A DNA stretch of 64,000 bases from Pseudanabaena sp. Chao 1811 (GTDB taxonomy: Bacteria; Cyanobacteriota; Cyanobacteriia; Pseudanabaenales; Pseudanabaenaceae). Under the pieces are notes generated by a model. The model was not told the origin of the DNA and made no database searches. It saw nothing but the letters and a program-made list of their open reading frames with translations. Of this stretch, positions 1-64,000 are shown one piece after another (the stretch's first letter is position 1; the number at the start of each line of letters is the position of its first letter). Made by a program: the position numbers and the translations under genes. The DNA is taken from positions 2,838,501 through 2,902,500 of the forward strand of contig NZ_CP101416.1 of NCBI RefSeq assembly GCF_027942295.1. Reading direction: 5' to 3'.

Positions 1-1044
1 CTCTAGGTGTTGCTTGATCTCTTGTTTTAATTTATGAAAATCTGATTTTTGGAAGGTCAATATATCGTCAACCGAATAGACTTCGACGATACTTTCTCTT
101 CCCTTGGTATGAAAATCACCAAGTCTAACAGGCTTCCAGCGATCGCTTAATCCTGCACGTACAGAAGCAGAAAATACGAGAAATCGATTTAACTGTCTGG
201 TGAGAGCTTCTATTCTGGCGGCAACATTGACGGCATCACCAATCACTGTATATTCCTTCTTTGTTTGCGAACCGATATTTCCCTCTAACACAATTCCTTT
301 AGATAGACCAATACCAATGTAGAGAACTCGTAATGGACTATTGGCAGGGGCTTGATTGCGTAAAAGCTCTAGTTCCGCCAGAATATCTAGGCTTGCCTGT
401 AGGGAATCATCTGCGCGATCGCCATCAAAATATGCCATTACGCAATCGCCAATAAATTTCGTAACTTCACCACCTCTTGCAGTAATCGCTCGCGTGCAAA
501 TGGTAAAGAATTGGTTGAGCAAATCCACCACTTCCGCAACTTGCAATTTTTCAGTAATGCCAGAAAATGAGATAATGTCGGCAAATAAGATGATTTTATC
601 GCTATAGAGTGGTTTGAGGGTGAGGGGATTAATCCCATTCTCAATTGCTTGCAAAACTCCTGACTGGGTATAGTTAGCGAGAATGGTTTGAGATTCGCCT
701 AGAGTTTGCAAAAGAATTTTAATTGGTTGCAAGAGAATGTCATTATTTTCATCAAGAACGATGACTTCCATTGACCAATCAGGAAACTTACGGGTTGAAA
801 CATTTAATTCAGATTTCAAGCATAAAATATTGCTATGACGATCATCTCGTAAAATCTTCTCGTACAGCCGATCAATGCGGTCTTCATCTCCTTCTAAAAT
901 TTGAAAGAAAATGCTGTTACAGCTTAATAAAACCCCTGTAATTCCTTCCCTAGAATTATTAGTCTGAGAAATATGTCCAATGGCTTCAATTTCTCTTTTG
1001 CTAAGCGATCGCGAGAAGCTACTAATATAAGTTAGCCTTTTCAT
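1..1044 (-). CDS. BLUF-domain class III adenylyl cyclase (photoactivated), copy 1, 3' partial
   Basis: The protein starts at the ATG at 1042-1044 and runs off the left edge after 348 codons, so its C-terminus is missing. It opens with a BLUF flavin photoreceptor domain (MKRLTY with Tyr6, Asn30, Gln48 in FFQILEGD, PDWSM), followed by a class III cyclase domain with FADI and GDCVMAYFD metal-site motifs, and IGDAVNVAARIE carrying the catalytic Asn and Arg. This is the layout of the roughly 350-370 residue cyanobacterial photoactivated adenylyl cyclases (OaPAC type), which make cAMP from ATP in blue light. The adenine-recognition position is Thr (EYTVIGD), as in active members. A close paralogue lies directly upstream at 1340-2452 in the same orientation, which implies tandem duplication. 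The two genes are 295 bases apart, so each may have its own promoter. Confidence 0.93.
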   Translation of the reverse strand, partial: MKRLTYISSFSRSLSKREIEAIGHISQTNNSREGITGVLLSCNSIFFQILEGDEDRIDRLYEKILRDDRHSNILCLKSELNVSTRKFPDWSMEVIVLDENNDILLQPIKILLQTLGESQTILANYTQSGVLQAIENGINPLTLKPLYSDKIILFADIISFSGITEKLQVAEVVDLLNQFFTICTRAITARGGEVTKFIGDCVMAYFDGDRADDSLQASLDILAELELLRNQAPANSPLRVLYIGIGLSKGIVLEGNIGSQTKKEYTVIGDAVNVAARIEALTRQLNRFLVFSASVRAGLSDRWKPVRLGDFHTKGRESIVEVYSVDDILTFQKSDFHKLKQEIKQHLE

Positions 1045-1134
1045 AAAATTGAGAAGTGATTTACATGAAAGAATTCGATCTGAGACATGTTAGTGTTTAA
1101 TTACAGCGCTTGTCGCTTAAGCCCAAAGCAATAG

Positions 1135-1174
1135 GCTTGTTTGAAGGTATTGGCAACAAAGCCTTCAAATAAGC
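1135..1174. other. Imperfect hairpin between the two cyclase genes
   Basis: A 13-bp inverted repeat (1135-1147 against 1162-1174) with one mismatch and a 14-base loop. It sits between the paralogous cyclases, downstream of the copy 2 stop and in the leader of copy 1. There is no T tract on the minus strand after it, so it is not a clear intrinsic terminator. It could be a leader structure of copy 1. Confidence 0.4.
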
Positions 1175-1339
1175 TGTTGTGGTTGATTGGAGCAAAAATT
1201 GCTGTAAAAGATGAAAAATCCAAGCTTCTTTACTACTTGTAACGCAAATAAGGAAAGAAGGGTTATAAGCAATACGGCGTAAATGTTTCTTCCCGTATTC
1301 TATATTAATGCTTCTGAGCGCATCGGACTGTGATTTTTA

Positions 1340-2452
1340 TTAGCGATCGTAAAGCTTAAACAGTGTTTTGCGTTGTTTGTAAGACGCTAGAGTTTGCTTT
1401 CCTATGAGTTCAAGCTGCTCGTTAATCTCTTGTTTTAGATGGTGGAAATCTGATTTTTGAGATGCCAAAGGATTATCAATTGAATATACTTCCACGATCG
1501 CTTCCCTTCCTTTAGCATAGAAATCCCCCATTTTTAATAATTTCCAGTGATCGCTGAGTCCCTCTCGTACTGCTGCCGAAAACACTAAAAATCTATTTAA
1601 CTTTCGCGTTAGCGATTCGATTCTTGCGGCAACATTAACGGCATCGCCGATGATTGCATACTCTTTTTTGGTTTGAGAACCGATATTTCCTTCTAAAACT
1701 GTTCCTTTAGATAGTCCAATCCCCACATAGAGAACTCGCAACGGGCTATTAACAGGCGATCGATCTCGTAAAATTTCTAATTCTGAAAGAATGTCTAGAC
1801 TTGCTTGTAAAGCTTCGTTTGCACGATCACCATCGAAATATGCCATCACACAATCGCCGATAAACTTCGTAACTTCACCGCCTTTAGCTGCGATTTCTGA
1901 CGTGCAAATCGTAAAAAATTGATTGAGTAACTCCGCAACTTCGGTCACTTGGAGTTTCTCAGTCATACTGGCAAAGCCCATAATATCTGCAAAGAAAATA
2001 ATTTTTTCGGTATAGCGTGGGGTCAGGGTAAGAGGATTGATTCCATTTTCGATGGCTTGTAAAACCCCTGAATGCGTGTAGTTTGCCAAAGCCATTTTTG
2101 ACTCTCCCAAGCTTTGTAGCAATATTTTAATTGGTTTTAATAAAATCTCGCTGTTTTCATCTATGGCAATTGCTTTCATCGACCAGTCAGGAAAGAATCT
2201 CTCAGTAATATTTACTTCAGACTTAAGACATAAAACTTGATGGTGACGATCATCTTTTAAAATTTTTTCGTACAATAAATCTACTTGATGATCATCCCCT
2301 TCCAAAATTTGAAAAAAAATCCCACTACAACTCAGCAAAATCCCTGTAATCCCTTCTCTAAAATTATTTTTTTGTGAAACAATCTCAATATTTTCTATTT
2401 CCTTGCTGGTCAATGATCGCGCGAAGTTACTAATATAGGTTAGCCTTTTCAT
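1340..2452 (-). CDS. BLUF-domain class III adenylyl cyclase (photoactivated), copy 2
   Basis: A complete 370-residue protein with the OaPAC/bPAC layout. The BLUF domain spans about residues 1-95 (Tyr6, Asn30, Gln48, Trp90, Met92), a linker helix follows, and the class III cyclase domain runs from about residue 148 to 320. The metal Asp residues are D156 (FADIMGF) and D200 (KFIGDCVMAYFD), the base-contacting Lys is K196, and the transition-state Asn273 and Arg277 are in VNVAAR. Expected role: blue-light-driven cAMP synthesis in the cytoplasm. Odd point: the second adenine-recognition position, Thr in OaPAC/bPAC and in copy 1, is Ala266 here (EYAIIGD), so substrate choice or rate may differ. 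Copy 1 follows 295 bases downstream. Confidence 0.95.
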   Translation of the reverse strand: MKRLTYISNFARSLTSKEIENIEIVSQKNNFREGITGILLSCSGIFFQILEGDDHQVDLLYEKILKDDRHHQVLCLKSEVNITERFFPDWSMKAIAIDENSEILLKPIKILLQSLGESKMALANYTHSGVLQAIENGINPLTLTPRYTEKIIFFADIMGFASMTEKLQVTEVAELLNQFFTICTSEIAAKGGEVTKFIGDCVMAYFDGDRANEALQASLDILSELEILRDRSPVNSPLRVLYVGIGLSKGTVLEGNIGSQTKKEYAIIGDAVNVAARIESLTRKLNRFLVFSAAVREGLSDHWKLLKMGDFYAKGREAIVEVYSIDNPLASQKSDFHHLKQEINEQLELIGKQTLASYKQRKTLFKLYDR

Positions 2453-2485
2453 ACAATTACAATATTTTAATTAACTAAAGAGAGC

Positions 2486-2511
2486 GATTGCTGTCAGATT
2501 TTGCAGCAATC
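2486..2511 (+). terminator. Hairpin followed by five T, in the rpiA upstream region
   Basis: An 8-bp stem (GATTGCTG / CAGCAATC) with a 10-base loop is followed by TTTTT on the plus strand. It lies between the divergent cyclase copy 2 and rpiA. No plus-strand gene precedes it, so if it works it would end a short leader or attenuate antisense transcription. The loop is large and the stem short. Confidence 0.3.
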
Positions 2512-2742
2512 TTTTTGTAAAATGAAGCTTCCCCACCTACTTTTAGCTCAATTAATGCCCCAAGGGTAATCAGCAATAAGGCGTAATTGACTTAAATATA
2601 TATATTTCGACTATTTGTATCATATAGCACTAAATCCCAAATTTAAGGAGGGCAAAGCGATCTAACGACTTCCTTATTAAGTTGATGTCACCTTGTTTCG
2701 CTTCGTGCGATAGGATTAAAAGTGCTGCTTTAAAGTTTATAA

Positions 2743-3456
2743 ATGAGTATTTCTGCTGAAGATATTAAAAAGTTAAAACAAGAAGTTGGAATTGCGGCGG
2801 CGCAAAGAGTCCAGTCGGGTATGGTAGTTGGCTTAGGTACTGGATCAACCACAGCTTTTGCGATCGAGGAACTAGGTAGACGCATTGCGGCGGGTGAACT
2901 TACTGACATTGTTGGTATCCCTACGTCCTTCCAAGCTTCAGTACTAGGAAAAAAATATGGTATTCCTATCCGCAGTCTCGATGATGTCGATCGCGTAGAT
3001 GTAGCGATCGATGGTGCTGACGAGGTTGATCCTCATAAGACTCTGATTAAGGGTGGTGGCGCAGCCCATACTCGCGAAAAGGTAGTTGATTCCCTCGCAA
3101 GCCTCTTTATCGTTGTAGTCGATGAATCGAAATTAGTTGATAAGCTAGGTTCTACCTTTGCTGTACCCATCGAAGTTTTACCTATGGCTGTTGCGCCTGT
3201 AACTAGAGCTGTAGAAAAGCTTGGTGGTAAACCAGATCTGAGAATGGGCGTGAAAAAAGATGGTCCCGTAATTACCGATCAAGGCAATATGGTTTTAGAT
3301 GTCACCTTTGATGCGATCGCTGATGCTGCTGAACTAGAAAAGACCTTAAACAATATCCCTGGAGTAGTTGAGAATGGTCTCTTTGTTGGCGTTACCGATC
3401 TGATCTTAGTTGGTGAATTTAAAGACGGAAAACCTCAAATTCGCGAAATTTCCTAA
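2743..3456 (+). CDS. rpiA: Ribose-5-phosphate isomerase A
   Basis: A 237-residue RpiA that interconverts ribose 5-phosphate and ribulose 5-phosphate in the Calvin cycle and the oxidative pentose phosphate pathway. Family signatures are all present: [10 protein letters not shown] (30-39), the substrate/catalytic loop DGADEVDP (90-97) and [11 protein letters not shown] (103-113) with the catalytic lysine. The length is normal for RpiA. The start is the ATG at 2743; a purine-rich site is not obvious just before it. The gene appears monocistronic: a divergent cyclase gene lies upstream, and a repeat array plus a bidirectional terminator separate it from the convergent cbiT. Confidence 0.97.
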
Positions 3457-3481
3457 TAACAAAAAAGGGCTTTTCACAAAC

Positions 3482-3697
3482 TTTTATTTATATTTTTTCC
3501 CCACTGAACAAGAAAGGAAGGCGTAGTTTATTTATATTTTTTCGCCCCTGAATCAAAAAAGGAAGGCATAATTTATTTATATTTTCGCCACTGAACAAAA
3601 AAGAAGGCGTAATTTTTTTATATTTTTTCGCCACTGAATCAAGAAAAGAAGAGCGCAAAGCGCTCTTCTTTTTTATATTTTTTCGCCACTGATAATA
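3482..3697. repeat. Degenerate tandem repeat array, about five copies of a 41-57 base unit
   Basis: Five imperfect copies of one unit lie head to tail, starting near 3484, 3527, 3572, 3613 and 3670. Each begins with TTTATTTATATTTTTTCGCC, continues with ACTGAA, and ends in an A/G-rich AAGGAAGGCGTAA stretch. Units 1-3 are about 41-45 bases; unit 4 is longer because the rpiA/cbiT terminator hairpin lies inside it. The last copy runs into the 3' end of cbiT, so the final codons of that gene are repeat-derived. No open reading frame or transposase is present. Confidence 0.85.
3644..3672. terminator. Bidirectional intrinsic terminator between rpiA and cbiT
   Basis: A perfect 13-bp stem (AAAAGAAGAGCGC / GCGCTCTTCTTTT) with an AAA loop, A-rich on one side and T-rich on the other, between two converging genes. 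It lies inside the fourth unit of the tandem repeat array. Confidence 0.85.
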
Positions 3698-4272
3698 AAT
3701 ATCGGACTAATAGCAGCGAAAACTTGGCGATTGCCACGGGTTTCTAAGCGGTTAACCGAACATTGCACCACCTCAACATTCCGAGCTTGCAATTTTGCAA
3801 AACTTGCCGATATTGCATATAAACCTTCGAGACTATTGGTCGTTGCGATCGCTCTACCATCAGCCTGTAAACGCTCCCAACTATATTCCAGAATTTCCGA
3901 TACCGATCGCCCACCTTCAATACAAATGCGATCTGGCTGTGCTGTCAGCCCAGTGAGGCATTCTGGCGCACTGCCAATCTTGATTTCGACATTATTCACC
4001 CCAAATTTTTTGCAGTTGATAGCAATCAATCCCGCTACATCTTCATCCCGCTCGATCGCCACAATTTTGCCCTGAGGACAGAGTAATCCCGTCTCAATTG
4101 GGATGGTTCCTGTGCCTGCACCAATGTCCCACAAGATCGAGTCTACCTTTAAGCGTAACTGCCCCAAAATTAGCAAGCGAGTCTCACATTTGCTCATGGG
4201 AATACCTGGCAAGCGCTCGAAGAGTTCGTCAGGAATGCCGGGGGTGACATATGACCAGATGGGTTCAGACAT
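3673..4272 (-). CDS. cbiT: Precorrin-6Y C15-methyltransferase (decarboxylating), CbiT type
   Basis: A 199-residue SAM-dependent methyltransferase. Motif I is WDIGAGTGTIPIE (48-60), followed by VAIERDEDV and the CbiT-typical CIEGGRSVSEIL segment. The N-terminal GIPDELFER..GIPMSK.E matches stand-alone CbiT, which methylates C15 and decarboxylates the corrin ring in B12 synthesis; the partner CbiE is not nearby. The last codons (SGEKI-stop) lie inside the tandem repeat array, so the C-terminus may have been shaped by it. The gene is divergent from the GyrA/ParC gene with about 175 bases between, and its terminator is shared with rpiA. Confidence 0.93.
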   Translation of the reverse strand: MSEPIWSYVTPGIPDELFERLPGIPMSKCETRLLILGQLRLKVDSILWDIGAGTGTIPIETGLLCPQGKIVAIERDEDVAGLIAINCKKFGVNNVEIKIGSAPECLTGLTAQPDRICIEGGRSVSEILEYSWERLQADGRAIATTNSLEGLYAISASFAKLQARNVEVVQCSVNRLETRGNRQVFAAISPIFIISGEKI

Positions 4273-4448
4273 GATCTTGGCGCACTAGATGATTAAACAT
4301 GCTAAATATAGCGTTTTTCTACTCTGAAAACGAAGAATGCGTGTAGCGAAAATGATCACTTCTTATGCCCCAAGACACGATGCGACTTGATTTTGCTGTT
4401 ACATTGTTTTTGTTATCGTGATTTTCATGTACAGCGTTCGTAGATTTT

Positions 4449-7142
4449 ATGGCAAAGCAAGGGCAGCAACAGCTAGATTTTTGGTCGGAGTCTAACGGGG
4501 GAAAGATCATACCGACTTCACTGCATACAGAGATGCAGCGATCGTACCTAGAGTACGCCATGAGCGTGATTGTCGGTCGTGCTTTGCCCGATGCCCGTGA
4601 TGGTCTTAAACCAGTGCATCGCCGCATCATCTATGCTATGCACGAACTGGGACTACTGCCCGATCGCCCCTTTCGTAAGTGTGCCCGTGTGGTCGGGGAC
4701 GTTTTGGGTAAATATCACCCCCACGGTGATCAGTCGGTTTACGATGCCCTTGTGCGCTTAGTACAGGATTTTTCTAGCCGTTATCCTTTGCTGGCGGGAC
4801 ATGGTAACTTTGGCTCGGTGGACAATGACCCTGCGGCGGCGATGCGCTATACCGAATGTCGCTTGGCAGCGATCGGTAATGAGGCTTTGTTAGGGGAAAT
4901 TGAGGAAGATGTTGTTGACTTTGTCGATAACTTTGATGGCTCAGAGCAGGAACCTGCGGTATTGCCTGCCCAATTGCCGATGTTATTGCTCAATGGCGCA
5001 ACGGGCATTGCCGTGGGGATGGCGACAAATATTCCACCCCATAATTTGAGTGAAGTGATTGATGGCGCGATCGCTTTGATCGATAATCCCAATTTACCCG
5101 ATGAGCAGTTACTCAGCCTAATTCCTGCGCCTGACTTCCCTACAGGTGGGATCATCATGAATGAGGAGGGTGTGCGCGAAGCATACCTCACAGGTCGTGG
5201 CAGTATTACCATTCGTGGAGTTGCCTCAGTTGAGCATTTTGGCGGTAAAGGCACGGGCAAGCGCCAAAAACTTGCCATTATTGTTACCGAGTTGCCCTAT
5301 CAGGTTAATAAATCTGCATGGATCGAGAAGATTGCCGAATTGGTTAATAATGGCAAAATCGAGGGTATTTCTGATATTCGTGATGAAAGCGATCGCACAG
5401 GAATGCGGGTGGTGATTGAACTGAAAAAAGATATTGCCCCTGCCGTAATTATCGATCAGCTCTATCGACAAACTGCTTTGCAATCAAACTTTGGCGTAAT
5501 TCTCCTTGCTTTGAAAGGCTCTCAACCCAAACAAATGAGTTTGCGAGAGTTACTGCAAGAATTTCTGGAATTCCGTGAAGAGACTTTATCAAAACGCTTT
5601 CGTTATGAATTGAAGAAGGCACAGGAAAAATCGCATTTATTGGAAGGATTGGTACTAGTTCTCCAAGACATCGATCGCCTGATTAGAATCCTGAGATTTG
5701 CCAATAATAGCGCCCTTGCTAAAACTGATTTGCAAACAGAATTTGCCCTATCAGAAACTCAAGCGGAAGCAATTCTCTCCATGCCTTTGCGACGAATTAC
5801 TGCCATTGAGCAACAGAAGATCCGTGAGGAATTGGAAACTTTACAACAGCAAGTTTCGCGATTAGAGAAATTACTAAGCGATCGCCGCGAGCTGATGAAA
5901 TTCCTCAAAAAAGAATTGCGTGATCACAAAAAACGTCATAGCGACCCAAGGAGGACACATTTAGCATGGCAATTGCGGGAAAATAATCAAAATGCGATTG
6001 ATGTTGAGTCCAGCGAAGAAAATGAACCACCTAAGGCAAAAGGTAAAAAAGGCGATCGCCCAATTCAACAAACTATTGAAACGGAGCAGGTAGTCGCAAG
6101 CGTCCCTGAAAAAAAATCTCGCGCCTCGACCGTCAAGCAACCCAAGCCCGCCGAAGTTCCACTTATCTCCCTGACTACTGAACTAAATATCCCCATTGCT
6201 GAGCCTCAAGATGTTACTGTTCAAATTACACACAAGGGCTATATCAAGGGTTTTGAGAATAGTTCCAAAATCTCGCAGTCAGCAGATTTGAGTGATGATG
6301 TGACGATCGCTTCCTATAACACCCGTAGCGATCGGGAATTGGTGGTACTCACAAATTCAGGTAAAGCCTTTGCCTTAGCCCTAGCCAATGTTCCGATTGT
6401 GAAAGGTAAAGGACGCGGTACTCCCTTAATTACGCTATTGCCAGATAGTACAGAGCGCATTGTCTCGCAATTTGTCTGGGAAAAGAATCCTGAATCTAAG
6501 GAAGGTCTAGTGCTGCTTTCTAGTCAAGGCAAAATTAAGCGATCGCCTCTTGCGGAATTTGCGGATATAACTGCCCGCGGATTAATTGCGGCAAAATTTA
6601 AAGAAGATGATTCTCTCTTCTGGGCAGATGTGGTGAGTCTAGATCAAGAATTGGCGATCGCTACCTCCGCAGGTCGCATCCTCCGTCTCAAAGCTGATGA
6701 AACGCAGATCCCCACCGTTGGTCGTTCTGCCGCAGGGAATATTGCTCTACGTCTAGGCAGTTCTGAGACTCAAATTGGTGTGTCAGTATTAGATCTCGTA
6801 GCTGCTCCTAGTTCAGAACTAATTTTAATTACCGCCGAAGGATTTGCTAAGCGGATTGCGGCGTCTAATATCAGGGCTGCTGTCCGAGGTGCGATTGGCG
6901 CTCAATGCTTTAAGTTCCAATCCCGTACCGATAGATTAGTCAGCATGACTGCGATCGCGCATCCTCGCCTAGATTTACTTGTCACCTTCTTAATCGGTCA
7001 AGATAATGATGTTGGTTTACGAACTGTGCAAATGCCCTTAGGCGCGATTCCCTTAGAATTGCCCAATAGTCAAGGACGCTCGATATTTGCGGGTGAAAGC
7101 GATTTAGTGCGATCGGAAAAGGTGATTCGCGTAGTAATCTAA
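4449..7142 (+). CDS. gyrA: Type II topoisomerase subunit A (GyrA/ParC family)
   Basis: An 897-residue DNA breakage-reunion subunit. The N-terminal winged-helix/tower part has GKYHPHGD and the catalytic tyrosine Tyr134 in [11 protein letters not shown] coiled coil lies around 440-480, then a charged low-complexity linker (about 500-580). The C-terminal domain shows the five blades I can see as repeated strands: [45 protein letters not shown]. The QRRGGKG GyrA-box expected in blade 1 is not visible there, so this may be the second cyanobacterial GyrA-like protein or a ParC rather than the supercoiling gyrase subunit. The B subunit is not in the window. The gene stands alone. Confidence 0.93.
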
Positions 7143-7284
7143 ATAAATTTATGGAACTGTCACCACAGGCACAACTTGGCAATTTTTGAAACTTGAACAG
7201 CAAAAAGTTCACATAGATTTAACCGAATACTTTATCAATCAACTCGATTTGATTTTGGGTATTCTTACCCTTCCTTTTCAAAAA

Positions 7285-7323
7285 TTGGGAGAGTTCCACA
7301 GTTAATGTGGAGAACTCTCCTAA
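7285..7323. other. Imperfect hairpin in the gyrA-ssb gap
   Basis: An inverted repeat, GGAGAGTTCCACA against TGTGGAGAACTCTCC, pairs over about 13 bp with a 2-base bulge around the loop GTTAA. There is no T run on either side. It may be a weak terminator for the upstream gene or an operator of ssb. Confidence 0.4.
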
Positions 7324-7404
7324 TTCAAAGTGATTTCGATATGGCATCGGAAAATCACGAAAATCAGATAAAATATTAACTACACATTTTTTGATACCTG
7401 TCTT

Positions 7405-7779
7405 ATGACTCTCAACAAAGTTCATCTAGTAGGACGTGCGGGACGAGATCCTGAAGTCAAATATTTTGAATCGGGCAAAGTGGTTTGTAACTTTGCGATT
7501 GCTGTTAACCGTAATACGAGCAATCGTGATGAGCCACCCGATTGGTTTGACCTAGAAGTTTGGGACAAAACCGCAGAAGTGGCAGCAAACTATGTCAAAA
7601 AAGGCAGCTTAATTGGTATTTCAGGCTCACTCAAATTTGATCGCTGGAATGACCGTACTACAGGCGACGAACGTCAAAAACCCGTAATTCGTGTTGATCG
7701 TCTGGAATTATTAGGATCGCGCAAGGACAATGAAGCCGCAAGTGGTGGTAGTAGCGGTGGCTATGACGATGATTTCTAA
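7405..7779 (+). CDS. ssb: Single-stranded DNA-binding protein
   Basis: A 124-residue SSB with one OB fold (about 1-105): N-terminal LNKVHLVGRAGRDPEVKYF, the central WFDLEVWDKTAEVAANYVKKG segment, and a glycine/serine spacer leading to the acidic tip YDDDF. Bacterial SSB uses such an acidic C-terminal tip to recruit replication and repair enzymes; here it ends in DDDF. It is slightly shorter than E. coli SSB and close to the short cyanobacterial forms. A strong hairpin terminator follows immediately. Confidence 0.95.
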   Translation: MTLNKVHLVGRAGRDPEVKYFESGKVVCNFAIAVNRNTSNRDEPPDWFDLEVWDKTAEVAANYVKKGSLIGISGSLKFDRWNDRTTGDERQKPVIRVDRLELLGSRKDNEAASGGSSGGYDDDF

Positions 7780-7812
7780 GCTAGAAAACCTTGCATAGCA
7801 AGGTTTTCTAGC
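7780..7812 (+). terminator. Intrinsic terminator of ssb
   Basis: A perfect 15-bp stem (GCTAGAAAACCTTGC / GCAAGGTTTTCTAGC) with an ATA loop, then TCTTTTAT. It begins directly after the stop codon. Confidence 0.85.
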
Positions 7813-7907
7813 TCTTTTATACGGTTAAATACGGTTTTCCTACTCGAAAATTTTCTGTTGTATCAGTAAGAATAGACTTAGCGAATTACAGATACAAGGA
7901 ATCGATC

Positions 7908-8210
7908 ATGTTTAACCTTGGTGAACTCAACTCCAGCAGCAACAACCTTTTGCTTGATTATCTTAAAAATCAATCACCTGAAACTTTAGCTACAGTTGCC
8001 CAGTCTGTTAGTCCCGAAGCTCAGCAAATCATTAACCAAAATATTCAAAACCTGCTTGGCATATTGCCACCATCCCATTTCAATGTCAGCATTACCACCG
8101 ATCGCGAAAACCTAGCAGGCTTAATCGGTTCCGCAATGATGACAGGTTACTTCATTCGCCAAATGGAAACGAGAATGCAGCTAGACAATTCACTAGCATC
8201 AGTAGAATAA
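7908..8210 (+). CDS. DUF760 family protein
   Basis: A 100-residue soluble protein of the DUF760 type, a family I know from cyanobacteria and plastid-bearing eukaryotes. Family features are LLDYLKNQSPETLA near the N-terminus, the central LLGILPPSHFNV, and TTDRENLAGLIGSAMMTGYF towards the C-terminus. It has no signal peptide or membrane segment. Its biochemical function is not known to me. It is a single gene between the ssb terminator and a shared terminator with the converging crtR. Confidence 0.85.
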   Translation: MFNLGELNSSSNNLLLDYLKNQSPETLATVAQSVSPEAQQIINQNIQNLLGILPPSHFNVSITTDRENLAGLIGSAMMTGYFIRQMETRMQLDNSLASVE

Positions 8211-8221
8211 AAAAAGAGAAT

Positions 8222-8252
8222 AAAAAAAGCGGCGCTTAGCGCCGCTTTTTTT
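8222..8252. terminator. Bidirectional terminator between DUF760 gene and crtR
   Basis: A perfect 14-bp stem (AAAAAAAGCGGCGC / GCGCCGCTTTTTTT) with a TTA loop. It overlaps the crtR stop codon by two bases and serves both converging genes. Confidence 0.88.
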
Positions 8253-9132
8253 ATTTGTGTTTGGAGTGAAAGCGAATACCTAAGAACACATCGTATAGAA
8301 ATCCCGCTAAATCAGGCATTTTCAGTAGTCCTAAGGTTTGGGGTGAGCCATTAGCATCTAGTAGAGGCTTCATTTGATAGTACGCACTCTCGTAGTAATA
8401 CCAAGGCACATTGGGCCATAGGTGGTGAACTAGGTGATAGTTCTGACCGAGTAACAGGATATTGAGAAATCTGCCTGGATAAACTCTGGCATTCTTCCAG
8501 CGCGATCGCTCGACAAAGGGACGATGGGGTAGGTAATCGAAGAATAAACCTAGCAATAGACCCATGACGGCGGCTGGCACAAACCAAAAGTTCATCATGT
8601 AGCCTAGAAAACCGTGGTAATAGCCAAAGATAATCATCGCTACAACAATTAAGCGACTAATTGCCCATTCCAGCAATTCATAATTTCGCCATAGGCGACG
8701 CTGAAAAAAGAACACCTCATGATAGAAAAAGCGGGCAGCAATCAACCATAGTGGGCCACCTGTAGAAACAAAGTGATCGGGATCATCCTCTTCATCATTC
8801 ACATGGGCATGATGCTGCATGTGAACACGGGTGAATACGGGAAATACAAAGCCCTGTAATATTGCCGAAATATGTCCGATCGCAGCATTAACAATACGAT
8901 TGGGGTGGGCTACACCATGACAAGCATCATGGATGACTGTCCCTAATACATAGAGCGACGAAAAATTACAAATAAATACGAGCCAGTGATCCCAGCCCCA
9001 TACCCAATACCCTGTAGTTGATGCGGTTGCTAAAACAATCGAACCTAGTAGCAGTAGTACTGTTGGATTAAATCCCTGTGCTGCACCCATCAGACCGATT
9101 GGAACAGTTAGGGCGTTGCCCTGCTGCTGCAT
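8251..9132 (-). CDS. crtR: Beta-carotene hydroxylase CrtR
   Basis: A 293-residue membrane di-iron hydroxylase of the fatty-acid desaturase fold, which hydroxylates the beta-ionone rings of carotenes (zeaxanthin and myxoxanthophyll synthesis). The three histidine boxes are HDACH (68-72), HMQHHAH (104-110) and HLVHH (233-237), with about four hydrophobic membrane-spanning stretches between them. The N-terminal GFNPTVLL and the DYLPHRPF segment are as in cyanobacterial CrtR. The start ATG is preceded by a strong Shine-Dalgarno, GGAAGGAG, seven bases away. Other carotenoid genes in the window (crtD) are not linked to it. Confidence 0.93.
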   Translation of the reverse strand: MQQQGNALTVPIGLMGAAQGFNPTVLLLLGSIVLATASTTGYWVWGWDHWLVFICNFSSLYVLGTVIHDACHGVAHPNRIVNAAIGHISAILQGFVFPVFTRVHMQHHAHVNDEEDDPDHFVSTGGPLWLIAARFFYHEVFFFQRRLWRNYELLEWAISRLIVVAMIIFGYYHGFLGYMMNFWFVPAAVMGLLLGLFFDYLPHRPFVERSRWKNARVYPGRFLNILLLGQNYHLVHHLWPNVPWYYYESAYYQMKPLLDANGSPQTLGLLKMPDLAGFLYDVFLGIRFHSKHK

Positions 9133-9504
9133 TTTGTCACTCCTTCCTCAAGTTTCCTATCTTTAAATTTATTGAGCGTTTTGAGTTTGGTATCTACCAA
9201 ACTCAAATATATTAAAAAAATATATTTTATTGTTGCGTTTTATTACAGTTTTTATTATTACCTATGCTACCGACATTAGAGCGAGATTGCAACTTTGATT
9301 TCGAGGTGATGGTTGTGAAATTCAAGGTAAATGTTGCATGGATCTACTTGTATCTATGAATAAGGATGCGAAAAATTGTTGCTCCTGTTGGATTATGTAG
9401 TGACACATAAGTTTATGCCTTCTACCCTATCAGGTATTTTTTCCCTCATTTCATTTTTAGTTTTTGGGGGATCGTTTTTTGAGTCGATCGCTTTCTTTAT
9501 GAGA
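9133..9504. other. AT-rich divergent intergenic region, no gene seen
   Basis: This stretch lies between crtR (minus) and maf (plus). It is AT-rich near crtR, with runs of A/T around 9210-9250, and must hold the crtR promoter. I see no open frame longer than about 16 codons and no strong hairpin before the inverted-repeat element at 9505. Confidence 0.6.
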
Positions 9505-9596
9505 ATATAGCAATCCTCAATGGTTTGTGGAGGCATAGCCCTTTGGGTGCGCTTCCACAAACCCAAAAATCTACAAATGATTTAGGATTGCTATAT
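9505..9596. repeat. Short inverted-repeat element, family B copy 1
   Basis: Perfect 13-base terminal inverted repeats ATATAGCAATCCT / AGGATTGCTATAT bound a 92-base element. An inner inverted repeat, TTTGTGGA / TCCACAAA, can fold as a second stem. It has no coding capacity and looks like a miniature transposable element. It lies 34 bases before maf. Similar ends (TATAGC-AT) recur near 47291 and 51521. Confidence 0.65.
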
Positions 9597-9630
9597 AACT
9601 AAACATAGTTCTAAACAATTGTCTTAAAAT

Positions 9631-10257
9631 ATGGCGGATTCCATTTTTGTCCTTGCATCAGCCTCTCCAGCACGTAAGAAAATCCTTGAAAATGCAGGGA
9701 TCACGCCAATTGTGAGGGTCAGTTACTTTGATGAAGATGCGATTCAGGTAAGTGATCCCACCTCCTTAGTGCTAACACTGGCTCAGTGCAAAGCCAAGGC
9801 TGTTCTTCCTAAAGTATCACAGGAACTATCGGGACAAAATGCATTGGTAATGGGTTGTGACTCGATCATGTACTTGAATGGGTTAGTCTACGGTAAGCCA
9901 GAAACTAAGGAAGTTGCGATCGCTACATGGCAAAAGATGCGGGGCAACTATTGCGAACTCTATACAGGACATTGTTTGATTGATATCCAAAATCAGCGTA
10001 CAGTCATGCGTCATGGTGTCACCAAGGTGTATTTCAGCGATGCCACAGATGCGGAAATTGAAAGTTACGTTAATTCTGGGGAACCTCTATGCTGTGCAGG
10101 ATGCTTTACTTTAGAGAAATTAGGGGGATTGCTAATTGAGAAGATAGAAGGCTGTCATACTAATGTTTTGGGCTTGAGCTTGCCAATTTTGCGGCAAATG
10201 CTCAAAGAACTTGGCTACAGCATTCAATTTAGTGCCAATGGAACCATAATCCGATGA
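9631..10257 (+). CDS. maf: Maf-family nucleotide pyrophosphatase
   Basis: A 208-residue Maf/HAM1-fold protein. Maf proteins hydrolyse non-canonical nucleoside triphosphates and were first linked to septum formation. Signatures: LASASPARKKIL at the N-terminus (SxxR phosphate-binding motif), MGCDSIMY with the catalytic Asp, GKPET, and NVLGLSLPIL near the C-terminus. The usual E after SPR is replaced: the motif reads SPARKKI instead of SPRR.EL, so exact substrate preference is unclear. Its stop overlaps the menD start by four bases (ATGA), so the two are translationally coupled. Confidence 0.9.
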   Translation: MADSIFVLASASPARKKILENAGITPIVRVSYFDEDAIQVSDPTSLVLTLAQCKAKAVLPKVSQELSGQNALVMGCDSIMYLNGLVYGKPETKEVAIATWQKMRGNYCELYTGHCLIDIQNQRTVMRHGVTKVYFSDATDAEIESYVNSGEPLCCAGCFTLEKLGGLLIEKIEGCHTNVLGLSLPILRQMLKELGYSIQFSANGTIIR

Positions 10258-12053
10258 ATACTGCAAATCGCAATACTCTTTGGGCAAGCATTGTTGCCGA
10301 AGAGCTTTATCGGTCTGGTGTGCGTACCGTTTGCATTTCCCCCGGTTCCCGATCTACGCCACTTGTGATTGCCTTTGCCGAATTACGCGATCGCCATTCT
10401 GACTTTCGGATTTTGGTGCATATTGATGAGCGCTCAAGTAGCTTTTTTGCCCTTGGTTTAGCGAAAGTGCAGATGGCTCCTGTGGTGCTACTTTGTACAT
10501 CAGGAACGGCGGCGGCAAATTATTATCCTGCGATTATCGAAGCCTACTACAGTCGGATTCCCTTAGTGGTATTAACTGCTGATCGTCCTCCAGAGATGCG
10601 TGACTGTGGCTCTGGACAGACGATTGACCAAATTAATATCTATGGAAAACATGTTCGTTACTTCTTTGAAGTGGGAACTCCAGAAATAATTGGATTTCGC
10701 CTACGCTATTTACGATCGCTGATTAGTCGCACAGTTAGTATTGCTGTTGGTAAAGGCGATACCCCCGCAGGTGCGGTGCATCTCAATTTCCCCTTTGCTG
10801 ACCCGATGCCACCGATTCCTGTGCCAACGGATATACCAGAGGATTTAGCCCTCAGTAGTCCAGAGGCGATATTTGGTAATCCGTCAGGAGGAGCCTATAG
10901 TCAAATCATTACAGGAATGCGAGCAATCGATACCAATGCGATCGCCGCGATTGCGAATCAAATCATTAGTCATCCTAAGGGGGTGATCGTAGTTGGTGTA
11001 TATGATGCACCCAATGATTTTTTAGCATCGGTACGGAGATTAGCGAGGGCTACAGGTTATCCTTTACTGATAGAAGCTACGGGCGCACATCGGCGTGATG
11101 AAATTGGACATTATGATAGCTTTTTGCGATCGCCGAATTTCTGTAAAACCCATGCCCCCGAAATTGTGATTCGCTTCGGTGCAATGCCCACTTCTAAAAG
11201 CTATATGCTTTGGCTAGAGCGACATATTAGCTGCCAGCAAATCGTTGTCGGTAGTACCAATAGCGATCCTACCCATGGAATTACACAATCCCTAAATATC
11301 TATCCTGCTACTTTCTGCGAACAGTTAGCCAACTATTTAGAAAACTATGCTCAAACCGCTTGGCAAGATAAGCAATGGCGTTTAGATTTTGAATTAGCTG
11401 AAAGTATTGCCGAACATACGATTAATGATGCCCTTGGTGCAATAGAAGAGTTGTTTGATGGAAAAGTCTATGCGGAACTTGCCCAAATTCTCCCTGCAAA
11501 TAGCCATATTTATGTTGCCAGCAGCACACCAATTCGAGATTTAGATACGTTCTTCCATAGCGATCGCCCGATTAAAGTTCTTGCCAATCGTGGTGCAAAT
11601 GGTATTGATGGGACGATTTCCAGTGCGCTTGGTGCAGCTTGGGGATGTGATCAGCCGATGGTGCTTATTTGTGGGGATTTAGCCTTCTATCATGATTTGA
11701 ATGGATTGCTTGCTGCGAAAAAGTATGATATTTCCCTCACGATTATTCTTCTAAATAATGATGGTGGCGGTATTTTTAATTTGTTGCCAATTTCCAAGTT
11801 TGAGGATACCTTTGAGGAGTTTTTTGGTACAGCTCATGGCATAGATTTTGCCCCCATTATCTCGGCATATAATTGCAAACATGTTCTGATTCAAGATTGG
11901 CAGCATTTTCACAAAGCCTTAACTAATTCGCTTGAATCACAAGGAACTCAAGTATTAGAAATAAAAAGCGATCGCCAGCGTAATAAAGAACTACATTTCT
12001 CTATTTGGAATCAAGTCATTGAAAACTGCGATCGCCACTTTAATCAAGATTAA
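10254..12053 (+). CDS. menD: SEPHCHC synthase MenD (phylloquinone pathway)
   Basis: A 599-residue thiamine-diphosphate enzyme that joins isochorismate and 2-oxoglutarate to give SEPHCHC, the committing step to phylloquinone, the A1 quinone of photosystem I. N-terminal motifs CISPGSRSTPL, HIDERSSSFFALG and LCTSGTAAANYYPA are diagnostic; the ThDP-binding C-terminal part has LANRGANGIDGTISSALG and VLICGDLAFYHDLNG...NNDGGGIFNLLP. The length is slightly above the usual 550-590. It overlaps maf by 4 bases and ends at a hairpin shared with the converging FAD oxidase gene. Confidence 0.96.
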   Translation: MNTANRNTLWASIVAEELYRSGVRTVCISPGSRSTPLVIAFAELRDRHSDFRILVHIDERSSSFFALGLAKVQMAPVVLLCTSGTAAANYYPAIIEAYYSRIPLVVLTADRPPEMRDCGSGQTIDQINIYGKHVRYFFEVGTPEIIGFRLRYLRSLISRTVSIAVGKGDTPAGAVHLNFPFADPMPPIPVPTDIPEDLALSSPEAIFGNPSGGAYSQIITGMRAIDTNAIAAIANQIISHPKGVIVVGVYDAPNDFLASVRRLARATGYPLLIEATGAHRRDEIGHYDSFLRSPNFCKTHAPEIVIRFGAMPTSKSYMLWLERHISCQQIVVGSTNSDPTHGITQSLNIYPATFCEQLANYLENYAQTAWQDKQWRLDFELAESIAEHTINDALGAIEELFDGKVYAELAQILPANSHIYVASSTPIRDLDTFFHSDRPIKVLANRGANGIDGTISSALGAAWGCDQPMVLICGDLAFYHDLNGLLAAKKYDISLTIILLNNDGGGIFNLLPISKFEDTFEEFFGTAHGIDFAPIISAYNCKHVLIQDWQHFHKALTNSLESQGTQVLEIKSDRQRNKELHFSIWNQVIENCDRHFNQD

Positions 12054-12070
12054 ATGAAAGTCCCCATAAT

Positions 12071-12095
12071 AGAGGTGGCGCTTTGCGCCACCTCT
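12071..12095. terminator. Hairpin terminator between menD and the FAD oxidase gene
   Basis: A perfect 11-bp stem (AGAGGTGGCGC / GCGCCACCTCT) with a TTT loop, followed by GTTTAT. It lies between two converging genes. Confidence 0.8.
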
Positions 12096-12097
12096 GT

Positions 12098-13444
12098 TTA
12101 TACTTGCCAAGCTTTCATCTTATCTGGATTCATCAATCCGTAGGGATCAACCATCCGTTTGAAATTTAACTGATCGTAATCTACGGTTTTCATGCCTCCA
12201 TCTTCGAGGATATAGGTATGGGGATTGGCGATGAATACGCCCTGTGATTCGTGGTAGGCAATGATTTCATTCAGGTGATCGCTAGTCGTAAAACGTACTA
12301 ATTGAATCGCCGCAGGAATTGCTACACCATTGACGCGAATGAACTCTAAATGCATAATCACTTCGTCACCAAAATGATCGTACATTTGCTGCACAAGTTC
12401 TAACTTCGGATCATTGAAAAATAGACTCTGGAGATAGGTAAAGGAGGGATCGGCGGCGCGAGCATGTAAAGTGGTGTGATTCCAAGAAAACTCTACAAGG
12501 CTGATCCCTTTGCCTGATTCTTGAGCAGGTTTCTCGTAGCAAACTTCACCATTGAATTCGTTAACTAGGCTCAGAAATGGTTCGCGATCGCTTTCAGCAA
12601 CAAGGACTAAAGCACAATGGGAATCTGGAGGAATATAACTCTGTAAAGCTGTGAAATAATTGCTACTGGGTGCAGCATGGACACTGATCAGCTTTTTGAT
12701 AATGCCATCGCTATTACCAAGAGCTTGCCCAAATCTTGCGGCGGTCATAAAATCTGCAAATTTAACTACAAATTCTGACCATTCATAGGCAGGGGCGAGG
12801 GGAACTTCTAATTCTGTAATAATGCCATTTGTCCCATAGGCATGATTGACCTTTTGTACATCATCGCCCCGCAATTCAATAATGCGTGGCTCATCTTCAA
12901 GGGTGATTACACGGACTGCTCTAAGATTGCCGCGATCGCGCAATTGTCCATACAAAATTGAGCCAATACCACCACTGCCGCCAGCAATAAATCCGCCCAC
13001 AGTAGCACTTCTAAAGGTAGATGGAACCATCCGCGATTCCCATCCAATTTCTTGAGCTTTTTTATCTAGTGTTGCCATTTTTACGCCTGCTTCTACACAG
13101 GCGAGTCCTGCTTTAATCCATTTAATTTCTTGCAGGCGCGAAGTCTCAAGGATTATGCCACCTTTGAGAGGAGTACATTGTCCATAGTTTCCTGTGCCGC
13201 TTCCCCGCACAGTCAGTGGTATTTTATATTTCACGCAGGTCTTGGCAATTCTCAATATCTCATTTTCATTGCTAGGACGTACTACGACATCGCCAACTTT
13301 GCCAGCTAGTAATGGAACAAGGACGGGGCTAAAGTGAGAGTAATCCTCTGAAAGTTTTGCAACTTGTGCGGGATTAGTAATTGCCTCAATGCCAGATAAT
13401 TCTTCTAATAGATTGTCTAAAGATATTTGCATATTACCGATCAT
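12098..13444 (-). CDS. FAD-binding oxidoreductase, PCMH/GlcD-like
   Basis: A 448-residue flavoprotein with an N-terminal FAD-binding type 4 (PCMH) domain: VVRPSNENEILRIAKTC, TVRGSGTGNYGQCTPL (FAD pyrophosphate loop), then STFRSATVGGFIAGGSGGIGS and YGTNGIITELEVPLAP. The C-terminus DYDQLNFKRMVDPYGLMNPDK is the typical FAD-linked oxidase C-terminal motif. Family members oxidise 2-hydroxy acids such as glycolate or lactate; the substrate here cannot be read. It lacks the iron-sulfur domain of GlcF. Two starts are possible, Met1 and Met5. It is transcribed away from the toxin/antitoxin genes that lie upstream on the same strand. Confidence 0.85.
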   Translation of the reverse strand: MIGNMQISLDNLLEELSGIEAITNPAQVAKLSEDYSHFSPVLVPLLAGKVGDVVVRPSNENEILRIAKTCVKYKIPLTVRGSGTGNYGQCTPLKGGIILETSRLQEIKWIKAGLACVEAGVKMATLDKKAQEIGWESRMVPSTFRSATVGGFIAGGSGGIGSILYGQLRDRGNLRAVRVITLEDEPRIIELRGDDVQKVNHAYGTNGIITELEVPLAPAYEWSEFVVKFADFMTAARFGQALGNSDGIIKKLISVHAAPSSNYFTALQSYIPPDSHCALVLVAESDREPFLSLVNEFNGEVCYEKPAQESGKGISLVEFSWNHTTLHARAADPSFTYLQSLFFNDPKLELVQQMYDHFGDEVIMHLEFIRVNGVAIPAAIQLVRFTTSDHLNEIIAYHESQGVFIANPHTYILEDGGMKTVDYDQLNFKRMVDPYGLMNPDKMKAWQV

Positions 13445-13449
13445 TTTTG

Positions 13450-13560
13450 CTATCCCACTATTCTAAGCTCCCAGAAGGGAGGCAAGTGATCTGCTTGCAG
13501 ATAATGGTTACGAGGCTGATGGGCGATCTCGATCGCCACTTCACCAAACTCAAGTAGCGA
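13450..13560 (-). pseudogene. Possible gene remnant upstream of the FAD oxidase
   Basis: A 36-codon open stretch, closed by stops on both sides, reads smoothly on the minus strand (fragments FGEVAIEIAHQPRNHYLQAD and HLPPFWELRIVG). It has no ATG and overlaps no recognised gene apart from touching the FAD oxidase upstream region. Composition looks protein-like (mixed hydrophobic and charged, HIP1 embedded). I do not recognise the family. It may be the tail of a decayed gene or chance. Confidence 0.25.
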
Positions 13561-13570
13561 TCAGTAATTT

Positions 13571-13993
13571 TTACTTTGTCCAATCTTCTATTAGTAAGTT
13601 AGCAATTTGCCCAAAATCAGAAGTATTGCGAGTTAATACGATCGCATTGTTAACAATAGCGATCGCTGCAATTTTTAAGTCCATTGTGCCGAGGCGAGGG
13701 TATAACTTTCTGATTCGTTGGAATTCCTTTGCGGCTTCTATATCAAAATCAATTATTGGAATAGCGCAGTAATTATTAATTTGTCTTTTAAGTTGTTTGT
13801 AAATTTCAACTTGTGCTTCAAGGTTGCGTGCTTTAGAAATGTGGCTTAACCATCCTCTTGTCTGTTCTTCGTAGCTGATGATGGTTGCTGAGACTTGATT
13901 AGGATTGACTTTTGCTAAACGAGTAAGAAGACGTTGAGCGTTAATCCCCCCACGATCTAATGTGCTGAGATGGTCAGTATCGAGTATGTACAT
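13571..13993 (-). CDS. PIN-domain ribonuclease toxin, VapC-like
   Basis: A 140-residue PIN-domain protein. The first acidic residue is in MYILDTDHLS (Asp5), a middle acid lies in ISYEEQTRGW, and the third site is GTMDLKIAAIAI followed by VLTRNTSDFG, where Asn and Asp complete the usual metal centre. VapC toxins cleave RNA, often initiator tRNA or rRNA. It begins one base after the stop of the small gene at 13994-14209, so the pair is a typical antitoxin-first toxin-antitoxin operon. Function as a toxin is inferred from family and layout. Confidence 0.85.
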   Translation of the reverse strand: MYILDTDHLSTLDRGGINAQRLLTRLAKVNPNQVSATIISYEEQTRGWLSHISKARNLEAQVEIYKQLKRQINNYCAIPIIDFDIEAAKEFQRIRKLYPRLGTMDLKIAAIAIVNNAIVLTRNTSDFGQIANLLIEDWTK

Positions 13994-14209
13994 CTATTTT
14001 TTGCGGGACTTTGTTGATGCCTTACGCAATGACTCACGATATTTTTTGCCTAGTTGCATGGCTTTGTCATAGTCTGGGCTATCGGCAAATGTTCCCGTGA
14101 TTTGCTCCCACCAAGGTTTTACTGTGGTAGTTGAATTTTCCACTTTGTTTTTAATCAAGTTGATTTCAGCTTCTAGGATTGCGACTCTTTCTTCTAGGGT
14201 TATTGACAT
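13994..14209 (-). CDS. Small antitoxin partner of the PIN-domain toxin
   Basis: A 71-residue protein with an N-terminal heptad-like segment (MSITLEERVAILEAEINLIK) that probably forms a coiled coil, then a WWEQITGTFADSPDYDKAM segment and a basic tail. I recall this second motif from small cyanobacterial proteins encoded next to PIN toxins. It lies directly before the PIN gene with no gap. It probably neutralises the toxin and autoregulates the operon; no classic DNA-binding fold is evident from the sequence. Confidence 0.75.
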   Translation of the reverse strand: MSITLEERVAILEAEINLIKNKVENSTTTVKPWWEQITGTFADSPDYDKAMQLGKKYRESLRKASTKSRKK

Positions 14210-14332
14210 TAGGGTTAGAACTCAATCATGTTGTAGAAATAATTATAACAATTGATTCATTTTGTTAACACAGCCGCCCTTTCAATACTCAAAACTCTGG
14301 ATCGCTACTTTCTTAACAAAGTGGTCAAAAGA

Positions 14333-15622
14333 TTAATAAGTCCAAATTTTTCCTTCTACTAACCATTTTGGAATTTTTATATCTGTAGTCGCTACTAAAG
14401 GGTGCTTTGACAGTATTAACCTTAGTATTTGCAGTGCTTTGAAAGCCCGAATTATTAATTCTCGTTGATCTTTAAAATACTTTTGATCGAAAATATTTTC
14501 TTTTATTGTGTGAGCTGGTTGCTGACGGCGTTTGCGTATATCACGAAACGTCTTAATACTTTCATCCCAAGCTTGCCAATCTTCCATAAAAAAGAATTCT
14601 CTCACCCAATCATCTAAAATCTTCAAGCTCCCTTTACCTTGAACTTCTATCTTTCCATCTTTTCTTTCTATTTCAGTTTCATAAGATACCTCATTTTGAA
14701 AGAATGCTTTATTAATATTGTCTGACAATATCTTGTCTAGCAATAGTACAAAATTATTAAATTCTTCTAAGGTAGGACGCACTAAAAAACTAAATTGTGA
14801 TGGTCTGTCATCTGCATACTCCCCAAAATCTTGATTAAATAGTGGAGGACGTTTCATCAATTTTGCTACTTGATTTATTATGTATAGTTCTTTTAAAAAT
14901 GCAAGAAAAATTGAAACTCCACCTCCAAAAGATCCACCAATTGTACTGCCGAAGTAATCTGGATGTAATTTATAATCACCTATAACCTCTTTAGCTTTCC
15001 ATATTTGTTGATGTTCTGGACTAAGACTAACTAAATATCTTAAGTAAACAGATACATATCGGTTCCCATTAGAGTCATACGAAAATCCAAATGATTCTAA
15101 TAGAATCTGATCACTTTCCGCCATTTCATCTGATTCAAAGTATTCATCTTGCACACAAATATAACCCTTAATATCGCTATTTTTGTACATATAGCGAGGA
15201 TCATTTCTATAAAACTCTAAAATACTCAGGTCAAAAGATTTGTGTGTTAGCTGAGGTTCGCCCAAAGCTAGGCAAAGTTTGTATGGTTCTCCTTCGTACA
15301 ATGAGCGATCTAACACGGTCTGGAGATGGTTAAAAAGTGGATAAATACAGGTATGAAAAAGTTCATTTGTAACTAGCTTTGAAATTTGAATATCTTTAGG
15401 TTCAAAGCCAAAACGAATAATATGCGAATTGCTGTCGGAACTATTGTAAAGTATCCCTACTTTATCATCTTCAATTAGATTCTTAAGTCCGTCATGTAGA
15501 TCAATCCATTCAACTTTAAGCTCTTCACACAGATTAACTGCTGCCATACCATTGAAGTCTATTGAATTGAGATAGAAATTAGTGATTTTCCTTAGAACTA
15601 AGTTTTTGTCAAAGCTACTCAT
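14333..15622 (-). CDS. Uncharacterised 429-residue protein with a HEPN-like C-terminal motif
   Basis: I do not recognise the full family. The protein is soluble, rich in charged and aromatic residues, with a glycine patch STIGGSFGGGVSIF (about 226-239). Near the C-terminus a helical segment carries RKRRQQPAH (R366 to H371), an R-x4-H pattern in the form seen in HEPN ribonucleases, flanked by a preceding long helix (FRDI) and a following FKALQILRLIL helix. HEPN proteins occur in toxin-antitoxin and anti-phage systems, which fits the neighbouring PIN pair and the DUF2281 gene. RNase activity is a hypothesis from a short motif only. Base composition looks more AT-rich than the flanking housekeeping genes. 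Confidence 0.7.
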   Translation of the reverse strand: MSSFDKNLVLRKITNFYLNSIDFNGMAAVNLCEELKVEWIDLHDGLKNLIEDDKVGILYNSSDSNSHIIRFGFEPKDIQISKLVTNELFHTCIYPLFNHLQTVLDRSLYEGEPYKLCLALGEPQLTHKSFDLSILEFYRNDPRYMYKNSDIKGYICVQDEYFESDEMAESDQILLESFGFSYDSNGNRYVSVYLRYLVSLSPEHQQIWKAKEVIGDYKLHPDYFGSTIGGSFGGGVSIFLAFLKELYIINQVAKLMKRPPLFNQDFGEYADDRPSQFSFLVRPTLEEFNNFVLLLDKILSDNINKAFFQNEVSYETEIERKDGKIEVQGKGSLKILDDWVREFFFMEDWQAWDESIKTFRDIRKRRQQPAHTIKENIFDQKYFKDQRELIIRAFKALQILRLILSKHPLVATTDIKIPKWLVEGKIWTY

Positions 15623-15661
15623 TTTAATATAAAGGTAATGTAAAAAGTAGGCTGTATATAT

Positions 15662-15962
15662 CTAAATGCATGCAAACTGATCCATATACTCTTTCATTTC
15701 TACTAATGGCTCATCAAAATCATCTGACATCACAATCAGCCCTGCCATCGTTCCTGCTTGCCTGTATTTTTTTCTTGTGTATTTCATCACTTGCGATCGC
15801 AACACCAGATGATTTTTCAGTTCCCTTATTCAATAAATATTCCGCATAATGCAGAACCTCGACCTTGAGAGCATCTGGCATTTTCGCAAGGATTTTTAGC
15901 ACCTCATCATCTAAGGAAATATTGGTACTAGGTTCTTGATCTTTAGTAATAGTTTGTTGCAT
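15662..15962 (-). pseudogene. DUF2281-type antitoxin gene split by a frameshift in a T7 run
   Basis: Start chosen at 15962 because AGAGGG lies six bases before that ATG on the minus strand; the upstream in-frame ATG at 16004 lacks such a site. The first frame (15720-15962) gives an 80-residue protein with ISLDDEVLKILAKMPDALK and LHYAEYLL, as in DUF2281/VapB-like antitoxins, then an aberrant tail after HKKK. Removing one base from the T7 run at 15767-15773 (A7 on the coding strand) restores YRQAGTMAGLIVMSDDFDEP and a stop at 15662-15664, the C-terminus I expect for the family. It is either an inactivated gene, a sequencing error, or a site of polymerase slippage. Confidence 0.75.
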
Positions 15963-16011
15963 TGATTTTCCCTCTGGTGCGATCGCAGATAGAAATATTG
16001 ACAATTATGAC

Positions 16012-16419
16012 CTACATACTCTCAACAGGCTCAGGCTTCCAAGTTTCGCCGTACTTGTCTTTGAGCGCAGACCATGCTTCGACTTGACCTTCGGCATATT
16101 CCCCCGGTTTACCCCATTGCAGGAAAGCACTCATTTGGGGCTTGTCATCGGCATCGAGGAAGCGGATCGCGTAGGTGGTGAAATTGCCGCGTTTGGCTTC
16201 GGCGGTTTCAAAGCGGACATCGGTGATTTTGTCCATATTGAGGTGAAACTCGATATGCTCGGAGTGCATATTCGCATACTTGCCCTTAGGAAGTTCCGCG
16301 TAAAAAAGTTTCTCGATATTTACCCTTGCTTCTAGCACACCCGCATCACTGGTGACGATCAGACGCACTAAGCCGAGAGTGTGACATTCTTCTAAAAAAT
16401 CTTTTAAAGTAGCAGCCAT
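16012..16419 (-). CDS. Small conserved protein, possibly ChuX/HemS-like haem-utilisation fold
   Basis: A 135-residue soluble protein beginning MAATLKDFLEECHTLGLVRL. The middle and C-terminal part, with YANMHSEHIEFHLNMD, VRFETAEAKRGNF, YAIRFLDADDKPQMSAFL and a closing ALKDKYGETW helix, resembles the strand-rich half domain of ChuX/HemS haem-handling proteins. I recall similar short cyanobacterial proteins given that label. No haem-ligand residue can be named with confidence. It is 50 bases upstream of the DUF2281 gene on the same strand, which may be chance. Confidence 0.6.
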   Translation of the reverse strand: MAATLKDFLEECHTLGLVRLIVTSDAGVLEARVNIEKLFYAELPKGKYANMHSEHIEFHLNMDKITDVRFETAEAKRGNFTTYAIRFLDADDKPQMSAFLQWGKPGEYAEGQVEAWSALKDKYGETWKPEPVESM

Positions 16420-16625
16420 AGTTAGTTAATTAATAAGTTTGTGATGATGTTGTGAAATTTTTTTGCGATCGCAATATCCCTATTAAACCCGAAAAGAGTT
16501 AGTGTGTGTAGCTTTTGGGGCATAAAAGTAGCGATTGCCCGATTTGGCTAAAAGCTCTAAGCCCTCAAAAATGCTCTAAAGTTTACTACAGGCTCATTTA
16601 CCCGCAATCATTCAAGCTTTTATCT

Positions 16626-17579
16626 ATGAAAATCGCCAATAACATTACTGAATTAGTCGGACGTACCCCCTTAGTTGAATTGCAACGCATCCCCAAGGCT
16701 GAAGGCTGTGTGGGAAGAATTATCGTCAAACTGGAAAGCATGAATCCTGCTGCTTCCGTTAAGGATCGTATCGGCGTAAACATGATTCAAGAAGCGGAGG
16801 AACAGGGCTTAATCTCTCCAAATAAGACCATCCTCGTCGAGCCAACTTCAGGCAATACAGGCATCGCTCTAGCGATGGTGGCGGCAGCAAAGGGATATCG
16901 CTTAATTCTGACCATGCCAGAAACCATGAGTTTAGAACGTCGAGCAATGTTACGTGCCTATGGAGCTGAACTCGAATTGACCCCCGGTAGTGAAGGTATG
17001 GGTGGTGCAATCCGTCGAGCTAAGGAAATCTCAGAAACTACGCCCGATGCCTATATGTTGCAACAGTTCCGTAATCCTTCCAATCCTTCCATTCATCGCA
17101 AAACTACTGCCGAAGAGATTTGGGAAGATACCGATGGACAGATTGATTTCTTGATTTCGGGAGTTGGTACTGGCGGCACAATCACAGGGGTTGCTGAAGT
17201 AATTAAATCCCGCAGACCATCATTTAAGGCGATCGCAGTCGAGCCAGCGAATAGCCCTGTATTGTCGGGTGGTCGCCCTGGTCCTCACAAAATTCAAGGT
17301 ATCGGTGCGGGATTTGTGCCTGAAGTTTTGAAAACAGAATTGATTGATGAGATTATTCCTGTTGATGACACTCAGGCGATCGCCTTTGGACGCAGATTAG
17401 CCCGTGAGGAAGGATTGCTTTCAGGGATTTCTAGTGGAGCTGCCCTCTATGCGGCGATTCAAATTGCTAAGCGTCCTGAGAATGCAGGCAAAATTATCGT
17501 GATGATTCAGCCTAGCTTTGGCGAACGCTACTTAAGTACGCCCCTCTTCCAAGATCCTGAACTCTTGGCACTTAGCTAA
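16626..17579 (+). CDS. cysK: Cysteine synthase A (O-acetylserine sulfhydrylase)
   Basis: A 317-residue PLP enzyme that makes cysteine from O-acetylserine and sulfide. The start is the ATG at 16626 giving [19 protein letters not shown], the standard CysK N-terminus; the open frame continues upstream but the extra residues are not CysK-like. PLP lysine Lys46 is in [11 protein letters not shown], the substrate loop is [12 protein letters not shown], and the phosphate cup is [12 protein letters not shown]-terminal [12 protein letters not shown] is typical. It stands alone with a short terminator behind it. Confidence 0.96.
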
Positions 17580-17594
17580 AATACTTCGCAAGAT

Positions 17595-17614
17595 AGGGGG
17601 CTTAAGCCCCTTTT
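17595..17614 (+). terminator. Intrinsic terminator of cysK
   Basis: The palindrome GGGGCTTAAGCCCC (17597-17610) is followed directly by TTTT. Confidence 0.65.
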
Positions 17615-17684
17615 CTGTCCTAAATCATAGCGAGTACAAGCTAAACTATACATAACTTTACAATTTGATGGTTTAGCTGTACCT

Positions 17685-19118
17685 ATGACTGCAAATACCT
17701 TGCTGCGAGATGAACTTACCCCTGTAAACGCTAAAGCTAATAATTCACAGTCACAAACTTTGCCTGCGGGTGGACAAGATCCCGATCGCTTTGATTGGCA
17801 AGAGGTATGGTATCCCGTCTTTTACATTGAAGATTTAGATAAAACAAAACCTGCCAAGTTTACCCTGCTAGAGCGTGATCTTGTCATTTGGTGGGACAGT
17901 CATAGTAACGCATGGAAAGCCTTTGACGATCGCTGTCCCCATCGCCTCGTGCCTCTATCGGAAGGTAGAATTGCTGAAGATGGCTTATTGGAATGTCCCT
18001 ATCATGGTTGGGCTTTTAAGGGGGATGGCAGTTGCGATCGCATTCCTCAGCAACCTGAAGGGGGAACTGCTCACACCTCAAAACGTGCCTGTGTGAAATC
18101 ATTGCCTACTGCCGAGCGTCAGGGTCTGTTATTTATTTACGCTGGCAAACCCGAAAATGCTCAGCAAGTTAAGATTCCCATCGTCGATCCTATTGATGAC
18201 GAACCTGAGAAATGGACTATTTTTGGAACCTTTCGCGATCTTCCCTACGATGCGATTACCCTTTTAGAAAATGTCCTTGATGCGAGTCATCTACCCTTTA
18301 CTCATCATAGGTCTGTGGGCAATCGCGCCAATGCCGCACCGATGGTTTTAGAAGTTCTCGAAACCCATAAAAATGGCTTTAACGGCACATGGGAAGAGGG
18401 ACCCCGACGGGGCAAATTAGGAACACAAGATACAACTTTTATCGCGCCTTCCTTGATGTGGCACGACCTCACTTCTAAGCAATTTGGGAGAACGATGACA
18501 GTGGTATATGCCACACCCACCCGCAAGGGTGAATGTCGGATGTTTGCGCGATTTCCCTTTCAATTCAATTCAGCAATTCCTCGATTCTTTATTGGTATCA
18601 CGCCTCGTTGGTATTCGCATATCGGGCAGAATGGAATTCTCGAAGATGATCAGATTTTTCTGCATCATCAAGAGCGCTATTTAGCAACAGCACTGGCTCA
18701 ACCAGAAAATGATGGAAACTATGCCAAGGCTTTCTATTTAGCAACTCCTGCCGACACCTATGTTTCCGAATTGCGAAAATGGGTAACTCGCTACAAAGCC
18801 GATCCCTTTGCTGACCAAAGGCTAGCTGCACCTTTAGCCAAAGAAGTTCTCTTAGATCGTTACCATTCCCATACTTCTAAATGCGCGAGTTGTAGTAAAG
18901 CTTTAAAAACTGTGCGATCGCTAAAAACAGCAAGTCTAATCATTGCGGCGATCGCATGGACAGGTACGCCATTGATTAGCTATTTCCTAACCGCCAATTT
19001 ACTTGCAATTTTGTTTGGTTCTATTACTGCGATAATTGCGATCGCTGTTTGGTTCATCTGCAATAACCTAGAGCGCAAGTTTATCTATGGACAGGAAACT
19101 CCCCTACGCAATCTATAA
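17685..19118 (+). CDS. Rieske non-haem iron oxygenase, pheophorbide a oxygenase (PaO) family
   Basis: A 477-residue membrane-linked oxygenase. The Rieske cluster ligands are C84-P-H86 and C104-P-Y-H107 (CPHRL and CPYHGW). The mononuclear iron motif is ENVLDASHLPFTHH. After a PaO-type domain comes a redox-type CASC pair and two hydrophobic helices near the C-terminus (IIAAIAWTGTPLISYF and LFGSITAIIAIAVWF), as in plant PaO, PTC52, Tic55 and chlorophyllide a oxygenase relatives. Substrate in cyanobacteria is uncertain: pheophorbide, protochlorophyllide or another tetrapyrrole. The TAA stop is also the first three bases of an inverted-repeat element (family C). Confidence 0.9.
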   Translation: MTANTLLRDELTPVNAKANNSQSQTLPAGGQDPDRFDWQEVWYPVFYIEDLDKTKPAKFTLLERDLVIWWDSHSNAWKAFDDRCPHRLVPLSEGRIAEDGLLECPYHGWAFKGDGSCDRIPQQPEGGTAHTSKRACVKSLPTAERQGLLFIYAGKPENAQQVKIPIVDPIDDEPEKWTIFGTFRDLPYDAITLLENVLDASHLPFTHHRSVGNRANAAPMVLEVLETHKNGFNGTWEEGPRRGKLGTQDTTFIAPSLMWHDLTSKQFGRTMTVVYATPTRKGECRMFARFPFQFNSAIPRFFIGITPRWYSHIGQNGILEDDQIFLHHQERYLATALAQPENDGNYAKAFYLATPADTYVSELRKWVTRYKADPFADQRLAAPLAKEVLLDRYHSHTSKCASCSKALKTVRSLKTASLIIAAIAWTGTPLISYFLTANLLAILFGSITAIIAIAVWFICNNLERKFIYGQETPLRNL

Positions 19119-19203
19119 GTAGCTGGGCGCAATTAAATATAAAACCAAAAAAACTGTAGCGCACAGCGTGCGCTACAGTTTTTGGATCTATCCTAGCTAG
19201 TTA
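19116..19203. repeat. Inverted-repeat element, family C copy 1, starting at the Rieske gene stop codon
   Basis: The left end TAAGTAGCTGGGCGCAATTA matches the left ends near 42367 and 54752. The right end is degenerate (CTAGCTAGTTA). Inside is a hairpin at about 19144-19184 with stem AACTGTAGCGCAC / GTGCGCTACAGTT. The first TAA is the stop codon of the upstream gene. The hairpin may double as its terminator. Confidence 0.6.
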
Positions 19204-19331
19204 GGGATTGTTTAGAGTGTTTTCAAATGAATATGCACTCATCTGAAAACCGCTATACTATCGGGTGAATTTAAGGTGTCTATAGCATCGATAGTATTAA
19301 TCTGACCAGTTAAAATCACTAAATAACAACT

Positions 19332-19886
19332 ATGACCAAGCTTTATGGTGGCGCGAGAAGTCGTGCTTCAATTGTGAAATGGTATTTAGAAGAACTGCAA
19401 GTTCCCTACGAATTTCAACTTCTCGATATGCAGGCAGGTGAACACTTACAACCTAACTTTTTAGCCATTAATCCCTTCGGAAAGGTTCCTGCAATTACTG
19501 AAGGTGATTTTCAATTGTGGGAATCTGGCGCGATTTTGCTATACCTTGCCGATAAATATGAGCAGGTGAAAACCCTCGAAGAAAGAGCGATCGCTTCTCA
19601 ATGGGTATTGTTTGCCAATGCGACCCTTGGTCCAGGTATATTTGGTGCAGACACTCGCGAAAAAGAATCACCACGATTACTCGGTGGTTTAAACAAGATT
19701 CTTGAAAATCAAAGTTATATCACTGGTGAAAACTTCACTGTGTCGGATGTAGCGGTGGGGACAATCCTCGGCTATGCGATTTTGATGCTCCAAATCTCAT
19801 ACGCTGACTATCCTGCTGTAGATGCCTACGTTAAACGGATTAGCGATCGCCCTGCTTACAAAAAAGCAATTTTAGGTATTACATAA
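19332..19886 (+). CDS. Glutathione S-transferase
   Basis: A 184-residue two-domain GST. The thioredoxin-like N-terminal domain begins MTKLYGGARSRASIVKWYLEE, with a candidate catalytic Ser/Arg in RSRAS, cis-proline segment GKVPAI and the glutathione-binding LWESGAILLYLADKY. The helical C-terminal domain ends with TVSDVAVGTILGYA (N-capping box) and ISDRPAYKKAI. Expected role: glutathione conjugation or peroxide detoxification in the cytoplasm. It precedes the ATPase gene by 79 bases on the same strand and might be co-transcribed. Confidence 0.92.
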   Translation: MTKLYGGARSRASIVKWYLEELQVPYEFQLLDMQAGEHLQPNFLAINPFGKVPAITEGDFQLWESGAILLYLADKYEQVKTLEERAIASQWVLFANATLGPGIFGADTREKESPRLLGGLNKILENQSYITGENFTVSDVAVGTILGYAILMLQISYADYPAVDAYVKRISDRPAYKKAILGIT

Positions 19887-19965
19887 ATTGTACATATGAT
19901 TTATTGCTGCTGGAATTGATGTTGCTATAACTTCAATTTCAGTAGCAATAAAACTAGGTGTTTAA

Positions 19966-21288
19966 ATGCTAAAAAGTCTGCGCTTAGAAAATTTTAAAAG
20001 TTTTAAAAATGCTGAGCTTTCGCTTGGAGATTTGACGGTTCTAGTGGGAACTAATGCTTCAGGAAAGAGCAATATTCGTGATGCATTTCGTTTTTTGCAC
20101 GGCATTTCGCGAGGCTATAGTATTGCCGAAATTATTGGCGAGAAATATGGTGAAGGTGGTGTGCTGCAATGGCGTGGCATACGGGGCGGGACGAAAGAAA
20201 TAACTTATTGTGGGGCAGATTCTTTTGCGATCGCTATTTCCTTTTCTGTCCAAGATGGTGATACAAAATATGACATGGATTACCTTATTCGGATGAGGTT
20301 AGATGCTTCTAGTCCAGTACCATATATTAGGGAAGAATCTTTATATTGTGGGCAAAAAGAGTATCCAATCTTTGAATCAAAGTTTGACTTTAACTCTCCT
20401 CTTTATCCCAATTCTAGTAAGGTTCGTTTTTATGACTATATGGGAAGTTATACACAATATGTAGATCCTGTAAAGTTTGAGAATTATGATCATTTAGCTA
20501 ACTATATTCCAATACTTTCTCAAGTCGTATTAGGAGCTAAGCCATATGGACAAGGTGATAGAGAAAATTTTACAAACTCAACTGCGAGAAAATTTTGTGA
20601 GATCGCTCTAACTGCAATTAGTGAAATGAGATTTCTGGATCTCAGCTCTGATGTAATGAGATTGCCGACTTATTCAGGACAAAATGTTTTAGGCGATCGC
20701 GGCGAAAATTTATCATCGGTGATGCTAGATATTTGTCGTGATGCAAATCGTAAGGCGATTTTATTGGATTGGTTGCAAGCCTTAACGCCAATGGATGCAA
20801 AGGATTTTGACTTTCCAGAGGATTTTACGGGCAAAGTTTTGCTGAGAATCGAAGAGGCTAGTGGACAGAAAACAACCGCTTACAGTGCATCGGATGGAAC
20901 ATTAAGATTTTTAGGATTGCTAGCGGCGCTTTTGGGTAATCAGCGATCGCGCTTTTACTTTTTTGAAGAACCTGAAAACGGCATTCATCCCAATCGCTTG
21001 AGCTTGTTATTGCAACTAATGGAGCAAGAAGTCGCTAATGGCTCAATGCAAATAGTGATCACTACCCATTCACCACTTTTGTTAAATTTCCTCAGCCCTG
21101 CCAGTCTTGAATATGCCTCTTTGATGTATCGCATAGGCGATCGCGCCGAGTCACGAATTACTAAGATCATGGACATTCCCAATGCTAGGGAACTTGTCGC
21201 TAATGATGGATTATCGAGCTTACTAGATTCAGGTTGGCTAGAAGATGCGATGTATTTCCTCGAAGATGAAGAGGTGCAGAACTCATGA
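19966..21288 (+). CDS. AAA/SMC-like ATPase of the OLD type (AAA_21)
   Basis: A 440-residue ABC-class ATPase. Walker A is GTNASGKSN (28-36), preceded by LRLENFKSFKN, as in RecF/OLD-like proteins. The signature segment SDGTLRFLGLLA is at 309-320, Walker B YFFEEPENGIHP at 331-342, and the switch histidine is in THSP (367-370). There is no TOPRIM domain at the C-terminus; instead the next gene, overlapping by four bases, carries a TOPRIM-like acidic pattern. ATPase-nuclease pairs of this kind (Class 2 OLD/Gabija, PARIS, DUF4276 pairs) act in phage defence. This role is inferred from layout. The coiled-coil part of true SMC proteins is absent. Confidence 0.88.
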   Translation: MLKSLRLENFKSFKNAELSLGDLTVLVGTNASGKSNIRDAFRFLHGISRGYSIAEIIGEKYGEGGVLQWRGIRGGTKEITYCGADSFAIAISFSVQDGDTKYDMDYLIRMRLDASSPVPYIREESLYCGQKEYPIFESKFDFNSPLYPNSSKVRFYDYMGSYTQYVDPVKFENYDHLANYIPILSQVVLGAKPYGQGDRENFTNSTARKFCEIALTAISEMRFLDLSSDVMRLPTYSGQNVLGDRGENLSSVMLDICRDANRKAILLDWLQALTPMDAKDFDFPEDFTGKVLLRIEEASGQKTTAYSASDGTLRFLGLLAALLGNQRSRFYFFEEPENGIHPNRLSLLLQLMEQEVANGSMQIVITTHSPLLLNFLSPASLEYASLMYRIGDRAESRITKIMDIPNARELVANDGLSSLLDSGWLEDAMYFLEDEEVQNS

Positions 21289-21887
21289 ATGTTCTGATTA
21301 TTCTGGAAGATTTTGTTAATGATGAGAGTATGGTGCTACCGATTGTCAGAGCGATGATGACAGCGATCGGTAAACCAAAAGCAAGAGTTACAGTCTGCAA
21401 AAATCCCCGTCTGCGAGGTCATGCTGAAGCTCTGAGATGGGAAAAGATTCAAGAAATTTTAGAAAGATATGGAGGTATGACTGATTTGTTTTTAGTATGT
21501 GTCGATCGTGATGGCAATGAAGATCGACGAGCAAAATTAGATGGACTTGAAAAGAAAGCACAGGAATTTTTAGCGGAAAAGTACCAAAGTCCAAAGCAAT
21601 TCCTTGGAGAAAACGCTTGGCAAGAATTAGAAGTATGGGTTTTAGCAGGATGTGAAGATCTTCCTAAAATCTGGAAATGGTCAGAAATTCGTGCTGAAAG
21701 AAAATCTAAAACAAGTTATTTCATGCGTTTTGCAGAACAGCGATCGCTATTAGAAGCACGTTGTCAAGGTAGAGGAATCCTCGCCGAAGAAGCAGCTAAA
21801 AATTACGATCGCATTCGGCAACTCTGTCCAGAAGATATTCAAGAACTAGAGAAAAATATTCGACAATGGTGTGAGTTGAGTAAATGA
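21285..21887 (+). CDS. TOPRIM/DUF4276-like partner of the AAA ATPase
   Basis: A 200-residue protein whose start overlaps the ATPase stop (ATGA). The N-terminus MNVLIILEDFVNDESM puts acidic residues (Glu8, Asp9, Glu14) after a beta strand, and LFLVCVDRDGNEDRR gives a DxD pair (Asp74, Asp76) after another, the spacing expected for a TOPRIM-like metal site. The C-terminal half is helical and charged. Stand-alone proteins of this sort partner AAA_21 ATPases in defence modules (DUF4276, DUF4435 in PARIS). The assignment is by pattern only. Its stop overlaps the crtD start in the same way. Confidence 0.72.
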   Translation: MNVLIILEDFVNDESMVLPIVRAMMTAIGKPKARVTVCKNPRLRGHAEALRWEKIQEILERYGGMTDLFLVCVDRDGNEDRRAKLDGLEKKAQEFLAEKYQSPKQFLGENAWQELEVWVLAGCEDLPKIWKWSEIRAERKSKTSYFMRFAEQRSLLEARCQGRGILAEEAAKNYDRIRQLCPEDIQELEKNIRQWCELSK

Positions 21888-23380
21888 AAGTACAACAGAA
21901 AATTATTGTGATCGGGGCGGGAATTGGCGGTTTAACGGCGGCGGCTTTGCTGGCAAAGCGTGGCTATGAAGTCATTGTTTATGATTTGGCTCTTGTTGCT
22001 GGTGGCTGTGCATCGACCTTTAAGCGGCGCGGCTTTACCTTTGATGTTGGTGCGACACAGGTGGCGGGATTGGAATCTGGCGGGATTCACGATCGCATTT
22101 TTAAAGAACTCGAAATAGAACTTCCTGAAGCTACCGATTGTGATCCAGCCTGTGCCGTGTTTTTGCCAAATGAGCATGAACCGATTAATGTCTGGCGCGA
22201 TCGCCATAAGTGGAAACTAGAAAGACAAAAGCAATTTCCCAATAGCGAACCATTTTGGGATTTCTTAGAAGATTTATTTTGGCGGAGTTGGCGCTTTCAG
22301 TCTCGCGATCCGATTTTGCCGCCACGCAATTTTTGGGATGCTTGGCAATTAGTTAAAGCTTTGCGGATTGACACTCTAGCTACCGTTCCCTACACCTTTT
22401 CGACGGTGGGTGATGCCCTGCATGGTTTTGGATTAGCAAATGATCAAAGACTCCGCACCTTTCTCGATTTGCAATTGAAGCTCTATTCACAGGTGAATGC
22501 CGAAGAGACAGCTTTGCTCTATGCGGCAACAGCTCTTGCAGTTTCGCAAACTCCATTAGGACTATCTCATCTCAAAGGAAGTATGCAGGTACTAAGCGAT
22601 CGCCTAATTGAGAGTATTGAAAGGGATGGAGGTAAAGTATTAATGCAGCATCGGGTTAGCGAAATTAAGGAAACAGGAAACAGGAAACAGGTAAAAGTAG
22701 AAAGTCTCAGAACGGGGGAAACTTGGTGGGATGAGGCAGATCATCTGGTGGCGAATGTGACGGTGAATAATTTTGTGCAGCTTTTGGGTGAACAAGCTCC
22801 TAAGGGTTATGCTAAGCGGGTTAACAATCTTAAACCTGCTTCTGTTGCTTTTGTCGTTTATTTGGGAGTAGATCGCGCGGCAATTCCCGAAAACTGTCCG
22901 CCGCACTTGCAATTTTTGGAAGCCTATGAACACTCTATAGCGTATAAACCGCATTCTCTATTTGTTTCCGTGAGCAAAGAAGGTGATGGTCGCGCTCCAG
23001 ATGGAAAAGCAACGATTATTGCGTCAGAATTTACCGATGCTGAAGTTTGGTACGGTGGTGAGGATTATCAGGAACTCAAAAAGAAATTTACAGAACGGGC
23101 GATCGCGCAGTTAAGGGTCTACTTTCATCTTAATGAGGAAACAATCATTCACGTAGAAGCCGCTACACCTCAGACCTTTGAGCGTTATACGGGACGCGAT
23201 CGCGGCATCGTTGGTGGTGTAGGAATGCGTGTCTCTACCTTTGGTCCCTTTGGATTTGCTACCCGCACTCCTCTCAAAAATATCTGGCTAGTCGGCGACT
23301 CCACTCACCCCGGTGAAGGAACCGCAGGGGTAAGTTATTCCGCACTAACAGTGGTAAGACAATTAGATCAATCATCCTAA
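21884..23380 (+). CDS. crtD: Carotenoid C-3',4' desaturase CrtD
   Basis: A 498-residue FAD amine-oxidase-fold desaturase. The dinucleotide-binding motif is VIGAGIGGLTAAALLAKRGY, followed by GGCASTFKRRGFTFDVGATQ; the C-terminal FAD motif is LVGDSTHPGEGTAGVSYSAL. Long stretches (PACAVFLP, INVWRD, LQLKLYSQVNAEETALLYAA, RFT/RYTGRDRGIVGGVG) match what I recall of the cyanobacterial CrtD used in myxoxanthophyll synthesis. Its ATG overlaps the preceding TOPRIM-like gene by four bases, an unusual link between a pigment gene and a putative defence pair. It ends before a bidirectional hairpin. Confidence 0.88.
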   Translation: MKVQQKIIVIGAGIGGLTAAALLAKRGYEVIVYDLALVAGGCASTFKRRGFTFDVGATQVAGLESGGIHDRIFKELEIELPEATDCDPACAVFLPNEHEPINVWRDRHKWKLERQKQFPNSEPFWDFLEDLFWRSWRFQSRDPILPPRNFWDAWQLVKALRIDTLATVPYTFSTVGDALHGFGLANDQRLRTFLDLQLKLYSQVNAEETALLYAATALAVSQTPLGLSHLKGSMQVLSDRLIESIERDGGKVLMQHRVSEIKETGNRKQVKVESLRTGETWWDEADHLVANVTVNNFVQLLGEQAPKGYAKRVNNLKPASVAFVVYLGVDRAAIPENCPPHLQFLEAYEHSIAYKPHSLFVSVSKEGDGRAPDGKATIIASEFTDAEVWYGGEDYQELKKKFTERAIAQLRVYFHLNEETIIHVEAATPQTFERYTGRDRGIVGGVGMRVSTFGPFGFATRTPLKNIWLVGDSTHPGEGTAGVSYSALTVVRQLDQSS

Positions 23381-23403
23381 CTCTCGAAAGTGTGACTACA
23401 CGG

Positions 23404-23436
23404 TTTTTATGGTGTGGCTCCGCCGCACCATAAAAA
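23404..23436. terminator. Bidirectional terminator after crtD
   Basis: A 15-bp stem (TTTTTATGGTGTGGC / GCCGCACCATAAAAA, one G-T wobble) with a TCC loop. It lies between converging crtD and the DAO-type gene. The minus strand gives the T run. Confidence 0.7.
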
Positions 23437-23445
23437 ATCAGTTCT

Positions 23446-24540
23446 TTATTGAAATGGCTTTAGGGCAAAAGGTCGCCAAGGTAAATCGCTTTCGCCAGTT
23501 AAAAGTAAATCTTTGGTAATTTGAGCAGTAACAGGAGCCATCATTACGCCATTGCGGTAATGACCTGTAGCAATCAGCATATGGGGATGATTGGGGACAA
23601 ACCCAAGAATGGGCGCTTGGTTTGCCTGTGGTCTAGGGCGATCGCCTGCCCATGTTTCTAAGACTTCAGCATTCGCAAATGTGGGACACCATGCGATCGC
23701 CTGTTCTAATAGAAATGGTACGTTCGCCTCACGGGGTAATTGACTTGGCTCAAACTCTAGAGTTGCCCCAAGCCAATATTGATCATCCCCAAGCGGCACA
23801 ATATTAATATCAGTACCATCTTCATTTTCCGCATGAACAATGTTTTTGAGATTGAGATTAGGGACTTTTAGCCGTAAAGCTTGACCGCCAATGGGTAGCA
23901 ATAGATCTTGAGTTTGATTTTTTAAGAATGGCGCAATCAAAGGATTGGAACCCATACCTGACGTGATCACGATACGATCGCTAGAAATATCTTCTAAGTT
24001 TTTAACTGAGGTATTCCACAGAAATTTCACCCCATTTTGAGTAGCGGCAGCGACTAATGCGTTGACAAACCTAGTGGGATGTACTGCCCGATCACTGGGA
24101 CTGAATAACCCACCCTCAGCTTGCCATTGTGAAAATTGTTCGGTAAGTTCTTGATGCTCCAGCCATTGCAACTCAAAGCCTTGTTTTCTGCGGATTTCGA
24201 TCAGCGATCGCGATGTGGTTTCCGCATTGGGCGATCGATATAAATTTAAAATGCCGTTGCGATTGTAGCGAAGATCCTGCTTGGTTTGGGCAGTTAACTC
24301 CATAATGAGGCGATCGTACTTACTTAAGCTGGCTAAGCGCAACTTGACTAAAGTCCCCCTCGCCTTAGCACTACAAACTGCCATTAACACCCCTAACGAA
24401 GCCCCAGTCGCACCCATTGCAGGTTGAGTATTTGCCTCAATAACAGTCACATCTAGTGTATTTGCACTCACATCTTTACTTAATTCATAGGCAAGTAATG
24501 CCCCAATCACCCCGCAACCAACAATAGTAATAGTTGTCAT
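23446..24540 (-). CDS. FAD-dependent oxidoreductase, DAO/ThiO-like
   Basis: A 364-residue flavoprotein from the ATG at 24540; the frame is open 14 codons further but MTTITIVGCGVIGALLAYEL is the natural start of a dinucleotide-binding fold. Features of the D-amino-acid/glycine oxidase family: GATGASLGVLM after the first strand region, central substrate domain, and GHYRNGVMMAPVTAQ at the C-terminus with ETWAGDRPRPQANQAPILG before it. These resemble glycine oxidase ThiO of thiamine synthesis, but no thi gene is adjacent here, so the substrate is open. Confidence 0.82.
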   Translation of the reverse strand: MTTITIVGCGVIGALLAYELSKDVSANTLDVTVIEANTQPAMGATGASLGVLMAVCSAKARGTLVKLRLASLSKYDRLIMELTAQTKQDLRYNRNGILNLYRSPNAETTSRSLIEIRRKQGFELQWLEHQELTEQFSQWQAEGGLFSPSDRAVHPTRFVNALVAAATQNGVKFLWNTSVKNLEDISSDRIVITSGMGSNPLIAPFLKNQTQDLLLPIGGQALRLKVPNLNLKNIVHAENEDGTDINIVPLGDDQYWLGATLEFEPSQLPREANVPFLLEQAIAWCPTFANAEVLETWAGDRPRPQANQAPILGFVPNHPHMLIATGHYRNGVMMAPVTAQITKDLLLTGESDLPWRPFALKPFQ

Positions 24541-24586
24541 TAATCTCTTCAAACTAAGTGCATATTCATAAATTTTAGACATTTAC

Positions 24587-24736
24587 TAACGTCAGTTTGG
24601 GTTAAGCTTGCAAGTCTTACAAGCCCAGAAGCAGAAGCATTGCTTAGCAATGCTTCTGCTTCTGGGCTTTGAGAGAGGGTTTGCGTAGCAAAAAACTCTC
24701 CCAAAACTTGTTACAAACTATTCTGAACTCGCGTTA
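24587..24736. repeat. Family A inverted-repeat element, copy 1 (150 bases)
   Basis: Ends are TAACGTCAGTTTGGG and, inverted, TAACGCGAGTTCAGAA. Inside are two hairpins: a perfect 23-bp stem at 24621-24643 / 24647-24669 (loop TTA), and a weaker one built on GAGAGAGGGTTTGC. The same architecture recurs at 29547, 47182, 52557 and 63535. No coding capacity. Both ends are bordered by TA, as expected for a Tc1/mariner or IS630-type miniature element. Confidence 0.8.
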
Positions 24737-24738
24737 GT

Positions 24739-24854
24739 TAACGTCAGTTCGACGAAGGCGGAAAATGGTAAAAATCGCTAAGCGATTTTTACCATTTTCC
24801 GCCATTTGCGCGATGCGAAGCACCGCGCAAATGGCGTTATCGAACTCACGTTTA
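24739..24854. repeat. Second element with family A ends but a different core
   Basis: It begins TAACGTCAGTTCGA two bases after family A copy 1 and ends TCGAACTCACGTTTA, so its ends resemble family A. The core is unrelated: two hairpins, GGCGGAAAATGGTAAAAATC with its complement at about 24757-24803, and CCATTTGCGCG / CGCGCAAATGG. No open frame is present. Confidence 0.65.
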
Positions 24855-24894
24855 GTTAACTGATGTTACAGCTTGTTAAAACTTGAAGTAGTAG

Positions 24895-24943
24895 AGAGAC
24901 ATGCTTGAAAGCGTTGCTTTGAAAAGCTTTCAAGCATGTCTCT
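24895..24943. other. Long hairpin upstream of the FHA gene
   Basis: A perfect 18-bp stem (24895-24912 against 24926-24943) with a 13-base loop, followed by TGTTTTTAATTT. It resembles a terminator, but no plus-strand gene precedes it except the repeat elements. The rest of the gap to 25163 is AT-rich, with no gene seen. Confidence 0.5.
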
Positions 24944-25163
24944 TGTTTTTAATTTAGCGTAAAATACTGTAACTACAGTTGTATTCGGTAAAGATACGCT
25001 ACAAAATAACCAAGCAAAATAATTCTGAACAAAAGAGTATTGTTGGTTATAACAATTCGAGAAGGTCAGTGCTAGACTTTTGAAATAAATTGAAAAAGTG
25101 CAAGTCCTGTCGTATTTGCCATAAAAATTTTATTTTTTCTGTAAAAATTCTGCATGAAAGCCT

Positions 25164-25556
25164 GTGATTACGCTTAACTTGCTTCATCCTATCGAAGCTA
25201 CTCCTATCCAAACATGGAAATTTGAAGCTGAGCCTGTGATTCGGATTGGGCGCTCTGGCGATAATGACGTTATCTTATATAGCTCAGTTGTTTCTCGCTA
25301 CCATGTCGAACTACATCGTCAGGCTCTATATTGGGAAATCGTGAATATTGGGGCAAATGGGACATATGTTAACGATCAGCAAATAGAAAAAGAACGGGTA
25401 CAAAATGGGATTACGATTCGCCTTGCGGCAACTGGACCGAAGTTACAAATTTTACTAGATGGACAAGCATCTCCTACTTCCTCGCAACAAGTGTCTATCA
25501 CTCAGCCTATATCTGCCAAGCCAGTCGATAACCGTCCTACTCGTCACCTCAAGTAA
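25164..25556 (+). CDS. FHA-domain protein
   Basis: A 130-residue cytoplasmic protein consisting of one forkhead-associated domain (about 20-100), which binds phosphothreonine peptides. Key residues are GRSGDNDV with Arg30, SRYH with Ser45/His48, and NGTYVNDQQI with the conserved Asn. The tail is Ser/Pro/Gln-rich and disordered. The start is GTG at 25164; an ATG ten bases upstream is in another frame and closes after seven codons. Probable partner is a Ser/Thr protein kinase elsewhere. It is 322 bases before tig and separated from it by a terminator. Confidence 0.87.
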   Translation: MITLNLLHPIEATPIQTWKFEAEPVIRIGRSGDNDVILYSSVVSRYHVELHRQALYWEIVNIGANGTYVNDQQIEKERVQNGITIRLAATGPKLQILLDGQASPTSSQQVSITQPISAKPVDNRPTRHLK

Positions 25557-25595
25557 ATATTGAGACGAGGCAATTTGCCTCGCATCTCAATATTT
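25555..25595 (+). terminator. Hairpin at the end of the FHA gene
   Basis: A 17-bp stem with a 2-base bulge (AAATATTGAGACGAGGC against GCCTCGCATCTCAATATTT) and an AATTT loop, overlapping the TAA stop codon. Only a short G/T stretch follows. Confidence 0.6.
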
Positions 25596-25757
25596 GGGGT
25601 TTTCCTAACAATTTATACAATTTATGGGCAGCATATTCGGTGCGGTACATGTCCATATTTGAGGCAAGTTGAGCCGCTTTAGGATTGGATATGTTTTTTA
25701 TATAAATATGATCGGCATATGATCGGCGATATCGTAATATTATAGACTTGGCATAAT

Positions 25758-25870
25758 TTGACACTTGCTGACAGTTTTGCTAAAAAGTTGGCAGAAGTTG
25801 GCAAAGGTTGGCAAAAAATGTTTTTTGATTTCTAGATATATTCAATCTAGGCATACTTAATCTAGGCATA
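25758..25870 (+). promoter_or_regulatory. Candidate tig promoter with two sets of direct repeats
   Basis: TTGACA at 25758-25763 and TAAAAA 17 bases later could be -35 and -10 boxes. Directly downstream, AAGTTGGCA-type repeats start at 25785, 25795 and 25805, spaced about one helical turn apart. Nearer the gene, AATCTAGGCATA occurs twice (25844-25855 and 25859-25870), ending 8 bases before the tig ATG. Such phased repeats suggest protein binding. No known regulator can be named. Confidence 0.4.
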
Positions 25871-25878
25871 TTTAAATA

Positions 25879-27294
25879 ATGAAGGTCACTCTAGAGAAGC
25901 TTCCCGCTAGTCAAATTGGTTTTGACATTCAAGTAGAAGGGGCAAAGTCTCAAGCAATATACGATCGCATTGTCAAAGACTTGACACGCACGATCCAAGT
26001 CCCCGGTTTTCGCAAAGGTAAAGCCCCACAACAGCTTGTACTAAGACAAATTGGTAGTCAGCGACTCAAAGCAAATGTTCTCGAAGAGTTGCTAGAAAAA
26101 ACCTTAAACGAAGCTCTTGCCGAAAACAAAGAAGTTAAAGATAAAGCTTTAGGCGGCTTCCAACTGATTACAGATATTGAAACCCTTGTCCAAACCTTCA
26201 CCCCCGGACAAGAAGTATCTTTTAAAGCAGCGATCGATGTTGAGCCAGAGGTTACTCTTGCTAAGTATCAAGGCTTTAGCGTTAAAGCTGAGGAAATCAA
26301 ACCCGATCTTACGGAAGTCGATCGCACCTTGCGCGAATTTCAAGTGCGTAAATCTACATTAGTACCCGTCGAAGATCGCGCCATCGAACTAAATGATGTC
26401 GCAACGGTTGATCTCAAAGTGCTTGATCGCGAGACTGGCGAAGAATTGCCCGATGCTGGTGAAGATGATTTTCAGTTAGATGTTGATGAAAAAGCATTTA
26501 TTCCTGAAGTCGTCAAAGCGCTCATCGGTGCAAAAATCGACGATGTCGTAGAAGTTGAGTCCGTTTTCCCCCAAGACTATTACCCCGAAGAATATGTTGG
26601 TAAGGAAATTAAGTACGTAATTACGGTCAAATCACTCAAGGGTCGTGAATTACCAGCCCTTGATGACGAATTTGCCAAATCCATCAGCGATAAGGAAACG
26701 ATCGCCGAATTGCGTGAGCTTTTAGAAAAGCGCGTCATTGATGAGGCTGAGTCCAAGACTAAGGCAAATAAAGAAACCGCAGTCCTTGATGCCCTCACTG
26801 CCGAACTCGACGTGGACTTGCCTGCAACATTGGTACAGCAAGAACTGGATTTCTTGGTAAGACAACAGGCCAGCTATCTCCAAGAGCGTATTGATCCTGC
26901 GATGGCAAAGCAACTCTTTACCAAAGAGTTGGTCGAAGAAATGCGTCGCCTCAATCAGCCTGAAGCCGTGAAACGCCTTAGACGCAAGGTTGCCCTTGAT
27001 GAAATCGTCAAACAAGAAAAAATTGTTGCCGATGAAGCAACCCTCAATGAAAGAGTTGCTGGTGCGCTAGAAGCCCTCAAGGGTCAAAATATTGATCCTG
27101 ATCGCTTAGCAACCGTTATTCGTGAAGAAATCTTGACCGAAAATGCCCTCGCATGGTTGATCGAGCATTCTGAGATCGAGCTAGTTGAGCAAGGCTCCTT
27201 GAATCCCCCAGCCGATGAAACCCTCGAAAGCATTGAACCAGAGATTGATGCTGATGGAGTAATCACGGTTGACGCAACCTCTGAAGAAGCTTAA
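25879..27294 (+). CDS. tig: Trigger factor, ribosome-associated chaperone and prolyl isomerase
   Basis: A 471-residue trigger factor. The N-terminal ribosome-binding domain has the loop VPGFRKGKAPQQLVLRQIG (tail-docking signature GFRxGxxP). A central FKBP-like PPIase domain follows (about 155-245, with DVEPEVTLAKYQGF before it and FPQDYYPEEYVGKEI), then the long helical C-terminal arms (about 250-440). The acidic C-terminus is longer than in E. coli, as is common in cyanobacteria. It folds nascent chains at the ribosome exit. It heads a tig, clpP, clpX cluster, but a terminator separates it from clpP. Confidence 0.96.
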   Translation: MKVTLEKLPASQIGFDIQVEGAKSQAIYDRIVKDLTRTIQVPGFRKGKAPQQLVLRQIGSQRLKANVLEELLEKTLNEALAENKEVKDKALGGFQLITDIETLVQTFTPGQEVSFKAAIDVEPEVTLAKYQGFSVKAEEIKPDLTEVDRTLREFQVRKSTLVPVEDRAIELNDVATVDLKVLDRETGEELPDAGEDDFQLDVDEKAFIPEVVKALIGAKIDDVVEVESVFPQDYYPEEYVGKEIKYVITVKSLKGRELPALDDEFAKSISDKETIAELRELLEKRVIDEAESKTKANKETAVLDALTAELDVDLPATLVQQELDFLVRQQASYLQERIDPAMAKQLFTKELVEEMRRLNQPEAVKRLRRKVALDEIVKQEKIVADEATLNERVAGALEALKGQNIDPDRLATVIREEILTENALAWLIEHSEIELVEQGSLNPPADETLESIEPEIDADGVITVDATSEEA

Positions 27295-27313
27295 TTAACT
27301 GCTTAAATAAAAT

Positions 27314-27342
27314 AAAGAGGGGGTGCAGCGCACCCCCTCTTT
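27314..27342 (+). terminator. Intrinsic terminator of tig
   Basis: A perfect 13-bp stem (AAAGAGGGGGTGC / GCACCCCCTCTTT) with loop AGC. Confidence 0.82.
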
Positions 27343-27473
27343 ACTAAAAAATTCAGATTGCGTAAAAGATTACAATAGGAATGACACCATCATCAACACG
27401 ATTTTTGAGTCATAATAGCTCTCAAATAGGTATGGTAAAACTCAAGCATTGCCTGAGATAATGCGTCAAAATT

Positions 27474-28163
27474 ATGGTGAATTCAAAACGAATGTTCCCT
27501 TTATCTAGTCAATTAACATCGAGTCAATTCGCGATCGCTTCGACCCAAAATCAGGTTGTACCAATGGTGGTTGAGCAATCAGGTAAAGGCGAGAGAGCGT
27601 TTGACATCTTCTCGCGCCTATTGCGAGAGCGGATTATTTTCTTGGGTTCGCAAGTTGATGACACCAGCGCCAATTTAATCATGTCCCAGCTTTTATTTCT
27701 AGAAGCTGAAGATCCCGAAAAGGACATTTATCTGTACATCAACTCCCCCGGTGGCTCAGTCTATGCAGGGATGGCGATCCTCGACACGATGAACCATGTC
27801 CGTCCTGATGTCTGTACCATTTGCATGGGGCTAGCTGCTAGCATGGGAGCATTCCTGCTTGCGGCTGGTGCTAAGGGCAAGCGGATGTCTCTACCAAATG
27901 CGCGGATCATGATTCACCAACCCCTCGGTGGCGCTCAAGGTCAAGCAGTGGATATCGAAATTCAAGCAAGAGAAATTTTGTATATTAAGCGATCACTGAA
28001 CGAGATGTTAGCCGAAAATACAGGTAAGCCCCTTGAACAGATCGAGCAAGATACCGAGCGCGATTTCTTTATGTCCCCTGCCGAAGCTCAGCAATATGGT
28101 TTAATCGATCGCGTTTTAACCAATGCCAATAGCCCTCAGCCATCTGTCCTCTCCCTAGTCTAG
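27474..28163 (+). CDS. clpP: ATP-dependent Clp protease proteolytic subunit
   Basis: A 229-residue serine peptidase subunit of the Clp machine. The catalytic triad is Ser123 (GLAASMGAF), His148 (MIHQP) and Asp197 (ERDFF); [14 protein letters not shown] is the substrate-binding strand. A roughly 30-residue N-terminal extension precedes the usual start of the mature protein ([14 protein letters not shown], Met31); it could be a true propeptide or an annotation choice, since Met7 and Met31 are also in frame. It is followed 17 bases later by clpX, so the two are very likely one operon. Confidence 0.95.
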
Positions 28164-28180
28164 CCACAGCGAGATAGCTT

Positions 28181-29518
28181 ATGCCCAGTAAATATGACTC
28201 TCATCTAAAATGTTCCTTCTGTGGTAAATCGCAGGAGCAGGTACGCAAGCTAATTGCAGGACCAGGGGTATACATTTGTGATGAGTGTGTGGATTTGTGT
28301 AACGAAATCCTCGATGAGGAGCTGTTTAATAGCGCTCCCCCCCAAGCTGCTCAGCGTAAAGATCCTGCCAATGAAAAGCGTAAAACCAAAACTGCGGCAA
28401 ATCTCAATCTCAACCAAATTCCCAAACCTCGCGATATCAAACGCTATCTCGATGAAAATGTAGTGGGGCAAGACGAAGCCAAAAAGGTTTTGTCTGTGGC
28501 TGTGTATAACCACTACAAGCGCCTTAGCTTTATCGAGTCAGCTAGTAAGGGGCAGTCTGAGGATGGGGTTGAACTTCAGAAGTCAAACATTTTGCTGATA
28601 GGTCCTACGGGTTGTGGTAAGACGCTTTTGGCGCAGACCTTAGCCGAAATGCTAGATGTGCCTTTTGCGGTTGCTGATGCCACTACACTCACCGAGGCAG
28701 GCTATGTCGGCGAAGATGTGGAGAATATTTTACTGCGGCTATTGCAAGTTGCGGATCTCGATGTCGAAGAGGCGCAGCGGGGCATTATTTACATTGATGA
28801 AATCGATAAAATTGCCCGTAAGAGCGAAAATACTTCGATCACCCGTGATGTGTCAGGCGAAGGCGTACAACAAGCTTTACTAAAAATGCTAGAAGGGACG
28901 ATCGCTAACGTACCGCCCCAAGGTGGACGTAAGCACCCTTACCAAGACTGCATCCAAATTGACACCAAAAATATTTTATTTATTTGCGGTGGAGCCTTCG
29001 GGGGCATGGAAAAGCTGATCGAGCAGCGCATCGGTAAAAAGTCGATGGGGTTTGTGCAGCAGGGTGAATCAATTCCCCGTGAAAAGCGTACTGCCGAGAT
29101 TCTGAAAAACTTGCAGCCCGACGATCTAGTCAAGTTTGGGATGATTCCCGAATTTATCGGTCGTGTGCCTGTAACGGCTGTGCTTGATCCTCTTGATGAA
29201 AAGGCACTCATGGCAATCTTGACTGAGCCTCGTAGTGCATTGATCAAGCAATATCAGAAACTCTTAAAAATGGATAATGTCCAGCTTGAGTTTCAGCCCG
29301 ATGCTGTACAGGCGATCGCTAAAGAAGCCTATCGTCGGAAAACGGGGGCAAGAGCATTACGCGGTATCGTCGAGCAGTTGATGCTAGACATGATGTACGA
29401 GTTACCCTCGCGTAAGGATGTGACCAAATGTCTGATTACTCGCGACATGGTCGAAAATTTATCAACTGCCGAGATATTGCAACATCCTGCGTCAATGCCT
29501 AAACCTGAATCTGCATAG
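28181..29518 (+). CDS. clpX: Clp protease ATP-binding subunit ClpX
   Basis: A 445-residue AAA+ unfoldase. The N-terminal zinc-binding domain has the four cysteines in CSFCGKSQ and CDECVDLC. Walker A is [11 protein letters not shown], Walker [11 protein letters not shown], with the pore loop GYVGEDVEN between them, and the ClpP-docking IGF-type loop as [11 protein letters not shown] in the following part. The sensor 2 region is [14 protein letters not shown]. It hands unfolded substrates to ClpP; the clpP gene ends 17 bases before its start. A strong hairpin follows. Confidence 0.97.
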
Positions 29519-29519
29519 T

Positions 29520-29546
29520 AAAAAGACTCGCTTTGCGAGTCTTTTT
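29520..29546 (+). terminator. Intrinsic terminator of clpX
   Basis: A 12-bp stem (AAAAAGACTCGC / GCGAGTCTTTTT) with a TTT loop, ending directly at the left end of a family A element. Confidence 0.85.
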
Positions 29547-29681
29547 TAACGTCAGTTTGGGTTAATCTGGCAAATTTTAAAATTCCAAAAGTAAAAGCCT
29601 TGCTTAGCAAGGCTTTTACTTTTGGAATTTGAGAGAGGGTTTGTGTAGCAAACCCTCTCTCAAATTTCGTTTCAAATTTTA
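29547..29681. repeat. Family A inverted-repeat element, copy 2, right end lost
   Basis: The left end TAACGTCAGTTTGGGTTAA is intact. Both family hairpins are present: TTCCAAAAGTAAAAGCC...GGCTTTTACTTTTGGAA around 29582-29629, and GAGAGAGGGTTTG...CAAACCCTCTCTC around 29631-29661. The sequence then runs TTTCAAATTTTATTAAATG and the right terminal repeat is missing; the stop codon of the minus-strand DUF350 gene lies exactly there. Confidence 0.75.
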
Positions 29682-30548
29682 TTAAATGCTCCAAGAAATT
29701 AATAGTGAACCTGCAATATAGGCAAATGCCTCAATTAATCCTGCTCCGAGATTAGGTACTTCCTGTCGCACGATTTCATCAGAAATTTTCACCCCCGGTA
29801 CAAGAATCAGATCCGCAAGCCAGCGAATGGCTACAAGCATCAATATTCCAAAGGGAATCGCCAAAATATATAAGATAAAACTAATTCCCCAATTCTCAAA
29901 CTCAGGCAAAAAGGCAAAATGTACCACGTTGCCGATCGCTACTAGCAAACCAGCAAAAGCAACTCCCGCCGCAGGATTGTTATGTTCTTGAATTGATTTA
30001 AATACGTCATATCCCGCGATCGCTGAATAGCAAAAGCTTGCAAGTACCAGTGTCGTTAAACCGATGACATAACTTACTAAACCCACTAGCCATGTTCCTG
30101 AATCTCCGCCCATTGTGGAACTAATGATAATGCCATTAGCAATATGACAACCTGACTCAAGAGCTGCTGCCCCAAAATTACGCTCTTCGAGGATTTCTCT
30201 AGCACTGTCACAGCGTTGCAAAATTAAGCGATCGCAAACAATTGCGCCAACCCACATCAAGGCAATTACTAATAGTCCATAGACAACTAGATTGACTAAG
30301 ATATTTTGCCAACCTAAAACTGACTTGGTAAGAGCGCTTTTAAGGGCGATCGCAATACCTAAATAGTAGCCAACTAGGGCTAGTGCTACTGCCGAGTTAT
30401 CACGGATAAATAGCTCAATATTGAGTTCGATCTTGCGCCGAAATAGCTTTTGATAGACAAACTGTCCAATCCAAAACAGAATAAAGCCAATGGCAATTTC
30501 GGCAACGATCAAAGGCGATCGCCCTATTTCCTGTAAGACTCGTTCCAT
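29682..30548 (-). CDS. DUF350 family membrane protein
   Basis: A 288-residue integral membrane protein with about eight hydrophobic helices and two DUF350-like halves. Each half has a long polar-plus-hydrophobic segment: FIRDNSAVALALVGYYLGI in the first and EVPNLGAGLIEAFAYIAGS in the second; CDxxxxREI-like residues link them. E. coli YjfL is the familiar single-domain relative. Function is unknown to me; DUF350 proteins often neighbour polyamine or stress genes, which is not so here. Its stop codon abuts the broken right end of a family A element. Confidence 0.85.
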   Translation of the reverse strand: MERVLQEIGRSPLIVAEIAIGFILFWIGQFVYQKLFRRKIELNIELFIRDNSAVALALVGYYLGIAIALKSALTKSVLGWQNILVNLVVYGLLVIALMWVGAIVCDRLILQRCDSAREILEERNFGAAALESGCHIANGIIISSTMGGDSGTWLVGLVSYVIGLTTLVLASFCYSAIAGYDVFKSIQEHNNPAAGVAFAGLLVAIGNVVHFAFLPEFENWGISFILYILAIPFGILMLVAIRWLADLILVPGVKISDEIVRQEVPNLGAGLIEAFAYIAGSLLISWSI

Positions 30549-30588
30549 GGGGCAGTTAACTCAATGTTGAGAATCCAAATATATACCA

Positions 30589-30627
30589 AAAAATGAAGTG
30601 CTGTGCAAAGCACAGCACTTCATTTTT
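30589..30627 (-). terminator. Terminator of the double-linker gene
   Basis: A perfect 18-bp stem (AAAAATGAAGTGCTGTGC and its complement) with an AAA loop, one base downstream of the minus-strand linker gene, giving a T run on that strand. Confidence 0.88.
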
Positions 30628-30628
30628 G

Positions 30629-31939
30629 TTACTTAGCTAAATTACGCAGAAGCGATCGCTGCTTCTCGTTCATGCTTTGGAGGACTTGTCGAGCATCACT
30701 GTTTTGTAACATCTGCAAAAGTTCTTCGATCTCTTCATTTAGCGATCGCGAAACAGGTTCTTGTGTTTTAGTTGGTTCGGGGAAATGCTGCTTGGTATTT
30801 GCATCAGGCATCACACAGGTTCCTGTTTCACAGTTCATACCTAGCTCTTGCCAATAGAGACTAGGAACGGCTTTCCCCCTTTGTCCTGCATGTTCATGCT
30901 GCACCAAATCGCTTTGCAAATAGTTGCGAGGTGAGTCATGGAATTTGACATCACGAGCATAGGGAATAGTGTGACAGCCAAAGGCTTGACGATATTCTTC
31001 AGAATCAAAGATTTTATGGAAGAAGGCAGAAACACCTTGTTTGGTGAGTACATCTGTATAGATACTAATCTCTTCTTTATTATGGAGAGTTCTACCAAGG
31101 AGATGCTTAAAGCTAAACTCCATAAACTTCAAGTTAGAACTATCGCGATAGAAACTATCTAAATATAGATTTGACATCACCAGTTCGCCGAGGAAGTGGC
31201 GTACATCCAACTTGCCAGATAGAAAATCTTCTTCTAAATGAGCAATTTCGTGACGTTCAGAGGCATAGGGTTGCCGCTCTAGCAATTGAGTATAGATTTG
31301 TGCAAGTGCCTGTTGGCGATCGGCGGCGGAATGGACGGAATGACTCATTGCATCGGGATTGTGCTGCATTTCTTCAGGCATCACACAGGAACCCGTTTCA
31401 CAATCTAGCCCTAACTTTTGCCAATAGATCATCGGCACAATCTTGCCCCGTTGTCCAACATGTTCATGGGTCAAGAGATTTGTTTGTAGATAGTTGCGAG
31501 GAGAGTCATAGAACTTGACATCACGAGCATAGGGAATTGTGAAACTGCCAAAAGCTTTACGATATTCCTCCGATCCGAGAAGCTCATGGAAAAATGCCGC
31601 TACCCCCTCCATCATCAGTAAATTCATGTACTTCGCAATCTCTTCATTGTCCCTTAGCGCCCGTCCAAGGATATGCTTAAAGCTCCATTCGACAAACTTG
31701 AGATTTGAGCAATCATGATAAAAACTGTTGAGATAGACCGATGACAGGACGAGTTCGCCGATGAAATGACGTACCCCCAACTTCCCTTTAAGAAAATCCT
31801 TCTCAAACTTCGCAAGTGCCTTGCGTTCAGACTCATAGGGCTGGCGCTCTAGAACTTGTGTATAGATTTGCTGGAGAGCTGTTTGGCGCTCTGCCTCTGT
31901 GGAATTACGGTCAACGGTAACGACGGGATGAGTATCCAT
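30629..31939 (-). CDS. Protein with two phycobilisome linker (PBS_linker_poly) domains
   Basis: A 436-residue protein with two tandem repeats of about 180 residues, each a Pfam-type phycobilisome linker domain. Repeat 1 contains QIYTQVLERQPYESER, SFKHILGRALRDNEEI and SEEYRKAFGSFTIPYARDV; repeat 2 has QIYTQLLERQPYASER, SFKHLLGRTLHNKEEI and SEEYRQAFGCHTIPYARDV. Each ends with a CETGSCVMP or CETGTCVMP motif. There is no CpcD-type capping domain, no phycobilin domain and no membrane helix, unlike CpcC, CpcG or ApcE. A helical tail closes the protein. It probably joins two phycobiliprotein discs or trimers. The gene before it on the same strand is phycobiliprotein-like. Confidence 0.87.
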   Translation of the reverse strand: MDTHPVVTVDRNSTEAERQTALQQIYTQVLERQPYESERKALAKFEKDFLKGKLGVRHFIGELVLSSVYLNSFYHDCSNLKFVEWSFKHILGRALRDNEEIAKYMNLLMMEGVAAFFHELLGSEEYRKAFGSFTIPYARDVKFYDSPRNYLQTNLLTHEHVGQRGKIVPMIYWQKLGLDCETGSCVMPEEMQHNPDAMSHSVHSAADRQQALAQIYTQLLERQPYASERHEIAHLEEDFLSGKLDVRHFLGELVMSNLYLDSFYRDSSNLKFMEFSFKHLLGRTLHNKEEISIYTDVLTKQGVSAFFHKIFDSEEYRQAFGCHTIPYARDVKFHDSPRNYLQSDLVQHEHAGQRGKAVPSLYWQELGMNCETGTCVMPDANTKQHFPEPTKTQEPVSRSLNEEIEELLQMLQNSDARQVLQSMNEKQRSLLRNLAK

Positions 31940-32071
31940 AACAACTTCTCCAAAAAACCTCTAAAAAACCTTTGAAATGCTTGTCAATCTAGTCATTAAT
32001 TAACTGATTATTAATTAACTGAAGTCTCGGAGGTCGATCATGCGTGAGTATTGATAGCTAGCCTCAGCTAA

Positions 32072-32542
32072 CTAAGCATTCATTAATGCAGCAATAGCTA
32101 GATCTGAATAGGGCTTTACCAATACAGAACATTCAGGAGGTAACATCTCATCAACAACCGTTTGCATTAACCGATAGCAAGTAGAACATTCCTTCGAGAC
32201 TTGATAGGAGTTAATGATGTTTGCCAACCAATCCATCAAGGTTTCTCGAAAGAAAAGCTCGTCATCACGCAAGATGGATAAAGATGCATAGCGAATCATG
32301 TTAGACATGTCATATTTGCAACGGGCTAATTGCTTATGAACTAACTCAGGATACTGCTGTGCCAAGAGTTTGAGAGTTCGTATTGTGATCTCTTCAGCGC
32401 GATCGCGCAATAGACTATAGGTCTTGACACGCAAGGAAAAAGTATTGGCAAAACGCTCTAAATTAAATAGATCGCTATCAGTAAGATAAACATGCTCAAC
32501 ATCGCTAGTCTTTGCATCCAAGGTGCGATTCATTGTTAACAT
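32072..32542 (-). CDS. Divergent phycobiliprotein-like protein with a bilin-type cysteine
   Basis: A 156-residue all-helical globin-like protein, start chosen at the ATG at 32542 because GAGGGG lies ten bases before it; the longer frame would start at TTG. The core QLARCKYDMSNMIRYASLSI aligns with the chromophore region of allophycocyanin and phycocyanin (A-A-C-L-R-D-M-x-Y-Y-L-R-Y), placing Cys75 at the bilin-binding position and Asp78 at the bilin-contact Asp. The remainder is far from ApcA/ApcB. This may be an AplA-like or sensory member of the family. It lies 132 bases upstream of the double-linker gene on the same strand and they may form an operon. Confidence 0.78.
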   Translation of the reverse strand: MLTMNRTLDAKTSDVEHVYLTDSDLFNLERFANTFSLRVKTYSLLRDRAEEITIRTLKLLAQQYPELVHKQLARCKYDMSNMIRYASLSILRDDELFFRETLMDWLANIINSYQVSKECSTCYRLMQTVVDEMLPPECSVLVKPYSDLAIAALMNA

Positions 32543-32849
32543 AATCTTTGAACCCCTCAATTCAACTTCAGTAATGACTGTTTGATTTAATCTAACTATT
32601 CTGAAAATAACTGTTTCGTTAGCTCCCCCGCTATTTAAAAGAATAAAATTGTATTTGCTTACTTATTCAAGAATGAAATTAAAGTTAACTTAACAATATA
32701 TTTCGACATATATGGCTTTACTAAATAATTTCTAGATTTTTGAGTTTGTAGCAAAGTGATCCTTCTTGTTAATGAAAGATTTTATTGCGATTTGGATAGC
32801 GTCACGGTTAAAATAGTTGGTTAACAGAACGTAATAATTAGATACCTCC
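32543..32849. other. Divergent intergenic region, no gene seen
   Basis: An AT-rich gap of about 300 bases between the phycobiliprotein-like gene (minus) and the ABC ATPase gene (plus). It must contain promoters for both. No strong hairpin, tRNA or open frame could be found by eye. Confidence 0.5.
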
Positions 32850-33854
32850 ATGCAGTCGGCAGTAAGAATTGAAAATCTCAAGAAAACTTATGGCACAACT
32901 ATTGCCGTAGATGGAATTTCTCTAAATGTTACGCAAGGGCAAATTTATGGACTGCTTGGTCCTAATGGGGCAGGCAAAACCACAACGATGCGCTGTCTAT
33001 GTACTTTGACTACACCTGATTCAGGGGTGATCGAAGTGGCGGGGGCAACAGAGTCTAGGGCAATCCGCGATCGCGTAGGTTATGTAGCCCAAGAAGTTGC
33101 TCTAGACAAAGTTTTGACAGGACGTGAGCTTTTACAGTTTCAAGCCGCTTTGTATCATATTCCACCCAAACAAATTAGCGATCGCATTGATCAGGTATTG
33201 GACTTACTACAACTCGAACCCTATGCCGACAAGCTGTCAGGGACATACTCAGGTGGTCTCAAAAAACGTTTAGATCTAGCGGCAGGACTGCTGCATCAAC
33301 CATCGGTATTGATTCTTGATGAGCCAACGGTGGGACTAGATATTCAAAGTCGCCTCGCGATTTGGGATTTTTTACGCAAACTTAGAGCTTCTGGGGTCAC
33401 AATCTTAATCTCTAGTCATTACCTCGAAGAAATTGATGCCCTTGCCAATCGTGTCGCGATTATTGACAAGGGAAAAATTATTGCAGAAGGCACAACTTCG
33501 GAACTTAAAACTAAGGTTGGTGGCGATCGCATTACCGTAAGAATTCGTGAATTTGCCGAACGCCATGAGGCTGAACATGCCCAAAAAATCTTGCAGCAAT
33601 TACCAATTGTGCAAAGCATTACGATTAATGAGGCGCAAGGTAATGCTGTTAATTTATTTGTGACTCCCGACGCTAATGCTATAGGCGAGATTCAAAGTAT
33701 GTTATCAGCCGTTGATATCGAAGTATTCAGTTTGGCTCAGTCACGACCTAGTCTTGATGATGTATTTTTAGCTGCAACGGGGCAGACAATTCTTGATGCT
33801 GAGATTGCTCAGGCAGAATTAACAAATGCAACAAAAGGTAAAAAGAAACGCTAA
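32850..33854 (+). CDS. ABC transporter ATP-binding protein, DrrA type
   Basis: A 334-residue ATPase. Walker A is GPNGAGKTTTMR, the signature is YSGGLKKRLDLA, Walker B LILDEPTVGLD, switch His in SSHYLEE. The C-terminal extension of about 100 residues after the nucleotide-binding domain is the DUF4162-type domain found in DrrA/CcmA-type drug or lipid exporters (with SRPSLDDVFLAATG at its end). The matching permease is not adjacent, since the next gene is a different membrane protein, so it either pairs with a distant permease or works alone. Confidence 0.9.
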   Translation: MQSAVRIENLKKTYGTTIAVDGISLNVTQGQIYGLLGPNGAGKTTTMRCLCTLTTPDSGVIEVAGATESRAIRDRVGYVAQEVALDKVLTGRELLQFQAALYHIPPKQISDRIDQVLDLLQLEPYADKLSGTYSGGLKKRLDLAAGLLHQPSVLILDEPTVGLDIQSRLAIWDFLRKLRASGVTILISSHYLEEIDALANRVAIIDKGKIIAEGTTSELKTKVGGDRITVRIREFAERHEAEHAQKILQQLPIVQSITINEAQGNAVNLFVTPDANAIGEIQSMLSAVDIEVFSLAQSRPSLDDVFLAATGQTILDAEIAQAELTNATKGKKKR

Positions 33855-34056
33855 TTTATCAAAACTTTAAAATCTCCTTCTATCAAAAGGTTTTTGAGGA
33901 TTTAGCGATCCTTTAAACGTTTAAAAGTCATTAATAATTATTTTTTTCTTTATATTTAGGAAAAACCTTAATTATTAGTGACTTTTTTTTCAAGATATCT
34001 CCACTTAAGATACGGAAGAGGATACTCCTTAATTGTTCAGCTTTGAGGTGTGATTT

Positions 34057-35658
34057 ATGCACGATGTTTCCTCTTTCCTGTTAGCCCAAACCTCAACAGC
34101 GAAAGGATTTGCAATTGAAGATTTACTCAACCCCGATGGATTTGTCGTCAAATTAATTTTGGCTGTTCTAATTCTTGTTCTCGGTTGGGTAATTGCTATA
34201 GTTTTCTCCTCTATAACGGAAAAACTTCTGAGACGTACCGATGTTGATAACAAGCTAACATCTTGGTTATCAGGCTCCCGTAGTAATACTTTTCCTATCG
34301 AAAAATGGGCAGGTACTACAGTTTTCTGGATTATTTTACTTTTTACCTTAGTCGCATTTTTCCAATTTCTCAAATTAGATGCAGTTGCTACGCCACTAAA
34401 TAGTTTATTAGGGCAAATTACATCATTTTTACCAAAATTGGGCGGCGCAGCCATCCTGCTCGGAATTGCATGGGTATTGGCAACCTTTAGCAAATTGCTC
34501 GTTGGGAGCTTTTTGCGATCGGCACAAATCGATGACAAGGTAAATGCACAGGTAAGTGATGCTGATACGGAATCAAAATCTGAGACAATCCCCCTCAGTG
34601 AGACCCTATCTTCGGCTTTATATTGGTTTGTCTTGCTGCTGTTTTTGCCTTTAGTCTTAGATGCTCTAGGTTTAGTACAGGCACTCCAGCCCTTGCAAAA
34701 TCTAGTCAATCAAATTCTAAGTGCTCTACCGAAAATCCTCAAGGCAGTGATTATCGGTGGGATCGGCTGGTTGATTGCTCAAGTAGTTAAGCGAATTGTG
34801 ACAAATCTCCTAGCTACTAGTGGAGCCGATCAATTCCTACGACGCTGGGCTAATAATCAAACTGAATACACGCTTTCTCAGGTGGTTGGGAATTTTATCT
34901 ATGTATTGATTCTTATTCCCACAGCGATATCCACGTTAGAAGCTTTAGAAGTTGGTGCAATCTCCCGTCCAGCGACGGCAATGCTCGATCAAGTATTGCG
35001 CTTCCTACCTCAGATTTTTGTGGCAATTGTGATTCTCGCTGTTGCCTATTTTATTGGGCAGTTTGCGAGAGATATTGTTTCGGGAATTCTGACAGGATTA
35101 GGATTTAACAACATCTTGCAATGGCTGGGATTTCCTGCGATCGCGGCAATTCCTCCTAGCGACTCCTCAGCAAATTCAGATCCTGAGAATAAATCGATTA
35201 CGACACTACCCCAACAAACGCCTTCGCAAGTTGTTGGTATCATTGTGTTCATTGCGATTATTCTCGTAGCGATCGCGGCAGCAACCGATGTCTTACAAAT
35301 TAATGCCCTTACCCGCATTGTGTTTGGGGTCTTGCAAGTTGCAGGTCAAGTACTCAGTGGCGTGGTTATTTTTGCGATCGGGCTATATCTTGCCAATCTT
35401 GCTTTTAATTTGATTACTAGCACAGGTGGAAGACAAGCTAGAATTCTCGGTCATGCGGCAAGGATTTCCATTGTTGTTCTGATCACTGCAATGGCTCTTA
35501 AGCAGATTGGTGTTGCTAGCAATATCGTTGATCTTGCCTTTGGCTTACTGACTGGAGCAATTGCCGTGGCGATCGCTGTTGCTTTTGGTCTTGGAGGCAA
35601 AGAGATTGCTACTCAACAATTGCGTGAATGGCTAGAGTCATTTAAACGTAACTACTAA
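34057..35658 (+). CDS. Membrane protein with mechanosensitive-channel-type TM-helix repeats
   Basis: A 533-residue membrane protein with about ten hydrophobic helices. It contains repeated units of the form LP+hydrophobic+GW(L/V)+A.....+L (SFLPKLGGAAILLGIAWVLA, ALPKILKAVIIGGIGWLIAQ, FLPQIFVAIVILAVAYFIGQ), the 'conserved TM helix' motif of CmpX-like proteins often labelled mechanosensitive ion channel. There is no MscS beta domain. A Ser/Thr/Asn-rich loop near 370-395 is cytoplasmic or periplasmic. It may gate solutes during osmotic shock, but that is family inference. Confidence 0.85.
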   Translation: MHDVSSFLLAQTSTAKGFAIEDLLNPDGFVVKLILAVLILVLGWVIAIVFSSITEKLLRRTDVDNKLTSWLSGSRSNTFPIEKWAGTTVFWIILLFTLVAFFQFLKLDAVATPLNSLLGQITSFLPKLGGAAILLGIAWVLATFSKLLVGSFLRSAQIDDKVNAQVSDADTESKSETIPLSETLSSALYWFVLLLFLPLVLDALGLVQALQPLQNLVNQILSALPKILKAVIIGGIGWLIAQVVKRIVTNLLATSGADQFLRRWANNQTEYTLSQVVGNFIYVLILIPTAISTLEALEVGAISRPATAMLDQVLRFLPQIFVAIVILAVAYFIGQFARDIVSGILTGLGFNNILQWLGFPAIAAIPPSDSSANSDPENKSITTLPQQTPSQVVGIIVFIAIILVAIAAATDVLQINALTRIVFGVLQVAGQVLSGVVIFAIGLYLANLAFNLITSTGGRQARILGHAARISIVVLITAMALKQIGVASNIVDLAFGLLTGAIAVAIAVAFGLGGKEIATQQLREWLESFKRNY

Positions 35659-35659
35659 A

Positions 35660-35692
35660 TCAAAAAAGATTCGCATCGCGAATCTTTTTTGA
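35660..35692 (+). terminator. First terminator hairpin after the TM-helix gene
   Basis: A perfect 15-bp stem (TCAAAAAAGATTCGC / GCGAATCTTTTTTGA) with an ATC loop, directly downstream of the stop. Confidence 0.85.
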
Positions 35693-35698
35693 TTATTT

Positions 35699-35724
35699 AA
35701 GCCTCGCTGAGCGAGGCTTTTTTT
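35699..35724 (+). terminator. Second terminator hairpin after the TM-helix gene
   Basis: The stem AAGCCTCGC / GCGAGGCTT with loop TGA is followed by TTTTT. The T tract touches the family D element. Confidence 0.8.
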
Positions 35725-35878
35725 ATCTAACCCAAGTTGCTACCTATTAAAAATCGGCTCAAAACAAGTTAAAAACAGCCTCGCTAAGTCCAAAATGACG
35801 CTATTTTTATATAAAAATCTAGCATTTTTTATTTTAACTTTAGTCTTAAATGAATAGGTAGCAACTTGGGTTATCTAA
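35723..35878. repeat. Inverted-repeat element, family D, with 8-base flanking duplication
   Basis: Terminal inverted repeats CCCAAGTTGCTACCTATT and AATAGGTAGCAACTTGGG bound a 140-base core element at 35731-35870. It is flanked by identical 8-base copies of TTATCTAA at 35723-35730 and 35871-35878, the footprint of a transposition event. There is no coding capacity. The right-hand copy contains the stop codon (CTA, minus strand) of the sugar nucleotidyltransferase gene. Confidence 0.8.
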
Positions 35879-36831
35879 ACAATTAGTGAGCCTGCGCTAT
35901 ACATACCTGAAGCGATCGCTTTATTGATCAAAGAATTCGCTCCCACTAAAGTTTGAGAAGGAATATGAGAATTCTTACCAATGGAAGCAGCATCTCCTAT
36001 ATAGCAAGGAGCCTCTAAAACTGCTCCCTCAGCAATAGTGGCAGTTTTGGAAACCCATATACCTGTGCTTCTCTGCTCAGAGCGATCGCCAAAATCATAA
36101 GGAACCTTTCCTTCCAACACATCAATCTGGGCTTGGAAATACTTTTCAGGTGTTCCCATATCCATCCAATAGCCGTCCCACACAAAACCCATCATCTTCA
36201 AACCACGCTCCAGCACATTTGGGAAGACTGTGCGTTCAAAGCTCAAAGGCTCTCCCGTAGGATAGATATCAAAAATCTTTGGCTCCAGAACATAAGTTCC
36301 TGCATTAATCGTATTAATTCCTTGTGCCAGAAATGCTACGGCTTGCTCTGCATTTGGTTTTTCGCGGAAAGCCTGCACTTGATTTTGCTTATCAATCTCT
36401 ACTAAGCCAAATGGCGTAATATCGGGGACTCTGGTTAAGGTCAAAGTTGCATCAGCTTTAGTCTCTTGATGAAACTTTATCAATGCCGTCAAGTCTAAAT
36501 TAGTGAGAATGTCAGCATTGAAGACAATCAATGATTCACCCGTGAAATATGGCTCTGCAAGCTTAATAGCTCCTGCGGTATCCAATGGTGTGGACTCTTC
36601 GACATAACGAATTTTTACGCCAAAGCGATCGCCATCTCCGAAATAATCGATTACCTGTTGCGAGTGATACTGCACATTTAACAAAATGTCGGTCACACTA
36701 GCTTCACGGCAACGATTAATCATCCATTCTAAGAATGGGCGATCAATCAGAGGTAGCATTGGTTTAGGACAGCCATAGGTCAAGGGTCTAAGCCTTGTTC
36801 CTTTCCCACCAGCAATAATTACAGCTTGCAT
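35875..36831 (-). CDS. Sugar-nucleotide pyrophosphorylase (NDP-sugar synthase)
   Basis: A 318-residue nucleotidyltransferase, start taken at the ATG at 36831 (MQAVIIAGGKGTRLRPLTY, the usual N-terminus); the frame is open 13 codons upstream. GGKGTRLRPLT binds the nucleotide, FNADILTNLD holds the metal-binding Asp, and GYWMDMGTPEKYFQAQ is typical of the GCD1/ManC-like family. A C-terminal left-handed beta-helix follows (TATIAEGAVLEAPCYIG, hexapeptide-type). It makes GDP-mannose, or dTDP- or CDP-glucose; which one cannot be read. It is divergent from the LCP gene; its 3' end abuts the family D element. Confidence 0.88.
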   Translation of the reverse strand: MQAVIIAGGKGTRLRPLTYGCPKPMLPLIDRPFLEWMINRCREASVTDILLNVQYHSQQVIDYFGDGDRFGVKIRYVEESTPLDTAGAIKLAEPYFTGESLIVFNADILTNLDLTALIKFHQETKADATLTLTRVPDITPFGLVEIDKQNQVQAFREKPNAEQAVAFLAQGINTINAGTYVLEPKIFDIYPTGEPLSFERTVFPNVLERGLKMMGFVWDGYWMDMGTPEKYFQAQIDVLEGKVPYDFGDRSEQRSTGIWVSKTATIAEGAVLEAPCYIGDAASIGKNSHIPSQTLVGANSLINKAIASGMYSAGSLIV

Positions 36832-36879
36832 AGAGTTGTTGACTTGCGGTATATGTTGTTTGTTGAGCATTATAGAAGT

Positions 36880-37968
36880 ATGGAGTGGTGTGTGAGCAAT
36901 AGACCGATAACTGCATCCAAAGTTCGGTCAGCCGATGCCACCAATCGGGCTGATTTGCCTACTAATTTGCCAGAATCAAAGCAAGTCGGTGTTGTCCAGA
37001 CCATATCCAAAATTAAGCACATTCCCTTCGCAAAAATTGGGTTTACCTTATCTTTAATTGTCTCTGTTGGGGCTGGTGCATTTCTAGGGCGAATTGTCCC
37101 GATTAATGCCATAGATTGGGGTGGTTTGCTGTCTGGTCGCAAGCCCGAAGAAGTTTTGATGGAAGGCTTGGGGCGGAAGTTAGAACGTCCTTACCAAATT
37201 TTAGTGATGGGAGTAGATCGTGTCCTTGAGGCTCCCCTCGGTTCGCCAGAATCCTTTAATGGTCGTAGCGATAGTATGTTGCTGATTCGATTTGATCCAA
37301 GTGATCGCTCGGTGAATATCCTCTCAATCCCTCGCGATACCCAAGTACCAATCCCCAATTATGGCGTAACCAAGATTAATGCCGCTAATGTCTATGGTGG
37401 CGCAGAACTCGCTCAGGAAATTGTTTCTGAAAAACTCAATGGCGTGGAAATCGATCGCTATGTACGCTTAGATACTTCGGGGCTATCAGCTTTGATTGAT
37501 GCCCTTGGTGGGATTGAGGTCAATGTCCCTAAGCGGATGAAGTATGTAGATAAAACGCAAAAGCTAAATATTGATCTTTATGCAGGAGTACAAGTTCTTA
37601 ATGGCACACAGGCTGAAGGTTTTGCCCGATTCCGTCATGATGAAGATGGTGATATTGGACGTATTAAGCGTCAGCAAATAGTTTTAAAGGCTCTCAAGGC
37701 AAAAATTGCTAGTCCTTCGGTTGTGCTACGTCTTCCTGATTTGATCAATATTATGCAAAAGCATGTAGATTCTAATCTCAGTTTTGATGAAATGATGGCG
37801 ATCGCGACCTTTAGCCTCACTTTAAAACCTGATCAAATCCAAACTACAAGTCTCAAGGGTAGACCTAGCGGAGCAAATGAGTTCCGCTTTAGCTATTGGA
37901 TTGTCAGTCCTGAAGATGTCGATCAAGCGATCTCAGGAAAGTTTAAAACTAAACAAGATACCCAATAA
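36880..37968 (+). CDS. LytR-CpsA-Psr (LCP) family protein
   Basis: A 362-residue LCP-family protein, start taken at ATG 36880; an ATG further upstream would overlap the divergent gene. One N-terminal membrane helix (IGFTLSLIVSVGAGAFLG) anchors it, and the catalytic LCP domain is outside. Signatures are SDSMLLIRFDP, ILSIPRDTQVPI, KINAANVYGG, GVEIDRYVRLD, FARFRHDEDGDIGRIKRQQ. LCP enzymes move lipid-linked glycans onto peptidoglycan. In cyanobacteria they may link S-layer or sheath polymers. A strong terminator follows. Confidence 0.92.
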   Translation: MEWCVSNRPITASKVRSADATNRADLPTNLPESKQVGVVQTISKIKHIPFAKIGFTLSLIVSVGAGAFLGRIVPINAIDWGGLLSGRKPEEVLMEGLGRKLERPYQILVMGVDRVLEAPLGSPESFNGRSDSMLLIRFDPSDRSVNILSIPRDTQVPIPNYGVTKINAANVYGGAELAQEIVSEKLNGVEIDRYVRLDTSGLSALIDALGGIEVNVPKRMKYVDKTQKLNIDLYAGVQVLNGTQAEGFARFRHDEDGDIGRIKRQQIVLKALKAKIASPSVVLRLPDLINIMQKHVDSNLSFDEMMAIATFSLTLKPDQIQTTSLKGRPSGANEFRFSYWIVSPEDVDQAISGKFKTKQDTQ

Positions 37969-37992
37969 AAAAGCAGCATAAAAATGCCCAAC

Positions 37993-38021
37993 AAAAAAGC
38001 AGCACATGGTGCTGCTTTTTT
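37993..38021. terminator. Bidirectional terminator between LCP gene and tRNA-Arg
   Basis: A perfect 13-bp stem (AAAAAAGCAGCAC / GTGCTGCTTTTTT) with an ATG loop. Confidence 0.88.
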
Positions 38022-38033
38022 ATTCATTCTGGA

Positions 38034-38107
38034 CGGGCCAGGAGGGATTCGAACCCCCGACACCGTGGTCCGTAGCCACGTGCTCTAGTCCACTGAGCTA
38101 CAAGCCC
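38034..38107 (-). tRNA. tRNA-Arg (anticodon ACG)
   Basis: Read on the minus strand: acceptor GGGCTTG pairing with CTGGCCC (one T-T mismatch), D arm GCTC...GAGC, anticodon stem CGTGG / CCACG with loop CTACGGA (anticodon ACG, reads CGU), variable loop GTGTC, T arm GGGGG-TTCGAAT-CCCTC, discriminator G. CCA is not encoded. All stems pair, giving a normal 74-base class I tRNA. Confidence 0.95.
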
Positions 38108-38219
38108 TTAACTCGCGAATCTAATAATAACATACTGTGCAATCTTGACAACCCAAAAATAAAATTTATTTCTCGAAACTGTGAAAGTGTTGATTTACAG
38201 TGCGTTCACTAAAATAAAG

Positions 38220-38268
38220 AACCCAATTTTTTGTGGCACGGCAAAGCTACGCCACAAAAAATTGGGTT
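38220..38268. other. Long inverted repeat upstream of a Uma2 gene
   Basis: A perfect 18-bp inverted repeat (AACCCAATTTTTTGTGGC and its complement) with a 13-base loop. It lies 38 bases before the Uma2 start, between tRNA-Arg and that gene. It is not a terminator of any plus-strand gene visible here and may be a short palindromic element. Confidence 0.55.
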
Positions 38269-38305
38269 TAAGTATAATCAGACTAAAGTTAGCTTGCTTA
38301 AAACT

Positions 38306-38866
38306 ATGGTTAGCCCTGCGATCGCTGAAAAAGCAGAAGAGATAGCTATTCCCAAAATTTCCCTTGATGAATGGGTCAACAATCCCCCATCGGGTGGACT
38401 GGAATGGGTTAGCGGCAATTTAATCGAAAAAACGGGTATGACATTACAACATGGTCGGGTACAAAGTAGGGTTGGATGGCTTTGGAAAAGTCATATTGAA
38501 ACCTCTGGGATTGGTGGTGAAGTATATACTGAAGTACCCTGTCGCACTCTGGAACAAGGACGTAGACCTGACGTTGCTTATCTCACCCCTGATTTGCTAG
38601 CTGAGTATGGCAATTTACCCACTTTGCCCCAAAGCTTTCCTTTAATTGCGGAAGTGATCTCACCGACTGATGCCGCTAATGATGTATTTGCTAAGGCGCA
38701 CGAATATTTGCGATCGCAGTGTCAAGAAGTTTGGCTAATTTTTAATGAAGAACGGTTGATCGTGGTATTAACCCAAGATGCTCGCAAAATTTATGTTGCC
38801 GATGAGGTGATTACCTCTGTCGTTCTTAGTGGCTTTAGCATGACAGTTAATGAGTTATTGGGGTGA
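38306..38866 (+). CDS. Uma2 family putative endonuclease (DUF820)
   Basis: A 186-residue protein from ATG 38306 (MVSPAIAEKAEE). The PD-(D/E)xK-like fold motifs are visible: GRRPDVAYL for the Asp site, and PLIAEVISPTDAANDVFAKAHEYL for the E-x-K-like strand-helix. Uma2 proteins are very numerous in cyanobacteria and their targets are unknown; nuclease function is a fold-based guess. It probably makes a single transcription unit before the Kef-type gene. Confidence 0.88.
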   Translation: MVSPAIAEKAEEIAIPKISLDEWVNNPPSGGLEWVSGNLIEKTGMTLQHGRVQSRVGWLWKSHIETSGIGGEVYTEVPCRTLEQGRRPDVAYLTPDLLAEYGNLPTLPQSFPLIAEVISPTDAANDVFAKAHEYLRSQCQEVWLIFNEERLIVVLTQDARKIYVADEVITSVVLSGFSMTVNELLG

Positions 38867-38936
38867 AAGAAAAAGGAGCAATGCTTGTTCCCTTTTTCGG
38901 ATATGGGTTTAAAGTAGAGAAGGCAATGTTCTTAAG

Positions 38937-40742
38937 TTGATTTCTGTGCAAGAAGATTTTCGGTTAATTGTTGATTTAGTAACGGTTCTTGCAGCAGCCT
39001 CCTTTGGCGGATTATTGGCGGCGGCGCTGCGATTACCAGTTTTATTGGGCTACATCTTTGGTGGCATCGTCGTTGGACCTACGGGCTTAGGACTGATCAA
39101 AGAATTGATTCAGGTAGAGACCCTTGCCCAGTTTGGGGTTGCCTTCTTACTGTTTGCCCTTGGCGTTGAGTTTTCACTAAAGCAGTTAAATAAAGTGAGA
39201 GCGATCGCCCTTGGTGGTGGTACTTTACAGATTTTATTGACGATCGCCCTCACCACAGGAGTATCTGTATTGGTGGGATGGGTGGACACACCAACTCAAG
39301 GCATTTTCCTTGGTGGCATCCTGTCGCTCTCCTCTACGGCAGTTGTGCTGCGAAGTTTGATGGAAAACAACGAAACCGAGTCTGCACAGGGACAGGTGAC
39401 ATTGGGGATGTTAATCATCCAAGACTTAGCTTTGGGATTAATGTTAGCGGTATTGCCTGCGCTCGATCATCCTGAATCCGTAGGTATTGAGGTGATCAAA
39501 GCCTTAGCGGTGACGGCTCTATTTGCAGGGGCAGCGATCGCGGCGGGAATTTGGGTGATTCCGCCATTTTTGCGCTGGGTGGCAAGTACCGAGAGCCGTG
39601 AACTATTTTTGCTGAGTGTGATCGTGTTATGTCTAGGCATTGCGCTTCTTACTGAGCATTTAGGCTTGTCGATTGAAATGGGTGCATTCGTCGCAGGTTT
39701 GATGATTTCGGAGGTGGAATATGCTGATCAAGCGCTCACCTATGTAGAACCCTTGCGCGATGTGTTTGCGACCTTGTTTTTTGCGGCGATCGGGATGCTG
39801 ATCGATCCTGCCTTTTTACTGCAAAACTGGGAATTGATTCTGAGTCTAGTGGCGATCGTAATGCTGGGTAAATTCCTGATCGTCGTACCATTGGTGAGCA
39901 TTTTCCGTTATCCCCTGCGCGTTGCCATTTTTGCAGGCTTAGGACTTGCCCAAATTGGAGAGTTTTCCTTTGTACTTGCTAGCGAAGGTCAAAAATTAGG
40001 ATTAGTTTCCCGCCGCGTATATTTACTGATTTTAGGGACAACTGCTGTCACCTTAATGGTTACACCCTTCTTACTGAAGGCAACACCGCAGATTTTGCAA
40101 TTACTGGAAAAAGTACCATTCCTGAAGGCATGGATGAACAAGCTAGATATGCCTCAAGAACTTTCTGCCAATGCTGAACTAAAGGATCATGTGGTGGTCT
40201 GTGGTTATGGGCGGATCGGACAGGGGATTGTAGCGTTACTGCAATCAAAGGGCTATCCTGTCCTCGTAATTGAAGATGCTGAGTCTAAGGTAGAGATCTT
40301 GCGATCGCAAAATATCCCTTACCTATATGGCAATTGCGCCAGTCCCTTGGTACTCGAAAAAGCGGAGATCGACCATGCGCGATCGATGCTGATTGCTATT
40401 TCTGACCCGATCGCTACGAGGTTATGCGTCCAGAGAGCCATTAGCATTTCGCCAGAGATTGATATTGTCGCTAGAGCCGAAAAAGATGCGGATATCGATA
40501 CGCTGTATCAACTGGGAGCCAAGGAAGTTGTGCATCCCACCTTTGAGGCAAGTTTAGAACTGACTACGCATTTGCTGATTTGTTTAGGTGAAAGTACTAC
40601 GGATATTCAGGCAGAATTAATCGGCATCCGCCGCAGCCGCTATGCCAATTTCCGCCCTGAAATCGCCTGTGTCATTCCCATAAATACGCCACTGCTGTTA
40701 CCACCTAGCGCTAATCTCGCCGAGATCGATCAAGCTTCCTAA
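38937..40742 (+). CDS. CPA2 family cation:proton antiporter with RCK (TrkA-N) domain, KefB type
   Basis: A 601-residue membrane transporter. It has about twelve hydrophobic helices (residues 1-385) of the Na+/H+ exchanger fold, with ALGVEFSL and AAFF/MGAFVAGLM features, then a cytosolic TrkA-N domain that starts at HVVVCGYGRIGQGI (nucleotide-binding GxGxxG). It probably exchanges K+ or Na+ for protons and is gated by NAD(H) or glutathione-type ligands. The start is TTG at 38937; a GTG nine bases on (38946) is an alternative and there is no in-frame ATG. Confidence 0.9.
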   Translation: MISVQEDFRLIVDLVTVLAAASFGGLLAAALRLPVLLGYIFGGIVVGPTGLGLIKELIQVETLAQFGVAFLLFALGVEFSLKQLNKVRAIALGGGTLQILLTIALTTGVSVLVGWVDTPTQGIFLGGILSLSSTAVVLRSLMENNETESAQGQVTLGMLIIQDLALGLMLAVLPALDHPESVGIEVIKALAVTALFAGAAIAAGIWVIPPFLRWVASTESRELFLLSVIVLCLGIALLTEHLGLSIEMGAFVAGLMISEVEYADQALTYVEPLRDVFATLFFAAIGMLIDPAFLLQNWELILSLVAIVMLGKFLIVVPLVSIFRYPLRVAIFAGLGLAQIGEFSFVLASEGQKLGLVSRRVYLLILGTTAVTLMVTPFLLKATPQILQLLEKVPFLKAWMNKLDMPQELSANAELKDHVVVCGYGRIGQGIVALLQSKGYPVLVIEDAESKVEILRSQNIPYLYGNCASPLVLEKAEIDHARSMLIAISDPIATRLCVQRAISISPEIDIVARAEKDADIDTLYQLGAKEVVHPTFEASLELTTHLLICLGESTTDIQAELIGIRRSRYANFRPEIACVIPINTPLLLPPSANLAEIDQAS

Positions 40743-40821
40743 TCATGCACAATAAGACTGCTAGGATGGGCATCTCAAAGAGACGCTCATCCTAAAGTAC
40801 TGAATCATTACCAATAGAAGT

Positions 40822-41271
40822 ATGGAAACAGGTTTATATGAGACGGATTTTTATGGTTGGACAATGCAGCAGTCCAAACTTTTAGCATTAGGTAAGTTAG
40901 ATGGATTAGATGTGGCTAACTTAGTTGAGGAAATTGAGTCGTTGGGTAAGCAAAAGCAGCAGGAGTTATCTAATCGGCTTGGAGTGCTGATTGGACATCT
41001 CTTAAAATGGCAATACCAACCCCAAAAGCGATCGCGTAGTTGGCAAGTGACGATCCAGTTGCAAAGAGAGGAAATTCAAGACTTGTTAGCGGACAATCCG
41101 AGTCTAAAGTCCTATTTAGATAAAGCTTTGTTCAAGGGTTTTCGCTTGGGATTAGCGTTAGTTTTGAGTGAGACACCAATTAAGAAAAACGTATTGCCCA
41201 ATGAATGTCCCTATAGTTTTGAACAGTTGCTGGACTTGAGCTTTCCTGATGATATTGATGTGGAGTTTTAA
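40822..41271 (+). CDS. DUF29 family protein
   Basis: A 149-residue soluble helical protein with the DUF29 pattern: YETDFYGWTMQQSKLL at the N-terminus, ANLVEEIESLGKQKQQEL, and LLKWQYQPQKRSRSW in the middle. The end (NECPYSFEQLLDLSFPDD) matches family members too. DUF29 genes are common in cyanobacteria, often in variable numbers, and their function is unknown. It shares one base with the next gene (TAATG), so translation may be coupled. Confidence 0.87.
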   Translation: METGLYETDFYGWTMQQSKLLALGKLDGLDVANLVEEIESLGKQKQQELSNRLGVLIGHLLKWQYQPQKRSRSWQVTIQLQREEIQDLLADNPSLKSYLDKALFKGFRLGLALVLSETPIKKNVLPNECPYSFEQLLDLSFPDDIDVEF

Positions 41272-42323
41272 TGAAGTTCACATTTCGATTAATCCTAGGA
41301 CTAATTGCTTGTTCCCTCAGCGCTTGCCAAGGGTCTAATCTTGGCAATTCCTTAGAAGGGGTGATCGCTCCAGCAAACCCTAACAGTGATTCCAGCCCTG
41401 AACCCATTGCTGAACAAAATAAACCTGCTCCCTCTGCCACCCCAACTGTAACTCCCACCACAGAACCTGTCACCACGCCATCTTCATCTCCCACTGCTTC
41501 TCCCAGCTTGGCTCCCAAATTTAGCGAGCGCCCTAATTTCCCCAATTTTAAAAGTGAAAGCTTATCTAATCAGATGATTGCGATCGCTGTACAAGCTTTA
41601 CCTAATTCTTCAAGCGCAAAAAATCCAAATTCTCTCAAAACCTTTTTTTACATCAATTTTGCAACTGCTCAACCTCAGGCGGGCGAATTTAGTGACATCG
41701 AGCAGGGTCCTGTTGCCTTAAGACCTTGGATCAAAGATCTCAATAAATTAGGGACGATTACCGCAAAAACAGGATTGCAATTCCAGCCTAATAACTTAGT
41801 AGCAAGGCGAGAATATGCCAGATGGCTACTGCAAACTAATAATCGTTTCTATAAAAATCAACCGAGCCGCCAGATTCGTCTCGCGCAACCCAATGAAACG
41901 GCAAGTTTTACGGATGTACCGAATAACCATCCTGACTTTGCCATCATTCAGGGCTTAGCTAATGCAGGGCTAATTGGTACAGGCGATCGCTTTCGTCCTA
42001 ATGATCCCCTCCTCCGTGAAGAATTGGTGCAATGGAAAATCCCCCTCGATCTCAGACAGCCTCTGCCTAGTGCCACATGGGACAGTATTAGTCAAACATG
42101 GGGCTTTAAAGATAGCGATCGCATTAGCGAAAATGCTTTAGGTGCAATTTTTGCCGATGCTCAACTGCGCGATATTTCTAACATTCGCCGTAGCTTTGGA
42201 TTTACCACATTGTTACAACCCCAAAAGCCTGTTACCCGTGCCGAAGCTGCTGCTTCTCTCTGGTATTTTGGCACAGCAACCGATGGCATCTCGGCGAACA
42301 AAGTTGTGGAACTTGATCGCTAG
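41271..42323 (+). CDS. Lipoprotein with SLH-type (S-layer homology) repeats
   Basis: A 350-residue secreted lipoprotein. A lipobox LSAC puts the lipidated Cys at 19. A Pro/Ser/Thr-rich linker (about 35-85) follows, then three SLH-like repeats: FSDIEQGPVALRPWIKDLNK, FTDVPNNHPDFAIIQGLANA and GFKDSDRISENALGAIFADA, each followed by a RxEYARWL or TRAEAAASLW-type motif. SLH domains bind secondary cell wall polymer or peptidoglycan at the envelope. It overlaps the DUF29 gene by one base. Confidence 0.86.
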   Translation: MKFTFRLILGLIACSLSACQGSNLGNSLEGVIAPANPNSDSSPEPIAEQNKPAPSATPTVTPTTEPVTTPSSSPTASPSLAPKFSERPNFPNFKSESLSNQMIAIAVQALPNSSSAKNPNSLKTFFYINFATAQPQAGEFSDIEQGPVALRPWIKDLNKLGTITAKTGLQFQPNNLVARREYARWLLQTNNRFYKNQPSRQIRLAQPNETASFTDVPNNHPDFAIIQGLANAGLIGTGDRFRPNDPLLREELVQWKIPLDLRQPLPSATWDSISQTWGFKDSDRISENALGAIFADAQLRDISNIRRSFGFTTLLQPQKPVTRAEAAASLWYFGTATDGISANKVVELDR

Positions 42324-42366
42324 GATTTTGCAACTTTTAAGAGGTCGTTCCTGTCTTGAAAATTGT

Positions 42367-42470
42367 TAAGTAGCTGGGCATAATTAAAGACCAAAATCCA
42401 AGCTTATAGTGCAGGCTATGCTTTTAATATAGGCTTTAGGGTTCTATATTTAATTGCACCTAGCTACTTA
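42367..42470. repeat. Inverted-repeat element, family C copy 2 (104 bases)
   Basis: The left end TAAGTAGCTGGGCATAATTA and the inverted right end TAAGTAGCTAGGTGCAATTA match over 20 bases with four differences. The core has no open frame and weak pairing. It sits 43 bases beyond the SLH gene. The left end is shared with copies at 19116 and 54752. Confidence 0.72.
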
Positions 42471-42572
42471 TTAATTGTTATTACTTATTAGTAAATTCTG
42501 GGAAGACTAATTATAGTAATCCCAACATCGTTAATTTTTTCAATGCACTTAAATTAGGGTTTAAATCAGGGT

Positions 42573-42863
42573 ATGAAAAAATTTCTATTGCTCCTTACGA
42601 TTGTCGGCTCCTGCATATTTTGTAACTCCGCTATAGCTGCGCCATCAACTACAGAAACTGTTAAAGCCAAATCAACCAACACTGCTACCAAGACTATAAA
42701 AGGTAAATATGATGTTTGGATGAGGATCGGTTATAAAGCCTATGACAAAAAAGACTACAACACCGCTCTGATTAACTTTAAGCGTGCTTTAAAGTTGCGC
42801 CCCAATGATGTCTATGCTACTAAAGCAATTCAAAACACTGAGAAGCGTTTAGCTGGAAAATGA
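42573..42863 (+). CDS. Small exported protein with a TPR-like repeat
   Basis: A 96-residue protein. The N-terminus MKKFLLLLTIVGSCIFCNSA is a signal peptide (cleavage likely after SAIA) or a lipoprotein signal. After a Thr/Lys linker comes one tetratricopeptide-like unit, WMRIGYKAYDKKDYNTALIN to KRALKLRPND. A single TPR suggests a small periplasmic adaptor. Partner unknown. Confidence 0.78.
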   Translation: MKKFLLLLTIVGSCIFCNSAIAAPSTTETVKAKSTNTATKTIKGKYDVWMRIGYKAYDKKDYNTALINFKRALKLRPNDVYATKAIQNTEKRLAGK

Positions 42864-42921
42864 TGATGTGGGCGATCGCTACTAAAAGCTAACTGTAAAT
42901 TACTGTAAAGGAGTTTTCATT

Positions 42922-43557
42922 ATGCCTGCAACTCTACAAGCCTCAAGGCTCAGCTTGTACGATGTCAAAAGTAAGTTTCATTTGCATCAAGCTCCAACTG
43001 ATAGTTTTTTCAGTGATTTACTAAATTCGGCACAACCGCTTAGCGAACTCGAAAAGCAGCAGCTAGATCGTACTAAGCAACAATACTTATATCTTGCCGA
43101 TCGCCCACTTCTAGAAGTAACCGTCAAGATGGTTACTCTGTCGCCTTTGCTATCCCTCGCAGGATTTTATGACCCGCCATTTTACACAACCCTCGAAGAA
43201 TCCGTTGAAGTGGAATCTCAAGATGGCTCTGAAATAGTACGAGGACAAATTGATGTCTTAGTCCTACAAAATTCTATCTGGGTTGTAGTGATCGAGTCTA
43301 AGAGTGTTCAGTATGACGTAATGATGGCGTTGCCTCAAGCCCTGACTTACATGAGTGCTAGTCCTAATCATTTGGCTAACCAAAATACATTTGGGATGAT
43401 TACCAATGGGCGAGAATTTCGTTTTATTAAGCTAGAGCCGACTCCTTCACCTACTTACACACTATCTAAAGTTTTCTCCCTCTCAGAACCAGAAAACCAT
43501 TTATACCTAGTGCTACAAATTTTAAAATCCCTTGGACAGCTAGTTATATCGATCTAA
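42922..43557 (+). CDS. PD-(D/E)xK-like protein of restriction-endonuclease type
   Basis: A 211-residue soluble protein. The core GQIDVLVLQNSIWVVVIESK supplies the Asp and Glu-x-Lys residues of a PD-(D/E)xK nuclease; earlier, VTVKMVTLSPLLSLAGFYD precedes it, and TFGMITNGREFRFIKL follows. Similar cyanobacterial genes are often labelled restriction endonuclease subunit R, although no helicase or methylase is nearby. It is therefore an orphan nuclease-like protein. The start ATG is preceded by AAGGAG seven bases upstream. Confidence 0.8.
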   Translation: MPATLQASRLSLYDVKSKFHLHQAPTDSFFSDLLNSAQPLSELEKQQLDRTKQQYLYLADRPLLEVTVKMVTLSPLLSLAGFYDPPFYTTLEESVEVESQDGSEIVRGQIDVLVLQNSIWVVVIESKSVQYDVMMALPQALTYMSASPNHLANQNTFGMITNGREFRFIKLEPTPSPTYTLSKVFSLSEPENHLYLVLQILKSLGQLVISI

Positions 43558-43650
43558 AAAGCGATGCTTTTCGTTTTACGGTTTTGATCTTTTTGATTTA
43601 TAAACGCTAGAATATTAGCAATTGTTATTGTTGGGAAAAATTTATAGATT

Positions 43651-43884
43651 ATGTCGCAATATCAACGTATCGAGTACTTAATCGGGAAAGATGGCAAAAT
43701 CGTTGAACGTGCGATAGACATGTCTGGTAGTGAATGCGTCGCAATTACTGCCGAAATCGAGTCGAATTTAGGCAAAGTCGAAACTCGCGAATTATTATCT
43801 AGTTATTACGAGACTTCTGAGCAGAGCCTTGATCATAATGAGATCGAGCAAGTCCAGTATGGTCAATACGATCAACAGTCCTAA
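43651..43884 (+). CDS. DUF2997 family small protein
   Basis: A 77-residue protein with the DUF2997 pattern: RIEYLIGKDGKIVERAIDMS, GSECVAITAEIESNLGKVE, then a Glu/Gln-rich end. In cyanobacteria such proteins commonly sit next to a DUF1257 (Ycf35) or Ycf46 gene; neither is here, so this copy is an orphan. Function unknown. Confidence 0.8.
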   Translation: MSQYQRIEYLIGKDGKIVERAIDMSGSECVAITAEIESNLGKVETRELLSSYYETSEQSLDHNEIEQVQYGQYDQQS

Positions 43885-44069
43885 ATCCCATTAGATTGAG
43901 ATACCTATTGTTCTGTTTATCCATCGCATAGGCGAACAATATTCGTGTATCAATGTCTTAGTATCTGAGAATCTATCTCAATAAAAGTTAAACTAGCTAC
44001 CCCGATTTGGGTAAAATTGTGGTTAAGAAATTAAGAATTGTTAAAGATCTGCTTATGTAGAGATGTGTC

Positions 44070-44768
44070 ATGGTAACTCAAACTCCGCTATTGATCTCAG
44101 AGTCGAGCGCAACTAGTAAATTGCGAAAAATTTTTGCGTCTGTCGATGCCATGAGTTGTCCACATAGGCTGAACTTTCATTTGCATACGGTGCATTCTGA
44201 TGGCAAGATGCAGGCTGTTGATTTAATTCAGCAGGCGATCGCTTTGCGTCTATCCGATTTGGCAATTACCGATCACCATGCGATCGGCGGTTATTACGTT
44301 GCCAAGCAATATCTTGATAATTTTGCTAGCCAAGTCAATGAGCCAGCAAACCTCCCAACCCTCTGGTCAGGGATCGAAGTTAATGCCAGTCTGATTTTTA
44401 CGGAAGTACATATTCTCGGCTATGGCTTTGATCCTAAACATGGGGCAATGCACCCTTATTTGCAAGGCAAAACCACCGCAGGTTTAGACTATCAAGCAAT
44501 TAGTGTAATTAAAGCCATTCATTCGGCTGGGGGACTAGCGGTACTTGCCCATCCTGCCCGTTATCGGCGATCGCCTGAAGACCTGATTCCCGCCGCCGCC
44601 GCCTTGGGGATTGACGGTGTAGAAACCTACTATGGCTATGACAATAGCGATCCTTGGAAACCTAGCCCTAAGCAAACCGAAGAAATTCGGCATCTTGCGG
44701 ATATTCATGGACTTATGCACACCTGTGGAACTGACTCTCACGGTTTTAAAATTAGTAAGAGACTTTAA
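44070..44768 (+). CDS. PHP-domain phosphoesterase
   Basis: A 232-residue metal-dependent phosphoesterase. PHP motifs: NFHLHTVHSDGKM (motif I with three metal-binding residues), AITDHHAI, SGIEVNA, VLAHPARY, and CGTDSHG. Family relatives include the 5'-3' exoribonuclease/3',5'-nucleoside bisphosphatase RNase AM and histidinol phosphatases. Substrate not determined by sequence. The length is close to the usual cyanobacterial form. Confidence 0.87.
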   Translation: MVTQTPLLISESSATSKLRKIFASVDAMSCPHRLNFHLHTVHSDGKMQAVDLIQQAIALRLSDLAITDHHAIGGYYVAKQYLDNFASQVNEPANLPTLWSGIEVNASLIFTEVHILGYGFDPKHGAMHPYLQGKTTAGLDYQAISVIKAIHSAGGLAVLAHPARYRRSPEDLIPAAAALGIDGVETYYGYDNSDPWKPSPKQTEEIRHLADIHGLMHTCGTDSHGFKISKRL

Positions 44769-44829
44769 TTCTTGGTCATAAGCCTTACTCCGTGAGGTTC
44801 GTTACAGAAAATTTGTATTCAAAAAAATA

Positions 44830-46332
44830 ATGACAGATAAACCAAAAGTAATCGTTGTTGGTGCAGGTTGGGCTGGCTTAGGCGCGACCTATCAACTCAC
44901 CAAGCAGGGCTATGATGTCACCTTGCTAGAGGCAGGGGCGCAGGCAGGGGGCTTAGTCGCAGGTTGGAAAACCGCAGGGGGGCGATCGGTTGAGGCAGGC
45001 ATTCACGGTTTTTGGTATCCCTATCGCAATATTTTTTCCTTAGTTAAAGAGCTAGAGCTTGATCCCTTCACCCCTTGGACGCGATCGGCACAATATTCCC
45101 CCGCAGGATTAGAAGTGGAATCGCCGATTTTTCAAGACTTGCCGCGATTGCCTTCACCCCTTGGCACGTTTGCCTATACACAATTTAAAAGATTGCCACT
45201 TAGCGATCGCCTGTCAGCATTGCCTCTAATGTATGCCGTGGTGGACTTTGACAATTCCGATGAGGCATGGAAACGCTACGATGGCATCACCGCCAGAGAG
45301 TTATTCCGTCAGTATGGCGTATCGGAGCGGTTATATCGTGAATCCTTTGAGCCAATGCTATTAGTCGGATTATTTGCCCCTGGGGAGCAATGCTCGGCGG
45401 CGGCGGCTTTGGGAATGTTGTATTACTTCATCTTGGCGCATCAAGCGGATTTTGATGTGGTCTGGTGTCGTGGCACAGTGGGCGAAAAAATCTTTAAACC
45501 TTGGTGCGATCGCATCACCAGTTTAGGTGGCAAAATCCTTACCAATAGACGTGTTAGTGATTTGCGCGTTGATGGGGCAGGCAAAGTAACAGGTGTAACT
45601 TGTGGCGAAGAAACCTTTGATGCCGATGCCGTGGTTTTCTCCGTGGGCATTTCAGGGATGCAAAAAATTGTCTCTAATAGTGCGGCTTTACAAAAACGGC
45701 GTGAATTTCGTAACTTGATGAATTTAGGAGCGATCGATGTTTTAGCCGTGCGCCTATGGTTCGATCGCAAGATCAATATTCCTCGTCCATCCAATGCCTG
45801 CTTTGGTTTTGATGCAACTACTGGTTGGACATTCTTTGATCTCAATGTGCTCCATGATGAATATGCAGATGAGACTGGTTCGGTAATCGAAGTGGATTTT
45901 TATCACGCGAACCAATTCTTGCCCCTTGACAATCAAGAAATCGTAACAATTGTCCAGCAATATCTCGCCACTTGTTTGCAAGAATTTAAGAATGCAACAG
46001 TTGTGGATAGCAGTGTAATTCGGTTGCCTCGCGCTGTGACCCATTTCGCCCCCGGAAGTTACCAGCACCTATTGCGCCCTATTACTAGCTTTCCAAACTT
46101 ATATATGAGCGGTGATTGGATTATTACGAATCATGGCTCATGGTCTCAGGAAAAAGCCTATGTCACTGGTTTAGAAGCGGCAAATTTAGTGATTCAACAA
46201 TTTAGTCAGGGCAACATGGCTCAGATTCTCCCAATTGAAGCCGATGAGCCTCATATTCAAATTGCGCGATCGCTCAACCAAAACCTAAGAAATTTGGCAA
46301 AATCCCTGATCCCTAACTTTTTCTTGCCATAA
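44830..46332 (+). CDS. FAD-dependent amine-oxidase-fold protein, carotenoid desaturase-like
   Basis: A 500-residue flavoprotein. The N-terminal dinucleotide site VIVVGAGWAGLGATYQLTKQ is followed by LLEAGAQAGGLVAGW, and the C-terminal part has NLYMSGDWIITNHGSWSQEK and AYVTGLEAANLV, the FAD-binding ends of phytoene/zeta-carotene-desaturase-type enzymes. The substrate is not clear; it is not CrtP or CrtQ by its motifs. It stands alone between PHP and the response regulator. Confidence 0.83.
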   Translation: MTDKPKVIVVGAGWAGLGATYQLTKQGYDVTLLEAGAQAGGLVAGWKTAGGRSVEAGIHGFWYPYRNIFSLVKELELDPFTPWTRSAQYSPAGLEVESPIFQDLPRLPSPLGTFAYTQFKRLPLSDRLSALPLMYAVVDFDNSDEAWKRYDGITARELFRQYGVSERLYRESFEPMLLVGLFAPGEQCSAAAALGMLYYFILAHQADFDVVWCRGTVGEKIFKPWCDRITSLGGKILTNRRVSDLRVDGAGKVTGVTCGEETFDADAVVFSVGISGMQKIVSNSAALQKRREFRNLMNLGAIDVLAVRLWFDRKINIPRPSNACFGFDATTGWTFFDLNVLHDEYADETGSVIEVDFYHANQFLPLDNQEIVTIVQQYLATCLQEFKNATVVDSSVIRLPRAVTHFAPGSYQHLLRPITSFPNLYMSGDWIITNHGSWSQEKAYVTGLEAANLVIQQFSQGNMAQILPIEADEPHIQIARSLNQNLRNLAKSLIPNFFLP

Positions 46333-46452
46333 TTAATTAGGTTTTTGGCTTTTAGTGCTGATGCTGCTGAAAATCAAAAACTATGAAACATAATTAGCTA
46401 GTAATCAATGTAAAATTGGATACGGTTAGACCAAACCTAATACAACTTTTTT

Positions 46453-47181
46453 ATGCTTTTAACAGAACAGCCTGTCTCAGCTTCTAAAAACACTGTCGGT
46501 TGTATCTTGGTAGTGGAAGATGAAGCGATTATTCAAGAGGCGATCGCTCTGGCTTTGCGAGAAGAAGGATATAGCATTTTCCTCGCTGAAGATGGTTATA
46601 AAGCTTTACAAATTGCCAAAACTGCGGTGAGGCTAGATTTGGTGATTTTAGATGTAATGTTACCTTCGATTAATGGGTTAGATTTCTGTCGGATCTTGCG
46701 CCATGAAGGTAACAATGTTCCTGTTTTGATGATTAGCGCCAAGGGTAATGAGTCCGATCGCATTGTAGGTTTAGAGGTCGGAGCTGATGACTATCTCAGT
46801 AAACCCTTTGGGATGCGTGAACTTGTAGCCCGTTGTCGAGCATTGTTGCGTCGTAGTCGTCGTGATTTCGTGGCAACCAATGCCACAGTATATAAATTTG
46901 GCGATATCACCATGTATCCCGATGAATGTCGCGTTACGATCAATGATGCAGAGATTAATCTTTCTCCTAAAGAATTTCGCCTGCTCGATTTGTTTATGAG
47001 TCATCCCCGTCGCGTTTGGTCACGGGAGCAGTTGCTAGAAAAAGTCTGGGGAGTCGATTTTGTTGGTGATAGCAAAACTGTTGATGTCCATATTCGCTGG
47101 TTACGCGAAAAAATCGAAATTGATCCTAGCGATCCTAAACATATTGTGACTGTACGCGGATTTGGTTATCGCTTAGGCTAA
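46453..47181 (+). CDS. OmpR/PhoB-family two-component response regulator
   Basis: A 242-residue regulator with an N-terminal receiver (about 17-130; phospho-acceptor Asp in VILDVMLPS, conserved Lys in YLSKPFGM) and a C-terminal winged helix (about 145-240) with LSPKEFRLLDLFM and the DNA-recognition helix near KTVDVHIRWLREKIE. No cognate histidine kinase is nearby, so it is an orphan in this window. The stop codon is followed at once by a degenerate family A element. Confidence 0.93.
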   Translation: MLLTEQPVSASKNTVGCILVVEDEAIIQEAIALALREEGYSIFLAEDGYKALQIAKTAVRLDLVILDVMLPSINGLDFCRILRHEGNNVPVLMISAKGNESDRIVGLEVGADDYLSKPFGMRELVARCRALLRRSRRDFVATNATVYKFGDITMYPDECRVTINDAEINLSPKEFRLLDLFMSHPRRVWSREQLLEKVWGVDFVGDSKTVDVHIRWLREKIEIDPSDPKHIVTVRGFGYRLG

Positions 47182-47290
47182 TTCATGCGAGGTCAGGCTA
47201 ATTTAAAACGGTATTTGAGAGAGAATTTGCATAGCAAATTCTCTCTCAAATACCAGAACCAAAGACTTTGCTTAGTAAAGTCTTTGGTTC
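47182..47290. repeat. Degenerate family A element (copy 5) directly after the response regulator
   Basis: Read away from the gene it starts at about ATGCGAGGTCAGGCTAATTT, the inverted-orientation left end seen at 63535 (ATGCGAGTTCGGGATAATTT). It retains both hairpins: TTTGAGAGAGAATTTGC / GCAAATTCTCTCTCAAA (around 47211-47249), and AACCAAAGACTTTGC / ...GTAAAGTCTTTGGTT. The far end is cut by a TATAGCAAT element. Confidence 0.7.
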
Positions 47291-47405
47291 TATAGCAATG
47301 TAAGAGATAGCTAGAATAAACCTAAAACCAAATAAGTGAAGGCGGCACGAAGTGCCGCCTTCACTTATTTGGTTTTTATGTCCTAAGCAAACCTTACATT
47401 ACTGT
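47291..47405. repeat. Family B-like element with a 25-bp hairpin core
   Basis: It begins TATAGCAATGTAAG and ends CTTACATTACTGTA, imperfect inverted ends of about 14 bases. Inside is a perfect 25-bp stem (47324-47348 / 47352-47376) with a GAA loop. It abuts the family A copy, so the two elements are nested or adjacent. Confidence 0.6.
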
Positions 47406-47453
47406 AAACAAAAAAATCTTGAAAAAGCTTGCTTTTTCAAGATTTTTTTGTTT
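47406..47453. other. Perfect 23-bp hairpin with two-base loop
   Basis: The left arm 47406-47428 and the right arm 47431-47453 are exact complements with loop TT. It carries A7/T7 blocks. No gene ends at it directly; it may terminate read-through from the response regulator region. Confidence 0.6.
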
Positions 47454-47928
47454 TAGAGACTTTACTTTGATTTGGGGACAAATCTACGACATTTGATCAG
47501 TCCCATTGTTCATATTTCTTGATAAGTTAAGTCTAGGCAAAGAGTCTAAAAAAGTAATTATCCGAGACGTACAATAGGTTTATTTCGTTATAGCGAAATG
47601 CTTTTATTTATAGTGATAAAGTCGTGAATGATCGCCAATAAATACTTAGCTAAAACATATATCCATCTAGTTCTGCATCTATTCTAATGAGATTTAGGTA
47701 ATGAATTATGGTGGGTTACTGGGGGGAGAATATTTGGATATATTCATTTCACTTGTAAAAGTATAAAAAATACAAAAAATATTAAATGGTATTCCATGAA
47801 GTTAAGGGCATAGTCATAAACTATTCCTCTTACTTTGCCCATATCACCTATCGCTAAATTTATAGATTTCTTTGCCTGTTAAAGCTCAATTACACCCTTT
47901 GGTCGAATGCTAATACAGGTATAAGGCA
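47454..47928. other. Long AT-rich region upstream of the double-ComFB gene, no gene seen
   Basis: About 475 bases, AT-rich, with only small inverted repeats (TTTCGTTATAGCGAAA near 47586) and no open frame of note. It presumably holds the promoter and leader of the ComFB gene. Confidence 0.5.
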
Positions 47929-49035
47929 ATGCTTGGATTCGTCAATGTTTTGGAAGAAATTCTAGTCAAGGAAACTTATCATCAAATCGACGAACTACGT
48001 CCAGAAATACAACCTAAAGTTAGAGTTGCAGAGGTGGTAGCCTATGCTCTTAACCGTTTACCACCATTATTTGCCACATCTATGAGTGGATGGCATTATC
48101 AATATGCCTATGCCGTAAATGAGTTACAGCCCCAAATTTCACAATTAGTGCGGCAGGGCATAAAAACTGTCTTATTTGGTGATCCTCTCCATGATTTAAC
48201 ACCATTACCTAATCATTTATTTACCAATAGTGCAGGTGTACTTTATCAGTTAAGCCAAATTTTGGGACGTAAACATTTACGCTGGCGAGATGTTCCCGTT
48301 TTAGTTGAAGCAATTACTACGAGATCTACCTATGCAACCAAAATTAATAATCAAACGATAATTCAATCAGAGGAAGAAACGGTCTTACAGGATGCAAGTT
48401 ATTTGAGTAGGCATACTCAAGCATTACTTTCTGGCTCAAAACGTTTTAGAGAAAAACGTATAGCACAACAAAAAGAACAGGAATTAAAACAGCAATCATT
48501 ATGTCTGTATGATGCAAGTCTTTGTGTAATTCAAGGACAGGTGAATTACGGAAGTTCTTCTTGGGCTTTGGAGAAGAAAGTCAAGGATGCCGCGGAAATG
48601 GAATATAGAGCGCTACAGTCCTATACTTTGCAAGCGCAGTTGGGTCTGGTTAATGTTTTAGATCACCTCATATTCCGTGCTATGGAAAAAATTATGAAAC
48701 CAGAGCTATATAACCAAATTAACCAAGCTGAGGTAGCTGCCTATGCCCTAAATCGTTTACCACCAATGTATGCAACTAGCGATCGCGGATTTAAGCATTT
48801 AAGACAGCGAGCAATTAATGAATTTGCCCGTGAGTTAGTGGGTGCTGTCCGTACTGGGATCATGAAAGTCATACAGGCTGCATATACAGATGTTCCGCCA
48901 ATCTATGCCTATCAATTTGAAAAGGAATATGAACAATCAATGCAGGTATTATGCAAACTCTTGAACCGAGAAGATATTTCTCTAGATAATGTTGTGGCAA
49001 TTGTGCAGGATTTATTGTTGTGCAAATCTGCATAA
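47929..49035 (+). CDS. Protein with two ComFB domains
   Basis: A 368-residue protein made of two late-competence ComFB-like domains joined by a Gln/Lys-rich coiled-coil linker (about 180-235). Domain 1: FVNVLEEILVKETYHQI and VAEVVAYALNRLPPLFATS; domain 2: LVNVLDHLIFRAMEKIM and AEVAAYALNRLPPMYATS. Both keep the conserved AYALNRLPP core. Cyanobacterial ComFB-type proteins have been reported as cyclic dinucleotide receptors (c-di-GMP and c-di-AMP), linked to natural competence and motility. Whether this two-domain form binds ligand is not shown. Confidence 0.88.
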   Translation: MLGFVNVLEEILVKETYHQIDELRPEIQPKVRVAEVVAYALNRLPPLFATSMSGWHYQYAYAVNELQPQISQLVRQGIKTVLFGDPLHDLTPLPNHLFTNSAGVLYQLSQILGRKHLRWRDVPVLVEAITTRSTYATKINNQTIIQSEEETVLQDASYLSRHTQALLSGSKRFREKRIAQQKEQELKQQSLCLYDASLCVIQGQVNYGSSSWALEKKVKDAAEMEYRALQSYTLQAQLGLVNVLDHLIFRAMEKIMKPELYNQINQAEVAAYALNRLPPMYATSDRGFKHLRQRAINEFARELVGAVRTGIMKVIQAAYTDVPPIYAYQFEKEYEQSMQVLCKLLNREDISLDNVVAIVQDLLLCKSA

Positions 49036-49048
49036 GTATTTAAAACTC

Positions 49049-49088
49049 AAAGCCTGTGGCGCTATGCGCAGCGTGCGCCACAGGCTTT
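49049..49088. terminator. Terminator between the ComFB gene and yidD
   Basis: A perfect 14-bp stem (AAAGCCTGTGGCGC and its complement) with a 12-base loop, followed by GTTTTTTT. It serves the plus-strand gene; yidD converges. Confidence 0.78.
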
Positions 49089-49117
49089 GTTTTTTTGCTA
49101 AGAAGCATTACCTACTT

Positions 49118-49354
49118 TTATGCAGGTTCATCTGTTTGGAGTAATTCTGGCACAGGATCATAACCACCAATATTCCAAGGATGACAACTACAAATTCTCT
49201 TTACAGCTAGCCCACCACCTTTAATTAAGCCAAAGCGATCAATCGCAGTTAAGGCATATTGGGAACAGGTTGGTTGAAATCGACACCTTGGTGGAAATAA
49301 TGGCGAAATGAATAGGCGATAAAACTGAATCAATAAAATGACAAGTTTTTTCAT
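49118..49354 (-). CDS. yidD: Membrane protein insertion efficiency factor YidD
   Basis: A 78-residue protein from the ATG at 49354; the longer frame would need a TTG start. It carries the YidD signature [20 protein letters not shown] followed by [12 protein letters not shown] and CHPW. YidD helps the YidC insertase place proteins into the membrane and is usually next to rpmH, rnpA or yidC; here it is isolated. The N-terminus has an amphipathic helix. Confidence 0.93.
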
Positions 49355-49408
49355 GAATTTTTTCGTGCTGCGGTAGGCTATTGATAAAGCTGTCGTCAAC
49401 TAAAACCC

Positions 49409-49449
49409 AGAAATTGGGAGGCGGCGCTCCACACCGCCTCCCAATTTCT
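49409..49449. other. Palindrome in the divergent yidD-aguB promoter region
   Basis: A perfect 16-bp stem (AGAAATTGGGAGGCGG and its complement) with a 9-base loop, between the divergent yidD and aguB genes. It lies at the 5' side of both, so it is not a terminator in the ordinary sense. Confidence 0.55.
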
Positions 49450-49496
49450 TACTAGTAGCTATATCTACACTTTACCGTTTCCATCCTAATATTCTG

Positions 49497-50351
49497 ATGT
49501 CATCCTCTAAAACTGTCACGATCGCTGTTATTCAAGCATCTTTGAATGCAGATATTGCTACTAACGTCGCGAAAATTTCGGAGTTAGTCAGCAAAGCTGC
49601 CCATCAAGGCGCACAGGTAATTTTGCCGCCAGAATTATTTGAAGGTTCTTATTTTTGTCGTGAGGAGCGCGATCGCTTTTTTGATTGGGCGCAACCCGTA
49701 GAAAATCATCCAACGATCGCCCATTTTCAAAAGCTGGCGCAAGAACTTAATGTTGTCATTCCTGTGTCATTTTTTGAGCGATCGGGGCAAGTCTATTACA
49801 ACAGTTTGGCAATGGTGAATGCCAATGGTGCATTGCTGGGCATTTACCGCAAAAGCCATATTCCCGATGGTCCTGGGTACGAGGAAAAATTTTATTTCCG
49901 TAATGGGGATACGGGCTTTAAGGTTTGGGATACGACCTTTGGCAAAATTGGTGTAGGGATCTGCTGGGATCAATGGTTTCCCGAATGTGCCAGAGCTATG
50001 GTGCTCATGGGCGCAGAAATTCTGCTATATCCCACTGCGATCGGTTCAGAACCAGAGGAACCCAATTTGAACACTAAAGATCCTTGGCAACGCGCCATGA
50101 TTGGTCATGCCGTGAGTAATGTCATTCCTGTGGCGGCCGCAAATCGGATTGGCTTAGAGGGCAATCAAACTTTTTATGGTCATTCCTTTATTGCTAATCA
50201 CCGTGGTGATAAGGTTGCCGAACTAAACGACACCGAAGAGGGGGTAATTCTAGCTGAATTTGATCTGGCTCAGGTAAAACTAAATCGTGCTTCCTTTGGC
50301 TTTTTCCGCGATCGCCGTCCTGACTTATACCAAGTTTTACTATCGCCATAG
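49497..50351 (+). CDS. aguB: N-carbamoylputrescine amidase
   Basis: A 284-residue nitrilase-family amidase. The catalytic triad is Glu46 (PPELFEG), Lys119 (YRKSHIPD) and Cys157 (GICWDQWFPE). The pattern IPDGPGYEEKFYF and GNQTFYGHSF are typical of AguB, which converts N-carbamoylputrescine to putrescine in the agmatine route of polyamine synthesis. The start is the ATG at 49497. No aguA gene is adjacent. Confidence 0.93.
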   Translation: MSSSKTVTIAVIQASLNADIATNVAKISELVSKAAHQGAQVILPPELFEGSYFCREERDRFFDWAQPVENHPTIAHFQKLAQELNVVIPVSFFERSGQVYYNSLAMVNANGALLGIYRKSHIPDGPGYEEKFYFRNGDTGFKVWDTTFGKIGVGICWDQWFPECARAMVLMGAEILLYPTAIGSEPEEPNLNTKDPWQRAMIGHAVSNVIPVAAANRIGLEGNQTFYGHSFIANHRGDKVAELNDTEEGVILAEFDLAQVKLNRASFGFFRDRRPDLYQVLLSP

Positions 50352-50383
50352 CAGCGATCTCCTTGGCTTCACAAAGATGATCG

Positions 50384-51157
50384 CTATACCCATGACCAAC
50401 GGCGTTTTGGGGTATTTGTTTTTTTAACATCTAATCTTTGCGATCGCGTCGGCATTGGCTCAATCACAGTCGTGATTTCTGCCAAGGGATTTACCCTTAA
50501 CTCATTGGTAAAAGTGTTGCACTGATAAACCATTGCCGCATCAAGATCCAAGGCAGATAACCAGCCACTCTTGGGATGATAAGCGCCAGTATCAATATCT
50601 AGCCATCCCTTGCCTAAAACTAAGTTTCCGGGTTTTACCCCCGGAAATACAAAGGTAATCGTATGCCCTGTAATAATGATTTTGTCATCAAAAAACGGCT
50701 CAGTTGCACTGTGAAATTCTTCTCGAATCCAACAAAACTCTGCTGCCCCTTGTAACTCAAGGGGTAAGTTAGGGTTTAATCCTGCATGGACTAACCAAGA
50801 ATCCCCCAAATCTAGATAAAGTGGCAATTGCTGCATCCACTTTAAATGTTCTATGGGCAAGCCTTCTTTTCCATAACTTTCTAAAGTGTTTGCACCGCCA
50901 TTAAGTAACCATCCTTTCCAGATAAGCGATCCTTCAGTACTGCCAAAGGCATCAAGACACATTTGTTCATGATTCCCCCTTAGCGCAGTATGACCATTGT
51001 CCATTATCCATTGCACAACGTCGGCACTACGACTGCCACGGTCAATTAAATCGCCGAGAAAAAATAATTTGTCATCAGAGTCGTACTTAATGAAGTCAAG
51101 CAACCTCATCAAACCGTCAAATTGACCATGAATATCGCCAAATACAAATCGAGTCAA
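50384..51157 (-). CDS. PPP-family metallophosphatase (serine/threonine-type)
   Basis: A 257-residue phosphatase of the bacterial PPP type. The metal motifs are GDIHG (N-terminus), GDLIDRG and RGNHE, followed by LVHAG and ITGHT with metal-binding histidines. Related bacterial proteins dephosphorylate phospho-proteins or dinucleoside tetraphosphates. The start is TTG at 51157 with GAG-rich sequence upstream; there is no ATG nearby. It converges with aguB, separated by 32 bases. Confidence 0.9.
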   Translation of the reverse strand: MTRFVFGDIHGQFDGLMRLLDFIKYDSDDKLFFLGDLIDRGSRSADVVQWIMDNGHTALRGNHEQMCLDAFGSTEGSLIWKGWLLNGGANTLESYGKEGLPIEHLKWMQQLPLYLDLGDSWLVHAGLNPNLPLELQGAAEFCWIREEFHSATEPFFDDKIIITGHTITFVFPGVKPGNLVLGKGWLDIDTGAYHPKSGWLSALDLDAAMVYQCNTFTNELRVNPLAEITTVIEPMPTRSQRLDVKKTNTPKRRWSWV

Positions 51158-51520
51158 CTTATCTCACCCAGTATCACTAATGATGAAGGTAAAAACATAA
51201 AGCGCTTACAGCTAGCGATAGACATTCATAAAACTCGTCAGTCTAACAGGTTTAGAGACTGATGCAGCTTTTGTAAGAGTTACTTTTTATCTACAGTATC
51301 TATTTTATGACAAATTTTCCTAGCTTTCGTTCCATTCATACATGGGAAATCCCGTACCTTACCATTAAAAATTGCGGTAAGAATTAATGATGTAACGATT
51401 CGAGTAGATCCTATCGTGTATTTCTTAGGAATTCTCAATTACTATAGCGCTTCTCAGTTTCGTGAAGTCTGGATTTTCTTTCTAGCCTTTAGTTGAAAAC
51501 AAACCTCTATACCTCGGTAC
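51158..51520. other. Divergent intergenic region upstream of truB, no gene seen
   Basis: A region of about 360 bases between the phosphatase gene and the family B element. No tRNA, hairpin terminator or long open frame was found; it presumably carries the phosphatase promoter. Confidence 0.45.
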
Positions 51521-51610
51521 TATAGCGATTCTAATTCCTTCAGGAGATTCGATAGTTTATGAGATTGGGCTTCTTTGGGGTTTACTCACACACACTATTT
51601 AATCGCTATA
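51521..51610. repeat. Family B-like inverted-repeat element, copy 2
   Basis: It begins TATAGCGATT and ends AATCGCTATA, a 10-base inverted repeat 90 bases apart, close in length and ends to the 92-base element at 9505. Internal pairing is weak. It ends 40 bases before truB. The pair could also be a chance match. Confidence 0.4.
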
Positions 51611-51650
51611 TCACTTAGTTTCATCAGTTTAATAATCAGTTTAATTTTTT

Positions 51651-52559
51651 ATGTTTAATGGATTTATTAGTATCGATAAGCCACCTATTATTACTGCCCA
51701 TGACTGTGTGAGTAATTTGCGAAAGATATTGAAACAAAAAAAAATAGGTCATGGAGGTACGCTTGATCCTATGGCTACAGGGGTTTTGCCGATCGCGGTT
51801 GGCAATGCGACGCGACTTTTACGATTTCTACCTGAAGGTAAAGCTTATAATGCCAAAATTCGCTTTGGGATTGTGACTAATACCGATGACATTACGGGGG
51901 AAGTGATTAGCGATCACCTCTGTCCCAACTTAACTCTTGCTGAAGTTGAGAAATATCTGCCTCTTTTTCAAGGCAAAATTACGCAGCGCCCACCTGCTTT
52001 TAGCGCGATTCAAGTCAATGGAAAACGGCTTTACGATCTCGCGCGAAGAGGTGAAATTAATGAATCAGATATTCCTATGCGTGAGGTAGAAATTACAGAA
52101 ATTAAGGTGTTAGGCTGGACTGAGGGAGATTATCCAGAATTAGATGTAGCGATCGCCTGTGGTTCAGGCACATATATTCGTTCCATTGCTAGAGACTTGG
52201 GAGAGAAGCTTGGTTATGGAGCGACTTTATCCTCACTAAGGCGCACTTATAGTAACGGGTTTGATTTGGAAGCAAGTTTGACCTTTGATCAGGTTGCTGA
52301 ACTTATGCGATCGCAAAGTCTCAAAGTTCTTGCTCCTGATCATGGGTTGCACTTTTTGTCTGAAGTTTTGCTTGATATCGATCAGACAAAAAGGTGGTGT
52401 ATGGGACAGGTGATCGCAATCAAAGATATTCCAACTGAAAATGAGAATATTAATTCACAGTACGCAAGAATGTATGACTGTGATCAGAATTTTTTAGGTG
52501 TTAGTGAAGTGATGGAATCTGGCTTACAACCAATAGTCGTTTTAAATCCTATTAACTAA
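51651..52559 (+). CDS. truB: tRNA pseudouridine(55) synthase
   Basis: A 302-residue TruB, which makes pseudouridine 55 in the T loop of tRNAs. The catalytic Asp is in GHGGTLDPMATGVLP; FNGFISIDKP at the start, KITQRPPAFSAIQVNGKRLY and CGSGTYIRSIARDLG are family motifs. The C-terminal domain is of cyanobacterial type. The TAA stop (52557-52559) coincides with the first three bases of a family A element. Confidence 0.95.
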   Translation: MFNGFISIDKPPIITAHDCVSNLRKILKQKKIGHGGTLDPMATGVLPIAVGNATRLLRFLPEGKAYNAKIRFGIVTNTDDITGEVISDHLCPNLTLAEVEKYLPLFQGKITQRPPAFSAIQVNGKRLYDLARRGEINESDIPMREVEITEIKVLGWTEGDYPELDVAIACGSGTYIRSIARDLGEKLGYGATLSSLRRTYSNGFDLEASLTFDQVAELMRSQSLKVLAPDHGLHFLSEVLLDIDQTKRWCMGQVIAIKDIPTENENINSQYARMYDCDQNFLGVSEVMESGLQPIVVLNPIN

Positions 52560-52706
52560 CGTTAGTTCGGGTTAAGCTGACAAATTTTAAAAGCCCAAAA
52601 GTAAAAGCCTTGCTAAGCAAGGCTTTTACTTTTGAGCTTTGAGAGAGGGTTTGCTCCGCAAACTCTCTCTCAAAGCTCGTTTCAAATTATCCCGAACTCG
52701 CATTAA
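52557..52706. repeat. Family A inverted-repeat element, copy 3, starting at the truB stop codon
   Basis: The left end TAACGTTAGTTCGGGTTAA and the inverted right end TAATGCGAGTTCGGGATAA are clear. Hairpin 1 has the stem CAAAAGTAAAAGCCTTGC; hairpin 2 is GAGAGAGGGTTTGC...GCAAACTCTCTCTC (imperfect). The first TAA is the truB stop. The element is 150 bases, like copy 1. Confidence 0.85.
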
Positions 52707-52710
52707 CTAA

Positions 52711-52741
52711 AAAGAAAGGGCGCTTTGCGCCCTTTCTTTTT
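52711..52741. terminator. Bidirectional terminator between truB and htpG
   Basis: A perfect 13-bp stem (AAAGAAAGGGCGC / GCGCCCTTTCTTT) with a TTT loop and a following T run, between a family A element and the converging htpG. Confidence 0.85.
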
Positions 52742-52745
52742 TTAA

Positions 52746-54641
52746 TTAGATTTTGCTAGTTAGTTTAGTTAGCAACTGATTAGAACGCTGCAAGAATCCC
52801 TTCATGCTGTCAGCATCAAAACTCTTTTGCGCCATCAGAGCTAAATCATAGACATGGGTACAAATCAAGTTTGCCAAGTCTGCTGTCTCCGATTTACCAT
52901 CAATGAGAATTTGGTTGGCATCTAGCTCAATCAATTTCTCCATCAAAGGATGGGAAGTATTAACGAGTAGAACATGATCTTCAGGGAAGCTAACGGTTCC
53001 TTGCTGCATCAGGGCAGTCATTTCCTGCATCCGACGCGCAAATTCAGGTAGAAGAATAATCGCAGGTGGTGCGGAAGCGGCATCCTCAGCCTTAATTGCC
53101 TCAGTACGGATCGTGAGTTTTGGCTTATTCAGCGCCGCACGGAAGATGTCTTGGAGATGATCACTCTTGGTCTTATTGGTTTTAGGATCAACGATTTCTG
53201 TTTTTGATTCCTTATCTACAAGGCGATCGTCGATTTCCGCATCCACTCGTGAAAACTTAATATCCTTAAACTCGCGCTCAAGGAAGTTAATAAAGTGGCT
53301 ATCGATGAAGGAATCAAACGTTAGCACCTCTAAACCTTGGTTCTTATGAAGTTCTACATAAGTTCCTTGCGCAACGGGGTCAGAAGTATAGAACACTTGG
53401 TTTTCATGTTCCGCCTTATTGCGTTCTAGATACTCTTGGAGCGTTGTATAGTGGCCACTTTCACTCTTAACTTTCTCATCTTCACTAGTGGTGGGATAGA
53501 CTAGAATTTCCTTGACTTGTTGATAGAATTTGTCACTATTCATTGAGCCAAACTTCATGAAGATACTGATATCTTGCCAACACTTCAAGAATTCTTCGCG
53601 AGAGTCACTATAGAGAGAAGTGAGGCGATCGCCTACTTTCTTGGCAATAAAGTCTTGAATCTTGCGAACCTTGGGATCACCTTGCAAGAAGCTACGGGAT
53701 ACATTCAGGGGAATATCAGTACTATCGATCGCCCCACGCAAAGGCATCAAAAACTTGGGAATCACATCGTCGCAATTGTCACTGACAAAAACGTGATTGC
53801 AGAATAATTTGATTTGTCCACGATTGGGGTCGATATCTGCCTTCATCTTAGGGAAATAGAGAATGCCCTTAATTACAAAGGGATAATCCGTATTCAAATG
53901 AATCCAGAACAGAGGATCATCTTGGTAAGGATAGAGATAACGATAGAATTCTAAATATTCTTCATTGGTAACTGATTTGGGTGATTTGTCCCACAAAGCA
54001 GTTTGTTTATTAATGACTTCATCATTGAGCTTGATCGGTACGGGCATGAAGTCGCAATAGTTGCGAATCATTCGCTTGATCGATGCTTCTTCCAGATATT
54101 CTTCAGCATCTTCTTGCAAGGTCAAGGTAATCGTCGTACCAACATTGGTGTGATCGCTACTATCAAGGGTAAATGTGGTTGAACCATCACAAGACCAATG
54201 GACAGCGTCTGCCCCTTCTTTGTAGGATCGCGTATCAATTTCAACGTTACTCGCTACCATAAATGACGAGTAGAAGCCTAAACCAAAGTTACCAATAATT
54301 TGTTGATCACCAGTACCACTGCTGGCATACTTTGTGGCAAATTCTTGAGCGCTAGAGAAGGCAACTTGGTTAATATATTTCTTGACTTCATCCGCCGTCA
54401 TGCCGATGCCCGTATCGGCGATCGCGAGTGTCTTTTTTTCTTTATCAATTGTGACAACAATTTCGGGATCGGCGGAGTGCGTAGTTTCGCCCGCATAGGA
54501 CACCATCTTCAGTTTGCTAATTGCATCTACAGCATTAGAAATTAATTCCCGCAAGAAGATATCACGTTCTGAATATAAAGCCTTCTTGATAATGGGAAAG
54601 ATATTCTCGGTATGAATGCTGATCGTTCCCTGCTCGTGCAT
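52746..54641 (-). CDS. htpG: Molecular chaperone HtpG (Hsp90)
   Basis: A 631-residue Hsp90 from ATG 54641; the longer frame would start at TTG three codons earlier, only two bases after GGAG, so ATG is preferred. N-terminal ATPase motifs: LRELISNAVDAISKL, IADTGIGMT, and IGNFGLGFYSSF. Middle domain and C-terminal dimerisation domain complete the usual length. It assists folding under heat and light stress. The converging truB-side terminator ends it. Confidence 0.95.
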   Translation of the reverse strand: MHEQGTISIHTENIFPIIKKALYSERDIFLRELISNAVDAISKLKMVSYAGETTHSADPEIVVTIDKEKKTLAIADTGIGMTADEVKKYINQVAFSSAQEFATKYASSGTGDQQIIGNFGLGFYSSFMVASNVEIDTRSYKEGADAVHWSCDGSTTFTLDSSDHTNVGTTITLTLQEDAEEYLEEASIKRMIRNYCDFMPVPIKLNDEVINKQTALWDKSPKSVTNEEYLEFYRYLYPYQDDPLFWIHLNTDYPFVIKGILYFPKMKADIDPNRGQIKLFCNHVFVSDNCDDVIPKFLMPLRGAIDSTDIPLNVSRSFLQGDPKVRKIQDFIAKKVGDRLTSLYSDSREEFLKCWQDISIFMKFGSMNSDKFYQQVKEILVYPTTSEDEKVKSESGHYTTLQEYLERNKAEHENQVFYTSDPVAQGTYVELHKNQGLEVLTFDSFIDSHFINFLEREFKDIKFSRVDAEIDDRLVDKESKTEIVDPKTNKTKSDHLQDIFRAALNKPKLTIRTEAIKAEDAASAPPAIILLPEFARRMQEMTALMQQGTVSFPEDHVLLVNTSHPLMEKLIELDANQILIDGKSETADLANLICTHVYDLALMAQKSFDADSMKGFLQRSNQLLTKLTSKI

Positions 54642-54751
54642 ATCTTGCAAAGCTCCTGAATATTACTAAATGTTACTGAGTATTAACTAAACCTGATTAT
54701 ATCGAATCCATTGTCAAGCCAATCTCTAGATGTTGTCGCGTTCTCCGTACC

Positions 54752-54840
54752 TGAGTAGCTGGATGCAATTAAATATAAAGCCCCAAAACCTGTAGCTCAC
54801 GCGCAGCGTGAGCTACAGGTTTTGGGGCTTTTATAAGCAT
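54752..54840. repeat. Family C copy 3 with a 26-bp hairpin, between htpG and the ftsQ cluster
   Basis: The left end TGAGTAGCTGGATGCAATTA matches family C; the right terminal repeat is not recognisable. Inside is a perfect 26-bp stem (54777-54802 / 54806-54831) with a GCA loop, like the hairpin in copy 1. No open frame. Confidence 0.55.
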
Positions 54841-54983
54841 CTAAGACAAGTGTTTCGCCTTTTTAGATGCTGATTATGTGAAGCTTTGCAAAGCAAATCT
54901 ATACATTTTCGTAATTCTGATTGAAAAACCTAACTCCCTCATCTATTGTGATATCAACATTTTTATTTGAACATTTTAGAGAT

Positions 54984-55226
54984 ATGGCGATCGCAGCAAT
55001 TATCTACATATCAATATCTGTGCTTTTAGTGATTAGTGCAGGTATATTTTTTGTTAAAGCTATCCAGTCTTTAATGTCAAAAAAACAAACATTGGTTGAT
55101 CCTAGAGATCAAGTGATGTTTTTACAATCTAATGCCAAAGACCCTTTAACTATTTCAACCCAACGGGAAGAAATCATTGCTATGCTGGAACGGCAATTTG
55201 CTAGTAGCCCATCATCTGACTCCTAG
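54984..55226 (+). CDS. Small single-pass membrane protein before ftsQ
   Basis: An 80-residue protein from ATG 54984 (preceded by GAGAT); the longer frame starts at TTG. The N-terminal 30 residues form one membrane helix (IIYISISVLLVISAGIFFV). The cytosolic part carries RDQVMFLQSNAKDPLTIS and an amphipathic QREEIIAMLERQF segment. I do not recognise a named family. It lies 30 bases upstream of ftsQ on the same strand, so a role near the divisome is possible but unproven. Confidence 0.7.
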   Translation: MAIAAIIYISISVLLVISAGIFFVKAIQSLMSKKQTLVDPRDQVMFLQSNAKDPLTISTQREEIIAMLERQFASSPSSDS

Positions 55227-55256
55227 CAATATCTAAAACTTTAGGTAAGGGCAAAG

Positions 55257-56069
55257 ATGACGCTTGAATTCCCGATCTCCGATGGAGAGGCAGACTATGT
55301 GGCTCGCCGCAAACAACTGCGAAAACAACGCCGCCTTCGCATTTTTCAACGTATTTGGCAATTAGTATTTATCACAGGGCTTACAGGTGGCATGTTGTGG
55401 GTTGCCATGCTGCCAGAATGGCAATTGCGTAGCTCTAATCAAATTGACGTTGAGGGGAATAAACTCCTCTCTAAGGACACCATAAGAAAATCTCTACCAA
55501 TTCAATATCCCCAGTCAATTTTTCAGATTCAGCCACAGGCGATCGCCTCTCAATTAGAAGCATCGATTCCCGTCTCTAAAGTCTCAGTTTCCCGTACAAT
55601 TTTCCCCTCTAAACTAACGATCCAAGTCCAAGAGCGTCTCCCAGTTGCCAACTCCATGCGCAATGGTCAGCAAGGCTTTCTCGATGCTGAGGGGATTTGG
55701 ATGCCTGCCAAGGTGTATCCATCTAATATCACTAAGCCTAATCTTGTCGTGCTAGAGCCAATTAATCGTAAGCTATCGCAATGGTCAACCTTGTATCGTC
55801 AGGTTAGTCAAAGTCAAGTCAAAATATCGCAAGTAGATGCAAGGGATGAATCAAATCTAATTCTGACTACTGAGCTGGGATTTGTATATTTTGGTACATA
55901 CAAGCCATCACTATTTAGCACACAGTTAGAGACGCTTGATCGGCTGAGAGCATTACCTGAGAAGTTAAAATTAAGCAGTTTTAATTATATTGATTTGAGC
56001 CAACCAACCAACCCAGTTTTAGAAATGAATGTCCCCCCCAAGGATAAATCTTCAGAAACAAAATCTTAA
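55257..56069 (+). CDS. ftsQ: Cell division protein FtsQ (DivIB)
   Basis: A 270-residue bitopic membrane protein. A basic cytosolic N-terminus (RRKQLRKQRRLRIFQRIW) precedes one membrane helix (LVFITGLTGGMLWVAML), then a POTRA domain with IDVEGNKLLSKDTIRKSL. The FtsQ-type periplasmic domain ends with IDLSQPTNPVLEM. FtsQ links the FtsL/FtsB complex to late division proteins. It precedes ftsZ by 140 bases, a usual cyanobacterial order. Confidence 0.93.
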   Translation: MTLEFPISDGEADYVARRKQLRKQRRLRIFQRIWQLVFITGLTGGMLWVAMLPEWQLRSSNQIDVEGNKLLSKDTIRKSLPIQYPQSIFQIQPQAIASQLEASIPVSKVSVSRTIFPSKLTIQVQERLPVANSMRNGQQGFLDAEGIWMPAKVYPSNITKPNLVVLEPINRKLSQWSTLYRQVSQSQVKISQVDARDESNLILTTELGFVYFGTYKPSLFSTQLETLDRLRALPEKLKLSSFNYIDLSQPTNPVLEMNVPPKDKSSETKS

Positions 56070-56209
56070 ATAGTCGTTTTAAGGCTATTATTATTTTTTT
56101 CTGTTAGGTTTAAATTATAAATCGAACTTTTAGCTCGAAAGGGGTTTAAGCTTAGCGAAATCTAGAGAGCATCAGTAAAAACGATTCTATTTATGACATC
56201 CCTCGATAA

Positions 56210-57505
56210 ATGACATCTCAAAACGACTGGTCAGATTTGGACTCAAATGGTTCAGAAAACGGAGAAGTAGACGTGGAAATGGATGAACTTTCTGAGTTTT
56301 CAAATAACTCTAGGCTAAACCTAAGTCACTCTCACAATCGTATGAAGCAGCAGTTAGGCGTTGATGCAAAAGCGGATAATATCATGTTGGGCAGTGTTGC
56401 AAAAATTAAAGTAATTGGTGTTGGCGGCGGCGGCGGCAACGCTGTAAATCGCATGATTGCGAGTGATGTAGTTGGCGTGGAGTTTTGGTCGTTTAATACC
56501 GATGCTCAGGCGCTTCTACAATCCTCTGCATCTAAACGCTTCCAAATGGGTCAAAAACTGACCAGAGGCTTAGGTGCTGGTGGTAATCCTGCGATCGGTC
56601 AAAAAGCTGCTGAAGAGTCCCGTGATGACATCGCTGCTGCCGTTGAAGGAGCTGATTTAGTATTTATTACCGCAGGTATGGGGGGCGGTACTGGCACTGG
56701 CGCTGCACCCATTATTGCGGAGGTTGCCAAAGAAGCAGGTGCATTGACCGTAGGGATCGTCACTCGCCCCTTTACTTTTGAAGGTAGAAGACGTGGACAA
56801 CAAGCTGAAGAAGGGATTGCTGGTTTACAGAGTCGTGTCGATACACTGATTGTGATCCCCAACGATAAATTGTTGTCTGTGATCTCAGAGCAAACTCCTG
56901 TCCAAGAAGCTTTTCGTGTTGCCGATGATATCCTGCGTCAAGGTGTACAGGGTATTTCCGATATCATCATGATCCCCGGACTCGTTAATGTGGACTTCGC
57001 AGATATTCGTGCAGTGATGGCAGATGCGGGCTCAGCGATGATGGGCATTGGCATTGGTTCAGGTAAGTCTAGAGCTAGGGAAGCTGCCATGACAGCGATT
57101 TCTTCGCCATTACTAGAAACATCGGTCGAAGGAGCTAGTGGAGTTGTCTTTAACATCACAGGTGGTGAAGATATGACTCTCCATGAGGTAAATGCTGCTG
57201 CTGAGACTATCTACGAAGTTGTCGATCAAAATGCCAATATTATCTTCGGAGCGGTAATTGATCCGAAGATGGATGGTGAAATTAGGATTACAGTAATTGC
57301 GACGGGCTTTGCCCCAAAGACGCATCCAGCGATTCCACCTCAAATTTCTAAGCGATCGCAGCCCCCGCAGCCTCCCGCATCTACATCAAAAGCAGCTCCA
57401 CTGCCTCCTAGTACGACCCAAAGTACTGCCCAGCCTGAAATTAAGTTGAGTAAGCCGGGGTTGGATATTCCTGACTTTTTGCAGCGTCGTCGCCCACCAA
57501 AATAA
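56210..57505 (+). CDS. ftsZ: Cell division GTPase FtsZ
   Basis: A 431-residue tubulin-like GTPase forming the Z ring. The GTP-binding signature is [27 protein letters not shown], the N-terminal strand, and the T7 loop [11 protein letters not shown] follow. The N-terminus carries an acidic, disordered extension of about 60 residues, longer than in E. coli. The C-terminal tail ends [15 protein letters not shown], the peptide that binds membrane-tethering partners. Upstream neighbour is ftsQ. Confidence 0.97.
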
Positions 57506-57514
57506 AAGAAAATA

Positions 57515-57542
57515 AAAAAGGCGGTGCTTTGCTCCGTCTTTT
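57515..57542 (+). terminator. Imperfect terminator after ftsZ
   Basis: The stem AAAAGGCGGTGC / GCTCCGTCTTTT has two weak positions, loop TTT, with a T-rich end. Confidence 0.6.
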
Positions 57543-57663
57543 ATGTTTATTAGCGATCGCAATCTGAAAAAAATAATCTAATTTAATCGTAAACAGATGT
57601 GGCGAATAGCGAATTAGGCATCACAATAAAAGTATGGCTATGTTATCTCCTAAATAAATTGCA

Positions 57664-58662
57664 GTGACACACTTAACGACTACTAGGCACGGACTTCACA
57701 GACTACCCTCTCTCAATAGCGGTGAAGATCGACTTAGGCTGTTTGCTGGCTCGGCAAACTTGCCGCTTGCCCAAGAGATTTCCCGTTATTTAGGTATCGA
57801 ATTAGGACCTATGGTGCGAAAAAATTTCGCTGACGGGGAAGTCTATGTGCAGGTACAGGAATCGATTCGGGGTTGTGATGTTTACTTGCTTCAACCAACC
57901 TGTCGCCCTGTTAATGACCATTTAACTGAGCTATTGATTATGATTGATGCCTGCCGTCGTGCATCGGCAAGGCAAATTACCGCAGTGATGCCCTATTACG
58001 GTTATGCACGGGCTGATCGTAAAACCGCAGGACGTGAATCGATTACGGCAAAATTAGTTGCCAACTTAATTGTGCAGTCTGGAGCCGATCGCGTCATTGC
58101 GATGGACTTACACTCCGCACAGATCCAAGGATATTTCGATATCCCCTGCGATCATGTCTATGGCGCTCCAGTTTTACTGGACTATCTTAGTGAAAAGAAA
58201 TTGCCTGATTTGGTGGTAGTTTCGCCCGATGTGGGGGGCGTAGCTCGCGCCCGAGCTTTTGCAAAAAAACTTAATGATGCGCCTCTAGCAATCATTGATA
58301 AACGTCGCCAAAGCCATAACGTAGCTGAGGTGATGAATGTGATTGGGGATGTTTCAGGTAAAACTGCTGTACTTGTCGATGACATGATTGATACCGCAGG
58401 AACTATCTATGAAGCAGCAAAGCTTCTCAGAAAAGAGGGTGCAAGACAAGTCTATGCCTGTGCTACCCATGCAATTTTTTCGCCTCCAGCGATTGACCGC
58501 CTATCCAGTGGTGTATTTGAAGAAGTCATCGTGACTAATTCCACACCTGTAAGACAAGAAAACTATTTTCCTCAATTACGGGTTCTATCGGTTGCGGATC
58601 TATTGGGTGAAACGATTTGGCGTGTCCATGAAGATACTTCTGTAAGTAGCATGTTTAGGTAG
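57664..58662 (+). CDS. prs: Ribose-phosphate pyrophosphokinase
   Basis: A 332-residue PRPP synthetase that makes PRPP from ribose 5-phosphate and ATP for nucleotides, histidine and tryptophan. Key elements: RLFAGSANLPLAQEI, FADGEVYVQVQESIRGCDVY, the ATP-loop YGYARADRKTAGRESIT, the metal site DLHSAQIQGYFDIPCDH, and the PRPP loop VDDMIDTAGTI. The start is GTG at 57664; the first ~18 residues are not conserved. It may belong to its own unit. Confidence 0.96.
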   Translation: MTHLTTTRHGLHRLPSLNSGEDRLRLFAGSANLPLAQEISRYLGIELGPMVRKNFADGEVYVQVQESIRGCDVYLLQPTCRPVNDHLTELLIMIDACRRASARQITAVMPYYGYARADRKTAGRESITAKLVANLIVQSGADRVIAMDLHSAQIQGYFDIPCDHVYGAPVLLDYLSEKKLPDLVVVSPDVGGVARARAFAKKLNDAPLAIIDKRRQSHNVAEVMNVIGDVSGKTAVLVDDMIDTAGTIYEAAKLLRKEGARQVYACATHAIFSPPAIDRLSSGVFEEVIVTNSTPVRQENYFPQLRVLSVADLLGETIWRVHEDTSVSSMFR

Positions 58663-59087
58663 TGATCGCCCTAGATCTATGTTCACTATGGCTTTAGTAG
58701 GAAAGTCTGTATTTCAGAATCATATTTAATTTGAGAAAATGTGCATCATGATACAAACTACAATGATGTAGTGCGTTTAAGTGAGAATAGTCGTCCATAA
58801 ATCTAAATCTGCCGTTTAGATTCAATCTACGCTTTGGAGAACTAAAACTAAATTAAAGAAATTTTCTTTGTTTTTTATCAATGTTCTGTAAGTGGAGATT
58901 TGCAGACTATCTGCATGGCGATAGGCACAGGTGCAGTTTTCGATAACGTTTATTTGTAAGTTATATGAAAGCTAGCACACACAACTTAAATTGATTGTGC
59001 GCTGGCATACTTTCCTACAAAGCACATACGCTCACTTGTGTTTTGCTTAGTCTTATTTTTTATTTTGGTTAAAGAGGGTGTATAAGA
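58663..59087. other. ntcA upstream region, no gene seen
   Basis: A 425-base AT-rich region between prs and ntcA. I looked for an NtcA site (GTA-N8-TAC) and did not see a perfect one. AAAGAGGGTG ahead of the TTG start serves as the ntcA ribosome-binding site. No small open frame is convincing. Confidence 0.5.
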
Positions 59088-59750
59088 TTGGCTGACCGTG
59101 CTCTTGTTGAAGTCTTTCGCGAAATGAATGGGGGAATGTTTCCACCCATGACAGAAACCTTTGAACGCGGTAAGACAATTTTCTTTCCTGGTGATCCTGC
59201 GGAACGTTTTTACTTTTTAGTTAAAGGCGCAGTCAAACTTTCGAGAGTTTACGAAGCAGGAGAAGAAATTACCGTTGCCCTACTGCGTGAAAATAGTGTT
59301 TTTGGTGTTTTGTCTTTGATCACAGGTAATCGATCTGATCGCTTTTATCATGCGGTTGCTTTTACGCCTGTGGAGTTGCTCTCTGTGCCAATCGATCAAG
59401 TCGAGAAAGCATTAAAAGAAGATCCTGAATTGCCGATGGTGCTATTACGTGGATTGTCATCACGGATTTTGCAAACGGAGATGATGATTGAAACTTTAGC
59501 CCACCGTGATATGGGATCAAGGCTAGTTAGCTTTTTGCTAATTCTTTGCCGTGATTTTGGTACACCATCATCAGAAGGTGTGACTATTGATTTGAAGCTG
59601 TCACATCAGGCGATCGCTGAGGCGATCGGCTCAACGCGAGTAACTGTAACCAGACTACTAGGCGATTTGCGAAAGCAGAAGATGATCGCCATCTCCAAAA
59701 AACGCATCACTGTTCATAACCCCATTGAACTAGGTCAGCAGTTTGCTTAA
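59088..59750 (+). CDS. ntcA: Global nitrogen regulator NtcA
   Basis: A 220-residue CRP/FNR-family activator controlled by 2-oxoglutarate. It matches NtcA closely: [39 protein letters not shown], the effector-binding region, and the helix-turn-helix [20 protein letters not shown]. The start is TTG at 59088 with an AGAGGG ribosome site ten bases before it. It binds GTA-N8-TAC sites upstream of nitrogen-assimilation genes. No other nitrogen gene is adjacent. Confidence 0.96.
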
Positions 59751-59847
59751 GAGCAAGAGCCATCACCCAGCAATGACTCTTGCTTCTAATGTAATTGTTG
59801 ATGCGTTAAGCTGTTTATAGAAAAATATCTAAAGAAAAATATCTAAA
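59751..59847 (+). terminator. Likely ntcA terminator and secG leader
   Basis: An imperfect hairpin (AAGAGCAAGAG against CTCTTGCTT) lies directly after the ntcA stop at about 59750-59788. The remainder is the AT-rich secG leader. Confidence 0.45.
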
Positions 59848-60186
59848 ATGTACGGAACTTTAAAAGCAGTTTGGGCAGTAGTGGCTGTATGCCTAGTAGT
59901 TTTAATTTTATTACATAGCCCTAAGAGCGATGGTTTGGGTGGCTTTAGTGGTCAAGCTCAATTATTTTCGAGTACTAAGAGTGCAGAAACAGCCCTTAAT
60001 CGAATCACTTGGTTCTTGACAGCAGCATTTTTGGGCTTAACCGTTGTGCTTAGCGGTGGTTGGTTTACAGCACCAGCTGTAACAGCGCCTGTCCCACAGG
60101 TTGCCCCATCGACCAAGAATGTTCCTGATGCTAAGCCCATTCCTCTAAATTTACCTGCAACTACTCCTGAAAAGCCTCAGCAATAA
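59848..60186 (+). CDS. secG: Protein translocase subunit SecG
   Basis: A 112-residue SecG, the small subunit of the SecYEG channel. Two membrane helices (VVAVCLVVLILLHSP and WFLTAAFLGLTVVLSGGW) flank the hallmark segment KSDGLGGFSGQAQLFSSTKS. A Pro-rich tail is longer than usual. It is 12 bases upstream of the Uma2 gene, so both may share an mRNA. Confidence 0.94.
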   Translation: MYGTLKAVWAVVAVCLVVLILLHSPKSDGLGGFSGQAQLFSSTKSAETALNRITWFLTAAFLGLTVVLSGGWFTAPAVTAPVPQVAPSTKNVPDAKPIPLNLPATTPEKPQQ

Positions 60187-60198
60187 CATGAAGGTGTC

Positions 60199-60837
60199 AT
60201 GACGGTAACTCTGACCAAATCCAGCGATCGCACCAGTAATCAGATATTGTTGCCATCAATTCGATGGGAGACATATCGGGCGATCGCCTGTGATTTGGAG
60301 TCACAGCCTAACAAGAGACTTACCTATGACCAAGGACTGTTAGAAATAAGGATGCCATCGGAACTACATGAAAGTTATAAGAAGCTGTTAGGTAGAATTG
60401 TTGAGGTGTTAACTGAGTCTCTAGATTTAGAAATTTGTAGCTTAGGTTCGATGACCTGCGATCGCGAAGATCTAGCCAGAGGTCTAGAACCCGATCAATG
60501 CTATTACATCCAAAATGAGGCACAGGTTTGGGGTAAAGATCAGATCGATTTACAGATTGATCCCCCACCAGATCTAGCGATCGAAATTGATATTACAAGT
60601 AGTTCGTTAAATCGTTTTGCCATCTATGCTCAATTAGGTGTGCCTGAGGTGTGGCGTTATGACGGTCAGGCAATAACAATTCATCATCTAGTTGGGGATC
60701 GCTATATTTTGGGCGATCGCAGTCTTGCTTTTCCTGTATTAAAAACTAGTGATATCCAGAGTTTTTTAGAACTGAAAAATACGCTCAAAGAGAATGCATT
60801 AATCAGCCATGTGCGGGAATGGGCTACTAAAAGATAA
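60199..60837 (+). CDS. Uma2 family putative endonuclease (DUF820), second copy
   Basis: A 212-residue Uma2 protein. The fold signatures are GLLEIRMPSELHESY, PDLAIEIDITSSSLNR (Asp/Glu-x-Asp strand), and LGVPEVWRYDG. It differs from the Uma2 gene at 38306, so the two are separate family members, not recent duplicates. The target is unknown. It converges with coaE. Confidence 0.88.
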   Translation: MTVTLTKSSDRTSNQILLPSIRWETYRAIACDLESQPNKRLTYDQGLLEIRMPSELHESYKKLLGRIVEVLTESLDLEICSLGSMTCDREDLARGLEPDQCYYIQNEAQVWGKDQIDLQIDPPPDLAIEIDITSSSLNRFAIYAQLGVPEVWRYDGQAITIHHLVGDRYILGDRSLAFPVLKTSDIQSFLELKNTLKENALISHVREWATKR

Positions 60838-60872
60838 GGATAGGTTGCTTGATGATCTCTTGTACAAGTGCA

Positions 60873-61493
60873 TCAAGCAACTGGATCACAGATACGAAAA
60901 TGCACACCAAGTTGAGAGTTAAACAGAGCATTATCAACTTGAAAGAATAGTTCTTCGGTATTGTCAGAATTAACGATTACCACATCGGCAAGTTCGATTT
61001 TTTCCGATTGGGACATTTGACTAGAAATTCTTTGTTTTGCTTCGGATTCTAATAAATGATTGCGATTCATGAGTCTTTGTAGCTGTTGTCGGGGATCACA
61101 AGCGATCGCCCAAGTCTCAGTCACTAAATCCTCCATTTTCGCCTCAAATAACAGGGGAATTACCATAACGACAGTTGATGGTGCGAGACGTTTGGATTCA
61201 CTAATCAAGCATTTTTGGACATAGGGATGAATTAAGGCTTCGAGCCACTTACGCTCGCTCACACTCTCAAACACGATCGCACCTAACTTGCGGCGATCAA
61301 GGTTGCCTTGCGCATCAAGGATTAACTTGCCATAGCGATCGCTAAGTCTTGCGAGGCGATCGCCTGTTAAAGCTTGTCTAGCATAAATATCCGCATCCAG
61401 AATTGGTAAGCCATAGGTATCGTGTAGATAATTGGAAACCGTGGTTTTACCTGTGGCAATGCCTCCTGTGATGCCGATGATGCGTTGGTTCAT
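60873..61493 (-). CDS. coaE: Dephospho-CoA kinase
   Basis: A 206-residue P-loop kinase for the last step of coenzyme A synthesis. Walker A is GGIATGKTTVS near the N-terminus; DADIYARQAL and VVMVIPLLFEAKMEDL are family motifs, with the lid and base-binding region in the RLMNRNHL segment. Length is normal. Its 5' end faces the SemiSWEET gene across an unusual palindrome. Confidence 0.94.
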   Translation of the reverse strand: MNQRIIGITGGIATGKTTVSNYLHDTYGLPILDADIYARQALTGDRLARLSDRYGKLILDAQGNLDRRKLGAIVFESVSERKWLEALIHPYVQKCLISESKRLAPSTVVMVIPLLFEAKMEDLVTETWAIACDPRQQLQRLMNRNHLLESEAKQRISSQMSQSEKIELADVVIVNSDNTEELFFQVDNALFNSQLGVHFRICDPVA

Positions 61494-61512
61494 GTGTTTA
61501 AATTCTAATCTA

Positions 61513-61586
61513 AGGATATTTTGCTATAAAACCCAATGGAGAGTGGCGGCGCTTCGCGCCGCCACTCTCCATTGGGGATATATCCT
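61513..61586. repeat. Perfect 21-bp palindrome in the coaE-SemiSWEET divergent promoter region
   Basis: The arms 61532-61552 and 61556-61576 (CCCAATGGAGAGTGGCGGCGC and complement) are perfect with loop TTC. Outer ends AGGATAT / ATATCCT add a second inverted repeat. The structure lies at the 5' sides of two divergent genes, so it is not a simple terminator. It may be a miniature element or a regulatory structure. Confidence 0.65.
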
Positions 61587-61610
61587 CAAATTAGCCTATT
61601 TATGTAACCT

Positions 61611-61865
61611 ATGGACTTTACCAATATTCTTGGATTTACGGCTGCATCTCTGACGACCTTTGCCTTTTTGCCCCAAGTAATCCAAGTATGGCGATCGCGA
61701 TCGACTAAGGATATTTCTTTGCCGATGTTAATTACTTTCATTGCGGGGATCACGCTCTGGCTAATTTATGGACTATTGGTGAATGCTGCACCCATCTATA
61801 TCGCTAACGGGATCACGCTAATTTTGAATATTGCCATTTTGCGCTTCAAACTAAAGTATGGCTAG
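61611..61865 (+). CDS. SemiSWEET family sugar transporter (MtN3/PQ-loop)
   Basis: An 84-residue protein with three hydrophobic helices, the half-size SWEET unit. The PQ-loop motif is FLPQVIQVWRSRSTKDISL. Bacterial SemiSWEETs dimerise to move sugars through the membrane. In a photoautotroph it could export or import small sugars or compatible solutes. It stands alone behind the palindrome. Confidence 0.88.
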   Translation: MDFTNILGFTAASLTTFAFLPQVIQVWRSRSTKDISLPMLITFIAGITLWLIYGLLVNAAPIYIANGITLILNIAILRFKLKYG

Positions 61866-61933
61866 CTGCAATAAAAGTTAAAATTTATTATGCTACCTTC
61901 GCTTTTTTAGATCTATTTTCGTAATTAGTTAAC

Positions 61934-62659
61934 ATGACTTCTCTTAGCACTTTCTTCTCAACCTATTTCACCCATTTTGTAATGCTGGGCTTAATTTTGA
62001 CCTTTGCGATCGCCCATAGTGGGCTTGCTGCATTACGGATTTGGGCGGAATCGAAGATTGGAGAGAGGCTATATCGAGTTTTGTTTGCTTTGGTCAGCAT
62101 TCCTCTTGCGGTCGTCCTATTTATTTTTTACTTCAACCACCGCTATGACGGCGTGCAATTGTGGAATTTACAGGGCGTTACAGGAATTCATGAATTTGTT
62201 TTAGGTTTATCGGCGATCGCCTTTTTATTCCTCTATCCTGCGACATTCAATCTAGGCGAAGTTGCAGCGATCCAAAAGCCACAGGTGCATTTATTTGAGA
62301 CGGGGATCACGCGCATCAGCCGCCATCCCCAGCTAATTGGCATGACGCTCTGGTGTATAGCCCATACACTCTGGCTGGGTACTTCTTTTGCCCTGACCAC
62401 AGCGATCGCCTTAGTTAGTTACCATTCCTTTGCAGTTTGGCATGGCGATCATCGTTTATTTAAGCGTCATGGGGACGCATTTCTAGCGCTCAAGGAACGT
62501 ACTTCCGTTGTGCCATTTCTGGCGATCGCCCAAGGTCGCCAACAATTAGTTTTAAAAGAATTTATCCGTCCTGCCTATATTGGTGTCGCTATCACCGTTG
62601 TCTTATTTCGGTGGCTACACCCCATAGTTATTACAGCTTCTGCAAATTTAAATTGGTAA
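61934..62659 (+). CDS. NnrU family membrane protein, related to plant Z-ISO
   Basis: A 241-residue membrane protein with about six helices. NnrU/Z-ISO features: FAIAHSGLAALR with the histidine, HLFETGITRISRHPQLIGMTLW, YHSFAVWHGDHRLFKRHGDA. Plant Z-ISO is a haem b protein that isomerises 15-cis-zeta-carotene; the family is otherwise annotated by its role in denitrifying bacteria. The haem-ligand histidines could be those in SRHP and AHS. Function in this organism is inferred. Confidence 0.85.
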   Translation: MTSLSTFFSTYFTHFVMLGLILTFAIAHSGLAALRIWAESKIGERLYRVLFALVSIPLAVVLFIFYFNHRYDGVQLWNLQGVTGIHEFVLGLSAIAFLFLYPATFNLGEVAAIQKPQVHLFETGITRISRHPQLIGMTLWCIAHTLWLGTSFALTTAIALVSYHSFAVWHGDHRLFKRHGDAFLALKERTSVVPFLAIAQGRQQLVLKEFIRPAYIGVAITVVLFRWLHPIVITASANLNW

Positions 62660-62727
62660 CTTAAGACTTTTACCTCTTTTAATTGGTTAGAGTATCAGAT
62701 ATAAATTAATTTTTAATTCTTAAGGCT

Positions 62728-63537
62728 ATGTTGATAGGAATTTCCCTAAAGCAAGCTCTAGATCTCTGTCCCAAATCAATTTCTCTTTTAATTTTTTTAA
62801 GTGGAATTAGTTGGTGTTTACCTGTTGCTGTGCAGTCAAGCCCTGTTAGTTCTTATGGCTTAGGTATCAAACCGCAATTATCATCACAAGTAGTCTTAAG
62901 ATGTGGTGCTTCCTACTTAATCGCAGTGGATCTTCTTGCTCCAGATGATGGAGGTAAAACGCTTGCATCTCGTCCAACTTTTTATTGGTATATTGAGCGC
63001 AAACCACTTTTTGAGAAGTATCCTAAAAAATTTATTATAAATTTTATTTTAAGAGATGGATTTGAGCGGAGTGCTAAATCAATTTTTAGCGTTACATCGA
63101 AACCTATACAAGTTAATCAAAAGGGGATACTTTATAAATTAACTCTGCCTTCTAATGCTCCTTTGATTGATATAGACAAAATTTATGCTTGGCAAATTCG
63201 CTACATGGATGTCAATGATCAAGGAGATTCCGTTAGCAGAATAAATGCAATAACATTTATAAAAAGAGAAAGTAATCAATCCGTAATGGATCTAATCAAT
63301 AAGGCTTCTACAGATTTACATAAAGCTAGAATATATGCCAGTAATGCCTATTGGTATGATGCATTAGATGCTTATTCCAAGTGGATCGATACAAATCCTC
63401 GCGATCAGCAAGCTTTAAATGAACGGATGCAAATGTTAGATCAAATTATCGATCGCCAGCAAAAACTTAAATGTGCGAGTAAATTTAATGCAATTGACTC
63501 AAGACTTAATATGATGCAGGCAACTCCGCTTAAGTAA
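62728..63537 (+). CDS. DUF928 family exported protein
   Basis: A 269-residue protein with an N-terminal signal anchor (ISLLIFLSGISWCLPVAVQS). The DUF928 core features are LLAPDDGGKTLASRPTFYWY and FILRDGFERS, then a C-terminal region with YDALDAYSKWIDTNPRDQQA that is TPR-like. The family is cyanobacterial and its function unknown to me. Its stop (TAA 63535-63537) is also the first three bases of a family A element. Confidence 0.82.
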   Translation: MLIGISLKQALDLCPKSISLLIFLSGISWCLPVAVQSSPVSSYGLGIKPQLSSQVVLRCGASYLIAVDLLAPDDGGKTLASRPTFYWYIERKPLFEKYPKKFIINFILRDGFERSAKSIFSVTSKPIQVNQKGILYKLTLPSNAPLIDIDKIYAWQIRYMDVNDQGDSVSRINAITFIKRESNQSVMDLINKASTDLHKARIYASNAYWYDALDAYSKWIDTNPRDQQALNERMQMLDQIIDRQQKLKCASKFNAIDSRLNMMQATPLK

Positions 63538-63683
63538 TGCGAGTTCGGGATAATTTGAAATGGGCTTTGATAGAGGGTTTGCGTAGCAAACCCTCTATCA
63601 AAGCGCAAAAGTAAAAGCCTTGCTACGCAAGGCTTTTACTTTTGCGCTTTTAAAATTTGCCAGCTTAATCCGAACTGACGTTA
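63535..63683. repeat. Family A inverted-repeat element, copy 4, starting at the DUF928 stop codon
   Basis: Left end TAATGCGAGTTCGGGATAA, inverted right end TAACGTCAGTTCGGATTAA, i.e. copy 3 in the other orientation. The two hairpins are TTTGATAGAGGGTTTGC...GCAAACCCTCTATCAAA at about 63566-63602, and AGCGCAAAAGTAAAAGCC...GGCTTTTACTTTTGCGCT. Length 149. The first TAA is the DUF928 stop. Confidence 0.85.
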
Positions 63684-63823
63684 AGTAATAAGTTGTTGGA
63701 ATTAAATGTATGTTTTGACTCAATTACCCCGCCGAACAAAGCGATCCACCTCTGTCGCCTAGGGGCAAACCCTGCTGACAATGTCCGATTTGCCTAGTGA
63801 AGATCCAGAGGAGGCTGTAAATT

Positions 63824-64000
63824 TTAGTAGACAGGTAGGGTAAAGCGGAAACAACTGCCCTTTTTGCCGATCGCATCATCGACCCAGATATGCCCATAAT
63901 GGGCAGTAATAATCCGCCGACAGAGCGATAGACCAATGCCATAACCCTCAGCCTCCCCGTCACGCTCAAGGCGATAGCGCTCCTCAAATACGCGATCGCG
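63824..64000 (-). CDS. Sensor histidine kinase, C-terminal fragment (5' partial)
   Basis: The last 58 codons of a histidine kinase run in from the right edge. The fragment has a G-box region ([20 protein letters not shown]) and the closing strand ([14 protein letters not shown]) of the HATPase_c domain. The sensor and dimerisation domains are outside the window. No response regulator follows on this strand. Confidence 0.88.

Follow-up and report, generated by a model that had tools for sequence, protein, structure and literature searches.

A phycobiliprotein-like globin from the BBAG side of its family is paired with an unnamed class of phycobilisome linker in filamentous cyanobacteria

What is a phycobiliprotein-like gene doing beside a phycobilisome linker gene, away from the operons of the phycobilisome? 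The question arose in the window, the whole stretch of 64,000 nucleotides of Pseudanabaena sp. Chao 1811 DNA that was analysed. The preliminary description had pointed there to a 156-residue bilin-type protein and a 436-residue two-domain linker on the same strand, and both were recovered as open reading frames with Pfam matches. The features of the locus, in window positions, are as follows.

32072..32542, minus strand: globin gene, first of the pair; 156 aa, ATG at 32542, stop at 32072; Phycobilisome family, BBAG (bilin biosynthesis-associated globin) side
30629..31939, minus strand: linker gene, second of the pair; 436 aa, two PBS_linker domains; 132 bp downstream of the globin gene
31523..31900, minus strand: PBS_linker domain 1 (PF00427) of the linker
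30953..31330, minus strand: PBS_linker domain 2 (PF00427), a tandem duplicate restricted to some Pseudanabaena
32318..32320, minus strand: Cys75 codon of the globin, the bilin-type cysteine in the CxYD motif
32186..32188, minus strand: Cys119 codon of the globin, a second conserved cysteine
31385..31402, minus strand: CxxGxC cysteine pair after linker domain 1
30815..30832, minus strand: CxxGxC cysteine pair after linker domain 2
32669..32710, minus strand: conserved upstream element TATGTCGAAAT...GTTAAGTTAACTTTAATTTC, candidate promoter/operator
30589..30627, minus strand: 18-bp inverted repeat plus T run directly 3′ of the linker stop codon, a candidate terminator for both genes

The globin matched PF00502 with 59.7 bits (cut-off 22.2) and the linker matched PF00427 with 234.3 bits, in two stretches. 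No NCBIfam model reached its cut-off for either protein, and the nearest curated models, apcB for the globin and CpcG for the linker, both stayed far under theirs. Whole-genome scans of the complete 4.73-Mb genome placed apcAB, apcD, apcF, apcE, two cpcBA copies, cpcC and cpcG, all named from sequence and tree, far from the window, and reported no further gene of the Phycobilisome or PBS_linker family within it; the pair is indeed outside any phycobilisome operon, as had been described. Adjoining the pair there is no bilin lyase gene and no gene for an alpha or beta partner of the globin, no V4R or 2Fe-2S genes lie near it in this genome, and its neighbourhood holds no conserved output domain, be it a kinase, a cyclase or another. 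Beyond the genus the pair has no conserved neighbour besides itself, the cpc-region cases given below excepted. The gene directly downstream (29682-30548, minus strand) encodes a DUF350 membrane protein and adjoins the pair only in close relatives.

Orthologues of both genes occur throughout the genus Pseudanabaena, and dN/dS was 0.05-0.15 for globin and linker alike (in pairs with measurable dS), indicating purifying selection on both. The gene pair is thus real, far beyond chance, and the two genes make up a small conserved operon; the earlier suggestion of a module made of one bilin-type subunit and one linker, away from the standard operons, held up. The upstream element is kept across Pseudanabaena while most of the remaining upstream region is not, it occurs once in the 4.73-Mb genome when up to 3 mismatches are allowed, and it stays with the globin in a relative (L102) where the divergent ABC gene is absent. 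It holds the palindrome GTTAA-G-TTAAC, in place of which another relative (L046) has GTTACGTAAC, still palindromic; the upstream sequence GTTAAGTTAAC is a putative protein-binding site. We considered the element as a short coding frame (MSKYIVKLTLIS...) and rejected this, as several copies contain stops and the changes are not concentrated at third positions. No RNA family matched in the region of the element.

To which side of the phycobiliprotein family does the globin belong? BBAGs, of the slr0149 type, are bilin-binding phycobiliprotein paralogues, related to phycobiliprotein ancestors and of unknown function (Rockwell et al. 2023, PMC10151467). In cyanobacteria their genes mostly cluster with V4R and 2Fe-2S genes. 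In a tree of 86 sequences, built without non-cyanobacterial BBAGs and without ApcD4 or ApcB3, a branch with 100/100 support splits the canonical phycobiliproteins and AplA from the focal globin clade together with the cyanobacterial BBAG-group globins, a group labelled by V4R/2Fe-2S neighbours that some of its members lack. The focal globins form a clade of their own (88/77; 96/84 with more members) and do not fall inside the clade of V4R-cluster globins. Forcing the focal globin to group with ApcB/ApcF costs 102 log units (AU p 1.2e-7); together with the 100/100 branch, this places the small protein outside ApcA/ApcB/ApcF, as the preliminary description had supposed. Independently of the tree, two residues mark the BBAG side of the globin: Trp105, present in 87/87 focal and 26/26 BBAG-group proteins and in none of the 26 canonical ones, and Tyr123 (87/87, 22/26 and 0/26, respectively). 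Judged from its sequence, then, the gene 1 product belongs to the globin lineage of the cyanobacterial BBAGs and not to that of the light-harvesting phycobiliproteins. It shares with the cyanobacterial BBAGs the same side of the tree (100/100), Trp105, Tyr123, the lack of a PGGNAY loop and, with those BBAGs that keep the cysteine, a CxxD-type site. Unlike them, it stands outside the V4R/2Fe-2S cluster in a separate clade and is paired with a phycobilisome linker, its bilin cysteine is never lost, and it has CxYD instead of CXRD. Three more BBAG-group globins are encoded in the same genome (L011, C1:532689; L012, 83900; L014, 3738642). The latter two are in V4R/2Fe-2S clusters and L011 is not, the V4R genes of this genome flanking these two globins and not the focal one; only one of the three retains the bilin cysteine.

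An AplA-like identity, with which the small protein had been compared, was not borne out: the grouping with AplA costs 32 log units and was rejected (AU p 0.010), and the N-terminal extension of about 27 aa is missing, as the focal globin starts where ApcA and ApcB start. The AplA label of the two genes used here (L106, L138) means an N-terminal extension plus similarity. In AplA itself the extension is reportedly about 28 aa. Like AplA (of Fremyella; aplA of marine Synechococcus, PMC2246261), the focal globin is related to phycobiliproteins, has a bilin-type cysteine and is encoded away from the standard operons; unlike it, L106 and L138 have the extension, CXRD and a canonical grouping. These AplA-type genes (193 aa; L106:1996-2577 and L138:2420-3001) are no more than about 5 kb away from the globin or the linker. 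We also considered a far-red allophycocyanin (ApcD4/ApcB3, IsiX) and rejected it, since the tree sets the globin off from the canonical side, though ApcD4 and ApcB3 are absent from that tree. AlphaFold predicted a confident phycobilisome globin fold (pLDDT 88.7). The globin resembles the allophycocyanins (ApcA/ApcB/ApcF and the far-red ApcB2/ApcD2) in this predicted fold, with a TM of about 0.8; unlike them it lies outside their clade, with about 16-25% identity in the structure matches, no loop and no gene for an alpha or beta partner.

The cysteine of the CKYD motif, Cys75, aligns with the bilin cysteine of ApcB2, ApcD2 and others, and in a wider alignment with that of the canonical subunits, as the preliminary description had expected. 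It is present in 87/87 focal globins versus 7/26 BBAG-group proteins, and Asp78 is likewise invariant in the focal globins. Their motif is CxYD and not CXRD, the arginine being replaced by Tyr or Phe in 86/87, and they lack the PGGNAY loop that lies close to the bilin. Most likely the globin carries one bilin on Cys75; with Tyr for the Arg of CXRD and no PGGNAY loop, the pocket may hold the bilin differently or poorly.

In the linker tree, the focal linker domains and their relatives form one clade with 100/100 support, outside ApcE, CpcC and CpcG/CpcL, which makes the product of gene 2, as far as trees can tell, a linker of an unnamed class. Its predicted domain fold matches solved linker domains. 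The domain is followed by a conserved tail, HEHxGQRGxxVPTxYWxxLGLxCxxGxC, with a helical end in most members, and the CxxGxC pair is present in 99/101 linkers. The CpcG rod-core linkers and CpcL likewise consist of a single N-terminal PF00427 domain and a short tail, and the focal linkers differ from them by their separate clade (100/100) and the CxxGxC tail; by eye, this tail ends in an amphipathic helical segment and not in a CpcL-type membrane helix. Repeated PF00427 domains recall CpcN and ApcE, the best PDB sequence matches of the two-domain linker, but the focal repeat consists of two similar domains duplicated recently in one genus, and unlike ApcE the linker has no phycobiliprotein domain. 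The second domains group in one clade (100/97), and a single domain is found in other Pseudanabaena and in every other genus examined. On this tree the two-domain linker is a recent tandem duplication within Pseudanabaena and the ancestral form has one domain. The double linker of the preliminary description is therefore correct for the copy in the window and is not the defining design, as nearly all other copies have one domain.

How widely is the pair inherited? Scanning one genome per species, we found at least 80 named linker loci in Leptolyngbyales, Oscillatoriales, Pseudanabaenales, Nodosilineales and smaller orders, with no Nostocales among the loci listed. The globin lies directly upstream on the same strand in 57 of the 80 linker loci listed. 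Among the 23 loci without this arrangement, we checked ten genomes; half of them encode the globin at a different place, and the remaining five, of Nodosilinea and similar genera, encode a sister-clade globin with CXRD. Conservation of the pair extends over Pseudanabaenales, Leptolyngbyales and Oscillatoriales. When 386 genomes sampled evenly from the phylum were compared, linker matches above 280 bits and globin matches above 200 bits came from one and the same set of 15 genomes, and the next scores, 154 and 145 bits respectively, leave wide gaps for both; these are raw counts that ignore shared ancestry, with cut-offs chosen after the gaps were visible. Within the family, the globin accompanies the linker in 25/25 linker-bearing genomes, and it occurs in six others that have no linker, suggesting that it can also have a function apart from the linker. 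The linker was lost in two genomes (G013 and G014), and the pair is absent from some genera. In Nodosilinea-type genomes (L269-L273), the linker occurs with a third globin clade (QCQRDM motif) in place of the focal globin.

A few genomes tie the linker to the antenna. In Stenomitos (L138), Scytolyngbya (L139) and Leptolyngbya FACHB-321 (L151) it stands among cpcBA, cpcE and cpcF, and the globin sits elsewhere in the genome. Rod linkers (cpcC) and cpcG are also near it in Scytolyngbya, and genes read as pcyA, pebA, pebB and a bilin lyase in Stenomitos; the cpc and peb names around these three loci come from sequence recognition. In another genome (G214, L112:3668-9095), a distant linker relative that joins the focal linker clade with 100/99 support divergently adjoins a cluster of 2Fe-2S, V4R, BBAG-like, BBAG and V4R genes, possibly an ancestral association of the linker with a BBAG cluster.

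What might the pair do? We give about an even chance to the reading that the globin is an accessory subunit of the phycobilisome, carries a bilin and is docked there by its dedicated linker. The PBS_linker domain of the gene 2 product would sit in a phycobiliprotein ring, and a special contact would come from the conserved tail (CxxGxC plus helical end) or from the partner globin. In this way globin and linker together would give the phycobilisome an accessory subunit with one bilin of the BBAG type. Quantum yields of 3-7% have been measured for BBAGs to date (PMC10151467), and because of this weak fluorescence the docked globin would likeliest alter or drain energy at its place rather than add to harvesting.

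The main rival, clearly the less probable of the two, gives the pair a part in assembly, repair or bilin handling. The globin might hold or pass on a bilin or aid assembly of photosystem II or the phycobilisome, as proposed for the slr0144-slr0152 cluster, and the linker, not itself a stoichiometric subunit, might guide the globin to nascent antenna parts. This fits with the closest relatives being cyanobacterial BBAGs, as a part in photosystem assembly is indicated for the BBAG cluster (PMC10151467), with the linker relative beside the 2Fe-2S, V4R and BBAG genes in G214, and with the pebA, pebB and bilin lyase neighbours in Stenomitos. Yet in most genomes the pair is away from V4R, 2Fe-2S and bilin genes, and the PBS_linker domain is structural in every solved case. 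We consider it rather unlikely that globin and linker make a free-standing light sensor or mini-antenna, independent of the phycobilisome, as the preliminary description had proposed. An operon of its own, a private conserved upstream element and the lack of an adjoining alpha or beta partner would suit such a module, but the occurrence of the linker within the cpc/pebAB regions of several genomes favors attachment to the phycobilisome, and an output domain such as a kinase or cyclase is not conserved beside the pair.

Two further explanations have very little probability left. A displaced ordinary phycobilisome subunit (an ApcB/ApcF or AplA paralogue) with an ordinary rod-core linker would agree with the top curated matches, the apcB and CpcG models, far under cut-off as these are; it is rejected under the models used, by the AU tests given above for both groupings and by the 100/100 linker clade apart from CpcG/CpcL, CpcC and ApcE. 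A decaying relic without present function, to which the absence of the pair from some genera and the linker losses in G013 and G014 might point, is hard to credit given the low dN/dS of both genes, the invariant Cys75 and Asp78 and the conserved upstream element.

We found no published description of the globin-linker pair in a literature search to which subscription journals were mostly external. The fold families are already known, and so is the principle that a biliprotein pairs with a linker; as far as the literature covered shows, the new elements are a BBAG-side globin as the partner, a separate linker class and their co-inheritance. A BBAG-side globin inherited together with a dedicated phycobilisome linker provides a concrete, testable tie between the BBAG lineage and the antenna. 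A linker class without a name, present in several orders of filamentous, non-heterocystous cyanobacteria, would escape surveys of cpc, apc and cpe operons, and the two-gene unit, overlooked in many filamentous cyanobacteria and with a globin from an ancient side lineage of the phycobiliproteins, suggests an accessory component of the antenna that has escaped study.

The second conserved cysteine of the globin may bear on how the two proteins meet. Cys119 is present in 83/87 focal globins, and the four without it have no adjoining linker. In one genome (G019) an unpaired second globin copy lacks Cys119, and the linker-paired copy keeps it. The losses amount to at most two or three independent events, and so they hint at a cysteine link between the proteins without proving it. 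One speculative version, which we regard as improbable, is that the globin quenches or regulates the phycobilisome through its bilin under redox control; Cys119 of the globin would contact the CxxGxC of the linker and make docking redox-dependent. A different arrangement was seen in G033 (L083:7058-8362), where two tandem focal globin genes are followed by one linker gene, suggesting that a two-subunit version may exist.
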